From an uncultured Candidatus Peregrinibacteria bacterium (GTDB taxonomy: Bacteria; Patescibacteriota; Gracilibacteria; Peribacterales; Peribacteraceae): 64,000 bases of DNA. The notes beneath the pieces are model-generated. The model was given only the letters and a program-made list of their open reading frames with translations. It was not told the origin of the DNA and did no database searches. This document shows positions 1-64,000 of the stretch, piece by piece. Positions within the stretch are counted from its first letter, which is position 1. Each line of letters opens with the position of its first letter. Position numbers and translations under genes: made by a program. Where the stretch lies: contig CAINVY010000003.1 of the NCBI GenBank assembly GCA_903854335.1, positions 1-64,000 of the forward strand. The letters run 5' to 3'.

Positions 1-3000
1 GTAGGTCGATGGTGAAGAGGGGGTCGTTGTCAGGTTAACTGTTGTGGTGATGAACTTCGTACTCGTCGTGAGTGTTGTGCTCGTATGAGCGGCGTCATGC
101 ATGTACATGGGCCAGGGCAGGGGAGAGGTGGCCGATGAGTTTTGGAGGTCCCAATAGCTCAAGTAAGACACGGCCGTCCCACTAGTTAATCTATAGTCAG
201 ACCAAACCATCGCCAATTTGCCATTGTTGCCAAAATTTCCAATAGCGGGCGTACCCCCATCCCAATAGGATGTGGGTTTTGGGAAACCAGATATTTCCTG
301 TGTCGTCCTCCCATCGAAGGCATGGAGACCGAACATGTAAGTGTAGTAAGGACTCGTAGGAGTCATGGTCACAACATCTGCTATTCCATCGTTGTTGACA
401 TCTGCGAGAGCGGGAGCGGGAGGTCCATTAGTCATCGAAAGGACATTGTCCGTAACAGTATGAGGAGGCGTGAAGCTTAATGGCCAATTCGGGACCAGAG
501 TTCCATCGCCATGCCAAGCGTACATATGAAAGACGCCATCTCCTTTGGTCACTTGTACAACAACACTTGGCTTTCCGCTTCCGTCGATATCTCCGATGGC
601 AGGAAATCCGGAAACAGAATCTTTGCCCAACGTCTGCTTAGGCCATCCGGGAACAGCTGTCCCATTTCCGAGAAATGCCAACACCGTTCCACTTCCACTC
701 GATTGAATAATTTCCATTTTTCCATCTCCGTTAATATCACCCAGGACAGGCGGCTTGAGCCATAGGTCTTTGCTCTCTATTGGCCAACCAGGAAGTATTT
801 CGCCACTCGCACTGAGAACGGTAAGACGAACGACACCTGTTTTTGTCGGGTAATCATACACTGGATTCTCAATGACAATTTCCTTCTTCTTATCTCCCAC
901 AACATCACCGACAGCGAACGTCGTTCGAAACTGTCCATTATCTCCAGAGCTCTGCACTGGAACGCTCGACGGCCATCCATGCAAAGATTGTCCAGAGCCA
1001 TTGAAGACTTCAACGGGAAACGATCCATTACCGAAATCAATTTCCCTATCAGCTGCAATGAGATCGTTTTTCCCATCCCCAAGTAGATCCGAAACGGCAA
1101 GCCATCCGGCAGGCGCAGTAGTGTTGATTGGCCAACCACGCAGTGCTGTCCCGTCACCGTGGAATGCGAGAATATGTCCTTTTGTGCTATTGACGATAAT
1201 TTCATCCTTTCCATTGCCATCGAGATCGCCCGTGGTCCAACTGATAAAACACGGCCACGAATCATAACATTCATTCGTAAGCGTTTTTGGCCAGTTCGGA
1301 AGTTCATTCCCATTGATATCCCAAACATCAATGATATTCGTCCAAGTGGGAATATCCTCATGAATGGAAATAATTTCCTTTGCCGCATCGCCGGTCACAT
1401 CCGCGACCGCCCACTGGGCATACTTCACTGACGGTGGCCAATAAGCGAATTCCCCCTCAAGCGATTTCGGCCATCCTGTACGAATTGTGGGATCCACGGG
1501 AAGATGCACATCATTGGAAACGGTATAGGACTGGCCATTCTGCATCGTCACCGTGAGCGTAAATGTATACTGATCCGGTGTGACACCCGTCGGATCCCAT
1601 ACCCCCAGTACACCCTCAACCGTCTGCGTTCCACCATTCGTAAGAGTAAGAGAAGGACTGGAAAGGGAAGTCCCATCGCTGTGAAATATGTTGATGGCGT
1701 AATGAGAGAGCGTCGGGCAAAGAACAGCCCCCTTAAAGACGATCGGAACTCCGTTTGCGACTTCGGGATTATTTACACCAAGTTCAACTGATGGAAACTG
1801 AAATAGCGCATCATTCTGCAGAGTGTAGTAACCCAGATCCTCATAGACAACGGAAGAGCTGTTCACAGAACGCAAGCGCAATGCATATGCCCCACCGGGT
1901 AGAGTGGAGAGATCCCATGTCCCCAGTAGATCATTCGTTACAGGAGATGAAGAAGTCTGAATCGTCGTCCAGGAGAGATCTTTTTCCATATCACTTCCTA
2001 CATCAGACAATTGCGTCACCGATGACGCAGGCAGAGGCGCAAACTCGAGCGTGTAGTGATCGAATCCCGCTCCGTTTGCCGTGCCAATAACAGGTATGGA
2101 ACTTGCGTGAATGAAGTGCTCAAAATCTGGAGATTTCAATCTGGCCTGAAGACTGGACGTAAACGCCGTTGAGAAAATGGAATCGGTGAGAGGACTTGTG
2201 ATCCGAGCAGCGAGTGGCTGAGTAATAGTCAGTGCCTGCAAAGCATTGATGCGTCCAAAACCAGAATATGCATTGAAGCCAGCGACGTTGCTGCCGCTCG
2301 GATTGATATGATCAGCACTCTTGCGAATCACTTGTCGCACCTGCTCCGGAGTGTAGTCAGGATGGATTGAGAGAATGAGCGCCGCGAGTCCCGCCACATG
2401 GGGAGCCGCCATGCTCGTCCCCCCCATTCTCATGTAGTGTGAATTTATCTCATATTGGTTCATGGCAGAAACGGCACCTGCAGCCTTCAATGAGAGAATG
2501 GAGTAGTAGGGTGCATTAACATCTTCTGGCTCACTCTCACCTCCACCCGGACCAGCCACATCGATCTTCGGACCGTAGTTGGAAAACCATGCTTTGATGT
2601 CTGTGTGATCCGTGGCAGCAACAGTGATCACATTGGGAAAACCTGCCGGTTCAATGCCAAACATCGCATTGCCAACATCGAGATTGCTATTGGCCGCCGC
2701 TGCCACCACCGTCACGCCTTTCACATCATGTGCATAATTTACGGCATCGGCAAGAGGCTGAACCTGTACCATGGAGACGGGAGCTCCGGTACCCAAACTC
2801 ATATTGATGACTTTCGCTCCGTGATCCGCTGCAAAAATAATACCCTGTGCAATATCATCGAAAAAGCCGCTTCCAAAGTAATTGAGGACTTTGACGGGCA
2901 TGATCTTTGCTTTTGGAGCCACGCCAATAATGCCGATACCGTTATTTCCTACTGCCGCAATCGTTCCCGCCAAGTGCGAGCCATGACCATAGTCATCTTG

Positions 3001-4035
3001 AATATTATTGGTATCGGAAACGAAGTTCCAACCGTTACAATCTCCTGCAAACATGGCATCTCCATTTCCTCCGTTTCCACACAGGGGATTTTGCCAAACG
3101 TTTCCTGCAATATCTTCATGTGAGGTATCCAATCCTGTATCAAGGACAGCAACGACGACGCCAGACCCCTGAGAGAGATCCCACGCTCCACTTGCCGAAA
3201 TTTTCTTAAGACCCCAGAGATCTTCGTAACTTTGGCCCCATGCGCCGGACGAGCCGTAGTAAGGATCATTCGGCACCATCATGGCGTGTGCGATCACATT
3301 GGGTTCCACGGATTCCACCGATGGATCCTTGCGCAATTGTTCGATCAAGGACTCCGTTCCTGCGCTGTCGAGCCCCGGCACCGTAAACTTCGCATAGCGT
3401 TCAAGAACGCCTCCAGCACTCTTCTTCCGATTGTAGAAGAGCTTCTCCCCGTGTGCCCCATGATGGCTGCCCATGGCTTGACTGAATATGGTGTCTCCAA
3501 TACTGAACGTAGAAGCCGCATCTGCATCCGCTTTGTTCTTGAACTTCACGATAATCTGACCTGGAGCAAAATCAGATGAAAGTGCTGCACTGCCGGTCAG
3601 GGATGTTCCTTCCTTTTGTGAGGAGGGAAGGTGCACGATTTCCGGGTTAAAAGAATTGAGTGATGCGCGCTGAGAAAGAATAACGGACGGGCCCTGCTGC
3701 AAAGATTCCGACGATGAAGAATCGGAAGGAGCTGCCGAAGATACATCTGAGCTGGTAACACTCGATGACGAGGAAAGCACAAAGCCAGTCTGTGTAGACA
3801 ATGCGATAGATGAGACCGATGAAAACGTGCCGTTTCCGCTCTGCGGAGAACTCTGATTCAACTGCGAACCGGTTCCAGAAATGTCCGAGGAAGATGCACT
3901 GGAATCACTGACATCCTGTGCGGTGAATCGAAACGTTCCCAACTGTGTTCTGAAAAGAAGACACAGCGCGAGAATACTTAGACCCACAATGAATATGAGG
4001 CTAATGCGTCGCCGAAAATGAGGACGGATAATCAT
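1..4035 (-). CDS. Secreted S8 subtilisin-like serine protease with C-terminal FG-GAP/VCBS-like repeats (partial, runs off left window edge)
   Basis: Manual minus-strand translation is open from ATG at 4035 to position 1: N-terminal TM (MIIRPHFRRRISLIFIVGLSILALCLLF), VAVLDTGLDTSHEDIAG (Asp), DDYGHGSHLAGTIA (His), GGTSMAAPHVAGLAALI (Ser), then repeated GDLDGNGKDEIIV-type motifs. Absent from the ORF track because no stop lies in the window. Confidence 0.9.
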   Translation of the reverse strand, partial: MIIRPHFRRRISLIFIVGLSILALCLLFRTQLGTFRFTAQDVSDSSASSSDISGTGSQLNQSSPQSGNGTFSSVSSIALSTQTGFVLSSSSSVTSSDVSSAAPSDSSSSESLQQGPSVILSQRASLNSFNPEIVHLPSSQKEGTSLTGSAALSSDFAPGQIIVKFKNKADADAASTFSIGDTIFSQAMGSHHGAHGEKLFYNRKKSAGGVLERYAKFTVPGLDSAGTESLIEQLRKDPSVESVEPNVIAHAMMVPNDPYYGSSGAWGQSYEDLWGLKKISASGAWDLSQGSGVVVAVLDTGLDTSHEDIAGNVWQNPLCGNGGNGDAMFAGDCNGWNFVSDTNNIQDDYGHGSHLAGTIAAVGNNGIGIIGVAPKAKIMPVKVLNYFGSGFFDDIAQGIIFAADHGAKVINMSLGTGAPVSMVQVQPLADAVNYAHDVKGVTVVAAAANSNLDVGNAMFGIEPAGFPNVITVAATDHTDIKAWFSNYGPKIDVAGPGGGESEPEDVNAPYYSILSLKAAGAVSAMNQYEINSHYMRMGGTSMAAPHVAGLAALILSIHPDYTPEQVRQVIRKSADHINPSGSNVAGFNAYSGFGRINALQALTITQPLAARITSPLTDSIFSTAFTSSLQARLKSPDFEHFIHASSIPVIGTANGAGFDHYTLEFAPLPASSVTQLSDVGSDMEKDLSWTTIQTSSSPVTNDLLGTWDLSTLPGGAYALRLRSVNSSSVVYEDLGYYTLQNDALFQFPSVELGVNNPEVANGVPIVFKGAVLCPTLSHYAINIFHSDGTSLSSPSLTLTNGGTQTVEGVLGVWDPTGVTPDQYTFTLTVTMQNGQSYTVSNDVHLPVDPTIRTGWPKSLEGEFAYWPPSVKYAQWAVADVTGDAAKEIISIHEDIPTWTNIIDVWDINGNELPNWPKTLTNECYDSWPCFISWTTGDLDGNGKDEIIVNSTKGHILAFHGDGTALRGWPINTTAPAGWLAVSDLLGDGKNDLIAADREIDFGNGSFPVEVFNGSGQSLHGWPSSVPVQSSGDNGQFRTTFAVGDVVGDKKKEIVIENPVYDYPTKTGVVRLTVLSASGEILPGWPIESKDLWLKPPVLGDINGDGKMEIIQSSGSGTVLAFLGNGTAVPGWPKQTLGKDSVSGFPAIGDIDGSGKPSVVVQVTKGDGVFHMYAWHGDGTLVPNWPLSFTPPHTVTDNVLSMTNGPPAPALADVNNDGIADVVTMTPTSPYYTYMFGLHAFDGRTTQEISGFPKPTSYWDGGTPAIGNFGNNGKLAMVWSDYRLTSGTAVSYLSYWDLQNSSATSPLPWPMYMHDAAHTSTTLTTSTKFITTTVNLTTTPSSPSTY

Positions 4036-4198
4036 GTGTATTTTTCCAGCTATTGTATCATATTTTTCCATTGTTTACAACCTCTATCCTTTAGTTTTCA
4101 CTCAGGAGAAGCCACGAGTTTTCCGCTTCATGAAGCAAAATTTAATGTATTACAATTCCAAAGCGCTAAAGAGGGGAGTGCTCATTACCAAAAAACAT

Positions 4199-5125
4199 TC
4201 ACTTCCCATGAAATTTCCGGTGCACCTCCCTCAGCTGGGGGTTGGTGACATGCGTGTAGATCTGCGTCGTGGAGAGATCCTTGTGTCCGAGGAGTTCTTG
4301 AACACTGCGCAAATCCGCACCATTACGAAGAAGATCGGTCGCAAAGGAATGTCGCAATGTATGCGGAGACGGACTCGTGACAATCCCGGCCGCTCGCGCG
4401 TATTTTTTTACTAAGTTGTAAATCGAAATACGCGATAAGCGAAATTCCTCGCCGGGAGGCATCACCTGTACCGCTGCTGCGTGATTGCGGATAAAGAGAG
4501 GAGCGAGATGATCCAACCGACACTCAAGGGAATCCTTGATTGCAGCAACGGCCTCATCGGAAAGGAAAACCACTCGCAGCTTACTGCGCTTTCCCCGCAC
4601 AGAAATCTCGCGTGTCTGAAAATTCAAATCCAAACGATTGAGAGATCGCAGCTCCGCCAAGCGCAGACCGGTGGAGAAGAAGAGTTCAAGGATTGCCTTG
4701 TCGCGCTTCCCTTCCTTCGTAGAGGTATCCGGCGCCTTCAAAAGCCGATTCAAATCCTCCTTGAAGAGTACTTTTACCTTTCGCTGCTCCTCCTTGAAGC
4801 GTTTCACGCGATCCGGTGGATACACGTCCATTTCTTCCTCTTGAACCAAATAGCGGAGAAACGCACGAAGAACAGTGAGATGGTGATTTTTCGTGCGAAT
4901 TGCGAGCTCCTTGCCATTGCGCGCTTTGTAATCCTGCAGTTTTCCTTTGTAGGCACGAACGGTTTCTTTACTTATGTCCGCCACATCCGAAAGAGGGGAT
5001 AGTGTCAAAAAAAGTTCCAAGGACTGTGAATAGTTGCTCAATGTAAGCGGGGATTTATTTTCTTCCGCGCGGAGAAATAAAAGGTACCTGTCGATAGCCT
5101 GCGTAAGGGGGGAGTGAGAAGGCAT
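4199..5125 (-). CDS. xer: Tyrosine recombinase, XerC/XerD family
   Basis: 308 aa; N-terminal SAM-like core-binding region; catalytic motifs TGLRLAELRSL, HTLRHSFATDLLRNGADLRSVQELLGHKDLSTTQIYTHV. Confidence 0.95.
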   Translation of the reverse strand: MPSHSPLTQAIDRYLLFLRAEENKSPLTLSNYSQSLELFLTLSPLSDVADISKETVRAYKGKLQDYKARNGKELAIRTKNHHLTVLRAFLRYLVQEEEMDVYPPDRVKRFKEEQRKVKVLFKEDLNRLLKAPDTSTKEGKRDKAILELFFSTGLRLAELRSLNRLDLNFQTREISVRGKRSKLRVVFLSDEAVAAIKDSLECRLDHLAPLFIRNHAAAVQVMPPGEEFRLSRISIYNLVKKYARAAGIVTSPSPHTLRHSFATDLLRNGADLRSVQELLGHKDLSTTQIYTHVTNPQLREVHRKFHGK

Positions 5126-5134
5126 AGATCAATT

Positions 5135-5162
5135 TGTTAACATAATGCATTTTATGTTAACT
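5135..5162 (+). promoter_or_regulatory. dif: dif-like XerC/XerD recombination site
   Basis: TGTTAACATAA-TGCATT-TTATGTTAACT: perfect 10-bp inverted arms around a 6-bp spacer; 21/28 identical to E. coli dif as remembered (GGTGCGCATAATGTATATTATGTTAAAT); 9 bp upstream of xer. Confidence 0.75.
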
Positions 5163-5549
5163 ACTGAATAGAGGTAAACATAATACGGTCTCAATAGTAG
5201 CAAAACAGCCCATAGATGCAAAAATTCCGGCTTTCCCTACTGTGTGCAGAGGGTGTGGATAACTTTGTTTTTGAGCATATTGAGGATGCTAGGCCTAATA
5301 TCCTCAAAATCACCTTCACGGAGACGCGAGTTAAATATCCCCAGGCTATGTCACCCCATTTACCATGAAATTTTAGATACGTTTTAAACGACGACTCCCC
5401 TCTCATGTTTAGAATTCTGCGGAATCCTCTACGTCATCATTTTTAGATTTTTTTGATGAATGAGAAACAACATATTTCACGAATGAATGTCTTTTTATAC
5501 AAAATTGCTTTCTGAAATATTTTAAATATACTGTCCAACTTTCTCTGCA

Positions 5550-6188
5550 TTAGGATTGCACCTTAAGAGGACCGAAATAGGGCGCCAAGACCTCATAGAT
5601 CATCCCCAAGACCTCTCGTGGAATACTCCATTCCTCAAGGGGTGAGGAAGAGGCGTGAGAGGCGGGGAACGTCTGGATCTTCCAGTGACTCCGCCAAGCA
5701 AGGAACGTAATCCTGGCCAGGTGATAGTCGTCGCTGATGGCAACGATCGACGCACACGACCCCGTGAGCGGTTTCGTAAATGCAATATTCTCCTCCGTCG
5801 ATCGGGAGCGGCTCTCCAGAATCAAATCCCCCGGCTTCACCCCGTCAGAAATCGCCTCTCTGCGCATCACTTCCGCCTCCGAAAGCCGCATCCCCTCCCC
5901 TTTTCCTCCCGTCAGAAAGATCTTCTTCAGGCTGCCGCGTTTGTAGAGGTCCGCAGCGGTCATCACGCGACGACGGATCGCGGGTCCGGGCTGAGAAGCG
6001 ATAACACGACCGCTGCCATTGCGAAGCGGCTGCACCGCCGCACCGAAGACGACGCCGCAATCGGCGGGAAAACGCGCATCGCCTCGCATGGACGAGAGCA
6101 CGAAAACAAGGGAGAGGACCACGATCCCCACCACCGTAACAATGAGGATGAATGACAGCCGAACGAAAAATCGCAGCAATCGTTTCAT
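5550..6188 (-). CDS. YdcF/SanA-like (DUF218) membrane protein
   Basis: N-terminal TM; GVVFGAAV, KIFLTGGKGEGMRLSEAEVMRREAI, ESRSRSTEENI. ATGA overlap with the upstream gene at 6185-6188 supports the MKRLLRFF start. Confidence 0.8.
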   Translation of the reverse strand: MKRLLRFFVRLSFILIVTVVGIVVLSLVFVLSSMRGDARFPADCGVVFGAAVQPLRNGSGRVIASQPGPAIRRRVMTAADLYKRGSLKKIFLTGGKGEGMRLSEAEVMRREAISDGVKPGDLILESRSRSTEENIAFTKPLTGSCASIVAISDDYHLARITFLAWRSHWKIQTFPASHASSSPLEEWSIPREVLGMIYEVLAPYFGPLKVQS

Positions 6189-7768
6189 TGCACGCTGATT
6201 GAAATATTGGAAGGAATCGACGGTAGCTTGGAATTCCACGGAGGCCAAAGACCAATGGAAACTTTTTCCACTTCGGGAAGATTCTTGATGATACGCAACG
6301 CATCCGTGCGAGATATGCCAGTGATCTTCTCGCGAATGCTCTCATCGTACCGTGCCCCGGCGAGCGTGAGTGGATCGAAGACGAATTCCTGCGTGGCAGA
6401 AAGTTCGGCCGTGATCTTGATCCAGGAGAGATCGTCGGCGTAGTCAAAGACACTCACATCGAGGTTCTTCAGATCCACCGATCCTTCGATAAGCCGCTCA
6501 TTTTCCGCAATGTGAGACCGCAGATCCATACCAAGAACATCAAGAATCGGCTTCGCATCGTACATAAACATCTTGTACGTCAGTGCTCCTTGCACCGTCA
6601 CGGACGTCACGGGCTGACCAATCAGATTCGTGGGAAGGAAGAATCCCGTGAGCGTCGACTTCACGAGTTGATCGTTGGTGAAAAGACGCAATTGGCCGGT
6701 CCCCGTGGCATTCTTCGTATCCACGATTTTCTGAATCTGCCCGATCGCCTGCGCGGTAAGCTCCTGCTCAAGACGCCTCTGCGCGTTGTCGATGTCGGTT
6801 TTCTGAAGCACGGAACGATACGCCGTCGTCCCACCAGTGGCAGGAACGCGATTCTCCGCATACAGCGTCACACGATCCACTTCGCTGAGTGCGGGAAAGT
6901 CCCATCGGACCCCCGCAGGAACATTTCCCCGATCACCGATGATTTCGTCGTAGACATCCACCGTCTCAGCTTGGGCAAGTACCGACGTGCTGCCGCTGCC
7001 GGGAACGACGACACCATTCTGTATACGAAAGACCATTCCTGCTTGGTTCCTCAGGCGCGTCCCCTTCTTGAGTGAAACCACATCGGGAGTTTTATTGATA
7101 ATCGTCATCGGAACCTGCGCGTTCGTTCCGATGAATTGCTTGCCAACCTGGTTGGACGAGTAGGCCCCGTGTACCGTAACGATCAAGGGGATGAGGGGCA
7201 TCGTTTGGACGTGCGACGGAGGCCGCTCCAGAGAACCGGACGATACGAGAATGAAATTCATCGTTTCCTGCAGCATGTTTCCGCGCGGAGAAATCCGAAC
7301 GGTGGCGGACGGAAGAAGGCGAAAGACAACGAAAAGGAAGAGGAAGACGCTCAACGAGAGAAGCACGAGGATGCGAACTTTCGGAAGAGAGAGGAGACCC
7401 ATGCCCTGCAATCGCGATCGCCATTTCTGACGCCAATGCTGCGGAGAGAAAACAAGAAGAGATTCGTCGAGCTGCGGATGGCCCGCGAGAACTTCGCGAA
7501 GAACGGCGACCTGATCCACCACAGAAATCCCCACGTTTCGAGCGGCAGAAGCCAGAATGTGACGATGCGTCGCGAGCCGAAATCTGTGAGACAACTTCGC
7601 GCATGCACGAAGAAATTCCTTTCCGTGCTCCGATTGCATCAATAAATGCGAATCCTGGGGAGAGAGAACAACCAAAATGCCTTCATCGATCTGCTCGATG
7701 CGTTTTTGGAAGCCACTCCACGACTCCTCCTCCCTACGGAAGAGCACCTGCAAAGTCTCTTGAGGCAT
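6185..7768 (-). CDS. Single-pass membrane protein with baseplate-J-like extracellular region
   Basis: 527 aa; central TM (VRILVLLSLSVFLFLFVVFRLL); KGTRLRNQAGMVFRIQNGVVVPGSG... resembles the baseplate J-like proteins of CPR genomes. Confidence 0.6.
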   Translation of the reverse strand: MPQETLQVLFRREEESWSGFQKRIEQIDEGILVVLSPQDSHLLMQSEHGKEFLRACAKLSHRFRLATHRHILASAARNVGISVVDQVAVLREVLAGHPQLDESLLVFSPQHWRQKWRSRLQGMGLLSLPKVRILVLLSLSVFLFLFVVFRLLPSATVRISPRGNMLQETMNFILVSSGSLERPPSHVQTMPLIPLIVTVHGAYSSNQVGKQFIGTNAQVPMTIINKTPDVVSLKKGTRLRNQAGMVFRIQNGVVVPGSGSTSVLAQAETVDVYDEIIGDRGNVPAGVRWDFPALSEVDRVTLYAENRVPATGGTTAYRSVLQKTDIDNAQRRLEQELTAQAIGQIQKIVDTKNATGTGQLRLFTNDQLVKSTLTGFFLPTNLIGQPVTSVTVQGALTYKMFMYDAKPILDVLGMDLRSHIAENERLIEGSVDLKNLDVSVFDYADDLSWIKITAELSATQEFVFDPLTLAGARYDESIREKITGISRTDALRIIKNLPEVEKVSIGLWPPWNSKLPSIPSNISISVQ

Positions 7769-7800
7769 GGATCAGATGGTACCGAGAGGAAGTCGCGCCG

Positions 7801-8997
7801 TCACGCTTCGAGAGCCTTGAGGGAGGGAAATTTTTTCCCTGCGATGAATTCCAACATGGCACCGCCGCCCGTGCTCACGAACGTGTAGGCGGAGAGTTTG
7901 TACTTGTACCGAATGTGAAAATCGATGGTATCGCCGCCGCCGATCAAAGTGATTGCCCCTTTCTTGGTCGCGGCCGCCACCGCTTCGGCGATGCGCTTCG
8001 TGCCATGTGAGAAACGATTGACCTCGTAGAGTCCGAGCGGCCCGTTCCAAGCGATCGTTCCGGCCTTCGCAATGATTTTGCAATACCGCTCAATGGACAC
8101 TTTCCCCACATCGAAAATGCTCATGTCTCCTTCGATATTCTCCACGGGCAAGTCGACTTTTTCGGCATGCGCCGTCGGGGATGCCCCCAACACCACATCT
8201 CTCGGAATCACCACATCTGCATTCTTCGCCTTCTTCCCCTCAAGCATGATCTCTTGCGCCTGCTCCAGATACGCTTTTTCATATTTGGACTTGCCTACGT
8301 CAAACCCGCGCGCTGCGATAAAGGTATTTGCGATGCATCCACCGAGCAGAATCGCATCGCCTTTCTCGAGAAAGTTCTCAATCACGGGAACCTTCGTCTC
8401 CATCTTGGCTCCGCTCACGATGAGCACGAGCGGACGCTTGGGGTTGTGCAAAACCTTGGAGAGATTTTCCACCTCTTTCTGCAATTGCAATCCCATGAAG
8501 GCCGGCCGCAGCTTGGCCAACGCGACCATCGAGGCATGTTTGCGATGACAGTTCGTAAACGCATCATTCACATACACGTCTCCCAACTGCGCGAGCTCCT
8601 TGGCAAAAAGCGGATCGTTCGTCTCCTCGCCGGGATCGAAGCGCAGGTTTTCGAGGAAGAGCACCTCGCCGGGCTTGAGAGCTTTCGCCATCTTCTGCGT
8701 CTCCTTTCCCACGCACGAGGACGCAAACCGTACCTTACGACCGAGGAACTTCTGGAGAATCGGTCGAATCGGCTTCTGACTGAACATGGGAACGCGCTTG
8801 CCCTTGGGACGACCCTGATGGCTCAGGATGATAAGGGAAGCCCCCTTCTTCAAAATGAACTCCATCGTCGGAAGCAACGCCTCAATGCGCTCGGTATCCA
8901 TAACCTTCCCTTTTTCCATCGGTACGTCGAAACCGGCACGCAGGAGGACTCTCTTTCCCTCGAGTCGCGCCTTATCAAGAGTGCGATAGGCTTTCAT
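7801..8997 (-). CDS. pgk: Phosphoglycerate kinase
   Basis: 398 aa; LLRAGFDVPMEKGKVMDTERIEALLPT, ILSHQGRPKG, FLENLRFDPGEE, GGGDTIDF. Confidence 0.98.
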   Translation of the reverse strand: MKAYRTLDKARLEGKRVLLRAGFDVPMEKGKVMDTERIEALLPTMEFILKKGASLIILSHQGRPKGKRVPMFSQKPIRPILQKFLGRKVRFASSCVGKETQKMAKALKPGEVLFLENLRFDPGEETNDPLFAKELAQLGDVYVNDAFTNCHRKHASMVALAKLRPAFMGLQLQKEVENLSKVLHNPKRPLVLIVSGAKMETKVPVIENFLEKGDAILLGGCIANTFIAARGFDVGKSKYEKAYLEQAQEIMLEGKKAKNADVVIPRDVVLGASPTAHAEKVDLPVENIEGDMSIFDVGKVSIERYCKIIAKAGTIAWNGPLGLYEVNRFSHGTKRIAEAVAAATKKGAITLIGGGDTIDFHIRYKYKLSAYTFVSTGGGAMLEFIAGKKFPSLKALEA

Positions 8998-9062
8998 GCA
9001 CGGAGTCTATCGCCGCTCACAACGCGGCACAAATGATTCTGTGTCTGGTAGAGTATTGTCCA

Positions 9063-10112
9063 ATGACGCCCCTCGTCCTCCTTCCCCTGCTCGCGCTCGC
9101 TGTCTCGGTCGCACTCTTTGGCACATCGCTCCTCCTCTTCCCGCGCCTCGGCCTCCTCGACTTCCCCGAGCGCTACGGTCTCACGCGCGGTCGCATCCCC
9201 TACCCCACCGGAATCGTTGCCATCCTGCTCTTCCTCGCGTTCTACATTGCACTGACTCCGCACAGCTTCAAGTCGCTCAGTACCTCGCTTGCCATCCTCA
9301 TCCTCGGCATCTTCTGCTTTCGTGACGATCGCAATCCCCTCCCCCCGTTGCTGCGCATCGCCGTTCAGGTGCTGGTCTCGATTCTCGTCTTCCTCGGCGG
9401 AGCGCAAATCTTCTCCTTCACCAACCCGCTGCAAGGAATCGTCGGAGGACCGGTCTTCATCCTGAATCACTGGCTCGTCACCATCCCCTTCTTCGGGCCT
9501 CTCTCCATTGTCTCCGCTCTCTTCACGGTCTTCTGGCTTGGGCTGACGATTAACGCGCTGAATTGGTTCGACGGGATACCCGGACAAGTGTCGCTGCTCT
9601 CGACCATCGGGTTTTTGACGATCGGCTTTCTCTCGCTCAGCGCACGCGTGCACCAACCGTCCCTGGCTCTGCTGGCCTTCGTGCTCGCCGGTATCAGTTT
9701 CGGTTGTCTCTGCTTCGATTTTCCGCCTCCGCGCATGCTCACGGGCGACACAGGCGCAATGTTCTTCGGGCTCATGCTCGGCCTCCTCACGATCTACTCG
9801 GGCGGTAAAGTGGCGACAGCCTTTCTTGTTCTCGGCGTTCCCCTCTTCGATCTCATCCTCGTCATCGGTCGAAGAATCCGCAAGGGCTCGAGTATCTTTC
9901 GCGGCAATGCGCAGGATGAGCACCTGCACCATCGGTTGCTGCGTCGCGGGTGGCGTCCGCGCTCGGTCATCTTCCTCACCGCCGCAATCGGCGCGGTCTT
10001 CGGCATCTCGGCGCTCTTCTTCTCCACACGAGAGAAGTTCCTCGCAGCGATCCTCCTCTTCCTCTTCATGTTGATGCTCTCCGTATACTCGTCACCCAAG
10101 AGACGCTCCTGA
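9063..10112 (+). CDS. MraY/WecA-like glycosyl-phosphotransferase (GT4 family)
   Basis: Multi-TM; NALNWFDGIPGQ, LTGDTGAMFFGLMLG, DEHLHHRLLRRGW motifs. Confidence 0.88.
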   Translation: MTPLVLLPLLALAVSVALFGTSLLLFPRLGLLDFPERYGLTRGRIPYPTGIVAILLFLAFYIALTPHSFKSLSTSLAILILGIFCFRDDRNPLPPLLRIAVQVLVSILVFLGGAQIFSFTNPLQGIVGGPVFILNHWLVTIPFFGPLSIVSALFTVFWLGLTINALNWFDGIPGQVSLLSTIGFLTIGFLSLSARVHQPSLALLAFVLAGISFGCLCFDFPPPRMLTGDTGAMFFGLMLGLLTIYSGGKVATAFLVLGVPLFDLILVIGRRIRKGSSIFRGNAQDEHLHHRLLRRGWRPRSVIFLTAAIGAVFGISALFFSTREKFLAAILLFLFMLMLSVYSSPKRRS

Positions 10113-10118
10113 TCTCGC

Positions 10119-10445
10119 ATGCCCCGCTATCACCTCATCGTCTACGTGCCAATCGCGGCTGCCGACACAGTGCGAAGTGCCCTCGCGGAAGTCGGCGCCG
10201 GCACCATCGGAAACTACGACCACTGCTCATTCTCCTCGCGGGGAATCGGCAGGTTCCGCCCTCTCAAAGGAGCAAAGCCCGCACTCGGTAACATTGGACA
10301 CATCGAAGAAGTGGAAGAGGAACGGATCGAGGCCGTGATCGAAACGAAATCCGAAGCACAGCTTCGACACGCACTTGAAGACATCCGTGCCGCGCATCCC
10401 TACGAGGAACCGGCGATTCATGTGCTACCAATGATAGAACGATGA
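10119..10445 (+). CDS. NIF3/YqfO-like (CutA-fold) small protein
   Basis: 108 aa; YDHCSFSSRGIGRFRPLKGAKPALG, HPYEEPAIHVLPM match the YqfO-type domain. Confidence 0.8.
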   Translation: MPRYHLIVYVPIAAADTVRSALAEVGAGTIGNYDHCSFSSRGIGRFRPLKGAKPALGNIGHIEEVEEERIEAVIETKSEAQLRHALEDIRAAHPYEEPAIHVLPMIER

Positions 10446-10996
10446 AGACGATCGTAATTTTTCACGGCATCCAAGGCCATGCGGAGGAAAATTGGTTTCC
10501 GTGGCTGAAACGGCAACTCGAAGCGAAAAAGCATCGCGTCATTGTGCCGAATTTTCCGCACCCAGAAGCGCCAATTATTGATGAATGGCTGAACGCGTTT
10601 AAGACATTCGAACCTCTCGTAAATGACGATGCGATGTTCATCGGTCACAGCCTCGGAGCGGCGTTCGTCCTGCGCCTTCTCGAGCAAGCCACGCATCCGA
10701 TCGCAACAGCAGTTCTCGTTGCTCCCGTCTGGGGCATTGCCGGCAATGCGTTCGACCCGCTCATGGCGACATTTACGCAGAACCCGTACGAATGGGATGT
10801 CATTCGAAGTCACTGTCACAACTTCTCTATCGTGCACTCGAATGACGATCCCTATCTCCAACTCGCCAACACACAGGAGCTTGCCAAGCATCTCTCGACA
10901 GACGTGACCGTCATTGAGAATGGCGGCCACTTCAACGCTGCTTCGGGCTTCACTTCATTCCCACAGCTCCTCAACATCGTAGAAGAGCACATGTGA
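10442..10996 (+). CDS. RBBP9/YdeN-type alpha/beta hydrolase
   Basis: 184 aa; FHGIQGHAEENWFPWL, GHSLGAAFVLRLL nucleophile elbow, GGHFNAASGF His. Confidence 0.85.
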   Translation: MKTIVIFHGIQGHAEENWFPWLKRQLEAKKHRVIVPNFPHPEAPIIDEWLNAFKTFEPLVNDDAMFIGHSLGAAFVLRLLEQATHPIATAVLVAPVWGIAGNAFDPLMATFTQNPYEWDVIRSHCHNFSIVHSNDDPYLQLANTQELAKHLSTDVTVIENGGHFNAASGFTSFPQLLNIVEEHM

Positions 10997-11021
10997 AATC
11001 TTCGGAATCCTCAATCCCTTC

Positions 11022-12467
11022 TCACTTCTCGAACTTCATCGGTGTGGAGACGAATGCCCCGGGCTGCACCTCCACGATCACCGTCCTGTGCGAAAGCGGA
11101 AGCATTTTCACCTGCGCGACGCCATTCTTGAAATCGGATACGGAGAGTGTATCGGGGCGATACTGCGCATCGCCGTACGATGTTCGCAGATAGAGCTTCC
11201 CGTCGAAGGAAGGATGAGCAACGACCTGTCCATTATCATCAAGGAGCGTGATGGTGATCGTTTCCCACTGCTGTCCATTGAAGGAACTCGCATGATCGAT
11301 CTGCATCGCTGAGAAGGCAGCGGATGCCGTAGACTGCGAAGATGACGAAGACACAACGGACGGTGCGGCAGGAAGCACCACATCCTCCGTGCCCGCAACG
11401 ATTCCCGCAACGCTCGCAGCAATGCTGGAGGAGGAAACCGACGAGGCCATGGCAACAGAGGTGATTCCTCTCTTAGCCAACAGTGCCGCCTTGCGCTGAG
11501 CCACCAAATCCGTGGAGCTGACAGTCGAAGAAGGTGTGTTCAAGACGACCGTTGTCGGCTCCGCCAGATTCGCTTGAACAAACACCATGGGATTCACGGT
11601 ATTGGCATATCCGTTCGCCTGGAATATCTTCGAATCGATTGCCTGCGAAGAACTCATTCCCGCGAGTCTCGCCTGCATGCCGGTAAAGGGCCAATACGGA
11701 TGGAATGGAACGGTCTTGCCATCGATTCCAATATCGCGGTCGATCTGGAAGTGGAGGTGCGGACCCGTCGCATCACCGGTCTGCCCGGAAAGCCCGATCA
11801 GCTGCGTCTTACGCACGATATCTCCTTCCTGCACGTCCGTTTCACTCATGTGAGCATAACAAGAGTAGAGCACCGTCGTCTTTCCGGGATTCAACGGATC
11901 TGGGACATGGGGATGACGAATGACGATGTATTTGCCGAAGCCCGAGGAATCATTCCCCACCTCCGTCACGATGCCATTCGCAATTGATTGGATGGGCGTT
12001 CCCACGGGAACGCGGATATCCACGCCCGGATGGACGCCGGATCCCTCGGCACCCGTCGCATACGAGCCCATGTACCCGACAGAGTAATACGAGTTCGAAC
12101 CATTCACCTGTTCCTTCGCACTGTTATAGGAGGGAAGAGGGATGAGAAGATCAGTGGGAACTTCGGAAAAGAGATGCACCTGAGCATTGCCCCCGTACGT
12201 AGACCAACGCGAATAATCGGGAACACGCGCAACCGGTGGGACTGTCCCCGTGTAGACGATCAGACTATCATCGGTCTGACCGAGAACGGACTTCCAGAAC
12301 ACTTGCCACCCATGCTGCCCCATCATATTGCCCGTCACGAAAGCGAAGACCGAAATTACGGCTACCCAGAAGGTCGCTCTCTGCGACAGATACTGGAGAG
12401 GATGCAGCTCCCTCTTCTTATGGAGGGGACGCAATTTGAACTTCCGGTTTTTTGACAGTTTTTTCAT
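11022..12467 (-). CDS. M23 family metallopeptidase with Ser-rich linker
   Basis: 481 aa; TM near N-terminus; GVHPGVDIRVPVGTPI, YAHMSE, GATGPHLHFQID-type motif. Confidence 0.93.
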   Translation of the reverse strand: MKKLSKNRKFKLRPLHKKRELHPLQYLSQRATFWVAVISVFAFVTGNMMGQHGWQVFWKSVLGQTDDSLIVYTGTVPPVARVPDYSRWSTYGGNAQVHLFSEVPTDLLIPLPSYNSAKEQVNGSNSYYSVGYMGSYATGAEGSGVHPGVDIRVPVGTPIQSIANGIVTEVGNDSSGFGKYIVIRHPHVPDPLNPGKTTVLYSCYAHMSETDVQEGDIVRKTQLIGLSGQTGDATGPHLHFQIDRDIGIDGKTVPFHPYWPFTGMQARLAGMSSSQAIDSKIFQANGYANTVNPMVFVQANLAEPTTVVLNTPSSTVSSTDLVAQRKAALLAKRGITSVAMASSVSSSSIAASVAGIVAGTEDVVLPAAPSVVSSSSSQSTASAAFSAMQIDHASSFNGQQWETITITLLDDNGQVVAHPSFDGKLYLRTSYGDAQYRPDTLSVSDFKNGVAQVKMLPLSHRTVIVEVQPGAFVSTPMKFEK

Positions 12468-12507
12468 ATGTGTTTTGTTACCATCATAATATCATTATTA
12501 GCATGTT

Positions 12508-13524
12508 ATGTCAATTACTGATTCCTACCAAATATCGCTACTCAATCCCGAAAACACGATAACTTCGGGAGCATCCCTCGCAAAGACCCTATACGCCTTC
12601 CCAGTAGATATTCTTCTGTCCGGAGATCTTGGAACAGGAAAGACAACTCTGCTGAGAGGATTTGCGAAGGCGCTTTCCATAGAAGACTCCATCGTCAGTC
12701 CCACATTTGCCCTCGAACAAAGGTACGAAACTCCCTACGGAGAAATGGCACACATCGATCTCTATCGTCTCACAACACTGCAAGCGCGAGATCTTCTCCA
12801 TGCCTCGGAGGAACACTGCGCCATTCGCTGCATTGAGTGGCCGCAGCGTCTCGACCTTCCCCTCCCGGAATGTTTCCCGCAGAGCATCGCGATTACCCTC
12901 GAAGAAGAAGGTGACGGCCGCCTCCTCTCCGTCGACTTCCGGGACATTCCTTTCCCATCCGACGATGAGATTGCGACATGGCGCCACGAATGCATGGTTC
13001 CCTCGGGAGTCGCGAAGCACTGCGATGCTGTTGCGGCATTCATTCAAAACGTCATCATCCCCTCGATGAAGACACAGCACCGCATCGTTCGACCTCAGAT
13101 GCTGCGCGCGGCAGCGATGACGCACGATCTCCTACGCTTCCTCGACTTCAAAAACCAAGCCTTCGCGATCACGCACACAGAGGAGCAGGAACAACGCTGG
13201 GCTCAATTGCGCGAATCCTACGACGGTCTCTCCCACGAGAGCGCCTGCGAACGATTCCTTTCGGAGCGCGGATTCGCCACCCTCGGGCGCGTCGTGGGGA
13301 CACACGGGCTCGCTCTCCCCTCTCACGAACGCGTCACGATCGAACAGAAGATCCTCTTCTACGCCGACAAGCGCGTGAAGATGGACTCCGTCGTCTCTCT
13401 CGACGAACGTTTTGCGGATTTTCGTGCTCGCTATGACGAGGGGAAAGCTTCTGAGGAATCCGCACGATGGTACGAAGAAGCGAAGGAGCTCGAGAAAGAG
13501 CTCTTCCCGCACGGATGTCCCTGA
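12508..13524 (+). CDS. tsaE: TsaE ATPase fused to a C-terminal HD-like domain
   Basis: N-terminal LSGDLGTGKTTLLRGFAKAL, SPTFALEQRYE, HIDLYRL (TsaE); C-terminal AKHCDAVA, MLRAAAMTHDLLRF, ADKRVKMDSVVSLDERF (HD hydrolase-like). Confidence 0.85.
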   Translation: MSITDSYQISLLNPENTITSGASLAKTLYAFPVDILLSGDLGTGKTTLLRGFAKALSIEDSIVSPTFALEQRYETPYGEMAHIDLYRLTTLQARDLLHASEEHCAIRCIEWPQRLDLPLPECFPQSIAITLEEEGDGRLLSVDFRDIPFPSDDEIATWRHECMVPSGVAKHCDAVAAFIQNVIIPSMKTQHRIVRPQMLRAAAMTHDLLRFLDFKNQAFAITHTEEQEQRWAQLRESYDGLSHESACERFLSERGFATLGRVVGTHGLALPSHERVTIEQKILFYADKRVKMDSVVSLDERFADFRARYDEGKASEESARWYEEAKELEKELFPHGCP

Positions 13525-13536
13525 CTTTCTCTCTGC

Positions 13537-14100
13537 TTAGAGCCGCCAGGGGATGAGCTGTTGATACAGAATCGAGAGAACAGTCTGAAGTCCACCTCTT
13601 ACAATGAAAGGGCTGAGAACAAGAAATAGAAGTGCGAGCGACACACCCCCAATCACCAAGTATTCACGCAAAGTCAGAGCTTTCTTCTTTGAGGAAAAGA
13701 TCACATCGCGATTCGTCATCACTCTCAGTGATCGAACAAACAACATTCCCTTCGTGAGAAGAAGAACCGCCGCACTGAAGACCATCGTAAGGATCGCCGC
13801 AGTCCCCTCCCTCGCGACGAAGCCGGAAAAAGGACTCAGAATGACAACGAAAAGAAGTCCGATCGAGAAGAGGAGTGCATCGTTCAAAAAAAGTCTCGCA
13901 ACGGAATCGCGTGAACGTGCTCGAGCACGCGCCACGGTGAATGCCGCCGCGAGAAAAAGCAGCGACACCCCGAAGTTCGTCAGAGATGCGAGAATGAAGA
14001 GCACGACGAACACTCCGGCATGGAACGCATAGAGATCACTCCATCGAACAAGTGAGGCGCGCTGCAGTTGGCTCTGTCTTGTCATGGTTGTTTCGTACAC
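13537..14100 (-). CDS. Hypothetical multi-TM membrane protein
   Basis: 187 aa with several hydrophobic segments; fits the gap between flanking genes. Confidence 0.7.
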   Translation of the reverse strand: MYETTMTRQSQLQRASLVRWSDLYAFHAGVFVVLFILASLTNFGVSLLFLAAAFTVARARARSRDSVARLFLNDALLFSIGLLFVVILSPFSGFVAREGTAAILTMVFSAAVLLLTKGMLFVRSLRVMTNRDVIFSSKKKALTLREYLVIGGVSLALLFLVLSPFIVRGGLQTVLSILYQQLIPWRL

Positions 14101-14145
14101 TATAACATTTTGTTGCTTATCTGTCCATGTTTTCAGAATACCGTA

Positions 14146-15447
14146 TTAGCGAAGGATTTTGCGTATTTTTGCTATTCTCTCCCTCACTTCCTTCTCAAAA
14201 CCACGATCTGATGGCTCGTAGACGTCTTCCGGCTCCATCCCGATCGGGAAGTACGACGCACGCACAACGGCCCCTTCGCTCTCGTGAGGATACTGATACC
14301 CGACGTGGTACCCCTGTTCCCGCATCGCCTTCACGGGAGCGTTGCGAAGGTGATAGGGAACTTCCAGTGAGGGGGCCAAGCGAATTCGCTCCTTCGTTCG
14401 ATCCTTGGCGCACGTCACGGAGTTACTCTTGGGGGCCTGGCTCAGGTACACGCATGCGTGAGCGAGGAAAAATTCCCCCTCCGGCAATCCGACAAGCTCG
14501 AAGGCCTGCCATGCAGACACCACGATCTGGAGCGCACGCGGATCGGCGTTCCCCACATCCTCACTCGCGAAGATCGCCATGCGACGAAAAAGAAACCTCG
14601 GATCTTCCCCGCTCTCGATCATCTTAAAGAGCCACACGAGCGCCGCGTCGACGTCGCTCCCGCGCATCGTTTTGATGAATGCCGAGATCGTATCGTAGTG
14701 ATCCTCGCGATCGGAGTCGTAGCGTTTGGAACGTTCACTGAAGAGCTTGCGTGCATCATCAAGAGAAATCTTCTTCCCCACCGTCATCACCGTCAGCTCC
14801 AGAGCATTGAGCGCGATGCGCGCATCTCCGTTGCTCACGGTAGCGATGTGCTCGATCGCCTCGCGGGCGAGGGAGACCTTTCCTCCAAATCCCCTCTCAT
14901 CCACAATCGCTCGCTCCAAAATAAGGGAAAGATTCTCCAAGCTGAGAGGCTTGAGCAAATAGACCTGCGACCGCGACACGAGCGCGGCGTTCACGTCGAA
15001 GTAGGGATTCTGCGTCGTCGCCCCGATCAGCGTCACCACCCCGTTCTCAACAAATGGAAGAAGTGCATCCTGCTGGGCAGTATTGAATCGATGAATTTCG
15101 TCCACGAAGAGAACTGTGCGCGTCTTGAATGTCTCTCGCATGCGCCTCGCTTCTTCGCAAACCTCCTTGAGTTCCTTCACCCCGCTCGTCACCGCATTGA
15201 GTCGTACAAAGGTCGCCTCCGTAGAAGCCGCAATAACATGCGCCAGCGCGGTCTTGCCCGTCCCGGGAGGTCCGGCGAGAATGATAGAGCGAAGCTGATC
15301 GTGCTCGATCGCATTACGCAGCGCCGTCCCCTCCCCCACAATCGCTTCTTGCCCTACGAATTCCGCGAGGCTGCGCGGCCGCATCCGATAGGCCAGAGGT
15401 TCTGTTGTAGCCGCGTTTGAAACGGGCGCACGTGCCATGGGAACCAT
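14146..15447 (-). CDS. rarA: Replication-associated recombination protein A (AAA ATPase)
   Basis: 433 aa; LAEFVGQEAIVGEG, LAGPPGTGKTALAHVIA, LFVDEIHRFNTAQQDALLP, IGATTQNP. Confidence 0.96.
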   Translation of the reverse strand: MVPMARAPVSNAATTEPLAYRMRPRSLAEFVGQEAIVGEGTALRNAIEHDQLRSIILAGPPGTGKTALAHVIAASTEATFVRLNAVTSGVKELKEVCEEARRMRETFKTRTVLFVDEIHRFNTAQQDALLPFVENGVVTLIGATTQNPYFDVNAALVSRSQVYLLKPLSLENLSLILERAIVDERGFGGKVSLAREAIEHIATVSNGDARIALNALELTVMTVGKKISLDDARKLFSERSKRYDSDREDHYDTISAFIKTMRGSDVDAALVWLFKMIESGEDPRFLFRRMAIFASEDVGNADPRALQIVVSAWQAFELVGLPEGEFFLAHACVYLSQAPKSNSVTCAKDRTKERIRLAPSLEVPYHLRNAPVKAMREQGYHVGYQYPHESEGAVVRASYFPIGMEPEDVYEPSDRGFEKEVRERIAKIRKILR

Positions 15448-15476
15448 CGTAGCGCGAAAAGAAGAGGGGCGTCAGA

Positions 15477-16436
15477 TCAATGCGTCATATTTTTCGCGAC
15501 CTGATGTGCGAAGCAACCACGCAATGCCTCTTCGGCAGCATCCACCAGTGCACGGAGAAAAGCACCGTCTCGCGTCGACGGAAGCGTGGAAAGTTTATCT
15601 CCCTCCCCCAGGGAAAACACCTCGAAAGGCACACCGAGAGCCAACGCGGCAATCGCGCCGTGATAACGCGCAGTGTAGACCTGACCGCACGAGGCAACAG
15701 CTTGAGCAAGATCTCTCAGGTTTCGCACGGGACGAAAGACCGCACGCGGAAGAAGAAACTGCAGTCTTTGAGAAAAAACGATCTCGCGCGGATCATCGGG
15801 ATGGAGCGAAAGGATAATGGCTGGCTTACCCGAGGCCTCTGCACGCTCCTGCGCCTGGTGGAAAAACTCTTCCGTCGCATTGAAGCGGGGAATAATGGCG
15901 AAATGCTCGGGCGACACTGACAAATTCAGATCCTGCAGAAGCGAAAATACGGGATCGAATCCCTCCGAAACGAGAAGATTCTTGACGAGGGACTTCGCGC
16001 GCGAGAGGGACGAGGCATCGCGCACGGAGAAGAACGAAGCATGTCGAAAAGCGCTCCGCGCAAGCATCTCTCCCACTCTCGTACGGAATGGCCCCACTCC
16101 CTGGAACGCAAAGTACACGGGCTTGCCAAAGAAACCGGCGACCTTCGCGTGCAGCCACCAGAGCACACACGCGTGTACCGACTCTATATCCGTGAAAAGC
16201 GTGCCACCCCCGAACACCACGGCATCGCAAGACTTGAATGCACGGACCGTTCGCCACCAGGGCCGAAGGAATGATCGAATCCCGCATGGCAATCGGGGTA
16301 CGTCCGTGCCCCTGGGCGCAGCCGAAACGATCTGCCACTCTTCGCCTGCAAACCGCGAGAGGAAGTACGCAAGAAGAGCCTCATCTCCGAGGTTCCCGAC
16401 ACCATAGTTTCCCACAAGTAAAAGCCGCATACGCAC
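15477..16436 (-). CDS. csaB: Polysaccharide pyruvyl transferase family protein (CsaB-like)
   Basis: 319 aa; LLLVGNYGVGNLGDEALLAYFLSRF, VFGGGTLFTD, YTARYHGAIAALALGVPF. Confidence 0.88.
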   Translation of the reverse strand: MRMRLLLVGNYGVGNLGDEALLAYFLSRFAGEEWQIVSAAPRGTDVPRLPCGIRSFLRPWWRTVRAFKSCDAVVFGGGTLFTDIESVHACVLWWLHAKVAGFFGKPVYFAFQGVGPFRTRVGEMLARSAFRHASFFSVRDASSLSRAKSLVKNLLVSEGFDPVFSLLQDLNLSVSPEHFAIIPRFNATEEFFHQAQERAEASGKPAIILSLHPDDPREIVFSQRLQFLLPRAVFRPVRNLRDLAQAVASCGQVYTARYHGAIAALALGVPFEVFSLGEGDKLSTLPSTRDGAFLRALVDAAEEALRGCFAHQVAKNMTH

Positions 16437-16463
16437 AGTATACGCACCTTTCGTTCCATGTCT

Positions 16464-16913
16464 TCAGGCCTCCGTCGCCACTTCCGCCTCCGGTTGGACA
16501 GCCGCCTCCTCCGCTACGGGAGGTTCCGGCGCCTGTACAGCCACCGCAAACTCATCGGCGCCCGTGAATCGCTCGCTGAGTCTCGCGGACTTCCCTCTCC
16601 TGCCGCGAAGGAAGGAGAGCTTCGCGCGACGCACCTTCGCGACCTTCTTCACTTCGATCTTCTCAATGACCGGTGATTGCAGGGGGAATACTCTCTCCAC
16701 GCCAATACCGGATGCAATGCGTCGCACCGTAAACGACACGTCCGTCGCAGTGTGTCCGCGATGAATGGCGATGATCAATCCTTCGAAAATCTGCACGCGC
16801 TCCTTCTCCCCTTCCTTGATCCGCTCGTGCACACGAACGGTATATCCCGGAGCGAGCGGGGGGTGCTTCTTTGTGAAGCGGGTTGCCTGATCGTGGAGAA
16901 TGAGAGAGGGCAC
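16464..16913 (-). CDS. rplS: 50S ribosomal protein L19 with acidic/Ala-rich C-terminal tail
   Basis: 149 aa; PPLAPGYTVRVHERIKEGEKERVQIFEGLIIA, SGIGVERVFPLQSP, RRAKLSFLRGRRGKSAR. Confidence 0.93.
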   Translation of the reverse strand: MPSLILHDQATRFTKKHPPLAPGYTVRVHERIKEGEKERVQIFEGLIIAIHRGHTATDVSFTVRRIASGIGVERVFPLQSPVIEKIEVKKVAKVRRAKLSFLRGRRGKSARLSERFTGADEFAVAVQAPEPPVAEEAAVQPEAEVATEA

Positions 16914-16984
16914 TGCAGAACTTGAAAGCCGATGGAGACTACAGAACGCCTCTCCCCCTGTAAAGCCAAAATGGCTTCCTCAGC

Positions 16985-17581
16985 TCATTCTCGGGCTTCT
17001 TCTATTTGCGCCTGCATGGTGTTGTGCACGATGAAATTGCGCGGATCGTTGAGGATTTCCAGGATGAAGCGGTCGCGCAGGCTCAAGCGATAGAGAAAGT
17101 CTGCTTCCGAGAAGATACTGTACTTCACGTCTTTGAGCGTTGAATCCTGCGCCAGGAGCGCCTCCAGCAATTCCTTCTTCACCACGCCGACGATGAGAAG
17201 ATCGACCTTACTCTCCGTCCCCGTGAACGTTCCTGCGAGGAGGATTAGCTGAACATTCGGCAGCTTCTTGAGGCTGGCAATCACCGGACTCTCCGTCTGG
17301 ATCTCCTTAGAGAAAATACTGCGCAATTCCGCAAAGAGAGGAAACTCCGAATCCACACGGTAGTACTTCTTGCGGTTCTTGTGACGCGACTTCACTAGTC
17401 CGATACGACGAAGGTTTTCCAATTCTCTGCGAATGGAGTTGATCTGCTCTCCGAGCAAACGTGTCAGCTCTCGAATGAAAAATTCCTCTTCCGAATGGAG
17501 GAGAAAAGTGGACAAAAGCTTCACTCTTGTCTGAGAACTAAACAGCGCTTTAAGTGTCACTGAGGACATGTTCACAAACAT
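16985..17581 (-). CDS. ArsR-like winged-helix transcriptional regulator
   Basis: 198 aa; LFSSQTRVKLLSTFLLHSEEEFFIRELTRLLGEQINSIRRELENLRRIGLVKSR. Confidence 0.75.
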   Translation of the reverse strand: MFVNMSSVTLKALFSSQTRVKLLSTFLLHSEEEFFIRELTRLLGEQINSIRRELENLRRIGLVKSRHKNRKKYYRVDSEFPLFAELRSIFSKEIQTESPVIASLKKLPNVQLILLAGTFTGTESKVDLLIVGVVKKELLEALLAQDSTLKDVKYSIFSEADFLYRLSLRDRFILEILNDPRNFIVHNTMQAQIEEARE

Positions 17582-17839
17582 TACTCAGGAGACCTCCTAT
17601 AGTGCAAGAAAGTTATTCAAAACTGTGTACATCTTTCTTGTTCAGAGTATTTGGCTAATATAAGAGCAGTTATGTGATAAATTCATTGAAATTTTGCATT
17701 CTTTGATCACAATTTGTACTCGCCTTTATGAAAATATATTGTCTAGATTAATATCCTTCGGTTTGAGAGAGCTATTCCCTTCTCTCGAAAGCCCTTCTGG
17801 CGATTGTATAATGAACAGAAATATGGTATCCTGATCAGA

Positions 17840-19825
17840 ATGTCTCGAAGAAAAACATCCCTCATCGCCGGAGCAGTTCTGCTTCTCATCTGCACCTTCT
17901 TCTCGAAGATGCATGGTGATTCCCTGGGTATCGATATTGCTCATGCTCAAGGAGTCGCCAATCCCTCTCTGGATAGCGTCGTAAGTGGCATTGCGTGGAT
18001 GGCGGGAGTGGCCATCACCTTCATGAATTTCCTCATGTGGGCGATCTTCGTGATGCTGGATCTTCTGCTCGATCCCAATTTGATCTTCGGACTGACGGGA
18101 GGCAGCTCCGGCGACCTCATCGACATCCTCCATACCATTTGGCAGCTCTCGAGGGATCTGGTGAATATCACCTTCATCTTCGTATTGATCGGCGCTGCGA
18201 TTATGACCATTGTGAAAGCGGATACGGCGATCCTCAGCGGGAAGAACATCGCCAAATTCATCATTGCCCTCGTCCTCGTCAACTTCTCCTGGTTCATCCC
18301 ACAGGTGATCTTCGATATTTCGCAAGTCGTGACGGCAACGGTCTACGACATCCCTTCCATGCTCTCAAACGGCGACAGTAAGAAAATATGCACCGTGAAG
18401 GATGACCAAGGAAACGAACAGCCCTGCGAAGTCATCCAGGAGGTGCGATTCCTCGATAAAACGAATGGCCTCACGAACGGCCAAACGACCAACGACGGCA
18501 AAGGATCGTGGAAGTGCCCCATCGCCGGGCTCGTCTGCTACCGCTACAAATCCTTCGATGAGGATACGGAAACGGGCATGCCCTCCAAGATCATGAACGG
18601 ACTCGTGATCAACTACGCGAACCTCCGCAATCTCACCAGCCCCTCGACGATGAACGGCCCCGCGCCCGTCGGCATCACGGCCACCATCACATTCCTCATC
18701 AAGATGTTGGTGGTCCTCGCCATCCACATCGCGTTGTTCTTCCCGATGCTGGCGATGGCCATCGCGTTCCTCATCCGCATTCCGATCCTCTGGATCACGA
18801 TGGCCTTCATGCCATTCGTGGCGATCGGGTACGTGATGGGTCCGCAGCTCAAAGCCTTCGACTCCAAGGGGATCATCGAAGGGCTGAGCAAAACATTCCT
18901 GAGTGCTGCGTTTTTGCCGGCGATCGTCGGTGTTCCGCTCTCCATAGGATTCATCCTCGTTAACGCGGGCATGAGTCAAAATCCCCCCGCCGCCCTCACC
19001 ATGATTCTCAACGGCAGTGCTGGTACTGGAGGAAGCTCCGGCATTTCGGATTCGTTCCCGCTCATCGCCGGCGTGAGCGACCTCTGGCAGCTTTTCTGGC
19101 TCTTCATGACGCTCGGCATCATGTGGGTCGGCGTCTTCGCGGCGCTTGAGCAACAGAAGATCACGAGCAGCTTCACGAACGGCTTGAAGAAGGGCGGAGA
19201 AGGCCTCGGGAAGTTCGCCCTCAATGTACCGTTGAGCATTCCGTTCATTCCCGCTCCGTCCAAAGCAGGAGGCGGCATGATGTCATTCAATAAGCTGCGA
19301 ACGAAAACGAGACAACTCGAAGGAGATGCGGAGCGCGGAGATCTCTTCGATAGTAGCGGGGATAAATCCTCATCGGAGCACATCTCGAAAGCCATCGGAG
19401 AGCTACCGGAACAATCCAAAAAGAAGTTCGAAGGCGACCTCAAAATCACGATTAGAAAAGACTTGAAACCCCAAGAGAAGGTAGACGAATTGAGAAAGAT
19501 ATTCACACGAGAATACAGCAATGTTCCTGGCTATGACTCGAGCATCATCTCAGCTGCAACTGATAATAAGAAGTTCCTGGATGCCATCGCAGATCAGTTC
19601 CCGGACCTCGAATCCGAACTCAACAAGCTCGAAAGCGACGCGCGAAACTACACGCCGCCGGCTACCACGCCGACTCCGGCAGCAGCACCCGCGGCAACTC
19701 CCGCTCCCACGGCTCCTGCTGCCCCTGCGGCGCCCGTGACACCTCCGACACCAACGACGCCTGCCGCTCCCCCGCTGACCCCACCGACAACGCCCCCCAC
19801 TCCTAGACCAGCAACAACCCCATGA
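17840..19825 (+). CDS. Large membrane protein, TrbL/VirB6-like
   Basis: Signal peptide/TM, several TM segments, Pro/Ala/Thr-rich C-terminus; TATAAT at 17807-17812 upstream. Confidence 0.65.
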   Translation: MSRRKTSLIAGAVLLLICTFFSKMHGDSLGIDIAHAQGVANPSLDSVVSGIAWMAGVAITFMNFLMWAIFVMLDLLLDPNLIFGLTGGSSGDLIDILHTIWQLSRDLVNITFIFVLIGAAIMTIVKADTAILSGKNIAKFIIALVLVNFSWFIPQVIFDISQVVTATVYDIPSMLSNGDSKKICTVKDDQGNEQPCEVIQEVRFLDKTNGLTNGQTTNDGKGSWKCPIAGLVCYRYKSFDEDTETGMPSKIMNGLVINYANLRNLTSPSTMNGPAPVGITATITFLIKMLVVLAIHIALFFPMLAMAIAFLIRIPILWITMAFMPFVAIGYVMGPQLKAFDSKGIIEGLSKTFLSAAFLPAIVGVPLSIGFILVNAGMSQNPPAALTMILNGSAGTGGSSGISDSFPLIAGVSDLWQLFWLFMTLGIMWVGVFAALEQQKITSSFTNGLKKGGEGLGKFALNVPLSIPFIPAPSKAGGGMMSFNKLRTKTRQLEGDAERGDLFDSSGDKSSSEHISKAIGELPEQSKKKFEGDLKITIRKDLKPQEKVDELRKIFTREYSNVPGYDSSIISAATDNKKFLDAIADQFPDLESELNKLESDARNYTPPATTPTPAAAPAATPAPTAPAAPAAPVTPPTPTTPAAPPLTPPTTPPTPRPATTP

Positions 19826-21156
19826 CGACCTTCGAGACTCCGCCGCCTATTCAAATTCCGACGGATACATCCGCCAATTTCCCCTCGCCTCACGCAAAGC
19901 TGCTGTTTGAGGCGAATACTGCAGCTAACGACCTGAATCAGCAAGGGAAGGACGTATCGGACGATCATCTCTCGCCTCATGCGAAATTTTTATTGGAAAG
20001 CAGAAATGCAGCCATCAGCATGAACCAAGATCGCTTGGAAATGCTCGCGACCATGCCCGACAATGCGGACAACGAAGCTCTGCGCAGAGCGACGTACATG
20101 AACATCTACCGCAAATGCAACGACATCATCGCCCTCCAGGTGACGGGCGAAGAGTGGCAGAAGTATCTGCAGTCCGGCACGCAGCTGATCGAAGAGATGA
20201 AATCGTCGAGGATGCAGAGTCAAATCCTGAGCGCGCGGAGCAATGCCCTGAAAAACATTCTCTCACTCACGAAGCCTCCCGCCGCGGGGAAGATCCCCAC
20301 GTTTGACTCGACGCGCTTCGTGATGACCGTCGAAGGGGAGCTGCTCGCTGCCAGAGAAACACTCACGGTACTGACCGACGAATCCCAGAAGCAAGCCATC
20401 GAGAATGAGATCTCCTACCTTCAGAACATCCTGACAGGATTCAACCTCCCCGCAAACGAAGAAACCATCAAGAGGTTCGACCTCCAGGGCAAAGCCAGAC
20501 CCGATGAGAAGCGCGGTGAGTGGAGGAAGACGGGAAAGAGATTGGCGCAGCTGGGCGCAATCCTCGGCACAGGAACGATCTTCTTCGGCACGCTCGCCAC
20601 GACGGTCTTCTCGGAATCAGGCTATCCGCAAGCAGCCGGCATCTGGGGCGTGCTCTTCGCGCTCAGTCTCTGGGGACCCAATTTCTCGAAAACCAAAGTG
20701 GAGAAAATCCAACAGGAGATGCAATTCACGAAAGAAGAAGGATTCAACAGCGTTGTGAGCGAACTGAGATTTATGCAGGAGAGAGACTTCCAGGATTTCT
20801 CCTCCGATCACCGCGGGAAGCTCACCGAAGTCGCGGAGAAACTTATGGCAAATCGCCCGGCGGCGACGAAGGCGATCCGCACACTGCTCGACGAAAAGAA
20901 AGGGGCAAAGACGGAAGAGAAGAAGACCGAGGCACGAGAGAAATTGCGTTCTCTCCTCGGCGACGATCCCGAGACGCAGAAACTCCTGAATAACGAGCAG
21001 AAATTCATCGCCTTCGCGTTGCCGATCCTCGATCACGCGAAGAGTCCGGAGGCACAGCAAGTCCTTCTGACGTACCTCTCGGATGCGATGCCACCTACTG
21101 AAAAAGACCTGTCACACGAGCCACCACCGACACAGATCAGTCTTCCTTCTTCTTGA
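19822..21156 (+). CDS. Hypothetical protein with helical regions and central TM pair
   Basis: 444 aa, ATGA overlap with the upstream gene; no recognised family. Confidence 0.75.
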   Translation: MTTFETPPPIQIPTDTSANFPSPHAKLLFEANTAANDLNQQGKDVSDDHLSPHAKFLLESRNAAISMNQDRLEMLATMPDNADNEALRRATYMNIYRKCNDIIALQVTGEEWQKYLQSGTQLIEEMKSSRMQSQILSARSNALKNILSLTKPPAAGKIPTFDSTRFVMTVEGELLAARETLTVLTDESQKQAIENEISYLQNILTGFNLPANEETIKRFDLQGKARPDEKRGEWRKTGKRLAQLGAILGTGTIFFGTLATTVFSESGYPQAAGIWGVLFALSLWGPNFSKTKVEKIQQEMQFTKEEGFNSVVSELRFMQERDFQDFSSDHRGKLTEVAEKLMANRPAATKAIRTLLDEKKGAKTEEKKTEAREKLRSLLGDDPETQKLLNNEQKFIAFALPILDHAKSPEAQQVLLTYLSDAMPPTEKDLSHEPPPTQISLPSS

Positions 21157-23383
21157 ATTCCCTGACGTAGCCTTCGAGGATGTCACCCTCTTCCACGGGA
21201 ATGGCGATTTCGACGCGCATGCCGCACTCGCTCCCCTCCTTGGCTTCCTTGATATCCTTATCGACGTGCTTCAATGACACGATGCGCCCGACGGAAAGCT
21301 GTGCGCCCGCACGCATCAAGCGGAACGGCACGCGCTTGATGAAACCATCGGTGACTTTGCCTCCGATGATCTGCTCGGACTTCTTGCGCAGGAACACGGC
21401 TTTGACTTCGAGATGACCGATGATCTTCTCCTCTTCTTCCGGTTCGATGAGCCCCTTGAGGAGAGCCTCCACCTCGTCGAGGAGATCGTAGAGCACGGCG
21501 TACTGTCGCACGCGCACGCCCTCGCGATCCGCCGTCTTCTGCACCTCAGACGGAACGATGACATTGAATGCGAGGACAACCCCGTCACTCGAAGCGGCCA
21601 TCATCACATCGCTCTCCGACACCGCGCCGATCCCTCCGTGAATCACCTTCACGCTCACGCTTTCACCGGTATGGGAGCGCTTCGCGAGGGCTTCGCGGAT
21701 GGCTTCCAGAGATCCCTGCGCATCCGTCTTGAGCACGACTTTAAGCTGCACCACCTTCCCCTCGCTCAAACGACTCACGAGATCCGCGAAGGTGTGCTTC
21801 TGCACCTTGCCTGCTTGCACCGCAAGGGCGGAAAGCAGCACACGCGCATCCTTTTCGTTTGAGACGACCTGCAAGATGTCTCCGACCTTCGGGACGGCAT
21901 TCAATCCCGAAACGCGCGCCGCACCTGAGGGAGGGATGTTTTCGAGACGTTTGCCATGCGGATCGATCATCGCCTTCACGCGGCCCATCGCCTCGCCACA
22001 GACGCAGATATCACCGACGCGCAGCGTGCCTGCATTGACGACGACCGTCGCGAGAGATCCGAGCGACGAATCCAAGTGGCTCTCGATGACCGTCGCGACA
22101 GCCGAACGATTCGGATTCGCCCTCACATTATTGAGATCCGCGAGGAGGAGAATGTGATCGAGCAACTCGGGAAGTCCCTGCTTCGTCTTCGCGGAAGTCA
22201 AAACAACCGGCGTCTGTCCTCCCCACTCCTCCGGCTGCAACCCCTGTGCGGAAAGCTCTCCCTTCACGCGGTCGGGATCCGAACGCTCCTTGTCGGCTTT
22301 TGTGATGGCGACGATGATCGGCACTTCGGCGTCTTTGGCATGATTGATCGCTTCAATCGTCGTGGTCTTCACACCCTCCTCCGCCGAAACGACCAGGATC
22401 ACGATGTCCGTCACCTGCGCGCCACGCGCTCGCATGGCCGTAAACGCCTCATGCCCGGGAGTATCGAGGAACGTGATCTTGCGCGGCGGGTTGCCGTGTT
22501 CGACCTGATACGCACCGATGTGCTGCGTAATGCCTCCCGCTTCCTGCCCCACGACATCCGTCTCACGGATCGCATCGAGCAAAGCCGTCTTCCCGTGATC
22601 GACGTGTCCCATCACGACAACGATGGGAGGACGTGGCTGGAGATTCTCCGGCTCGTCCTTGAGGAGTTCTTTGAGGTTTTTGCTAAAGAGATCTTCCGCC
22701 TTCGCCGTGCGCTGCTCTCGCTGAACAACGATGCCAAACTCCGTCCCCACGATCGCCGCGGTGTCGAAGTCAACCGACTGGGTGATCGTCGCCATGACGC
22801 CGTTGCTCATAAGCGTCGCAATCACCTTCGGGACCTGCACGCCGAGCTTCTCGGCAAGCTCCTTCACCGTGATGGAATCCGGGAGCATTACTGTTCCCTC
22901 CTTCTTCTTAATCTGCACCTGCTGCTGCGTACCAGGCAAACGATTCAAACGGGCATCGGAGAGAATCCTTTGCTCACGCAGATGCTCCTCCTTCTCTTCC
23001 TTCGTAAGCTTCTCGAGCTTCTTCTCCTCCTGACGAATCGCGGATTTCGGCACATCGTCGAGCGTCAGCTTCCTCAGCACATTGAGTGACTCCGCATGGG
23101 TCGGCGACTGATCGAGCGTCATGACCGCAGGGGCGGCGGCTTCCTGTTCGGCGTGCTTCGGCGCTTCGCCTTCCCCTTCTTCCTCATCCACGACCAACTG
23201 GCCGATGGTATCGATATTGACGGTGAGTCCGTATTTGACGGCCAAGAAACGCACGATGCCCTTCGCAAGGGAATCGGGAATTTCGCGGTCGGTTGCCTTC
23301 ACGCCGAAATTTACCTGCAGAAGCTCCTTGCGGAGCTGCTGTCCGGTCATGCCCAATGCTTTTGCCACCTGTACAAGGCGCAT
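21137..23383 (-). CDS. infB: Translation initiation factor IF-2
   Basis: 748 aa; [68 protein letters not shown]. Confidence 0.98.
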
Positions 23384-23449
23384 GTGAAACAGGAAAAAAG
23401 CCAGACGCAGTCTATCAGACTTCCGGAAGCGACAAAGCGAAAAACCTCA

Positions 23450-24784
23450 TCATCCATGCACTACACCCGCATCCGTGTTCCCCGTCGTGAGATCGTGGAT
23501 GATGTCGCGCTCCATCTGTGGAGCGTGGACAGGCGGCAAAGAAGCTGCAACTGGTTTAACCGAAGGCGTGACTGCCTGCGGCACCGAAGGTGCGATGGGC
23601 GAACTCTGTGTTTGCTCTTGGGTCTGTCGCTGACGCGCCATCCCCTCTTTCAATTTCTGGACGCACTCCAGTACCTGAAGCTGGAAGTTCCCGTAGGAAC
23701 GGACGCGAAATCCCGCTGCGCGCGCATGACCGCCGCCACCGTACGTCTGCGCGGCGAGCAGAGACGAATCGATGGATGCGGATGACCGCAGACTCGCCTT
23801 GAGCCCGCCACCCTCCACCTCCGTGAAGAGCACGTGGATATCAGCGTTGGGCACCGTCGAAATGAGTTCATCGAGAATGCCGTGTGTCTCCTGCGATGCG
23901 GCTCCCATCTCCTGCAAATCCTCCTTCCCGACCGACGACCACACAATGCCGGCCGCCTCATCCATCTGGATACGATTGAGCGCCCTGCCCCAGATCTTCA
24001 GCGTCGAGAGCGGCTTCGTCTTGTACACGAACTGAACGATCTCCTGCTGGCGCGCGCCATGATCGACGAGCTCCGCGGCGATTTCGAGTGAACGGGGCGT
24101 CGTATTTGGATTCTGGAAACTGCGTGTGTCGGTGATGATCCCGGTGAGGAGCAAGGTGGCCATGTCCGGCGTCAATTTCTCGCGCCACTCAGGCACCTGC
24201 GTAAACCACGAATAGAGGACTTCCGTTGCACTCGAAGCGTTGGGGTCGATGAGCTGCAACTGACCGTAGCGCTGATTGCTGATGTGGTGATCGATATTGA
24301 GGATCGGCACTTCATTGAAGAGATCGACATGATCGGTGTAGAGGGATCCGAGAAGCGCGAGATCCGCGGTGTCCACGACGACGATCAGATCAAATGCCTT
24401 CTCCCCTTCCCCAAACGAGATGTCGCTCGCCTTCACCTTCCCCCTCCTCGGAACCACGATAATGTTCACGCGCCGTTCCTCCACGGTGTAGCGCAGCTTG
24501 TCGATCTCCACGCCGTCCTCGACATTCACCGTGATGACGAAATTCTGACTCTCGGCAATCCCCCGCTCCAACTTCTCAAATCCCGGGAGAAACTTCAGCG
24601 ATTCTGGGGGCGTATCCGGACAGACGACCGTCACATCTTTGCCAAGCGCAGTGAAAAGCTCGTAGCAAGCCAGTGCGCTCGAAAGTCCATCCGGATCCAC
24701 ATTCGCATGCGGGATCACGAGAATGCGTTGGCGCTCTTGGATCGCCTGGAGTGCGGCCGCGATGTCGGGAGAGGAGAGACTCAT
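23450..24784 (-). CDS. DHH/DHHA1 family phosphoesterase (NrnA-like)
   Basis: 444 aa; VIPHANVDPDGLSSALA, DLIVVVDTAD, NIDHHISNQRYG, GGGGHARAAGF. Confidence 0.92.
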   Translation of the reverse strand: MSLSSPDIAAALQAIQERQRILVIPHANVDPDGLSSALACYELFTALGKDVTVVCPDTPPESLKFLPGFEKLERGIAESQNFVITVNVEDGVEIDKLRYTVEERRVNIIVVPRRGKVKASDISFGEGEKAFDLIVVVDTADLALLGSLYTDHVDLFNEVPILNIDHHISNQRYGQLQLIDPNASSATEVLYSWFTQVPEWREKLTPDMATLLLTGIITDTRSFQNPNTTPRSLEIAAELVDHGARQQEIVQFVYKTKPLSTLKIWGRALNRIQMDEAAGIVWSSVGKEDLQEMGAASQETHGILDELISTVPNADIHVLFTEVEGGGLKASLRSSASIDSSLLAAQTYGGGGHARAAGFRVRSYGNFQLQVLECVQKLKEGMARQRQTQEQTQSSPIAPSVPQAVTPSVKPVAASLPPVHAPQMERDIIHDLTTGNTDAGVVHG

Positions 24785-24931
24785 AGGATTCTTGAACTTC
24801 TATTGTAACATAATCTTGACATATTATCAATACATGATATTTCGATGGATACTTACAAAGAAGGGGTTATGGAAGCACAAGAAGATCGCGCCGTCCACTA
24901 CTCCACATACGATAAATGGACTGATGCAAGC

Positions 24932-25003
24932 GTGTCATGGTGAGGTGCTCGCGCCTAAGCCTTCGTGGCTTTTTGCTAAACAAAAAGCACCTCAGGCTGA
25001 CAC
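24932..25003. repeat. Nested imperfect inverted repeat
   Basis: GTGTCA-tgg-TGAGGTG (24932-24947)...CACCTCA-ggc-TGACAC (24988-25003), with inner hairpin CTTTTTG-ctaaa-CAAAAAG (24969-24987). Confidence 0.7.
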
Positions 25004-25040
25004 GGAAAGAAACTGAAGGAGGATACGAGCCACAGCCTGC

Positions 25041-25104
25041 CCTGAGCCTGACGAAGGGAACCATAACGCTTGCTGCAGCGTGTCGACCCTTCGACAGGCT
25101 CAGG
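25041..25104. repeat. REP-like inverted repeat of the CCTGAGCCTGTCGAAGGG type
   Basis: CCTGAGCCTGACGAAGGG (25041-25058) versus CCCTTCGACAGGCTCAGG (25087-25104), one mismatch; resembles a widely dispersed bacterial repeat motif. Confidence 0.75.
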
Positions 25105-25190
25105 AAACACGCTTTTTCCAAAACCTCTTCCCCGTCAGCTGACGCAAGCATATCTCAATGGAGATACAGATATCCCATCAATCTACGATG

Positions 25191-26192
25191 CTACTTCCCA
25201 AGCAATGCAGCAATCGTCCGCTCGCCGATCATTGCCATCTCGCGCAGACGGCGAAGAGTGAAGATGTGTGAAGGCGACTGCCATGATCCCGTCATCGTCG
25301 TCACCGCGGCGGTGAATCCGGCTTTACGCACGATGGACAGTGTATCGGACGTGTAGCGTCCGGAAGGATAAGCGAAAGACGTCACGTTGACACCGAACCT
25401 GCGCTCCAAGTCTGTCTTACTCCCGACAATCTGTCGTGTCTGCTCCTTAATGGATAGCGTGCGCAAATCGAGATGATCGAGTGTGTGTGCGCCAATTTCC
25501 ACGAGTCCGGTCGCAACCATTTCCTGAATCTGCGCCTCGGTCAGGTAATCGCTCTTCCCAATGAAATCATTAATCACAAACAACGTCGCATGCACCTGGT
25601 ACTTCATCAGCAGAGGATACGCATCAGTGTAGAAATCCTCGTACCCGTCGTCGAACGTAAGAACGAGCGGCCTGGAAACCTTGAGAGAACCGGTGAGCAT
25701 CGCAGGGATGTCGCGAACAAAGAGCGTGTGAAAACCGTTCTTCTGCAATGTCACCAATTGTTCTTCGAAGATCGTCGGCGTGACGGCCAGACGCACACGC
25801 AATGCATCCTTGGGATTTCGCACCACTTCCAGGTAGTGATACATGAAAATGGGAATACGAACAGAACCGGGTTCCGGGCGTGCGGAAGAGAGTGACGCGT
25901 GCTCGTAAGGATAATTGATAAGAATGCCGCTTGCTGCGGAAACATGCGAAGCGCTGCTTGCCAAGAGGGTAACGACACTCTGAGCGCTTGAGGAGAGAGA
26001 CGAGCCGGAGGAGATAGCAGGCAAAGAAGGTACGGCAACAAGGGAGCCCGTGGCGGCATTCCAATTTTGGAGAGACGCTTGCGAATGTCCGCTTTTCGGG
26101 AAAAAGAAGAACACCGTAAGACACAGTGCAACGGCAAGGACAAGCAAACCGGTGAGCACTCTGCGCGTCGAAAAATGACTACCTCCTTTCAT
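25191..26192 (-). CDS. Polysaccharide deacetylase family protein (secreted or anchored)
   Basis: 333 aa; N-terminal TM, IPIFMYHYLE, LVLTFDDGYEDFYTDAYPLL, EIGAHTLDHLDL, FAYPSGRY. Confidence 0.93.
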   Translation of the reverse strand: MKGGSHFSTRRVLTGLLVLAVALCLTVFFFFPKSGHSQASLQNWNAATGSLVAVPSLPAISSGSSLSSSAQSVVTLLASSASHVSAASGILINYPYEHASLSSARPEPGSVRIPIFMYHYLEVVRNPKDALRVRLAVTPTIFEEQLVTLQKNGFHTLFVRDIPAMLTGSLKVSRPLVLTFDDGYEDFYTDAYPLLMKYQVHATLFVINDFIGKSDYLTEAQIQEMVATGLVEIGAHTLDHLDLRTLSIKEQTRQIVGSKTDLERRFGVNVTSFAYPSGRYTSDTLSIVRKAGFTAAVTTMTGSWQSPSHIFTLRRLREMAMIGERTIAALLGK

Positions 26193-26302
26193 TGCGCATA
26201 CTCAATCAGTTCGCCTCGAGAACCGCAAGTAAGGAAGGTTCGCAAATTGGCTTAACCGATGCCCTCGATACAAGACGCACATGTGTGTAGAATCTCTCCA
26301 CT

Positions 26303-26379
26303 CGGGACGTAGCTCAGTTGGCTAGAGCGCTTGCATGGGGTGCAAGAGGTCGCAGGTTCAAGTCCTGTCGTCCCGACCA
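26303..26379 (+). tRNA. tRNA-Pro(GGG)
   Basis: CGGGACG/CGTCCCG acceptor, D arm GCTC...GAGC, anticodon arm CTTGC-ATGGGGT-GCAAG, T arm GCAGG-TTCAAGT-CCTGT, encoded CCA. Confidence 0.95.
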
Positions 26380-26398
26380 AACATCTCAATCTCGCAGA

Positions 26399-27673
26399 CT
26401 AAAACGGCGACACATACGCCGCCCTCTCCCCCAATTCTTCCTCGATCCTCAGGAGCTGATTGTATTTACAAACCCGATCGGTGCGGCTCGTTGCACCCGT
26501 TTTGATCTGACCTGTCCCAAGACCAACAACTAAATCGGCAATCGAAGAATCCTCCGTCTCTCCAGAACGATGGGAAACCACCGCAGAGAAACCCGCATCG
26601 TGCGCCATTTCCACCGCGTCAACGGTTTCCGAGACCGTCCCGATCTGATTGAGTTTGATGAGAATGGAATTCGCAGATTTCTCGGCAATGCCTCGCTTCA
26701 GACGCTCGACATTCGTGACGAAAAGATCATCGCCAACAATCTGAATCTTCTTCCCAAGCCTCTCCGTGAGGTTCATCCATCCATCCCAATCGTCCTCAGA
26801 CATGCCATCCTCAAGCGAAACAAGAGGATATTTGTCAGCCCAATGTTCGTAGAATTCCACAAGCTCCGTGCTCGTGTAAGACTTCTTCTCTCTACTAAGC
26901 ACATACGACCCCTGATCAAAGAACTCACTCGCTGCACTGTCGATGGCGATGGAAACATCCTTGCCCGGCCGATACCCCGCTGATTCGATGCCGGCAATGA
27001 TGACATCCATCACCTTCGCGTTGCTTTCAAGATTCGGTCCAAAAGCCCCTTCAAATCCCACATTGATATTGAATCCCTCCTTCTTGAGCACCTGTGAAAC
27101 GGAATGGTAGATTTCATCTCCCCAGCGAAGCGCTTCAGAGAACGTCGGCGCTCCGATCGGCATTACCATGAACTCCTGGAAGTCCGCGCTATCGTCGGCA
27201 TGCTTACCTCCTTCCAGGACAAGCACCATAGGCACAGGCATGGAGAGTGCGCGCTTCTTTGATAGGAGATTGTGGAAATACATGTAAAGCGGCTGGCTCT
27301 GGCTTTCAGAAACTGCGCGAGCAAAAGCAAGAGAGACGCCGAGTGTCGCGTTCGCACCCAGCTGTGCCTTGTTAGTCGTCCCATCGAGCTTGATGAGCGC
27401 TGCGTCCAGAGAACGCTGGTCGAATTCCTTTCCAATCAAGGCTTCAGCAATGACAACATTGACGTTTCCAACAGCCTTCGTGACACCCTTCCCAAAGAAC
27501 TTCTTCGGATCGCCGTCGCGCAATTCCACAGCTTCATACTTCCCTGTCGAAGCTCCGGAAGGAACTGCCGCTCTGCCTAAGGAGCCGTCGGAAAGAACGC
27601 AGTCGACTTCGACCGTGGGCGTTCCGCGAGAATCGAGGATCTGTCGGGCGTGGAGTGTTTGGATGGTGGTCAT
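26399..27673 (-). CDS. eno: Enolase
   Basis: [65 protein letters not shown]. Confidence 0.98.
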
Positions 27674-27723
27674 GGAAAATGAGGAAGCCACCGCATCATA
27701 GCAGACTTCATCGATTCCAAGAT

Positions 27724-28800
27724 TTACGCGTTCGCCTTACGTCTCTTCGCCCGCTGGTGCAGCACGCCCACGTAGAGACCGACGAGCGAGAGCAGAAGAA
27801 CATCCGTCTCAGACCCTGCGGATGGGAGTCTCGTAGGTTTGGAACTCGAAGAGGAAGACACAAAGATCGAAGACGCAGAGGAAGAGGAAGAGGAAACGAT
27901 CCGAAGCGACGAGGAAGAAGATGAGACGACTGCAGGCGCGGAGGAAGAAGAGGATGAGACGACTGCAGGCGCGGAGGAAGAAGAGGATGAGACGCTCGAG
28001 TGCACAGAGGAAGGCAGAGATGAAACGATCAGGGGCACAGAAGAAGAGGAAGATGAAACAATCGCATGCGAGGAGGAGGATAGAAACGAGACAATCAAGG
28101 GAGCCGCACTCGAGGAGACGGACGAAAGGGCGCTTCCCGTCTGCGTCAGAGTCCCCTCCTCGAACTGACGGATCTTTTGGCGCCACAATTCCTCTTCGGG
28201 ATTCGAAGAGTACGCGAGGTATTTTCCCGAAGACGATTCCTGCCCCGGCGTAACGCCCGTGATATTCCACCACGTACCGTGCCAGACGACCGCTGCGATC
28301 TTCCGATCCTCATGGAACGCGGTGGCCGCGACGGCGAGAGCGAGGTAGGGAACGAAGATGAGGAGAAGGAACACGATTCTCGGCACAACGCGGCGCACGA
28401 CGCTGAAGCAGAAGAGGATGATCAAAAGGAAAGAAACGAAGACGAAGGGAAGCGACCACGCGAAGGTCAGCACGGCTAGCACCACAGACAGGAACGCAAA
28501 ACGCAACGTCAACGATGCCAGCAGGAGCCAGAGGACAGCGACGACGGCGGGGAGAAAGTGTAAGGCGCGAAATTCATAATCGGCGCGATTGTTCTTGAGG
28601 AGCGGGTAGAGCACCGCCGGATAAATGAGTGTTATGACAAAGAGGATGAGCCACGGGAGAATCCCGGGAGGAAGGTGCGGGAGCGTAGAAAGGACGAAGC
28701 CCGTCGCAACGGTGACAATCCCGAGAAGGACGATCAGAAGGGTCTCCGTCAAATGCTTCAGCGGCATAGGAGGGGCATTGTTCTTCTTCGCCGCACGCAT
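27724..28800 (-). CDS. Multi-TM membrane protein with poly-Ser repeats and C-terminal LPSAG-TM-basic tail
   Basis: 358 aa; four hydrophobic segments, ([11 protein letters not shown])n-type linker, C-terminus [38 protein letters not shown]. Confidence 0.75.
27911..27999. repeat. ~33-bp tandem repeat inside the poly-Ser coding region
   Basis: gaggaagaag(agg)atgagacgactgcaggcgcg repeated about 2.8 times; encodes APAVV-poly-Ser units on the minus strand. Confidence 0.85.
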
Positions 28801-28840
28801 GTCAACTTAACTTTAGCATCCGAATACAGGATGGATTCGC

Positions 28841-29272
28841 TCAATGCGCACGCTTCTTGGGAAGGTAGCGCTCACGGGGGTCATGGGAGTGTTCCTTGGG
28901 CAACACACGATAGTGCCGCGCGCGGAATTGTTGCACTTGGAAGAACAGGTACAGTGCGGCTCCAAGGCCCCAGAGCACCCAGAAAAAACGCATGGCGAGA
29001 AATTGAATGCCTTCGACGCGACACACGATAAAGAGGAAACCGATGATCGCAAACCAGAACGCCGTCGAGCTCCAGGAACGGCTCAATTTCTTCGTCACGG
29101 CATTCGTAATGCGCCTCCTCCAGAAGCGAATCACGAAAGAGAAAACGAACAGCGCACCGCACAGCACAAGCAAACCTGTCATCGTGCCGTATGTAGCACC
29201 GCCGGGATTCACGGCGAAGAAATATCGGAGATAGGGACGAATCGTACGGAGGAATTGGAGGAAAATGCGCAT
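28841..29272 (-). CDS. Hypothetical membrane protein
   Basis: 143 aa with 3 hydrophobic segments, syntenic with the following membrane genes. Confidence 0.65.
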   Translation of the reverse strand: MRIFLQFLRTIRPYLRYFFAVNPGGATYGTMTGLLVLCGALFVFSFVIRFWRRRITNAVTKKLSRSWSSTAFWFAIIGFLFIVCRVEGIQFLAMRFFWVLWGLGAALYLFFQVQQFRARHYRVLPKEHSHDPRERYLPKKRAH

Positions 29273-29286
29273 AAAAGTGAGTGGAA

Positions 29287-29682
29287 CTACAGATTGGGAA
29301 CGGAGACGGGAACAGATGTTTCTTCGGTAGTTGGAGGAAGAACGATAGGATCTTCCTCATCATCCTCTTCATCAGCGAGCAATACCTCATCGTTGAGGAT
29401 TTTGAGGATTTCCTCAGCCGTGTTCTGGAGAGAGCGCTGCTTGATCGTTTGTGAGGGGCGGATGAGGAGGTAGAGGAAGAAACCGACCACGGGAAGACAC
29501 GCGACGAGGAGGATGGAAGCGAGTTGGTACAAGAAGGAGCGAGTGCGAAGGATGATGTCTCGCGTCACAAAGCAGACCAGATAGACGGCGATCACACCGA
29601 AGAAAAGGAGCGAGCCCTGAATCAGACGTAAAATGGGATCTGCGGAGAAGAAGGAAAGCCACTGTTGGAAGAGGGGTGTCAT
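29287..29682 (-). CDS. Hypothetical membrane protein
   Basis: 131 aa, TM segments, acidic C-terminus; 4-bp overlap with the upstream lgt-like gene. Confidence 0.65.
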   Translation of the reverse strand: MTPLFQQWLSFFSADPILRLIQGSLLFFGVIAVYLVCFVTRDIILRTRSFLYQLASILLVACLPVVGFFLYLLIRPSQTIKQRSLQNTAEEILKILNDEVLLADEEDDEEDPIVLPPTTEETSVPVSVPNL

Positions 29683-30602
29683 AGATAGGGGTAACGGCGT
29701 CGGTGATCGACAATGTAAACGATTGTCCCGAGGAGCGCGAGGAGGGCGAGGAGTTGGCTGAAGCGGAACTCAAACGTCTCGAGATTGAGGAACGGACGAG
29801 CGATCAAATACCCGCCTGCCAGCAGAAGAACGCTGAATTCGTAGAGAAAGGAGAACTTCTTTGATAGTTTCTGCTCGAACGCGGCGAAGAATCCCAAGCT
29901 GAGAAACAAGCCCACGAGCAAGACGAAATCCATGTCATTCGCAAAGACGGGAATGCCGAAATCGCCACGGTAGTTCTCCAGGAAAAATGTCGCAAGTGTG
30001 GCACAGACGATTCCCGCGAGTGTCTCCGTCCCGACCCTCTTCGCTTTCTTACGAATAATGAGGAGAACAAAGGTGAGGAAGAAATAGAACAGCGCGTAGT
30101 AGAGCTGAACCGGATGGATCGGAACCGAGTAGCGCACGTTCATGGCGTCGAACGTAACGCCCCAGAAGACGTTGGTCGGCCTGCCGTAGGCATGCCCGGA
30201 AAAGAACGCGCCAACCCAATCGAAGACAAGACCAAGAGTGGTCGCCGGCAGCAGCGCATCCAGCCATTGCAGGAACGTCGATCGATGACCGCGTGTGGCG
30301 AAAAAGAGCACGACGGCAATGCCCAGAGCGCCTCCGATAAAGCTAAATCCCCCGTCGGACAGGACGATGATGCGGAAAGGATCTTTGAGGTACGCCTGGT
30401 AATCAATGAGCATCGCGCTGAGCCGTCCGCCCAAGAAGAACGCAAGGATGTACCACACACCGTGCTCACGAAAATGCTGGAGAGAGAGATTCGCGCTCGC
30501 GGCAAGCCGGAAGAAGAGATCCGTCGAAAACCAGAGCCCCAGAAGCACGAACAGGAGTCGCGTCCAGAGGATGAGAGAACCGATCTGGAAAGCTTGAAAC
30601 AT
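29679..30602 (-). CDS. lgt: Prolipoprotein diacylglyceryl transferase-like protein
   Basis: Multi-TM; GGFSFIGGALGIAVVLFFATR, WVGAFFSGHAYGRPTNVFWGV, VPIHPVQLYYALFYFF. Confidence 0.8.
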   Translation of the reverse strand: MFQAFQIGSLILWTRLLFVLLGLWFSTDLFFRLAASANLSLQHFREHGVWYILAFFLGGRLSAMLIDYQAYLKDPFRIIVLSDGGFSFIGGALGIAVVLFFATRGHRSTFLQWLDALLPATTLGLVFDWVGAFFSGHAYGRPTNVFWGVTFDAMNVRYSVPIHPVQLYYALFYFFLTFVLLIIRKKAKRVGTETLAGIVCATLATFFLENYRGDFGIPVFANDMDFVLLVGLFLSLGFFAAFEQKLSKKFSFLYEFSVLLLAGGYLIARPFLNLETFEFRFSQLLALLALLGTIVYIVDHRRRYPYL

Positions 30603-30653
30603 CCTGGAGATCCTAGCAGAGACCGCCACCTCCCCCAACCCCTCCGCAACTGA

Positions 30654-32465
<1,812 letters not shown>

Positions 32466-32509
32466 GACAAAAGAGTATCAGACGGTGGCGCGACGGGAAA
32501 GCTCCCGCC

Positions 32510-33961
32510 TCAGACCACGCCCAATTCCTGCTCGATGGCACGCACCTCGCGCAGGAGTTGCGGATCGTTCTGCATCTTCTCATCGATCTTCTCGACGGCA
32601 TTCATGACCGTCGTGTGGTCGCGGCCGGAGAAGAGCTCCCCAATACGCACGAAGCTCACACGCAGATGTTTCTTCCCGAGAAACATCGCGATCTGGCGCG
32701 GCAGGAGGATCTCGCGGACGCGCGAAGCCCCGATCATGTCCTGCACCGACACCGAGTAGTAGCGGCTGACGCATTCGATCACATCCTGAAACGTGGGCGC
32801 GCGCTTCGGCGTGGACTCGAAGCCGACGGGCGGCTCCTCGACCAGTGGGTCCTTATTAAGCTTGCGCATGATCTCCGCGATCCCCCGCACCGTCGGCATG
32901 CGCTGCTCCAATTCGTAGAGCGCGACCGCCTGCATGAGGATGCCTTCGAGTTCGCGCACGCTGCGCGTCGCGTGCTCCGCAATGAATTGCAGCACGGTCA
33001 TATCCAGGAAAATCTGGTACTCGCTCGCCTTCTCCGTGAGAATCGCGATCCTCGTCTCGTAGTCCGGCTCGGACACGTCCGCGATCATGCCGCGCTCGAA
33101 ACGCGACACCAATCGATCCTCGAGCTTGAGCTCCTGCGGCGGTCGATCGGCGGAGATGATGATCTGCTTGCGGTCTTCATAGAGTGCATTGAACGTGTGA
33201 AAGAATTCTTCCTGGGTGCGTTCCGTGCGCGCAAGGAACTGGACATCGTCGATGATGAGCACGTCGACAAGTCGGTAGCGACGTCGAAACTGCTCCATCT
33301 TCTGATGCTGAATCGCCTCAATCACCTGATTCGTGAAGTCCTCCGTCGTGGTGTAGACCACGGTCGCCTTGGGCATCTGCTTGAGGATCGCGTTGCCCGT
33401 CGCCTGGAGGAGATGCGTCTTGCCGAGTCCCACGCCTCCGTAGAGGAAGAGCGGGTTGTACTTCCCTCCCGGCTGCATCGCCACGGACTGGCTGGCCGCC
33501 TGCGCGAGACGGTTATTCGCCCCCACCACAAAATTATCGAACGAGTACCGAGGATTGAGGACCTTGCTCACAATGCCCTCCGCGAGCATCACTTCTGCGC
33601 GTCCCGGTAACTTCCGGCGCCTCGGCTCGGGAAAAAGCGTGAGAATATCCACCGAACGCTCGTGATTGTCCTTCAGGCCGACATCGACTTTGTAGACGAT
33701 CTGATGCACGGACGGATCGATATCCTGCACGACGGCAAGCGTGAGCGCTCTGTAGTGCTCCATGTGCCAGGAGAGAAACATCGGCAGCGGAAGACCGATG
33801 ACGAGCGTCCCCGCATCCAACCCGAGAACCGCCGTATCCTTGAACCACGTGATGAACTGACTGCGTTGGAGCTTGGGCGCGATCGCGCTAAGGATCTCGA
33901 TCCAAAGATCGCGAAGCTTCGTGTCCGTGGACGCGCCGGCAGCGAGTGCCATGGTCGGCAT
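32510..33961 (-). CDS. dnaA: Chromosomal replication initiator DnaA
   Basis: 483 aa; NPLFLYGGVGLGKTHLLQATGN, VLIIDDVQFLARTERTQEEFFHTFNAL, GRDHTTVMNAVEKI. Confidence 0.98.
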   Translation of the reverse strand: MPTMALAAGASTDTKLRDLWIEILSAIAPKLQRSQFITWFKDTAVLGLDAGTLVIGLPLPMFLSWHMEHYRALTLAVVQDIDPSVHQIVYKVDVGLKDNHERSVDILTLFPEPRRRKLPGRAEVMLAEGIVSKVLNPRYSFDNFVVGANNRLAQAASQSVAMQPGGKYNPLFLYGGVGLGKTHLLQATGNAILKQMPKATVVYTTTEDFTNQVIEAIQHQKMEQFRRRYRLVDVLIIDDVQFLARTERTQEEFFHTFNALYEDRKQIIISADRPPQELKLEDRLVSRFERGMIADVSEPDYETRIAILTEKASEYQIFLDMTVLQFIAEHATRSVRELEGILMQAVALYELEQRMPTVRGIAEIMRKLNKDPLVEEPPVGFESTPKRAPTFQDVIECVSRYYSVSVQDMIGASRVREILLPRQIAMFLGKKHLRVSFVRIGELFSGRDHTTVMNAVEKIDEKMQNDPQLLREVRAIEQELGVV

Positions 33962-33962
33962 G

Positions 33963-35129
33963 TCAGAAGAGTCGGAGAATATCGTGGTACGTCACGATAG
34001 TGATGAGGAGGAGGATGACGACGAAGCCGATGAGATTCGTGGTCATCTCCAATCGCTGATCCGCGGGCTTGCGACGAACGGCCTCAAGGAGAACGAAGAA
34101 GAGCCGTCCCCCATCGAGCGCGGGAATCGGCAAAATATTGAGGATGGCGATGCTGAGACTGAGTGTGGCGAGGAGGCGCAGATACGTCATGAAGCCAAGC
34201 TGGACGGAACGATGCGTGTACTCCGCGATCCCGATGATGCCGGTGATACCCTCGGGCACCCGACCCGACGTGAAGAGCGATTGCGCCAGCTGTCCAAGCC
34301 CCCACACGGTCTGAACCGTGAGCACCCAACCCTCGCGCAGCGCCAACACCGATCCGGTTAAAGGCGACCTCAAGGGAGCGGACAAATCGCGCGGATACGC
34401 CTGCAGTTCAACGCCGGTGCGTCCGTCAACGAGAGGAATCTGCACACTCACTTCCGTCTTGAGATCCTTTCCGCTGAGCACCGTGTAGGTCACGGCACTC
34501 TTCCCCGCCTGAAGGGGAGCGACGTCCTCCGGACTCGTCACCGCCTTGCCATCCACCTTGAGCAACATGCTCGGCGTGGGAAGGTTTACCGCAGCCGCAC
34601 CCTGCCCCGGCAGAGCCTTATCGATAATGATGCCAGGAATCATGTGCACTTCTCCGACCTTTGCCGCCGATTCCAAATCGGCATAGGAGAGGTAGGTCGG
34701 GATCCAATGCCCCAAGGAAAAACCAAACGTAAAGATGATGAATGCGAAGAGAAAGTTCATCGCGACTCCGGCAACGAGGATGACAACACGAGATGAAATG
34801 GGTGCTGCCATAAAGCTCCCGCGCGCATGGCGCTCCTTCTCCGTCTCGGCATTCTCCCCCTTCAAACGAACGAATCCTCCGAAGGGAATCCAATTAAGTG
34901 AGAATTTCGTCTTCTGCCAGACAAAGAGCTTCTTGGCACGGGGGGGCAATCCGAAACCAAATTCCTCCACCACCACTCCCGCCTGACGCGCCGCAAAGAA
35001 ATGACCGCACTCGTGAATGAGGACGAGCACGGAAATCAGAACAAGAAACGCCAGCGCAGAGATCAAGATGCTGAGCAAGGGTGTGATGTTAGCGTGGCGG
35101 TGGATAACTAAAAAGTTTTCCACACGCAT
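33963..35129 (-). CDS. rseP: RseP/RIP family zinc metalloprotease (site-2 protease, PDZ)
   Basis: 388 aa; VLVLIHECGHFFAARQAGVVVEEFGFGLPP, FGGFVRLKGE, NILPIPALDGGRLFF. Confidence 0.94.
   Translation of the reverse strand: MRVENFLVIHRHANITPLLSILISALAFLVLISVLVLIHECGHFFAARQAGVVVEEFGFGLPPRAKKLFVWQKTKFSLNWIPFGGFVRLKGENAETEKERHARGSFMAAPISSRVVILVAGVAMNFLFAFIIFTFGFSLGHWIPTYLSYADLESAAKVGEVHMIPGIIIDKALPGQGAAAVNLPTPSMLLKVDGKAVTSPEDVAPLQAGKSAVTYTVLSGKDLKTEVSVQIPLVDGRTGVELQAYPRDLSAPLRSPLTGSVLALREGWVLTVQTVWGLGQLAQSLFTSGRVPEGITGIIGIAEYTHRSVQLGFMTYLRLLATLSLSIAILNILPIPALDGGRLFFVLLEAVRRKPADQRLEMTTNLIGFVVILLLITIVTYHDILRLF
35100..35123. promoter_or_regulatory. Inverted pair of DnaA-box-like sequences
   Basis: GTGGATAACT-aaaa-AGTTTTCCAC; each arm differs by 1 nt from TTATCCACA-type boxes. 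Confidence 0.5.
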
Positions 35130-35217
35130 AATCTATTGCGCCCCGATGGGAAAAAGTTCGATTTGCACGGACGTGAAACGTCCACGACTTTTGTCAGAAA
35201 TCTTTCACCTTCCCCAC

Positions 35218-35862
35218 TCAACCGTGAGCCAAAACCAACCCCTGCACCACCCGGACTCCTGCTTTCTTCAAGGTCATCGCACACTCTTCGAGTGTCGCAC
35301 CGGTGGTCGAAACATCGTCGACGAGAATGACGGATGCAGGAAGCTGTACACCGGAGTGGACACGGAAACTGCCACGCAGAGCCGCTAGCCGATCCTGTCG
35401 CTTCCTCCTCACTTGCGAGCCCGTCGGACACACGCGACGGAGGAGTTCCACCGCCTTCCATCCCCTCTCCCTCGCGACGAATGCCGCGAGCATCTGCGAC
35501 TGATTGAACCCCCGCGAAAACTTCCGCGACCAGTGGAGCGGAACCGGGCAGAGGACGGGCTCGTCCTTCGTATCGAGCAATGTCGATGCGCCGATCAGCA
35601 CCGCCGCAAGCTCCTCCCCCATTGCGCGAATGCGACGATACTTAAACGTTGCGATGGCGCGACGCAGCAGCGGGCTCTCGCGGTAATTCGTCCCCGCGAC
35701 GATACGATCGAGAAAACGCAATCCGAGCTGTCGCAGCACCTGTGTGTCCAGGATCTCCGGTTGTGATACGAGCCCAAGCCGCTCCGAGGCGGTCATCCAT
35801 TCCCCCTCCGTGCCTCTCAAAGACCGCCTGGGGAAAAGATAGTCGAGAAGTGCATTCCACAT
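35218..35862 (-). CDS. ComF family phosphoribosyltransferase-like protein
   Basis: 214 aa; LLDYLFPRRS, VLCPVPLHWSRKFSRGFNQSQMLA, VILVDDVSTTGATLEECA; the N-terminal Cys zinc motif seems absent. Confidence 0.9.
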   Translation of the reverse strand: MWNALLDYLFPRRSLRGTEGEWMTASERLGLVSQPEILDTQVLRQLGLRFLDRIVAGTNYRESPLLRRAIATFKYRRIRAMGEELAAVLIGASTLLDTKDEPVLCPVPLHWSRKFSRGFNQSQMLAAFVARERGWKAVELLRRVCPTGSQVRRKRQDRLAALRGSFRVHSGVQLPASVILVDDVSTTGATLEECAMTLKKAGVRVVQGLVLAHG

Positions 35863-36057
35863 GAGTACAGTCTACCGCTTCCCAAGAACAGGCAGAGTTG
35901 ATAAACTCTCGCGGCTTTCGGGCAATGAGCTTCCGACTTCGCTCCACATTGCGGAGCTACGCCGGACAGGCAGCTGGAAGTGCAGTCGCTTAGCGAATGC
36001 ACAGAATAGCCGCCACTGTGGCGCGTTGCCCCTCGCTCCTTCAACCCCCAATAACCC

Positions 36058-36134
36058 GGGCAATTAGCTCAGCTGGCTAGAGCGCCACATTGACATTGTG
36101 GAGGTCACTGGTTCAAGTCCAGTATTGCCCACCA
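36058..36134 (+). tRNA. tRNA-Val(GAC)
   Basis: GGGCAAT/ATTGCCC acceptor, anticodon arm CCACA-TTGACAT-TGTGG, T arm CTGG-TTCAAGT-CCAG, encoded CCA. Confidence 0.95.
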
Positions 36135-37801
36135 GATCTCTTCTTCTTTCCGAAGACATCCTCAATATCCTCTTTGGTTAGCCCCTTTGTGGTTCTACCC
36201 TTTTTCGGTAGGCTCGCGAACTTCTCAGGTACAAATCGGAAATAATACTGCACGGTGATATCCCACTTCGTTCGCTTCCCACCTGTTTCCCTTGGAGTTC
36301 GATCGAGTTCGACGCGGTCAATAAACAGATCAATCAGAATCTTCTTCTGTTTTCGACCTAGCTTGTCCAAATTGTATTTCACCGTCTTCGCTGCGCTCCT
36401 CAGTCCTTCGATCTCCTGTTCTTGTAGACCTGCCACTAGAAGCTCCTTCCCGATATCCTCGATTCGCCCTTCGATACGGTCAACCTCCTGCTGAACCGCC
36501 GCAGTCTTCTCGCTCGCCCTCTCGGCTCCATAAACACCATTGTCATATCCTTCCTCAATACGCTCCATTTTCAACTCCAGATTTGCCTTCTTTTCTCTCA
36601 ATTTCAGCAATTCCTCATCCATATCCTCCAAGCGGCTTTTTCCGTAGCGCTCATAATTGAAATACTCGCGGATGAACACTTCCGGATTCTTCAACGCCAA
36701 TTTCACCCGCCCCCATGCAGCTTCTTCAAGAGGTTCGGTTGGAACCTCGAAAACGGGATACTGCTTTCCATCCTTCTCAAACTGCTTCCTTCGGTAACTC
36801 CTCCCCCCCTTCATGCGGGGCTTGCCGGAGAACTTGGGGTGATGTGGCAAGGAAACATCATAGATCTTCCCTGAGAGCAGATACGTATGATCCGTCGCTG
36901 TCTTTGCCTTTCGGGTAGTGCGCTTCTCCTGAGCCAGATTCCATGTCATTTCCGTGATGCAGGGAGGTATGGCAACGATCGTCCATTCCTCTTCCGGCAA
37001 CGCGTTTCCTTCCTCATCTTTCGTTACCGCCGCAAACTCTCCTCGATAAAGAGAGTTTTGGATCATGTCTTCAATATGATGCACCGTCCATTTCCCTGCC
37101 CCCTTGCGTTTGTAGTACGCACTCTGTGGTACCCCCATATCGTTGAGCCGTGTCGCGATCTGTCCATATCCCATGTCCTCATATACGTACCAATGAAAGA
37201 TCTTCTGAACCCGCTCCCTCTCTTTTGGGATGATCTCTAACTGCGTCCCTTTCCCGGAAGGATTCTTGATAGGCTTATACCCGTAAGGGATGCGCGTGCC
37301 GGTGTAGTTGCCCATCTCTGCGGATGCCACAATTCCCGAACGTGTTCGGCTCTTGATGAGTTCTCGCTCAAATTGAGCAATGGCACCGAAAATCTGAAAA
37401 ATGAGATTCCCAATGGCTCCATTGAAGTTGATATTCTCCTGGAGAGATATGAAGCTGCATCCCGCCTTCTGCATACGCTCGAAAACCTCCAGCAAGTGCT
37501 TCAAGCTGCGCGAGAGACGGTCAATCTTCCACACGAGTACCGCGTCGAACTTCTTCTCGTCTACGGCCTTCAAAAGTTTTTGCAAACCAGCCCTCTCAAC
37601 CTCCGATCCCGTGTGCACGTCCTCAAAGATCCACTCCTGTTTTGTCTCAAGATTGAGGGCTTTGTTTTGCTCCACATACTCTAAAAGGCGCTTCCGCTGC
37701 GATTCCAGACCATAACCGTCCATTTTCTGTTCCTGAGTAGAAACACGAATGTAAATGGCAACGCGCCGCTTCCTAGCCATGTCTTGTGATTGAATCTCCA
37801 T
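36113..37801 (-). CDS. Large serine recombinase / integrase
   Basis: 562 aa; VAIYIRVSTQEQKMDGYGLESQ, AVLVWKIDRLSRSLKHLLEVFE, GRTRSGIVASAEMG-type region, recombinase and zinc-ribbon-region coiled coil. Confidence 0.95.
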   Translation of the reverse strand: MEIQSQDMARKRRVAIYIRVSTQEQKMDGYGLESQRKRLLEYVEQNKALNLETKQEWIFEDVHTGSEVERAGLQKLLKAVDEKKFDAVLVWKIDRLSRSLKHLLEVFERMQKAGCSFISLQENINFNGAIGNLIFQIFGAIAQFERELIKSRTRSGIVASAEMGNYTGTRIPYGYKPIKNPSGKGTQLEIIPKERERVQKIFHWYVYEDMGYGQIATRLNDMGVPQSAYYKRKGAGKWTVHHIEDMIQNSLYRGEFAAVTKDEEGNALPEEEWTIVAIPPCITEMTWNLAQEKRTTRKAKTATDHTYLLSGKIYDVSLPHHPKFSGKPRMKGGRSYRRKQFEKDGKQYPVFEVPTEPLEEAAWGRVKLALKNPEVFIREYFNYERYGKSRLEDMDEELLKLREKKANLELKMERIEEGYDNGVYGAERASEKTAAVQQEVDRIEGRIEDIGKELLVAGLQEQEIEGLRSAAKTVKYNLDKLGRKQKKILIDLFIDRVELDRTPRETGGKRTKWDITVQYYFRFVPEKFASLPKKGRTTKGLTKEDIEDVFGKKKRSGGQYWT

Positions 37802-38249
37802 GACTAGATTCTACCCTTCGTACATGAGTAATCCAATTAGGCATGTTATGCCTTTGTTTTCTTCAATCCATTGAATAAACCTACATATTGCATTGCCTGC
37901 GCAATCTCAAAAAGATACCCTTTAGGATTCTCCTCTGGGTAGAGATATTCAAAACGAAATATGTTTCCGTGCGAGGTCGTATATGATCCCCCATTTTGCT
38001 CATCGAAGGCTTCTTCTTTGGCGAACCCCTTGTTGCGCTGATCGTGAGTCTTCTGGATAACAGAAGCTCCGTTCCGACGCCGAGGATGAAGCAGCCTGCT
38101 TGAAATCCCCTATTATAGAGCGGAACTTGCATTTTATGTAAATAGTGTCCCCAGTGTACTCTGAGGATAGAGGAGCACTGTTTTTTGCTGTGCGTAGAAC
38201 AAAAAGTCGAAATGAAGAACGTGTTGACGGAGATGCCTTCTGACTTGGA

Positions 38250-38432
38250 TCATTTTTTCATAAAAATGAAAAGGACGAAAAGTAACATGCCAAATACGAT
38301 CGACAACGCCGCCGCGCCTGCGATCAAAGTTGAAACAAGAACCGCTGACCTTTCGTTTCGGAGAAAGGGCGGTATGCTTTCCTCGATCCCATCGTTGTAG
38401 GCGTATTCGCTTACGACCCGGCTTACCCGCAA
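38250..38432 (-). CDS. Small single-TM protein (60 aa)
   Basis: MRVSRVVSEYAYNDGIEESIPPFLRNERSAVLVSTLIAGAAALSIVFGMLLFVLFIFMKK; clear TM, but overlaps the inverted-repeat arm. Confidence 0.4.
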   Translation of the reverse strand: MRVSRVVSEYAYNDGIEESIPPFLRNERSAVLVSTLIAGAAALSIVFGMLLFVLFIFMKK

Positions 38433-38507
38433 ATCAGAGCAAAAAGGGGCATCCTGCCTCTGGTCATCGCTCTGATAGGCGGGAAACCGCTTACAACGAT
38501 GGGATCG
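38384..38507. repeat. 16-bp perfect inverted repeat enclosing further stems
   Basis: CGATCCCATCGTTGTA (38384-38399) / TACAACGATGGGATCG (38492-38507); inner ATCAGAGC/GCTCTGAT and CGG..CCCGC/GCGGG..CCG pairings. Confidence 0.85.
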
Positions 38508-38551
38508 CCATGCGGGGTGTCCCTTCTTGTGCGATTTCTTCTCTCATCGTT

Positions 38552-39532
38552 ATGAAAAATATGCGATTCCTCTCATGGATACTGATCCCAACATTCTGCT
38601 TTTCTATCTTTGAGGCAACTGCCGCGCAGCCGCAAAATATGACCAAACTGACGCCTCAACAGAGAGTTGCCCTTCGTAAGTCCTTGCGACTACAAAGGCA
38701 CTCAGGCTCACCTGTAACTCAACAATCATCGGCATCCTCCGTTTCCAGTTCTTCATCGTCTTCGGTGCAGTCCATGTTTCTTCCCTACTGTAAGAAATCA
38801 AGTGATGCACAGTGGAACTGCAACGATTGGTCTGCGTGTTCTTATCACGAAGGTGATGAACTAGCATGGCCTCCCACACAACCGACATGGACGCAGACTG
38901 GCTACTGCTATCCCGCCGACGGCAGCACATGTCGTGGTCGCATTAGCCCCAATGTCCGAAACTGCACGCCAACTACCGATGAACAACAAGCTCAAGATGC
39001 TCAGCAGCAACAACAGACACAGCAATACAATCAACAACAAGCAGCGCAGCAACTGCAACAGTTACAGCTCGATACACAGCACAATTACAAGACCATGACA
39101 GACAATCTCACGAAGATGAACAGCCAGCTTCCTTCGTTCGAGGGGGCAACTTCATTGGAGCTATTTTCCGTTGTCAACAAGTACACGGATGAAGTATCGA
39201 AAATGAAAGTGTACGTCGATGCCATCTACCAGTTGCAACTGTCAGACCAACCTGCGATCAACAGCATCGTCGATGCTACCAATACACTCGTCGATCAGTT
39301 CAATACCATTGCCGGATCCGCAGCCGATCTCCAATTACAACAAGTCCAGGAAGAGAATCAGCAACTAGAGCAGCAGCAACCGCAACAGCAGCAATCGCAA
39401 ATTGACCAGCAGCTACAGGCGCAGAAGCACAAGCAGGATTGCGCCAACCTACGAACATTTCTTTTCGCTCGTTATGGTGCCTTTGGATCGTCAGAAACAA
39501 TGGATCGTTACCACCAGGCTGGTTGTCCATAG
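38552..39532 (+). CDS. Secreted Gln-rich protein with Cys-containing WxCxDWSxC module
   Basis: Signal peptide MKNMRFLSWILIPTFCFSIFEATAAQ; poly-Ser; WNCNDWSACS...CRGRISPNVRNC; long Gln-rich coiled region. Confidence 0.75.
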   Translation: MKNMRFLSWILIPTFCFSIFEATAAQPQNMTKLTPQQRVALRKSLRLQRHSGSPVTQQSSASSVSSSSSSSVQSMFLPYCKKSSDAQWNCNDWSACSYHEGDELAWPPTQPTWTQTGYCYPADGSTCRGRISPNVRNCTPTTDEQQAQDAQQQQQTQQYNQQQAAQQLQQLQLDTQHNYKTMTDNLTKMNSQLPSFEGATSLELFSVVNKYTDEVSKMKVYVDAIYQLQLSDQPAINSIVDATNTLVDQFNTIAGSAADLQLQQVQEENQQLEQQQPQQQQSQIDQQLQAQKHKQDCANLRTFLFARYGAFGSSETMDRYHQAGCP

Positions 39533-39559
39533 GGATGTCTCAACTCCGATCTCGGCACT

Positions 39560-41152
39560 ATGCTATCTGGACAAAACCAAAGGCTGAGACCGAGCGACAT
39601 TCGTCAGATGTTGGAAGAAATACAGCGACGATTGCCCGAGAGACCCACGGCAGTCGATGAGCCTTTCGTCGTACCGGAACGTTTGATGAAATCATCATGG
39701 GTCAGTTCCTCCAATATCTCGTTGCCATCGAAATCGCTACAAGAAATCGCGAACCTCATGGCTGCATATCTTGGAATCATCACGCCGGTAGAGGTTAGAT
39801 ACGTGAACACATCCTTCGGAACAGCAGGAACATATCGCGTCTTGGGTCACTCGTACCGAGTCATAGAAGTGGCAGCAACGAACTCGGATTTCAATGTCGA
39901 TCAGATCCTCGCAACACTCGCGCACGAATCGACTCACCACTACCTTCATGAGCACAAAGTACAAGTTACTGAGATCATGACGGATCTCACCGCTGTGTAT
40001 CTCGGATTCGGTGAACTGTTGTATCGAGGTTACAAGACAGTTGAGCGGTACAGATCACGAACGAAGGTGGGCTACATTCAATGGCAAGATGTCAAACTCG
40101 CAGTACAGATGGCGGTGGAAATGAGGGGATGGAATATCCCTTTGCGACCATGCCCATTCTGCAAGAGTCACATTCGCCATAACATAGAGCAGTGTCCTCA
40201 CTGTCATCGTATTCTACGAGAACATGTAGAGCGGAAGGAAACGGTACCGCAAGCACCGCCGCATCGACAGAAGCGCCGACACATCACGTTCCTGAAAGAC
40301 AACTTTGCGTACTGGTTATCGAAAATATGGGATCATTTTTTATACATCGAACTTGCGGCAATGGGGCTGCTCGTTCTCCTCGGTTTGTATTTGGCTCACA
40401 ACCAGTCACTTCGCCAATCCTCCGATGTTCCTCTTCCTGTGGTCACGGAAGCCGTGAAGCAAAGTGAAGATGGGTTCGGTTCTCAGCCAAGAGAATATGG
40501 AAACATATTTCAGTCCGTTGGCTCTGCTCTCGCAAGCAATGTGCAGAGCGTCGCGACATTTCAGGGTACGAAACTCGACTACTTGGGAAGAACCGTAAAC
40601 GAATACAAATACGACAATGCGGATCTGGACATAGCTCTGTTCCAACAAAAATGGGATGCACTCAAGAGCGAATACGACCTGCTCCGAGTAGACCTTGAGA
40701 ATGGGAATGTGCAGGATCGAACGAATGTCCTCAACTCCTTCAAGACCGATCTCTTCTTTTGCGCCAACGAACTTTGGGACAGAGCCTATGAAAACGACCA
40801 GATCGAAACGATCTCACAATTACAAACGGATCTCTCCACAATCATCCATAGCCCTCCTTTCGCTCGGTATTTGCAGGAATCACAGCTCTCACAACCCGCT
40901 TTCGATGTGCTCAGTGGCATGACTGATTCCATTGGATTCCTGAGAACAAAGTATTCCCTGAATCTTCTGGAACGTAATTTACAAACGTGCCGCTCCAATC
41001 CAGATTGTTCCGATGAGAAGCAACTCGTGGATCATTTCAATCAGCTCCTGCCTGACTACAACTCGAACATCAACGATGCTTCTACGATGTTCTCCCAGTT
41101 CATGAAATTGGTGGATGTGTATCTCCTCTTCCCCGGGCAAAATACTCTTTAG
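39560..41152 (+). CDS. Membrane-anchored HExxH metallopeptidase-like protein with zinc ribbon
   Basis: 530 aa; LATLAHESTHHYLHEHKVQVTEIMTDLTAVYLGFGE, CPFCKSHIRHNIEQCPHC, TM IELAAMGLLVLLGLYLA. Confidence 0.7.
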   Translation: MLSGQNQRLRPSDIRQMLEEIQRRLPERPTAVDEPFVVPERLMKSSWVSSSNISLPSKSLQEIANLMAAYLGIITPVEVRYVNTSFGTAGTYRVLGHSYRVIEVAATNSDFNVDQILATLAHESTHHYLHEHKVQVTEIMTDLTAVYLGFGELLYRGYKTVERYRSRTKVGYIQWQDVKLAVQMAVEMRGWNIPLRPCPFCKSHIRHNIEQCPHCHRILREHVERKETVPQAPPHRQKRRHITFLKDNFAYWLSKIWDHFLYIELAAMGLLVLLGLYLAHNQSLRQSSDVPLPVVTEAVKQSEDGFGSQPREYGNIFQSVGSALASNVQSVATFQGTKLDYLGRTVNEYKYDNADLDIALFQQKWDALKSEYDLLRVDLENGNVQDRTNVLNSFKTDLFFCANELWDRAYENDQIETISQLQTDLSTIIHSPPFARYLQESQLSQPAFDVLSGMTDSIGFLRTKYSLNLLERNLQTCRSNPDCSDEKQLVDHFNQLLPDYNSNINDASTMFSQFMKLVDVYLLFPGQNTL

Positions 41153-41205
41153 ACAACGAACGAACCGGATGTTCGCTTGAATAGCAACAACTCACTGGCC
41201 GGACA

Positions 41206-41421
41206 GTGACTTTCTCATCGCCAATCCAACGACTTGACCGAACTAGGACTATAGAAATCAACTACCAAACGGCCAGCAGAAGGCAAATGCTCCACGCAAT
41301 CCTGCCTTTCAAATTAGCACTCATCAACTACCGAGATGCTCTTCTGAGAATGAAAGACATGCTCGAATGTAAAGCGGAGATGGATTCGCAGAAAAGTTTG
41401 CAGATGTCGTTGTTCGAGTGA
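41206..41421 (+). CDS. Small hypothetical protein
   Basis: 71 aa, 11 bp upstream of the HD gene in the same orientation; no family recognised. Confidence 0.45.
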   Translation: MTFSSPIQRLDRTRTIEINYQTASRRQMLHAILPFKLALINYRDALLRMKDMLECKAEMDSQKSLQMSLFE

Positions 41422-41432
41422 TAGTGTGAGGC

Positions 41433-42197
41433 ATGAAAGCCAACTCACTCACCCCTCGTCTCCGCGACGCGCTAGCAATGGCGACGCGGGTTCATGCTGA
41501 CATGAAACGAAAGGTTGATGGGCAACCGTATATCGTCCATCCTCTCGCGGTCTTCAAATGGCTCCAGGAGCGGGACGCAGATGAGGACACACAGATCGCA
41601 GGCCTCCTGCACGACGTGCTGGAAGACGCACCGTCAGAGAAGAGAGAGACATACCGTAAGGAAATCGAGGAAACGTTCGGCTCCGGCGTTCTTGCGCTTG
41701 TGGAGAGCGTTACAGAGGAGGACAAGAGTCTTTCGTGGCGGGAACGGAAGGAGCGCTATCTTGAACGCCTCAAGGGCGCTGAACGCCCGTCTCTCCTTAT
41801 CGCGTGCGCCGATCTCATTCACAACACCCAGAGCCTCCAGACGAGCCTTGCGACGGAAGGAGAAGCCGTCTGGAGCAAGCTGAACGCGCCGAAGCAACAG
41901 CAACTCTGGGTCATTGTCCAGACTATGGAATTGCTAACCGAGAAGTTGGGAGGAAGGTACACACTTCCACTCCGTCCGTGTATTCCTGCTATCTCGATGC
42001 ACCCTCCACGAACAGAGTGCCTCTGGTTCAATTATGACGACCCCTGGGACGGCACAGAAGTGACATGTCCGGTGTGCGAATGGAAAGGCGTCGTCCGGGA
42101 CGGAGACATGTCCACCTACGACACGCTGCTCGATTTCTCCTGCCCCGTCTGTGAGGAGATCCTTGTTATCGTGCGATTCCCTAATCGAGAGGTATGA
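41433..42197 (+). CDS. RelA/SpoT-type HD hydrolase with C-terminal zinc-ribbon-like cysteines
   Basis: YIVHPLAVFKWL, AGLLHDVLEDAP, ACADLIHNTQSL (HD); CPVCEWKG...FSCPVCEEIL (4 Cys). Confidence 0.8.
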   Translation: MKANSLTPRLRDALAMATRVHADMKRKVDGQPYIVHPLAVFKWLQERDADEDTQIAGLLHDVLEDAPSEKRETYRKEIEETFGSGVLALVESVTEEDKSLSWRERKERYLERLKGAERPSLLIACADLIHNTQSLQTSLATEGEAVWSKLNAPKQQQLWVIVQTMELLTEKLGGRYTLPLRPCIPAISMHPPRTECLWFNYDDPWDGTEVTCPVCEWKGVVRDGDMSTYDTLLDFSCPVCEEILVIVRFPNREV

Positions 42198-42204
42198 TTC
42201 CATC

Positions 42205-42540
42205 ATGCAAAATACTGACGACCAAGTTTCGGTATCGAGAGAGGGAAACAATATTTTCATTCGCATTGACGAAACAATTACCCTTCACGAGATGGTTGGT
42301 ATGAAGAAAGTTGATCCCCATCGAAAGGGACGCAAGAAGGTATTGCAAGAACAGAAGATTGGTGACGACTTTCACCGTAAATCAAAATCTTGGCGAAAAC
42401 TTGAACGTGTCATCGACCGAGAGAATAACAGGTACAAGGAAACGGTGACCGACTCCTCAGGAAAGGTCCTACTTTCCTGCGACGAGCCTCTCAGCGAACA
42501 CAGAGAGCATGGTAATGCGAAGAATATACATTCTCAGTAA
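42205..42540 (+). CDS. Conserved-looking small hypothetical protein
   Basis: 111 aa from MQNTDDQ; HRKSKSWRKLERVIDRENNRYKETVTDSSGKVLLSCDEPLSEHREHGNAK. Confidence 0.6.
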   Translation: MQNTDDQVSVSREGNNIFIRIDETITLHEMVGMKKVDPHRKGRKKVLQEQKIGDDFHRKSKSWRKLERVIDRENNRYKETVTDSSGKVLLSCDEPLSEHREHGNAKNIHSQ

Positions 42541-42632
42541 GAGGATCATTTCCACGAGGTCGTTGTTCCAATTCGGTTCTGGGTGTAATTTGACAACTGC
42601 CTTTGGCACTATACTTTCTTACGGGCTGGCAC

Positions 42633-44099
42633 ATGATTGGACAAACAATCAAAGGTGAACGTGGCCTCACGGTAACCATTGAACGAGAGATCGGTAACGG
42701 TAGCTTCGGCACAGTCTTTCTTGCTGAGGGAAAGGACAAACAGAACTACGCCGTAAAAGTCATTGCACCCGTAACAGACAATGCGGTGCGGCTATCTTTC
42801 CGTAAGGAGATTGAAAGTACCTTCGGATTGAAACACGAGAATCTCCTCATTCCTCTCGATGTTGGAGTTTGCTCAGTTGGATCAAATGAGGGACTCTTCA
42901 TGATCAGCGAGTATTGCGCCGGAGGAGATTTCCGCGCAGAAGTGTCGAGCTACGCTGTGGCACCACCAGCCACGGAGATAATTTCAGGAAAGTTCATGCA
43001 GATTCTTTCCGGTCTTTCAGCGCTGCATACGCGAGCGATACACAGAGACATCAAACCAGAGAACGTGCTAATCAGCGGAGGAGGAATCTTGAAACTATGC
43101 GATTGTGGGCTAGCAAAGTTTGTGGACGAGGCCACTAGAACGCTAACGTTCAAGGGAGGGGGCACGCGCGATTACATGGCACCCGAGGTATGGAAGGTGG
43201 AATCCGTGAGCCCTGCAACTGATCTATATGCAGTAGGGGTTATGATCTTCGAGGCCTTCACGGGACAAAGACCTTTCCCTACGTCAGATGTCACCCTTCT
43301 TCGTGAGATGCACATCAGTAAGACTGCGCCGAGAGCCCGTAACCTCAATGCGAAGGTGCCGATGCACATTGATGGAGTAATTGCCAAACTGCTCTTGAAG
43401 AACCCACGAGACCGCTTTCAGACCGCTCAAGAAGTCATGGATGCTATGCGCGAGCCTCCTCCTGCGACTACTCAGGCCTCCTCCCTTGCTGAGCGGATGC
43501 GCCGCCATAAAGATGCAGAAGAGCAAAAACGCACGGAACGTGAACGTGCTACGGAAGAGCGGCAAAGAGAAGAGGCTCGTAGCGTCGATCATGAGCAAGG
43601 AGTAATCAATCTCATTGATGGTGTGGTTGAGCAGGTCAACGCGCAATCACCAGACGTTCGCATCACGAAGCAGGTTTCCCATGGAGGAGGTGCAATCTAT
43701 GGTTTTGGCAATCGCTCGCTACACGTCGAGTTTTTTGCCAAGGGCGCAATGTTGAAGCCAGACCCACGAGCGCCTGGGCTTGCCGAGGAATTGAAGAAGC
43801 GCCACGTCACGCACGGTGGGAACCTGAGCATTGTGGAGAATGGCGAATTACGGGAAGGATGGAACATAGCTCTCATAACGCCTCCTGATACACCTGCCGA
43901 GTGGAAGATCGTTGAGACCCGTATGTCTCCATTTACTGGCCGAAGGTATAACTACGAACCTACACCAACAGATGCCCCCACGTTCGCAAAGAACCTCGCC
44001 TATCACTTTATGAAATCGATGCACACCCATAACTTGAAAGACCAACCTCTGACAAGAGAAGAAGTAGAAATGGTGCTGACTCACCTGATTCCTGAATAA
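42633..44099 (+). CDS. Serine/threonine protein kinase with uncharacterised C-terminal domain
   Basis: REIGNGSFGTVFLAEG, YAVKV, IHRDIKPENVLISGGGILKLCDCGLAKF, GGGTRDYMAPEVWK, DLYAVGVMIFEAFTGQRPF; ~170 aa C-terminal domain. Confidence 0.9.
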   Translation: MIGQTIKGERGLTVTIEREIGNGSFGTVFLAEGKDKQNYAVKVIAPVTDNAVRLSFRKEIESTFGLKHENLLIPLDVGVCSVGSNEGLFMISEYCAGGDFRAEVSSYAVAPPATEIISGKFMQILSGLSALHTRAIHRDIKPENVLISGGGILKLCDCGLAKFVDEATRTLTFKGGGTRDYMAPEVWKVESVSPATDLYAVGVMIFEAFTGQRPFPTSDVTLLREMHISKTAPRARNLNAKVPMHIDGVIAKLLLKNPRDRFQTAQEVMDAMREPPPATTQASSLAERMRRHKDAEEQKRTERERATEERQREEARSVDHEQGVINLIDGVVEQVNAQSPDVRITKQVSHGGGAIYGFGNRSLHVEFFAKGAMLKPDPRAPGLAEELKKRHVTHGGNLSIVENGELREGWNIALITPPDTPAEWKIVETRMSPFTGRRYNYEPTPTDAPTFAKNLAYHFMKSMHTHNLKDQPLTREEVEMVLTHLIPE

Positions 44100-44132
44100 G
44101 TACGATTCAGCGAGTGGCTCTATGAAGATGGT

Positions 44133-44714
44133 TCATCGATGTTGTCTGAGATACCGAAGGATTTGCTCATGGGCTTCTTTGATTGGGAGCTTCTCATTGA
44201 AACGAAACTGTTGATTGAGTTGCTGTGACTTCTGCTCAGATAGTCCAACAAAATCAGCAAGTACCCGCAGTGCTGCGATTTTGTCCCACAATTTGATTTC
44301 ATGAACCTCAATCTCTTCCTCCCCGGCAACGCGACGTACTTTGATGGACGCTATCGCACGTCTAGTACGTTCGGGAAGTGCGCTCACCGGCTTCATTCGA
44401 GGAGTCGCTCCATCGAAGTCCATAATGTCACCAATATCGCTGAATCCGACACTGGCAAGTTCTGCAACAACATGTGCTAGATCCACCTTCGCTTTCTCCA
44501 GTTCCGGCTTCCGTAGCTCCTCGATTTTCGCCAAAACCTCAGCATTTCTCAGCAACCTACTTGCTTGCACCTCCAACGAATGGTCTTCACCGTGATAACC
44601 CGCCGCCCTTGCTGCTCCCTTTCCATTCGCAGATTTGGCGTATTCACAAGCGAAGCGAAGCTGCCGCATCGTAAGTGTATGTTTGTTGCCTCCAGAGTTC
44701 TTGGACTTACTCAT
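44133..44714 (-). CDS. Terminase small subunit-like protein (TerS/Terminase_2-like)
   Basis: 193 aa; LTMRQLRFACEYAKSANGKGAARAAGYHGEDHSLEVQASRLLRNAEVLAKIEEL, VLAELASVGFSDIGDIMDF-type, EIKLWDKIAALRVLADFVGL. Confidence 0.75.
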   Translation of the reverse strand: MSKSKNSGGNKHTLTMRQLRFACEYAKSANGKGAARAAGYHGEDHSLEVQASRLLRNAEVLAKIEELRKPELEKAKVDLAHVVAELASVGFSDIGDIMDFDGATPRMKPVSALPERTRRAIASIKVRRVAGEEEIEVHEIKLWDKIAALRVLADFVGLSEQKSQQLNQQFRFNEKLPIKEAHEQILRYLRQHR

Positions 44715-44946
44715 AGACTCAATACGAAACAGGGATTTCTACCCCTCCACTCGCCCTAGTAATTCCGGAAAGAGTCAGTGGCTTCCTGATCTCCTTCGCT
44801 ACGACCCGAAAACTGCCTCCCGTTTTTGCCTTTTCCTCAGGCGAAAGACGCTCGTGCACCAGGGAGAGCGAACAAAGGAAGAAATTGTACCCGCCGTACG
44901 GTTGCCCACCAAATTGGAATCGCGAGGTCGAGAATGGTGCGCGACC

Positions 44947-46242
44947 TTAAGAGCCAAGCACGGAAGCGGCAGCGTCGGTTTTTTGTCCGAACGCCTCGGA
45001 GACGAGCGCTGCGTGCGCATCCATATCACCGAAATCATCCTCACACTGGCTCATAAGGAACGGATCCTGCTTCGCCAATTCAACGACGGTTGGAAGCTGA
45101 GCGGGAGGCCACAATTCAACGCTCGCGGTATTCGCAAACCATTCGGCAACCTGCTGCCTCGCTTTTTCCACCTCATCTTTATTAAATCCCTCCGTATCAA
45201 AATTATCGATGAACGCGTTGACGACGCGCTTCCCCTCGTCGAAATCCATCTGTTCCACCTGATCAAGCTTACCGGCGTCATATTTGGCGGGACGATAGGA
45301 CAGAAGCAGCTTGATCGCCTTCGCATCGGAAGAGAGCGCGGGCTGGAGGTGCGGAGAGATGAGTTTTCCGTCTTTCATGCGAAGCATGATGGTTTTCGCA
45401 CCGGTGCGGCCGTGAGTTACCAAGCGTTCCTTTGTATAGCGAATGGCATCTTCGTCTGAAGCCTGACCAATGAATTCCGATTCGAGAATCGTTCCCGCGT
45501 GGCCTCCGGGTCGATCAAGAGTATTCTTTGCGTTTTCTTCGGCCTGTTTCGCCATCGCGGCATACAGCAATGTCATGATGCCGTGGCCTCTGTACCCAAA
45601 CGCTTTGCCGTAATTATCTTGCATGAACTTATCGTCGGCACTTCCAGTGTACTGCAAGTAGGTGATGGCTTTATCGCTGCCCTTGAGGGGGATGGTGGAA
45701 AAGTGATGGATTCCGACCACATTGCGATCTTTTTCCAATCCATAAATCACATCGAAACATCCTTTTGGTCCGCGGCGTTGAGCCTGGTCTCCCAATCTTT
45801 CTCGAACGAGAGCATTCGGCTCTCTTTCGTTGGGATCCGGAAAGAGATGCTTGAAGAGTTCGAGACCTTGTCCGAGTACACCCGGAGCCTGCTCCTCGGG
45901 ATCATTGCCAACGAGAACGACTTCATGAACAAAGCGACGTGCTTCCTCTATGCGCCTCCGTTCTTTCTCATGGCCGATGTGTTCGTCGCCAACATTCAAC
46001 GTGTAGAGACCCTCCTTGAAAGTTGATGGCGGAGCGTCAGTCACCTTCCAATCTTTATTTGGTTCATCTTCGGATTCCGGTTGCGTCGCGGTAGCCTCGA
46101 AATTTGTATGAATATATGATTTCCCACCGACAAGCGCTCTGCGTAGGGCAGCACGGCTCTGCATGCGCTCCTGTGATAAACCCGATCCTTTAATCGGACG
46201 CGGTGAGACATCAGGACTGGTGGGTATATTTGTATTTGTCAT
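44947..46242 (-). CDS. Hypothetical protein with GNAT-like segment
   Basis: From MTNTNIPTS; GYRGHGIMTLLYAAMAKQAEENA resembles a GNAT acetyl-CoA site. Confidence 0.6.
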   Translation of the reverse strand: MTNTNIPTSPDVSPRPIKGSGLSQERMQSRAALRRALVGGKSYIHTNFEATATQPESEDEPNKDWKVTDAPPSTFKEGLYTLNVGDEHIGHEKERRRIEEARRFVHEVVLVGNDPEEQAPGVLGQGLELFKHLFPDPNEREPNALVRERLGDQAQRRGPKGCFDVIYGLEKDRNVVGIHHFSTIPLKGSDKAITYLQYTGSADDKFMQDNYGKAFGYRGHGIMTLLYAAMAKQAEENAKNTLDRPGGHAGTILESEFIGQASDEDAIRYTKERLVTHGRTGAKTIMLRMKDGKLISPHLQPALSSDAKAIKLLLSYRPAKYDAGKLDQVEQMDFDEGKRVVNAFIDNFDTEGFNKDEVEKARQQVAEWFANTASVELWPPAQLPTVVELAKQDPFLMSQCEDDFGDMDAHAALVSEAFGQKTDAAASVLGS

Positions 46243-46342
46243 AAATATTTTGGTATGTGAATAATATACACATTGTACATGTTTTTTGTTAATAGTCAAT
46301 GTTAATAATTGCATAGTATGTATTTTATGTTATAATGACATT

Positions 46343-47215
46343 ATGAAACAAAATGAGGTTCCGCCCAATAATGAGCAACCTGCGGACAAAAAGGATGTCG
46401 GAATCGAATCCTTTGTCCCACAGGACAGTATAAAGGGGAAACTCCGACATCTTCTTTCACATACAACAGAAATGCACGAGACCACTCAAGCTCATGGAGA
46501 AGCGCATCGCAATACCCCTCCTCCGATGGCTGAAGCTCTGCAGAAGCCAAGGAGCATTGCCGACATGCCTTCGCCAAAACATGTATCAGAGGAAGTTTTG
46601 GTGGAGAGCTTCGGGAAACAGATGCTCACTCAATTCAAAGAAGTGGGAGGTTTGTACAAACAAATATGGGAGAATCCTTCATTGCTGAAGAATGCGCTGT
46701 TCGAGCTCGCTCGCGATTGTGTCTTGTTCCCACGAAGCTTGTACAGAGCGTGGCGCTCGAAGAAGACGAATGTTGACCCTGCAGAGACACTGAAAGAGAG
46801 CGCATCGCTTGCGTTGACCACAAGTGAATTTACATCGATACCCGGAACATACGCAGGAGTATGTCTGCTCAGCGGAGTATGTTCCATTCCTCAGGTCGTC
46901 GGGACAGTCGGCTCGGCTCTGGGCAATTACTTTGGTGCAGTGATCGGCTACGCCCTTTCCTATCTCCTCCTCTCGAGACGCGTAAAAGGGTATTCGAATA
47001 AACAATCATTCATTGATTCTACGAAGGTTTTTCGAGACTGTCTTCCTCCCGCGCTTGCACTCTACGTCGCAGATGCCCCCTTGATCCTAGCTCTTACGAG
47101 TCTTGGACTGCCTGCGATGGCAGCAGCGGCCGTTGTCCAGGTATTGGGAATGATTCTCTTCCTTGGTGTGGCAAAGGTATCCTCAAACAAAGCGGCTGAT
47201 GCGGCAGTGAAATAA
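46343..47215 (+). CDS. Hypothetical membrane protein
   Basis: From MKQNEVPP; C-terminal TM segments; TATAAT at 46331-46336. Confidence 0.7.
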   Translation: MKQNEVPPNNEQPADKKDVGIESFVPQDSIKGKLRHLLSHTTEMHETTQAHGEAHRNTPPPMAEALQKPRSIADMPSPKHVSEEVLVESFGKQMLTQFKEVGGLYKQIWENPSLLKNALFELARDCVLFPRSLYRAWRSKKTNVDPAETLKESASLALTTSEFTSIPGTYAGVCLLSGVCSIPQVVGTVGSALGNYFGAVIGYALSYLLLSRRVKGYSNKQSFIDSTKVFRDCLPPALALYVADAPLILALTSLGLPAMAAAAVVQVLGMILFLGVAKVSSNKAADAAVK

Positions 47216-47280
47216 GAGGAATTTGCGAGTCAGGGTTCTCAGGTATAGCATTCGCCGCTCATTCGATTCCACCAATCTCT

Positions 47281-47535
47281 ATGGGCAACGGTCGATATAT
47301 CCTTGATCAAGCAGATCTTATTTCCGACACTCCGGATCTCCTTGCAGTGATGAACCGAAGAGCGGAAGAAGAGGGATCCTTCAATGTTACAGTGAGAGAA
47401 AGTGGACCATTTGCTGATCTTGAAAGTGTGCGCAAGGCCATCACTCTCCGTTGCTACAGAGTGCTTGATGTAGCTGAGGGTAGATATCTTTCCATCGAAG
47501 AGATTGGGAAAGAAGAAGAGCGAAACCCAAATTAG
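47281..47535 (+). CDS. Small hypothetical protein
   Basis: 84 aa, hydrophilic; only ORF length and composition support it. Confidence 0.5.
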   Translation: MGNGRYILDQADLISDTPDLLAVMNRRAEEEGSFNVTVRESGPFADLESVRKAITLRCYRVLDVAEGRYLSIEEIGKEEERNPN

Positions 47536-47879
47536 TACTAGCACGCTCCAGGACGGCCAGCATTTAAACAACACGAAGGATTCTTGTCCATAGCATGTGC
47601 ATTCCTGCCCTTTCCACCGGAAAGGGACCGTCGAAATTCTGGTTTCCCTCTTTCGCGCTTCCACAACGAGAGAAATAACAAGTTTGATTTTCCGCAAAGT
47701 AAGTCATCTGTGCGCCCAAGCTCGAAGATGTATTTCTTGATACAACTGGCCTTTCAATTAATGAAGATGAAAGATGAGAGATTCTCGTGGTCCAGAGAAC
47801 AACAACTCGGTCCGATCGAACCAGATTATTCCGCTTATATCCGTGCAAAATACGGTCGTACCTGTTACCGTGACATGAC

Positions 47880-48623
47880 ATGCATCACACAAGCTTCACC
47901 AAAATCGCATCCTTCTCCTGCTTGGTTCTCCTCGCGGCATGTTCACCGAAGTTCCAAGTCGTCTTTCCGCTATCGGCTCAATCGTCGAGTAGCACGATGA
48001 AAGCCTCTTCATCTTCCGCACATACTGCATCATCAGCTTTCTCTTCGGCCTCCTCTCTCCCGGCAAGCGTCCTCATCAATGTTCCGTTTCAAGACCAAGC
48101 CCCCCTCAATAATTGGGATGCAGTTCATGAGCAATCGTGCGAAGAGGCCTCGATGATCCTCGTCGATTATTTCCTCAACGGCAAAACGATTACGCCGAAT
48201 CAGATGGAAGTACAGATCTCCGGTGCCATCAGCTTCGAGACACAGCATGGATACAAGCAGGACGTAACCGTCGAGCAGCTGAAGCAAATCGCGGCGGATG
48301 TATACGGCTTGCAGGGAACAGTACTAAGTGATGTCAGTATCCTCTCGCTCAAGCAGCAACTCGCGAAAGGGCATCCCGTCATCCTTCCGCTCGCGGGGAG
48401 AATGCTGAAGAATCCCTACTTCAGCGGAGACGGACCTTGGTATCACATGCTCGTCGTGATCGGTTATGACGGGACATCCTTCATCACCAATGACGTGGGA
48501 ACGAAGCGTGGCGCGCAGTACCACTATCCCTACGACACACTCATCACCGCGATTCACGATTGGGTCGGCGCAGATGACATGATTGCGACGGGCCCCAAGA
48601 GAATGCTTGTCCTCTCGAAGTAA
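47880..48623 (+). CDS. Lipoprotein with C39-like cysteine peptidase domain and poly-Ser linker
   Basis: Lipobox CLVLLAAC; NVPFQDQAPLNNWDAVHEQSCEEASMILVDYFL, WYHMLVVIGYDGTSFITNDVGTKRG. Confidence 0.85.
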   Translation: MHHTSFTKIASFSCLVLLAACSPKFQVVFPLSAQSSSSTMKASSSSAHTASSAFSSASSLPASVLINVPFQDQAPLNNWDAVHEQSCEEASMILVDYFLNGKTITPNQMEVQISGAISFETQHGYKQDVTVEQLKQIAADVYGLQGTVLSDVSILSLKQQLAKGHPVILPLAGRMLKNPYFSGDGPWYHMLVVIGYDGTSFITNDVGTKRGAQYHYPYDTLITAIHDWVGADDMIATGPKRMLVLSK

Positions 48624-48902
48624 AAGGGCTGAAGGGATCAACATGGACATCCTAAAAAAATGTTAGATATTTATTGACATCATATTTCAATGCACGCAAA
48701 GTCCGCGAAAGTCTCATTTTGAGACTCCTACGTTCCCCCTCGATCCATAGACTGGACGAGTGAAATCAGGGGCTACGAAGGAAAGGGCAACGCTCCGGGA
48801 TATGTGCTGCTCTGCACGATATGTAATTTCGACAACATTCTTCTGTTATTTGCAACTTTCAAGAGGAGCGGAACTCTCGAATTTCTGCTACAATATACGG
48901 AT

Positions 48903-49379
48903 TTGAACACACAAACTCCAACACCTCGGCTCCAATGGGAAGCACCGACGTTCACACCGCACGAACGTTCCACGCGCTGGTATGTGATCGCGCTGATCTT
49001 CGCCGCACTCCTTGCCGGCTACGGCATCTGGGCGGGAGATTGGACATTCGTCGTCGCCATCATCCTCATCGCGTGCTCGTACTTCATCACACGCAAGAGC
49101 ACGGCCCGCCTACATCGCATTCTCCTCCAAGACGACGGCATCGATTTCGATGGAACGTTCACATCCTGGAAAGACTGCGAGGACTTCTGGCTCATGCAGT
49201 TCCCGACCTACACGGAACTCACGATTCGTAAGAAGAAAGGGCTGGATCGAGAACTCCTCATACAGACCGCGGATCTCGACCCGCAAATCATCCGCGAAAC
49301 AATCAAAGCGTTTCTGCCAGAGCGTTCCGACGGCAACGAGCGATTCATCGATATGTTGATTCGTTTACTGAAGATCTGA
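48903..49379 (+). CDS. Hypothetical membrane protein with two TM segments
   Basis: ORF 48804-49379; a TTG start at 48903 (LNTQTPTPRLQWEAP) looks more natural; TGCTACAAT just upstream. Confidence 0.65.
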   Translation: MNTQTPTPRLQWEAPTFTPHERSTRWYVIALIFAALLAGYGIWAGDWTFVVAIILIACSYFITRKSTARLHRILLQDDGIDFDGTFTSWKDCEDFWLMQFPTYTELTIRKKKGLDRELLIQTADLDPQIIRETIKAFLPERSDGNERFIDMLIRLLKI

Positions 49380-49380
49380 C

Positions 49381-52300
49381 ATGGACACCATCCTCTCCCC
49401 TTTCGGCTTTGCGCGATCGCTGCCCGAGCGCGAGCGTCGGGAACTCTTCGTGAGCAATCCCGGCTCTGCGAGCTCCTCCGGTGATCCAGAGAAAAAAGCA
49501 GAGCGGCAACGAGGACGTGATAGAAAGAACACCATCGTGAGGGAAATGGCCGACGCGTACGGCGAGATTTTGAAAGCGGCAGTCCCCGAATCCACTCCGC
49601 AGATGAGCGCACTGATCGCCGATACCGACCTCGCGGAGAGAGTGGGATTCGACCAAGACGACGCGGCCAGAGAAGCTGCTCGCTTGCTGAACATTCCGAT
49701 GGGAAGCGACGGGCCATGGCGCAGTGCCGTTACGAGTAAAATTACGCCGTGGGAAACGCAAAGCATTGAGAGAGAGATCCGCACGAGGAGCGAGGATTAC
49801 ATGCGCTCGACCCTCGCCGATCCCACACAGGCGTGCAACGTCGAACGGGAACTGCGCGAGCAAATCAATCGCGGGACATTTCTCGGGGAAGCATTGGAGC
49901 GTCGCGTGATGCTCAAGGTGGGGGCAGAGGAACGTCTTTTGTCCCAGGACGATCAACGAGCGCTCGAGACAACCTTCGGCGAACTGCAGAAAACGGCTGA
50001 TCAGATCAATAGAGGGAACGTCGCCTTGCTCCTCTCGGGAACGAAAGAAAGTATCGCAAGCCTGACTGAAAAAATTGAACCTCAGGATCTCCGTGAGAAA
50101 GTCGCACACATTCTCGAGACAAATCCCACGGACGGATGGGCAATCTCCATCGCACTGAATCTCGAGGAATCCATCGCGGATCCTCTGCAGCGGTTGCGCA
50201 TGCAACAGTTGCTTGTCGAGACGATGAACGCTCTCACAAAATCAGAGAATTTCGGAGCGACGAAGCGTGACGAATCATCGAGAAGCTGGAGCGAATGGCG
50301 ACGCAAATACATCGCCACGCTTGAAGAGCGAAGCACGACGCTGCGCGAGCACATCGAGACCGCCCTCGAACAGCGCTCCATTAAATTCCTCCAAGCCGAT
50401 AACGACCGGCTCAAGACGTTCGTGACCACACTTGGGATTGACCCCTCGCAGTGGGATACGGGGAAGTCCGCAAGCACAGCCCCTCTGGCGGAAGAAGCGT
50501 GTTTCAAGAGATACGGCGTGAGCCTGAGCGGGGTCGGGAAGTTCTTTACGGATCGCACGCAAGCAATCGAGGACGCTGCGTCGGACCTCGATCCCAGAGA
50601 CACATCGACCTTCGCCGACCGTGCGCAATCGCTTGGCAAACTCCTCGCCGATCTCGAGAAGGAAAACAACTGTTTCGATCCGTCCGACGCCGAACACTTC
50701 CTCGTGGAACAGCGACAGGAACAGGAAGATACGGAACAGTGGGCCTATCGCATCGGCACCCGCCTCAACGAAGCGCTCTCCACCGATCAGGCGCAGCGCG
50801 CGGCCATCACTCCCCTGCTCAAGCAGATCCACGGCAACGAAGATCCCTGGCAAGACCTCACGCTGCTGCGCGCGCATCTGGGAAAGTATGCCGCGACCAA
50901 GGGAGACAAGGCGAGACTCGCCGCACTCAGAAAAGATTTCCCTCAATGCATCACACCCTCGCAATTCAGCGAAACGGAGCGCGATCAATTGGAAGCGATG
51001 CTCAGCCTCATCGCGGAGCGACGCAGCAGCGCGATCCGATCGGGAACCAAACTCGTCGATGCATACGAGAAGACGAGACAGTCATCCCCCGAAATGGATG
51101 CCATCAGCAGAGGGCAGGAAGAGACGAAGCTGCGTATCCAGAGTCTCCTCGGCACGATCATCGAAGACACCAAAGACACACCCGTCTTCCACACGCTGAA
51201 GCTCAAACATCGTCTCACGCAGAGGGTGGGAGTTATCGAGGGCAATGTCATTCGCGCGTCGGCTGCCGCAGACATGTCCGCAAGGGAGCCGGAAGAAAGC
51301 AGGCGCGCGCAATTCGAAGCGGAAGCGAAGGACTGTTGGGCCAAGGCTCAGACGGAATCGCAATCGCTCCAGAGTGTGGCCGACGGCATCCGCGAAACGT
51401 CCAAGAACATCCTGGAAGAGGAAATCCCAAGCGATAGGGACGGATTCTACAGTTACGAGGATCGGAGGATTCACATCCGCAGGAGCCTAGATCCCGCAAT
51501 GCGCGCATCCGTCATCAAGCACGAGAAGGGCCACGCCGTCCTGCATCAGCTGCGCCGATCCGGCCTCCTCCCCTTCCTGCTCATTTCCGAAGAGAAGGAA
51601 CTGTCGGACGCGGGCGGCAAGGGCGACGAACACTTCTGGGAGATGCTGGAGAGTCTCTCCGGCTACTACCAGATCTCGCGATGCGAGGAGAAGTTCCGCG
51701 CCGCGGCGGTGCGTGAATACGGACAGGATGCTGCAGCCGTGGAGGCGCGCACGAGAGACCTGCGCAGGGAATTCCTCCTCGAAGAATTCGAAATCCACTT
51801 CGCCGAGTGGCAAGAATCGAAGACAAGACCCGCTCCCCGCACAGCCGAGGAGCAGACGGAACGAGATCTCTTCGCGATGAAGGAAGCTGCGCATGGCTCG
51901 CGCAAGCCAAATCAAACGACCGACGTGCCAGACGACCTCGGTATCGAACTCGCGAGTGCATCGAACCCACTCATCGATCCCGAGGATGCGGAAGAGGGAT
52001 CAGAACCTGAACACGTAGCCACATCAGAGCAAGAAGGCATACCAAACATCAAACAAGAAATCATTGATACGCAGCGCATGATGAAAATCATCACATCGTT
52101 TCAATCCGCGTATCATGACGACCCCGAATCGCAAACATTCCTCTCAAACATCGCTCCAGACGTACATATTTGTGAAGGAAAGCTCAGTGATCTAGAGAAG
52201 CGTTTGTACGAAAAAGGAGGAGATCCTGAGGCAGATCAGAAGTACACCTCTGATGTAAGAAAACTCTCGGGAGCCGTAACTATACTCCATGATCGCGTTA

Positions 52301-54153
52301 AGAAGCGGGATAATAACTATATGGATATCTCCGGCCGCGCACGGAAGACGAAGGCGCCGGGATTCTTCGATCGCATCCGTTTCATGAGCATTCGCGACAT
52401 CATGAAGCTCTACAAGGATACGGTGGAAGACTTCAAGACGATCTGGGGACGAAACCAGGAACGACTGCTCCAAGACGTGGGCGGCGTGCTCAATGATGCC
52501 CTAACGAAAGCAGGTGGCAAACTGCCTGTGGTCGGCAATCGCTACTTCGCAAAACTGCGCGGCTACCACGAGCGACGCTACGCCGGTGCAGAATTGGACT
52601 CGGTCGAGAAGTGGAAGAAATCCATGGAACGCTGGGACAGCCACGAAATCCTCGATACCATCTCTCATTCCGGAAACCTCGATCAAATCCGCGGCGCCAT
52701 CGAAATGCTCTGCGACCGCGGAGAAATGGATTGGAATGATCGCGGCGTCTGGAACACGCTTCGCAGAATCTCAAACTTCAACATGCCCTTCGAAGCGTGC
52801 GAGAGAGACGACGTGCTGAGGGATATCTGGCTTCGACGCATCGTGTCGGATATCTGGAAGGATAAAGAACTCTTCTACAAGTGGCGCACGAATAACGACT
52901 CCCAGACAAACAGCCATAAGCAGAAATTCATCCAAACCGTCGACCAATTCAGCAACGTGAACGGGGGTCTCTCCGGCAGTCTCGAGAGACAATTGACACT
53001 CTATTCGGACTGGAAGGACGCATCGGACAGGGCCGGCCATCACCTCCCCTTCCCCGACGAAGTGAAACCGCACCTCTACGAGCAAATCATCGAGTACTCC
53101 ATCAAGAACGGAAAAATGACCATGGAACAGAAGATGTACTACCTCGTGCAAGGCGTCGCGTCGGGCCTGCTCTCCGTCGAGCGTCTGCGCGCTCTCGCCG
53201 GACAGAACGGCGGCATCATCAACTACTTCCCGTACATCGAATACTTTTACTGCAAGAACAACACCCTGCCCGAGATCAAGAAAATCGCGGCTTCCCTCAA
53301 AGAGAAGAAAACAGCGGACAACCCCAATGCCGAATTCAAACCAGGCCTAAAAACAACCTTGTGGCTCCACTACAAAGTGGCACGCGAGGAGGCCGTTCGC
53401 GCCCGTCTCTCCAAGGGTTCTGCACGCTCCTCGGACTCGGGTGTCACCATGGACCACGAGGATATCCCCTTCTTCATCACGCAAATGGACTACAAGGAAA
53501 TGGATAACATGGCGGGCATCGTTTCTGGAAAACGGCAAAAAGTTACACCGGAAGGGTGGAAGAACGCCTACGTCGGATTCAACTCGAAATTCAGAGTGTT
53601 TGCGAACTGCGCGCTCCTCGAAAAACAAGGACTGGAACGTCTCTCTCGCTCCGATACGCGCATGCTCGCTCAGAACCTCGGCGCGTACATCTACATGGAC
53701 AATATTCTGACGGGAACCGTGCAGGATAATGATTCAAGACCTGGACTCAGCGAATACCAGATGAGCACACGATCTCCATCAGGAGCAAAAAACACGGTGA
53801 CGAGGGAATACCGCGACAAGATGTGCGATTTCATCAAGAATCTTTACGATTCCGGAATACTCAAAGACATCAACTGGAAAGCTCTCGGCGTTGGACCTGA
53901 GGAGCTCCTCCCGCTTTACTCAACAGAATATCGTCGTAATCTTGCCAAAGATGATGATAAATACCATAAGCTCATCACCCAAAGGATCTTTCCCAAATTT
54001 GCCGTAGAACTCGAAAGAGTCATTTTGGAGCATAGCGACACGTTCAAAGACGTTCTGATGAACAATGAAAATAAATTCCTGAACGAAGGCGGAAGTGAAT
54101 CTCTCAACCGTGATACCGTGCAGGAGCTCGTGAAAGAAGGAAACCTGAATTAA
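49381..54153 (+). CDS. Giant hypothetical protein (1590 aa) with HExxH motif
   Basis: Single uninterrupted ORF; SVIKHEKGHAVLHQL resembles a zinc peptidase site; mostly helical, charged. Confidence 0.85.
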   Translation: MDTILSPFGFARSLPERERRELFVSNPGSASSSGDPEKKAERQRGRDRKNTIVREMADAYGEILKAAVPESTPQMSALIADTDLAERVGFDQDDAAREAARLLNIPMGSDGPWRSAVTSKITPWETQSIEREIRTRSEDYMRSTLADPTQACNVERELREQINRGTFLGEALERRVMLKVGAEERLLSQDDQRALETTFGELQKTADQINRGNVALLLSGTKESIASLTEKIEPQDLREKVAHILETNPTDGWAISIALNLEESIADPLQRLRMQQLLVETMNALTKSENFGATKRDESSRSWSEWRRKYIATLEERSTTLREHIETALEQRSIKFLQADNDRLKTFVTTLGIDPSQWDTGKSASTAPLAEEACFKRYGVSLSGVGKFFTDRTQAIEDAASDLDPRDTSTFADRAQSLGKLLADLEKENNCFDPSDAEHFLVEQRQEQEDTEQWAYRIGTRLNEALSTDQAQRAAITPLLKQIHGNEDPWQDLTLLRAHLGKYAATKGDKARLAALRKDFPQCITPSQFSETERDQLEAMLSLIAERRSSAIRSGTKLVDAYEKTRQSSPEMDAISRGQEETKLRIQSLLGTIIEDTKDTPVFHTLKLKHRLTQRVGVIEGNVIRASAAADMSAREPEESRRAQFEAEAKDCWAKAQTESQSLQSVADGIRETSKNILEEEIPSDRDGFYSYEDRRIHIRRSLDPAMRASVIKHEKGHAVLHQLRRSGLLPFLLISEEKELSDAGGKGDEHFWEMLESLSGYYQISRCEEKFRAAAVREYGQDAAAVEARTRDLRREFLLEEFEIHFAEWQESKTRPAPRTAEEQTERDLFAMKEAAHGSRKPNQTTDVPDDLGIELASASNPLIDPEDAEEGSEPEHVATSEQEGIPNIKQEIIDTQRMMKIITSFQSAYHDDPESQTFLSNIAPDVHICEGKLSDLEKRLYEKGGDPEADQKYTSDVRKLSGAVTILHDRVKKRDNNYMDISGRARKTKAPGFFDRIRFMSIRDIMKLYKDTVEDFKTIWGRNQERLLQDVGGVLNDALTKAGGKLPVVGNRYFAKLRGYHERRYAGAELDSVEKWKKSMERWDSHEILDTISHSGNLDQIRGAIEMLCDRGEMDWNDRGVWNTLRRISNFNMPFEACERDDVLRDIWLRRIVSDIWKDKELFYKWRTNNDSQTNSHKQKFIQTVDQFSNVNGGLSGSLERQLTLYSDWKDASDRAGHHLPFPDEVKPHLYEQIIEYSIKNGKMTMEQKMYYLVQGVASGLLSVERLRALAGQNGGIINYFPYIEYFYCKNNTLPEIKKIAASLKEKKTADNPNAEFKPGLKTTLWLHYKVAREEAVRARLSKGSARSSDSGVTMDHEDIPFFITQMDYKEMDNMAGIVSGKRQKVTPEGWKNAYVGFNSKFRVFANCALLEKQGLERLSRSDTRMLAQNLGAYIYMDNILTGTVQDNDSRPGLSEYQMSTRSPSGAKNTVTREYRDKMCDFIKNLYDSGILKDINWKALGVGPEELLPLYSTEYRRNLAKDDDKYHKLITQRIFPKFAVELERVILEHSDTFKDVLMNNENKFLNEGGSESLNRDTVQELVKEGNLN

Positions 54154-54243
54154 TCTCACGCATTGCCGCAGAAGCAATTCCCAGGCATCCTCCAAGCGTG
54201 GACGTCTCCATTCAACGCATCGACGCTTCCCTTCCTCTCCCCC

Positions 54244-54269
54244 GCCACGGCGTTCGCGAACGCCGTGGC
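54244..54269. repeat. Perfect 26-bp palindrome
   Basis: GCCACGGCGTTCG|CGAACGCCGTGGC, 13-bp arms, no spacer, 14 bp before dut. Confidence 0.95.
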
Positions 54270-54283
54270 CCGCTACTCTCCTT

Positions 54284-54712
54284 ATGAACATTCAGATTTC
54301 CCGCGTCGATAGTGCTCTCTCACTCCCCACCTACCAGACTTCGGGAGCCGTGGGCTTCGATTTGATCACGCGGCAAACGACCGTCGTCGAGCCCGGCAAG
54401 ATCGCGCTCGTGCCCGGCAACGTCATCGTGAAGGTACCGGAAGGCTACGCGCTACTCGTCCTGCCCCGCTCTTCACTGCCGCGCAAAAAGGCCCTCATCT
54501 GCCCGCACAGTGTCGGCGTCATCGATCAGGACTACCACGGCGACAAGGACGAAATCCTCGTCCAGGTCCAGAATATCTCCGATGTCCCGGTAACGGTGGA
54601 GCGCGGTGAGCGAATCGCGCAGGGAATCTTCGTCAAGGTCGAGACGGCAAAGTGGCAGGAAGTGGAGACGCACGGTAAAGAGACGAGAGGAGGATTCGGG
54701 TCGACGGGATGA
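54284..54712 (+). CDS. dut: dUTP diphosphatase
   Basis: 142 aa; SGAVGFDLITRQ, LLVLPRSSLPRKKALICPHSVGVIDQDYHGD, GERIAQGIF, RGGFGSTG. Confidence 0.97.
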   Translation: MNIQISRVDSALSLPTYQTSGAVGFDLITRQTTVVEPGKIALVPGNVIVKVPEGYALLVLPRSSLPRKKALICPHSVGVIDQDYHGDKDEILVQVQNISDVPVTVERGERIAQGIFVKVETAKWQEVETHGKETRGGFGSTG

Positions 54713-54723
54713 GGGCGTGATGA

Positions 54724-55148
54724 AGGACGCAGGACAGAGGAGAGAGGGATTAGGAATCCTCAATGTTCATCTTCTTGATAAGTGCATTCAGCATTCGATG
54801 AATTTCCTGACAATTCGCGGTGAGGTCGTTCAACTGAGTTTGATCAAGATAGCCAACTCCCTGGCAGAAATAGAGATGTGACATGGCTTCGATAAGTTCT
54901 CCACGCGCCTGAACATATTTGTGCATCTTATCGGGATATGTGTAACGGCCATACCCCTCGGCGATATTCGCCGCAACGGAGAGAGCGGCGCGACGTAGCT
55001 GAGAAGTCACTCCATACTGCTCCTCTTTCGGAAAACTCTTGGAGATCTGATGAACCCTCAGAGCAAGATCCATCGCTTTTTTCCAGGGTCCGAACGTCGT
55101 GAAGTCCGAATGCATAATCTACGTCCTAAGTCCTCTGCCCTCCGTCCT
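54724..55148. repeat. Inverted repeats flanking the four-helix-bundle gene
   Basis: AGGACGCAGGACAGAGGA (54724-54741) versus reverse complement of 55131-55148 AGGACGGAGGGCAGAGGA, 16/18 identical. Confidence 0.7.
54750..55115 (-). CDS. Four-helix bundle protein (S23/23S rRNA intervening-sequence family)
   Basis: 121 aa; WKKAMDLALRVHQISKSFPKEEQYGVTSQLRRAALSVAANIAEGYGR, family-typical. Confidence 0.93.
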   Translation of the reverse strand: MHSDFTTFGPWKKAMDLALRVHQISKSFPKEEQYGVTSQLRRAALSVAANIAEGYGRYTYPDKMHKYVQARGELIEAMSHLYFCQGVGYLDQTQLNDLTANCQEIHRMLNALIKKMNIEDS

Positions 55149-56400
55149 ACTTACTTAGAGGCTTCCTCATGAACGCCGGGACCTCGAGCTCCTCTTCGTC
55201 GAATTGCGGGGCATTGGTCTTCACGTTGGGATCGATCGACATGCTCTGCTGCATGCCACTGGTGCGCCCGTCGACTTTCTCCACGGAAGGCCTGGAGAAC
55301 GTGTTCTTCATGAGCCTCTGCGCAGGATTCGCCATGGCAGGCGTCGCGATGTTCTCCTTCTCCACGAACCCCGTCGCCACGACCGTCACCTTCACCTGTC
55401 CGGTGAAGGCCTCATCGATGACCGCGCCGAAGATGATGTTCGCCTCGGGCGAGGATGCCTCCGTGATGATGCGCGCGGCCTCGTCGACTTCGAACATCGA
55501 GAGGTCGTTGCCACCCGTAATATTGAAAAGGATGCCCTGCGCTCCATGGATACTCGTCTCGAGAAGGGGGCTGTCGATGGCGGCTCGTGCTGCCTCGGAG
55601 GCGCGGCTGTCTCCCGTGCCGTACCCGATGCCCATGAGCGCCGTACCCGCGTCCTGCATGATCGCCTTCACGTCTGCGAAGTCGACGTTCACGAGTCCGT
55701 GCACCGTGATGATGCTGGAAATACCGTCGATCGCGTGCTTGAGGACCTCATCGACGACCTGGAACGCCTCGGTGAGGGGGGTGGTCTTGTCGATCAGGGA
55801 GAGAATCTTGTCGTTGGGAATCGTGATGAGCGTGTCCACCTTGCCCTTGAGCGCCTCCAGCGCCTCATCAGCCTGTTTGCGGCGCTTGAAGCCCTCGAAA
55901 CTGAACGGCTTCGTGACAACGGCAACCGTGAGAATGCCCATGGAACGAGCCGCCTCCGCGATGATCGGCGTCGCTCCGCTCCCCGTGCCGCCTCCGAGTC
56001 CCGCAGTGATGAAGAGCATGTCCGTACCTTCGAGCGTGTCCTTGATCTCCTCCAAGCTCTCCTCGGCAGCCCTCTTCCCAATGTCGGGATTCGCTCCCGC
56101 ACCGAGCCCCTTCGTGGTGCCGCGCCCGATCGTGATCTTCTTCGGAGCCGGATTGTGGTAGAGCGCCTGAATATCGGTATTGACTGCGATGAACTCCACG
56201 CCCTGCACCTTCTCATGAATCATCCTCGCGACGGCGTTGCCGCCTGATCCGCCAGCACCGAGAACGCGAATGGACGCGCCGGGCAACATCTCGGGACGCA
56301 CTTCGCGCGTTCCGGTGTCGTCATCCGGTCTGGGTATGCCACTATTTCCGGCAGAGCCGGAAGACCTGGGGCCGAAAATGGAGCGGAACGCGTCTGACAT
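55147..56400 (-). CDS. ftsZ: Cell division protein FtsZ
   Basis: 417 aa; VLGAGGSGGNAVARMI, GLGGGTGSGATPIIAEAA, NDKILSLIDKTTPLTEAF. Confidence 0.98.
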   Translation of the reverse strand: MSDAFRSIFGPRSSGSAGNSGIPRPDDDTGTREVRPEMLPGASIRVLGAGGSGGNAVARMIHEKVQGVEFIAVNTDIQALYHNPAPKKITIGRGTTKGLGAGANPDIGKRAAEESLEEIKDTLEGTDMLFITAGLGGGTGSGATPIIAEAARSMGILTVAVVTKPFSFEGFKRRKQADEALEALKGKVDTLITIPNDKILSLIDKTTPLTEAFQVVDEVLKHAIDGISSIITVHGLVNVDFADVKAIMQDAGTALMGIGYGTGDSRASEAARAAIDSPLLETSIHGAQGILFNITGGNDLSMFEVDEAARIITEASSPEANIIFGAVIDEAFTGQVKVTVVATGFVEKENIATPAMANPAQRLMKNTFSRPSVEKVDGRTSGMQQSMSIDPNVKTNAPQFDEEELEVPAFMRKPLSK

Positions 56401-56436
56401 GGGAGAGGAGGGAAAAAGCGGGGGAAGAAAAAGGGA

Positions 56437-57669
56437 TCAGGGGAAGAGGCTCTTGATCCACGAGCCGACCTGTTTGACTGCACGTTTCATTTGGAAATTT
56501 CCGTGTGACACATGGTCCTCTTCGCGCATGCCCCAGACGAGCGTGCCGAGAGCCGTTGCGTACGCGGGATCGTCGACTTTCTCGATGACGCCACCGATGT
56601 CCACGGGAAAGCCCATCTGCACGGGGAGGCCGAGGACATCGCGGGCCAAGTCGAGGACGCCCGGCGCCTTCACCGCTCCTCCCGTGAGGAGGGCTCCGGC
56701 CGGGAGCATTCCGCTGCGACCGATACGCGCGAGTTCGGCTTTCACAAGCGAGAAAATCTCGTAGTAGCGCGCCTGCATGATCTCCGCCATGTACTTCTTC
56801 GAAACCGTTTGCGTGTCGACCTTGGACACCGTCGAGAGATCGATCATCTCGCGCTCGCTCATCTCCCCCGGCAATACCGATCCGAATTCGATCTTGATCT
56901 TCTCCGCCGTGTCGATGGATGTGCGAAGTCCGATCGCGATGTCGCTCGTTACGCTCTCGCCTCCCACCGGCAGACACACCGAGTGGAGAATCGTCCCCTC
57001 TTCAAACACCGCCAAGCTCGTGCAGCCCGCGCCGACATCGATGATGAGAACGCCGAGCTCCTTCTGTCGCTTCGTGAGCGTCGCCTCCGCGGCGGCGATC
57101 GTCGACGGCACGAGCGCGTCGATATCCACGCCCGCCTGGTCGATGCACTTCTCGATATTCTTCACATGCTGAATGTGTCCCGTGACGATGTGCGCCTCCA
57201 CCTCCAACCGAATGCCCGTCATGCCGAGAGGGTTCTTGATGCCGCGCTGCTCGTCGACGGCGTAGGCCTTCGGTTCGATGTGAAGAATGCGACGGTTAGC
57301 CGGAATGGAGATCGCCTGCGCGGCATCGAGCACACGCGCGATGTCCTCGAGGGTGATCTCGGCACCGGAAATGGCGATGACGCCTCGCGAATCGAAAGAC
57401 TCGATATGCGAACCGCTCATGCCCACGAACACATGGTTCACCGGCACCCCCGCCATGCGCTCCGCGTCCTCCAGGGAGGAGATGATATTGTGGATGAGCT
57501 CCTCGACATCGATCACGTGCCCCTTGCGCATGCCGAGCGACGGCGAAAGCCCGACACCGATGACACTGGGCAAACGCTGATCGGAGTCGGCTCCGTCTAC
57601 GACGGCAATAACGGTACGGATTTTGGCACTTCCGATGTCAAGACTTGCGAGTACACGTTCTTTGGGCAT
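56437..57669 (-). CDS. ftsA: Cell division protein FtsA
   Basis: From MPKERVLASLDIGSAKIRTVIA; VNHVFVGMSGSHIES, VLIIDVGAGCTSLAVFEEG, LLTGGAVKAPGVLDLARDVL. Confidence 0.96.
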   Translation of the reverse strand: MPKERVLASLDIGSAKIRTVIAVVDGADSDQRLPSVIGVGLSPSLGMRKGHVIDVEELIHNIISSLEDAERMAGVPVNHVFVGMSGSHIESFDSRGVIAISGAEITLEDIARVLDAAQAISIPANRRILHIEPKAYAVDEQRGIKNPLGMTGIRLEVEAHIVTGHIQHVKNIEKCIDQAGVDIDALVPSTIAAAEATLTKRQKELGVLIIDVGAGCTSLAVFEEGTILHSVCLPVGGESVTSDIAIGLRTSIDTAEKIKIEFGSVLPGEMSEREMIDLSTVSKVDTQTVSKKYMAEIMQARYYEIFSLVKAELARIGRSGMLPAGALLTGGAVKAPGVLDLARDVLGLPVQMGFPVDIGGVIEKVDDPAYATALGTLVWGMREEDHVSHGNFQMKRAVKQVGSWIKSLFP

Positions 57670-57953
57670 GGATCGAGAGGGGTAACGGCAGAGATGCTCC
57701 GTCCAAAAACCCAAGGGCGGAAACGGCACCAAGTCTAAACTGGCGGAGAGAAGCCACGCAAGCCATTCATGTATATCTTTGGTGTTCAGAACGGCACGTG
57801 CTGAGCACAATTTCTATGCGAATGTTTTCCCATGTGCTCGTGATAACCCACAATATTTATTCAGAAATTATTGCACGCTTTTTAACATGAATACGTTTTG
57901 TGCACAGAAATTTTCCATTTTTAATCAGCACACGAACTGATCTCTCATCTCAA

Positions 57954-59033
57954 TTAGAACAACGCCAGCTGTTTCTCTTCCTGAGCATTCCCCTCCTCCT
58001 TTTGTACCTCCTGTTTGAAATGCGCTTTGCCGTACGGTGTGCCAAGAATCTGATCGAGACGCTTCCCGAGAGCCGGCGATTCTATTTCATTGAAGAAATC
58101 CTTCGCAGCCTGCGTCTCGACTTCATGTAGAGCCGTCTCAGCAAGAGAAATCGGCAGTGGGATATCGCACACGAGGATAGCCATGTGCTCGCAGAAGAAT
58201 GCCTGCTCCCGATCGCGCTCAAGCTTCTCCCTGATCACGGGCTTAATGTCTGAAAGATGCTCGTAAATGTTTGCGAGCGATCCAAATTGCTGGAGCAGCG
58301 TCGCGGCCCCTTTGGGCCCGATCCCATTCACGCCCGGAAGGTTGTCGGAGGCATCTCCACAGAGTCCTTTAAAGGAGGGAATCTGATCCGGCCGAACGCC
58401 GTACTTCACCTCGATCTCCTTTGGCCCCAGATATTCGGTCTGTTGATAGCCCTTGTGGGGGATCGCGATACGCACATGCTCCGTGGCCAACTGAAACGCA
58501 TCCCTGTCTCCAGTGACGATGCTCACGCGCATGCCCGCCCCCTCGGCCGCACGCGCATATGTTCCGAGAAAATCATCCGCCTCATACCGCGTATCGCTGA
58601 CGTGTCGGATGCCAAATGCATCGATCATCCGGAGAATGAGAGGGATTTGGAGGTAAAACTCGTCGGGAGTCTCCGCCCTCCCCTCCTTATATGTCGCGTT
58701 CTCCTGATGACGAAATGTCTCTTCACCGGCATCGAAACAGAAGAGGAGGTTCTGCGGCTCCTCGATCTTGAGGAGTGAAAGAAGCATGGAACCGACGCCA
58801 TACACGGCATTCGTCTGCACACCCTTCCTCGTTTGAAACGTACGCGGGATCGCATAGTACGCCCTGTACATCAGATGGTGACCGTCAATGACGACGAAGT
58901 GTTCGATGACGTAAGGGTGCCACGAAGAGGAGAAGATGGATAGTGAGAGGGGGAAGGCTATCTTTCTGTTATCCAATTTCGGGATTTCTATCTCCCAATA
59001 ATTCAAATACATGTCAATGATTACGCCCTTCAA
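57954..59033 (-). CDS. 5'-3' exonuclease (PolI N-terminal-like)
   Basis: VVIDGHHLMYRAYYAI, FCFDAGEETFRHQ, YEADDFLGTYA, IVTGDRDAFQL, GLCGDASDNLPGVNGIGPKGA; true start uncertain. Confidence 0.93.
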   Translation of the reverse strand: MKGVIIDMYLNYWEIEIPKLDNRKIAFPLSLSIFSSSWHPYVIEHFVVIDGHHLMYRAYYAIPRTFQTRKGVQTNAVYGVGSMLLSLLKIEEPQNLLFCFDAGEETFRHQENATYKEGRAETPDEFYLQIPLILRMIDAFGIRHVSDTRYEADDFLGTYARAAEGAGMRVSIVTGDRDAFQLATEHVRIAIPHKGYQQTEYLGPKEIEVKYGVRPDQIPSFKGLCGDASDNLPGVNGIGPKGAATLLQQFGSLANIYEHLSDIKPVIREKLERDREQAFFCEHMAILVCDIPLPISLAETALHEVETQAAKDFFNEIESPALGKRLDQILGTPYGKAHFKQEVQKEEGNAQEEKQLALF

Positions 59034-59078
59034 AAAAGCTCACTTTTGCGCTATACTAACCGGATACATCAAACAACC

Positions 59079-59717
59079 ATGTCAGCATTTCTTCCCGCCT
59101 TCGACGACCTGATTGAGAGCAAATTCTCGATAGGATCAATCGAGCAGAAGATTCAGAATAAAACGGCGCTTCAAAAGGAACTCGGATGGCCGGTGGAACC
59201 CAAGCGACCGATGCTTTGTCTCCCCGCAGGAATGACGGAAAAGCTCGGCGGACCGCTCCTCACCGAAGTCCTTCCGGGAATCCTCTCACAGCAGATGGAA
59301 CTCCTGGTGCTTGGAAAAGGTTCGTCGACGTACGGATCAATCTTCATGCACCTCGCGCAGGAGCAGCGCTACCGCGTCCACATCATCTCGGAAAGCGAAG
59401 AGGATATGCATCGGATGTTCGCCGCCGCCGACATGGCGCTCTTCCTCAGCGATCCCACGCACATGGAGGAGCTGGAGCACTGTCTCGCCTACGGCGTCGT
59501 GCCTCTCTCCCCGACTACTCCCCTGCTCGAGGACTACAATCCGATCCAGGAAACCGGCAACGCCTTCGTCTTCGGCACACCATCGAAATGGACGGCCTTC
59601 GCGGCCATCGTCCGCGCCGTGGAAACCTACAAATTTCCGTTCGACTGGCGCACCATCGTCCGACATTGCATGGAAACCATGTTCAAGGGCGAACGCGCGA
59701 CGCTTCGCAAGAAGTGA
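59079..59717 (+). CDS. Glycogen synthase C-domain-like glycosyltransferase
   Basis: MCRMFAAADMALFLSDPTHMEELEHCLAYGVVPLSP-like region resembles the C-terminal lobe of GT5 enzymes; no N-terminal lobe. Confidence 0.6.
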   Translation: MSAFLPAFDDLIESKFSIGSIEQKIQNKTALQKELGWPVEPKRPMLCLPAGMTEKLGGPLLTEVLPGILSQQMELLVLGKGSSTYGSIFMHLAQEQRYRVHIISESEEDMHRMFAAADMALFLSDPTHMEELEHCLAYGVVPLSPTTPLLEDYNPIQETGNAFVFGTPSKWTAFAAIVRAVETYKFPFDWRTIVRHCMETMFKGERATLRKK

Positions 59718-59724
59718 AACGCTC

Positions 59725-59985
59725 TCACTTCTCGATGTATCCCTCTTTCAACATGCACGCGGTGAACTTCGGCTTTGCAGTCGTATCGTAACTAGCGATT
59801 TTCATCCGCATCGCGCACTCCCTCGTCGCAGACATGTGCTGCCAGACGGGCTGGAGACGGAAGACATTCGAAATGATCACCCAGAGGAGAGCGGTGACGC
59901 AGAGCAACAGCGTGATCGAGAACGGCTGGTGAAGTTTTTCATGAAGGTGCAACATGTTCAAAACATACGCTTCTTGTTCGTTCAC
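59725..59985 (-). CDS. Small single-TM hypothetical protein
   Basis: 86 aa; TM SITLLLCVTALLWVIISNVF. Confidence 0.6.
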   Translation of the reverse strand: MNEQEAYVLNMLHLHEKLHQPFSITLLLCVTALLWVIISNVFRLQPVWQHMSATRECAMRMKIASYDTTAKPKFTACMLKEGYIEK

Positions 59986-60037
59986 TCAAGTTGAGATTTC
60001 CCGGACAATGTGCGAAGTAGTTAAAAGGACACACCGA

Positions 60038-60259
60038 TCACTGTTCGTTGCCGATGAGTCCAATTTTATAGAGCTTAGCCTGCCAGTGCTTGCACAGCGC
60101 TGCGGGAACCGTCACAACAACTCTGTTCCCCTCCACTCTCAAATTGTGTTGCTCACCCTCACCGAGTCTTCGAATACCGTGCAGGCATCGAGCAGCCTCT
60201 TCGGGGGTACCGCGTTCATGAGTGGAAAGTTCGACGAGTTCCAAAGATGTCGATGGCAT
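60038..60259 (-). CDS. Small hypothetical protein
   Basis: 73 aa in a minus-strand series with flanking genes; no recognised family. Confidence 0.4.
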   Translation of the reverse strand: MPSTSLELVELSTHERGTPEEAARCLHGIRRLGEGEQHNLRVEGNRVVVTVPAALCKHWQAKLYKIGLIGNEQ

Positions 60260-60340
60260 AGTGAGATCGGGGAAATTGAAGACGCGGCACTATCCCACTC
60301 GGGAAAGCCGTTGTCAAAATATGACTCGATGGAATCAAGC

Positions 60341-60904
60341 TCAACCTACGAACCAGTCCTTTCGAAAGAAGAGCGTGGCAAGAATCGTGAGGACGTACGT
60401 CCCCAAGAGAGAGAGCAGCAACACCGATCCCACTTCGACATTCAAGTCGTCGACACGTTTCTCGACTTCACGAAGCGATCTCCCCGCAAGGACCACACTG
60501 CCGCCTTTGGCCCGCACGAGAACCGCCGCGATCCGCACGGAAGGAGTCGGCTGCCAGGTGATGCGATCCTCGCCGTGTTCTGTGACGAACTGTACGACCC
60601 CATGCGGAACCACGGGAATGCTGTCGCCGAGAAGTCCCGACGATACGAGGGGAGCGCCGCTGCCGTCATACACAATCAGAAATGGAGAGAGACTTGCCCC
60701 GACATCGACGGTATCGGTCGGAAGAATGGATTTGTAACTCGCACCTTTCCCGATCTTCAAAGCCGCGTCTGCCGCCAACTGAATCTGCGGATCATTCGCC
60801 CCGATACGCAAATCATGCTGCATCACGACGTATACGAGACCCGCCATGGCACAGAGACCCGCGGCAAGCGGGACCCAGGCGATGAAAGATGAACGCAAAG
60901 AGGA
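60341..60904 (-). CDS. Membrane protein with two TM segments and extracytoplasmic domain
   Basis: From MSSLRSSFIAWVPLAAGLCAMAGLVYVV; C-terminal TM VLLLSLLGTYVLTILATLFF. Confidence 0.7.
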   Translation of the reverse strand, partial: SSLRSSFIAWVPLAAGLCAMAGLVYVVMQHDLRIGANDPQIQLAADAALKIGKGASYKSILPTDTVDVGASLSPFLIVYDGSGAPLVSSGLLGDSIPVVPHGVVQFVTEHGEDRITWQPTPSVRIAAVLVRAKGGSVVLAGRSLREVEKRVDDLNVEVGSVLLLSLLGTYVLTILATLFFRKDWFVG

Positions 60905-60954
60905 CATGGCGAATGGGGAAGGATCAAAACACCTCGTTCTCTCTTCCTCGATTC

Positions 60955-61209
60955 TCAAAGAGGAACGGCCTTGCTTCCACTGCCAACCTTGCCTACCCCC
61001 TTATTCACATCACTACCACTCCCTCCCCTCTGCGTATCCGAAAATTGGTAGCGAGGTCTGCCATTGCTCCACCTCATCATGCCGCCTCTTGCACCGCGTT
61101 CGAAACGGTGATGCATGCCAACAATAAAGATGCATCCGACAGCGAGGGCGACGAGGACCACGCCCGAGACGAGACCGAACAAAAAGGAAGAGGTGTGAAA
61201 ATCTTTCAT
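60955..61209 (-). CDS. Small membrane protein
   Basis: 84 aa; N-terminal TM SSFLFGLVSGVVLVALAVGCIFIVG. Confidence 0.55.
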   Translation of the reverse strand: MKDFHTSSFLFGLVSGVVLVALAVGCIFIVGMHHRFERGARGGMMRWSNGRPRYQFSDTQRGGSGSDVNKGVGKVGSGSKAVPL

Positions 61210-61266
61210 GAAGATTGGGGAAGGGATTTGATGGAAGGATACACTGCGGCCTGCAGGATTTCCAGG

Positions 61267-61343
61267 TGGTGGGTCAGGTGGGATTTGAACCCACGGCCAA
61301 TTGCTTAAGAGGCAACTGCTCTACCAGGCTGAGCTACTGACCC
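61267..61343 (-). tRNA. tRNA-Lys(CTT)
   Basis: GGGTCAG/CTGACCC acceptor, anticodon arm GTTGC-CTCTTAA-GCAAT, T arm GTGGG-TTCAAAT-CCCAC, encoded CCA. Confidence 0.95.
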
Positions 61344-61535
61344 AAAGGGAACGATGAGAGAAAAATCAGGGAGAAGGATCGAGCAAGCATATTGTATTTC
61401 GCCTCGCTTTGCTCGGCGTGGCAGGCTGAGCTACTGACCCAACGGGGGCACTGTACCAAGCTCGGAGTTTTATGACAATGAAGAGGATGGGATGGAATCC
61501 TCGGCATCGTCGGACTCAACGGAATCTTCAAGCCA

Positions 61536-62387
61536 TCACAGCACTTTCCTCGCATGCACCATTGCGTTCTTCATTTCGAGGAGCGCCACCGGCAAGTCAT
61601 CAAACCATCCGATCGCGGGATACGTCACCTCCCCCGCAATATCCCTCCCGCAAGAAAGATGAGCAAACTCCTCCTGCGACAACTCGCACTTCGCGAAGGT
61701 ACGGAGAATTTCTTTGAGAGGAATCACCTGCGCCCAGGAAACTCGATCAAGCGAAACAGCATCCTCAACCGACCACGCCCCCACGGAAGTCCGACGCAGT
61801 GCCTCCAGATACCCACCGCACTTGAGGAGATCTCCGAGATCGTGCGCGAGCGAACGGATGTACGTACCCGATCCACACGCGACGCGCAGGGCAAGTTTCG
61901 GATAAGAATAGGAGAGAATGTCGCACGACGTGATCTCCACTTCACGCGGCGGAATATTCACGCCCCTTCCCTGCCGCGCCTTGTGGTAGGCACGTTCGCC
62001 CCCGATGTGAATTGCGGAGTACGCGGGCGGCACCTGCTGGATCTTGCCCACGAACCGATCGGCGATCATGCACTGAATAATGATTTCATCCGGCACCATC
62101 CATCCCTTCGGAGGTTCACGTCGCTCGATCGTGCCTTCGGCGTCGTACGTCGTGCTCACCGCACCGAACAACACGCTCGCATCGTACGTCTTCGAAAGAT
62201 CGGAGAAAAGTTCCACAACCTTCAGCGCCTTCTTCCCGACCGCGAGCACCAAGAGTCCGGTCGCGAGAGGATCGAGCGTCCCCAGATGACCGATATCCTT
62301 CTCGGAAAGTTGCCGACGAACCGCCGCGACCACGTCATGGCTTGTCAGCCCCTTTGGCTTATCAACGAGGAGGAATCCGTGTCGCAT
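61536..62387 (-). CDS. truB: tRNA pseudouridine(55) synthase
   Basis: GFLLVDKPKGLTSHDVVAAVRR, HLGTLDPLATGLLVLAVGKKALK, PPAYSAIHIGGERAYHKARQG, SGTYIRSLAHDLG. Confidence 0.97.
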   Translation of the reverse strand: MRHGFLLVDKPKGLTSHDVVAAVRRQLSEKDIGHLGTLDPLATGLLVLAVGKKALKVVELFSDLSKTYDASVLFGAVSTTYDAEGTIERREPPKGWMVPDEIIIQCMIADRFVGKIQQVPPAYSAIHIGGERAYHKARQGRGVNIPPREVEITSCDILSYSYPKLALRVACGSGTYIRSLAHDLGDLLKCGGYLEALRRTSVGAWSVEDAVSLDRVSWAQVIPLKEILRTFAKCELSQEEFAHLSCGRDIAGEVTYPAIGWFDDLPVALLEMKNAMVHARKVL

Positions 62388-62500
62388 GGGCGCCACCGTA
62401 TCATGAAGAAGGCAGTGGTGCATGGTCATTCATAGAAAACTCCTTTGGCAAAAGAGACAATGGCGGCGTTTCCACCGTAACGGTACACTTCCCATCAACC

Positions 62501-63070
62501 ATGCCGCCCATGAACCTCACCTTGAGCTGGGATCTGTTCATCATCGTCTTCTTCGCCATCGTCATCACATACACATTCATCATCGGAAAAAATCAGTCGG
62601 TGCGCGTGATCATCGCCACGTACATCGCGATCGTGGGCGTGCAAGGCATCGGCAATCTCCTGCAACGCGTCGTGGGAGATACGGGAGCATCGACCATGCA
62701 GATGCTCGGCATCTCTGCAGGCTTCCCCGTCCTCTCGACAACCAAGCTCCTCCTCTTCGTCATCCTCATGATCCTGCTCACGATCCACGGAGGATTCGAC
62801 GTCCACTACGCGAAGGAATCGATCTGGGTGAACATCATCATCACGGCTCTTTGTGGATTCGCCACCGCCGGTCTGCTCCTCTGCGCGATCCTCACATACG
62901 CCGTCAATCTCCCGCTCCTCGATATCAACATGCCGCACGTCGCCACGCTCTCGCCTCTGATTATTCAAAGTCCGCTGATGCAACTGATGGTGCTCAATCA
63001 AGATCTCTGGTTCTCTCTCCCGGCACTGGTACTGATCGGCGCGGGGTTTGCGGGAAACTCTAAAGGATAA
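62501..63070 (+). CDS. Multi-TM membrane protein
   Basis: From MPPMNLTLSWDLFIIVFFAIVITYTFIIG; about 5 hydrophobic segments. Confidence 0.7.
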   Translation: MPPMNLTLSWDLFIIVFFAIVITYTFIIGKNQSVRVIIATYIAIVGVQGIGNLLQRVVGDTGASTMQMLGISAGFPVLSTTKLLLFVILMILLTIHGGFDVHYAKESIWVNIIITALCGFATAGLLLCAILTYAVNLPLLDINMPHVATLSPLIIQSPLMQLMVLNQDLWFSLPALVLIGAGFAGNSKG

Positions 63071-63170
63071 GAGGTGAGATATTCGTCAAGGTGTTTCCCC
63101 TCTTCATCGAACACGAAACTTGCTCCTGAGCAAGGAGCGGAGTAACAATACGCGTAATTACCCCCCGCCT

Positions 63171-63560
63171 ATGTCTCTCTTCGATCGTCTCTCGCTCAAG
63201 ATCTGGACACTTATTTCCAGCGCAACTGTAGGCATTTCGGCCGCGTACGCCGACGGCCTCGGTCCTCCGCCCCCCATTCAGGGCTTACCGAGCAGCTCGC
63301 CGACGTCCTCCGATCAAATCGTGACGATCTTGGTGAACATCGTCGTCTGGGTTCTCAACTTCCTCGCCATCCTCGCCGTGATCTTCATTATCATCGGCGG
63401 CATCCGACTCATCGTCTCGCAGGGAGAAGAGCAGGCAAAGGAGAAAGCGAAGAAGACCATCCTCTACGTCGTCATCGGCTTGATCGTCGTGCTCCTCGCA
63501 CGCGTCATCGTCGGATTCTTCACGGGAGGAGCCTTCACGCAGGCATTGGGAAGCGTCTGA
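63171..63560 (+). CDS. TrbC/VirB2-like pilin family membrane protein
   Basis: From MSLFDRLSLKIW; signal peptide plus two TMs: IVTILVNIVVWVLNFLAILAVIFIIIGGIRLIVSQGEEQAKEKAKKTILYVVIGLIVVLLARVIVGFF. Confidence 0.75.
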   Translation: MSLFDRLSLKIWTLISSATVGISAAYADGLGPPPPIQGLPSSSPTSSDQIVTILVNIVVWVLNFLAILAVIFIIIGGIRLIVSQGEEQAKEKAKKTILYVVIGLIVVLLARVIVGFFTGGAFTQALGSV

Positions 63561-63583
63561 GCATAGTCCAAGCAATGCAAAAG

Positions 63584-63605
63584 CGCGCCTCGGGCGCGCT
63601 TTTTC
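63584..63605 (+). terminator. Rho-independent terminator
   Basis: GCGCGCC-TCG-GGCGCGC followed by TTTTT. Confidence 0.9.
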
Positions 63606-63626
63606 GTACGACATTTCACTATCCTC

Positions 63627-63989
63627 TCACGCCACCTCCGGCATCGATTGAAGAATCGGCACTTCCTCTTCGACTTTTTCCGTATGCGTCACATCCGTAT
63701 CTTTGATGATGATCGCATCGCTGCGCACTTCGAGAATCTGCGACACGGGGATCGGCGTCCCCCATCGAAAGAACCCCTTCGGCCAAATCCACTCCACCAT
63801 GAAGAACTGCGTATCGAACTGCACGTCTCTGCACGCGCCGACCTTCTTCCCGCTCTCGGTAATGATGGGCTGCCCGAGAAATAATCGCTTCTCCTCAAGG
63901 AGAGGAAGCAGGCGGATCCGCTCCTCGAGCGGCGCGAGGACGCTGGCATCTCGTACGATCACCCGAAGCCCCCACCGAAGAATATCCAT
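63627..63989 (-). CDS. PRC-barrel-like protein
   Basis: 120 aa; LGQPIITESGKKVGACRDVQFDTQFFMVEWI...IPVSQILEVRSDAIIIKD. Confidence 0.7.
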   Translation of the reverse strand: MDILRWGLRVIVRDASVLAPLEERIRLLPLLEEKRLFLGQPIITESGKKVGACRDVQFDTQFFMVEWIWPKGFFRWGTPIPVSQILEVRSDAIIIKDTDVTHTEKVEEEVPILQSMPEVA

Positions 63990-64000
63990 GGTCGAGAGGA

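Follow-up and report, generated by a model that had tools for sequence, protein, structure and literature searches.

The window analyzed here is a 64-kb stretch of a 1.17-Mb genome assembled in 13 contigs. Between positions 41433 and 44099, three open reading frames (ORFs), each starting with ATG, are located on the forward strand, and the same-strand arrangement described in the original prediction is therefore confirmed. The first ORF (41433–42197) encodes an HD domain protein of 254 amino acids (aa), the second (42205–42540) a protein of 111 aa, and the third (42633–44099) a Ser/Thr kinase of 488 aa. The intergenic gaps are 7 nt between the first two ORFs and 92 nt ahead of the kinase. The HD and 111-aa proteins are considered to be encoded by real genes because homologs of both exist elsewhere, and the 7-nt gap makes co-transcription plausible, such that these two genes may form an operon. 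A candidate kinase promoter at 42590 was rejected; its TTGACA and TATACT boxes are too close (14-nt spacing), and a promoter scan lists none at this position.

All three genes lie downstream of a tRNA-Val gene (gac; 36058–36134, forward strand; ARAGORN), which marks the left integration site. DNA homology with three related genomes (G002, G003, and G006) ends at the last base of this tRNA gene (36134), and a gene for a large serine recombinase (36113–37801, reverse strand; Pfam Resolvase, 4.5e-39, and Recombinase, 2.3e-16) is located at the junction. The genes that flank the region (35218–35862 and 48804–49379) are directly adjacent in the same three genomes, where the interval lacks all of the island genes, indicating an empty site. 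In a fourth relative (G001), the right side carries different DNA and similarity begins near 47822. The empty site and the junction in these relatives indicate that an integrated element of ~11.5 kb (36135–47820; GC ~0.49 vs. ~0.55) carries the three genes as cargo; its right edge is uncertain and placed at about 47270–47820. The earlier proposal that the genes belong to a mobile island is thus supported. The search for an exact attachment repeat yielded no more than 10 nt matching the end of the tRNA gene, and this match is not located at the right edge.

Adjoining the kinase gene, the element carries a gene for a phage terminase small subunit (TerS; 44133–44714, reverse strand; Pfam Terminase_2, 3.4e-23; phrog_51, 2e-26), and no other packaging gene was identified. 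This lone TerS points to either a remnant prophage or a phage satellite in a Patescibacterium, and TerS relatives are rare in the bacterial family. The element resembles PICI-like satellites in its size, tRNA integration, recombinase, and TerS. However, it has a serine rather than a tyrosine recombinase, and a Pfam scan of the ten larger island proteins identified no genes for replication, capsid, or satellite regulation. Two further island genes may be described. One (39560–41152, forward strand) encodes a protein of 530 aa for which no Pfam family scored above threshold; it combines an HExxH-like motif (HESTH) with a CPFC...CPHC zinc ribbon and a probable transmembrane segment. The other (44947–46314, reverse strand) encodes a 455-aa protein that, among 144 related genomes, has relatives only in G114, as two tandem copies. 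Genes with many in-frame TGA codons are present in other members of the host's class, consistent with a probable position of the host in the Gracilibacteria/Peribacteria branch of the Patescibacteria.

The HD protein contains all of the motifs originally noted (HDVLED, ACADLIHN, and CPVC...CPVC). It matches Pfam HD_4 (2.2e-18), and its best matches in the PDB are RelH of C. glutamicum (7qoc/7qod; E = 1.7e-29), RelH of L. levettii (7qoe), and Lmo0812 (4yf1). MixSpo/RelH is the name for the group formed by these small alarmone hydrolases (PMC10434055). The protein has a single RSH-type HD domain and lacks a RelA_SpoT domain. The metal-binding and catalytic residues (H, HD, ED, D, and N motifs) are complete; H36, H60, D61, E64, D65, D127, and N131 are invariant across 12 relatives, R26 is also conserved, and the catalytic residues align with those of a SpoT-like protein of the same genome. 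These sequence features identify the HD protein as a small alarmone hydrolase (SAH) that is closest to the RelH/MixSpo type, and its predicted chemistry is very likely alarmone hydrolysis. The alignment with RelH/MixSpo proteins spans nearly the whole HD region. However, the window protein differs from them in its location on a mobile element, in having relatives that reside in restriction-modification (R-M) islands, one of them fused to a Zeta-toxin domain, and in its C-terminal zinc ribbon (C212-x2-C215...C237-x2-C240; 42066–42152, forward strand). This zinc ribbon is common to only two relatives (L037 and L038), and a search with it retrieved one weak plasmid match.

The original prediction also compared the HD protein with the antitoxins of toxSAS modules. 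ATfaRel-type SAH antitoxins of these modules neutralize toxic alarmones (PMC11782079), and an SAH at a mobile, conflict-type locus is a shared feature. However, the comparison fails for want of the toxin: a Pfam scan of ten island proteins revealed no alarmone synthetase domain. Because no synthetase was identified nearby, the locus is not considered to be a toxSAS module. Elsewhere in the same genome, there are a SpoT-like protein with intact hydrolase (HD) motifs, a RelA-like protein in which the HD motifs are broken and a GYRSLH synthetase motif is present, and a second SAH on another contig. Given these enzymes, the alarmone substrate of the SAH is probably made in the host cell. Host alarmone enzyme loci include G000:C5:134110-134469 and G000:C11:10043-10318 (L003 and L004), and the intact hydrolase motifs of the SpoT-like protein versus the broken ones of the RelA-like protein point to a division of labor in the host.

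The HD clade has a sporadic distribution among the 144 related genomes. R-M enzymes are found nearby in six of the 11 whole-gene HD loci outside the window, an association that comes from one bacterial family. The relevant neighbors are a type ISP system (L037), a type III system directly upstream of the HD gene on the same strand with a 44-nt gap (L038), type III systems in two other loci (L043 and L044), and an SNF2 helicase with a type IIG methylase in two more (L040 and L041). In L041, a DpnII-like nuclease gene adjoins the HD gene, and in L046, the only such neighbor is a PD-(D/E)XK gene, which has relatives in L041 and L044. In addition, the HD domain of G070 (L041:9766-11115) is fused to a Zeta-toxin domain, beside the DpnII-like nuclease and the IIG methylase. 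No methyltransferase family was detected by PADLOC among 109 proteins from seven other regions, a small control set of equal size that is only roughly matched. These R-M islands and the Zeta-toxin fusion agree with the defense-island setting that had been proposed for the HD protein, and the tie between this SAH clade and R-M islands in Patescibacteria is a new point.

These neighborhoods also bear on the possibility that the genes serve the element itself. The SAH could lower host alarmone levels and the kinase could rewire host proteins, favoring replication, excision, or packaging of the element in the manner of a TerS-bearing phage satellite. The mobile element with its recombinase and TerS is consistent with such host control or counter-defense, as is the finding that large phages also carry HD hydrolases of this type. 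However, the clustering of HD relatives with R-M genes, the Zeta-toxin fusion, the rarity of TerS relatives in the family, and the failure to identify replication or capsid genes among the island proteins scanned all argue against it, and we consider this explanation rather unlikely.

The 111-aa protein has no match in Pfam or NCBIfam. The view that it is an orphan was rejected, as relatives were found by tblastn against plasmids and phages and by profile search. The tblastn relatives are encoded on a Thermomicrobium (T. roseum) plasmid (4e-8), a Rhodococcus plasmid, and one unverified phage contig, and the profile search added members in Patescibacteria and on two prophage contigs. Matches in G154 and G454 were discarded as ribosomal protein L18, and weak matches from Pseudomonadota and a single Saccharibacteria genome are limited to the zinc ribbon. 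The resulting zinc-ribbon/HGSAK family has about ten members. The 10 aligned members all share a block similar to RVIDRENDxYxExVxDxxTGxVIxxCxEPLSEH, most of them end in HGSAK, and a clear N-terminal CxxC...CxxC zinc ribbon is present in six, such that the ribbon is common rather than strictly defining. The window protein was assigned to the family by profile A3 and alignments; it has the C-terminal RVIDRENDxY...EPLSEH block (alignments A2/A3) and lacks the N-terminal zinc ribbon.

Relatives of the 111-aa protein are found in several kinds of conflict loci. In G404, the HGSAK gene is flanked by genes for a CBASS cyclase (PADLOC, 6.6e-68) and an SLFN_AlbA_2 protein; these genes share a strand and are separated by 13 and 6 nt, and a 1TM effector gene (8.7e-47) precedes the cyclase. 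This position resembles CBASS operons with extra genes, although a cyclase is absent from the window. Other members are near an EcoRI-type methylase gene (G311), near HNH and methyltransferase genes (G271), or, in Rhodococcus, near a DUF4062 gene in a plasmid region (L171) with a ThsB-like TIR gene across an insertion sequence. In three phage or prophage loci (L172, L174, and L175), the HGSAK gene is an extra gene ("moron") facing structural genes. The CBASS operon, methyltransferase, and prophage contexts support the earlier suggestion of a defense setting for the 111-aa protein; with a family of about ten members, the association is suggestive only. A narrow literature search found no description of the zinc-ribbon/HGSAK family or of its role in CBASS, and the family represents a second new point, as an uncatalogued gene in defense loci. 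HGSAK proteins may conceivably be a general accessory, acting as an adaptor or trigger sensor that plugs into CBASS, R-M islands, morons, and here a zinc-ribbon SAH, yet we regard this idea as doubtful. Two details of these loci were also observed. A CBASS-like operon in Patescibacteria (L186:6910-10370) consists of genes for a 1TM effector, a cyclase, a zinc-ribbon/HGSAK protein, and a Schlafen AlbA_2 protein. In the P2-like prophage of L174 (4188-5573), a two-gene insertion encodes an HGSAK protein together with a protein of 300 aa that bears a YIDILGF motif; in L175, a related prophage, the HGSAK gene is present and this partner is missing.

The kinase domain (42633–43439, forward strand) matches Pfam Pkinase (6.8e-42) and PknB/StkP-type structures in the PDB. 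Its glycine loop (GNGSFG), K42, D139 of the HRD motif, N144, and D157 are present, with DCG replacing DFG, and by these motifs the kinase is predicted to be intact. The C-terminal part (43488–44099, forward strand; ~170–200 aa), predicted as a long helix followed by an alpha/beta domain, has no homolog in the related genomes, viral contigs, GTDB contigs, plasmids, phages, or PDB. A single-sequence AF2 model of this part (pLDDT 62) has no significant Foldseek match, and the model of the full-length kinase (pLDDT 43) is unusable. The novelty attributed to this domain thus holds across the sequence collections and the Foldseek search. Because the C-terminus is without relatives, nothing can be inferred about the trigger of the kinase.

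Phage-borne defense kinases are established, such as KKP, a prophage kinase module acting as a toxin-antitoxin system (PMC11341870). The window kinase shares with Stk2, PD-T4-6, and PfkA/PfkB of KKP a Ser/Thr kinase domain with intact motifs and a location on a mobile element. However, its match to them is that of a generic kinase domain. Matches to the PADLOC models PD-T4-6 and mad6 are confined to the kinase domain, the best of them ending at residue 289–345, and no similarity to Stk2/PD-T4-6 was detected by PADLOC beyond it, where the window kinase has a C-terminal domain without known relatives. Moreover, every S. thermophilus genome in one survey (PMC11514479) carries a PD-T4-6 annotation, and the PADLOC label is for this reason weak and unspecific evidence. 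KKP also has a phosphatase partner (PMC11341870), whereas none was identified for the window kinase.

The original prediction had combined the three genes into one defense module based on nucleotide or phospho-signaling, in which the kinase would be the toxic effector and the SAH and 111-aa protein would set or sense the signal. The adjacency of the three genes on one strand, the 7-nt gap between the first two, the defense genes near HD and 111-aa relatives, and the precedent of prophage kinase modules such as KKP are compatible with this reading. However, a second genome that contains all three genes, or any two of them, was not found among the 144 relatives or in the other collections searched. 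Within those relatives, neither the 111-aa protein nor the kinase C-terminus ever accompanies the HD clade, and the 111-aa family never occurs with an HD or kinase gene in the loci examined. The 92-nt gap ahead of the kinase and the failure to identify a phosphatase or synthetase partner also argue against a joint system. The single-cassette reading was rejected for this lack of co-occurrence, an outcome that the original prediction itself had named as refuting it, and a single three-gene system is accordingly judged improbable. Even less probable is that these are ordinary stress-response genes, gained by chance and without any role in conflict. Both SAHs and PknB-type kinases commonly serve as housekeeping enzymes, and another SAH is encoded on a different contig of this genome, but the sporadic distribution, the island location, and the R-M and CBASS neighbors of relatives argue against this explanation.

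Taken together, the explanation that we moderately favor is that the ~11.5-kb element carries separate, neighboring conflict modules, which are probably antiphage or inter-element in function. A serine recombinase would have placed the element at the 3' end of tRNA-Val, and the three genes would be independent modules that became neighbors by chance. The SAH may remove the 3'-pyrophosphate of (p)ppGpp or (p)ppApp and thereby limit alarmone that accumulates in infection or is produced by the synthetase toxin of a rival, with its zinc ribbon as a putative targeting or partner-binding part. The 111-aa protein, encoded 7 nt downstream, may be co-expressed with the SAH and serve as an adaptor or regulator that lacks catalytic activity. 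The kinase may be a stand-alone effector of the Stk2/KKP kind, in which the C-terminal domain would sense the trigger. How the 111-aa protein works and what triggers the kinase are guesses, whereas a defense role is a reasonable inference from the gene neighborhoods. SAHs also work in ordinary stress physiology, which is a counterweight to this reading, and a role of the cluster in defense or inter-element conflict is only slightly favored.

If these assignments are correct, current catalogs of the defense repertoire would miss an SAH clade that resides in R-M islands of Patescibacteria, as well as a family of small zinc-ribbon proteins that recurs in CBASS and prophage loci. The tempting three-gene module should be treated as a chance neighborhood until a second example is found. 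Both of the missing parts, the SAH clade and the HGSAK family, are short and directly testable.
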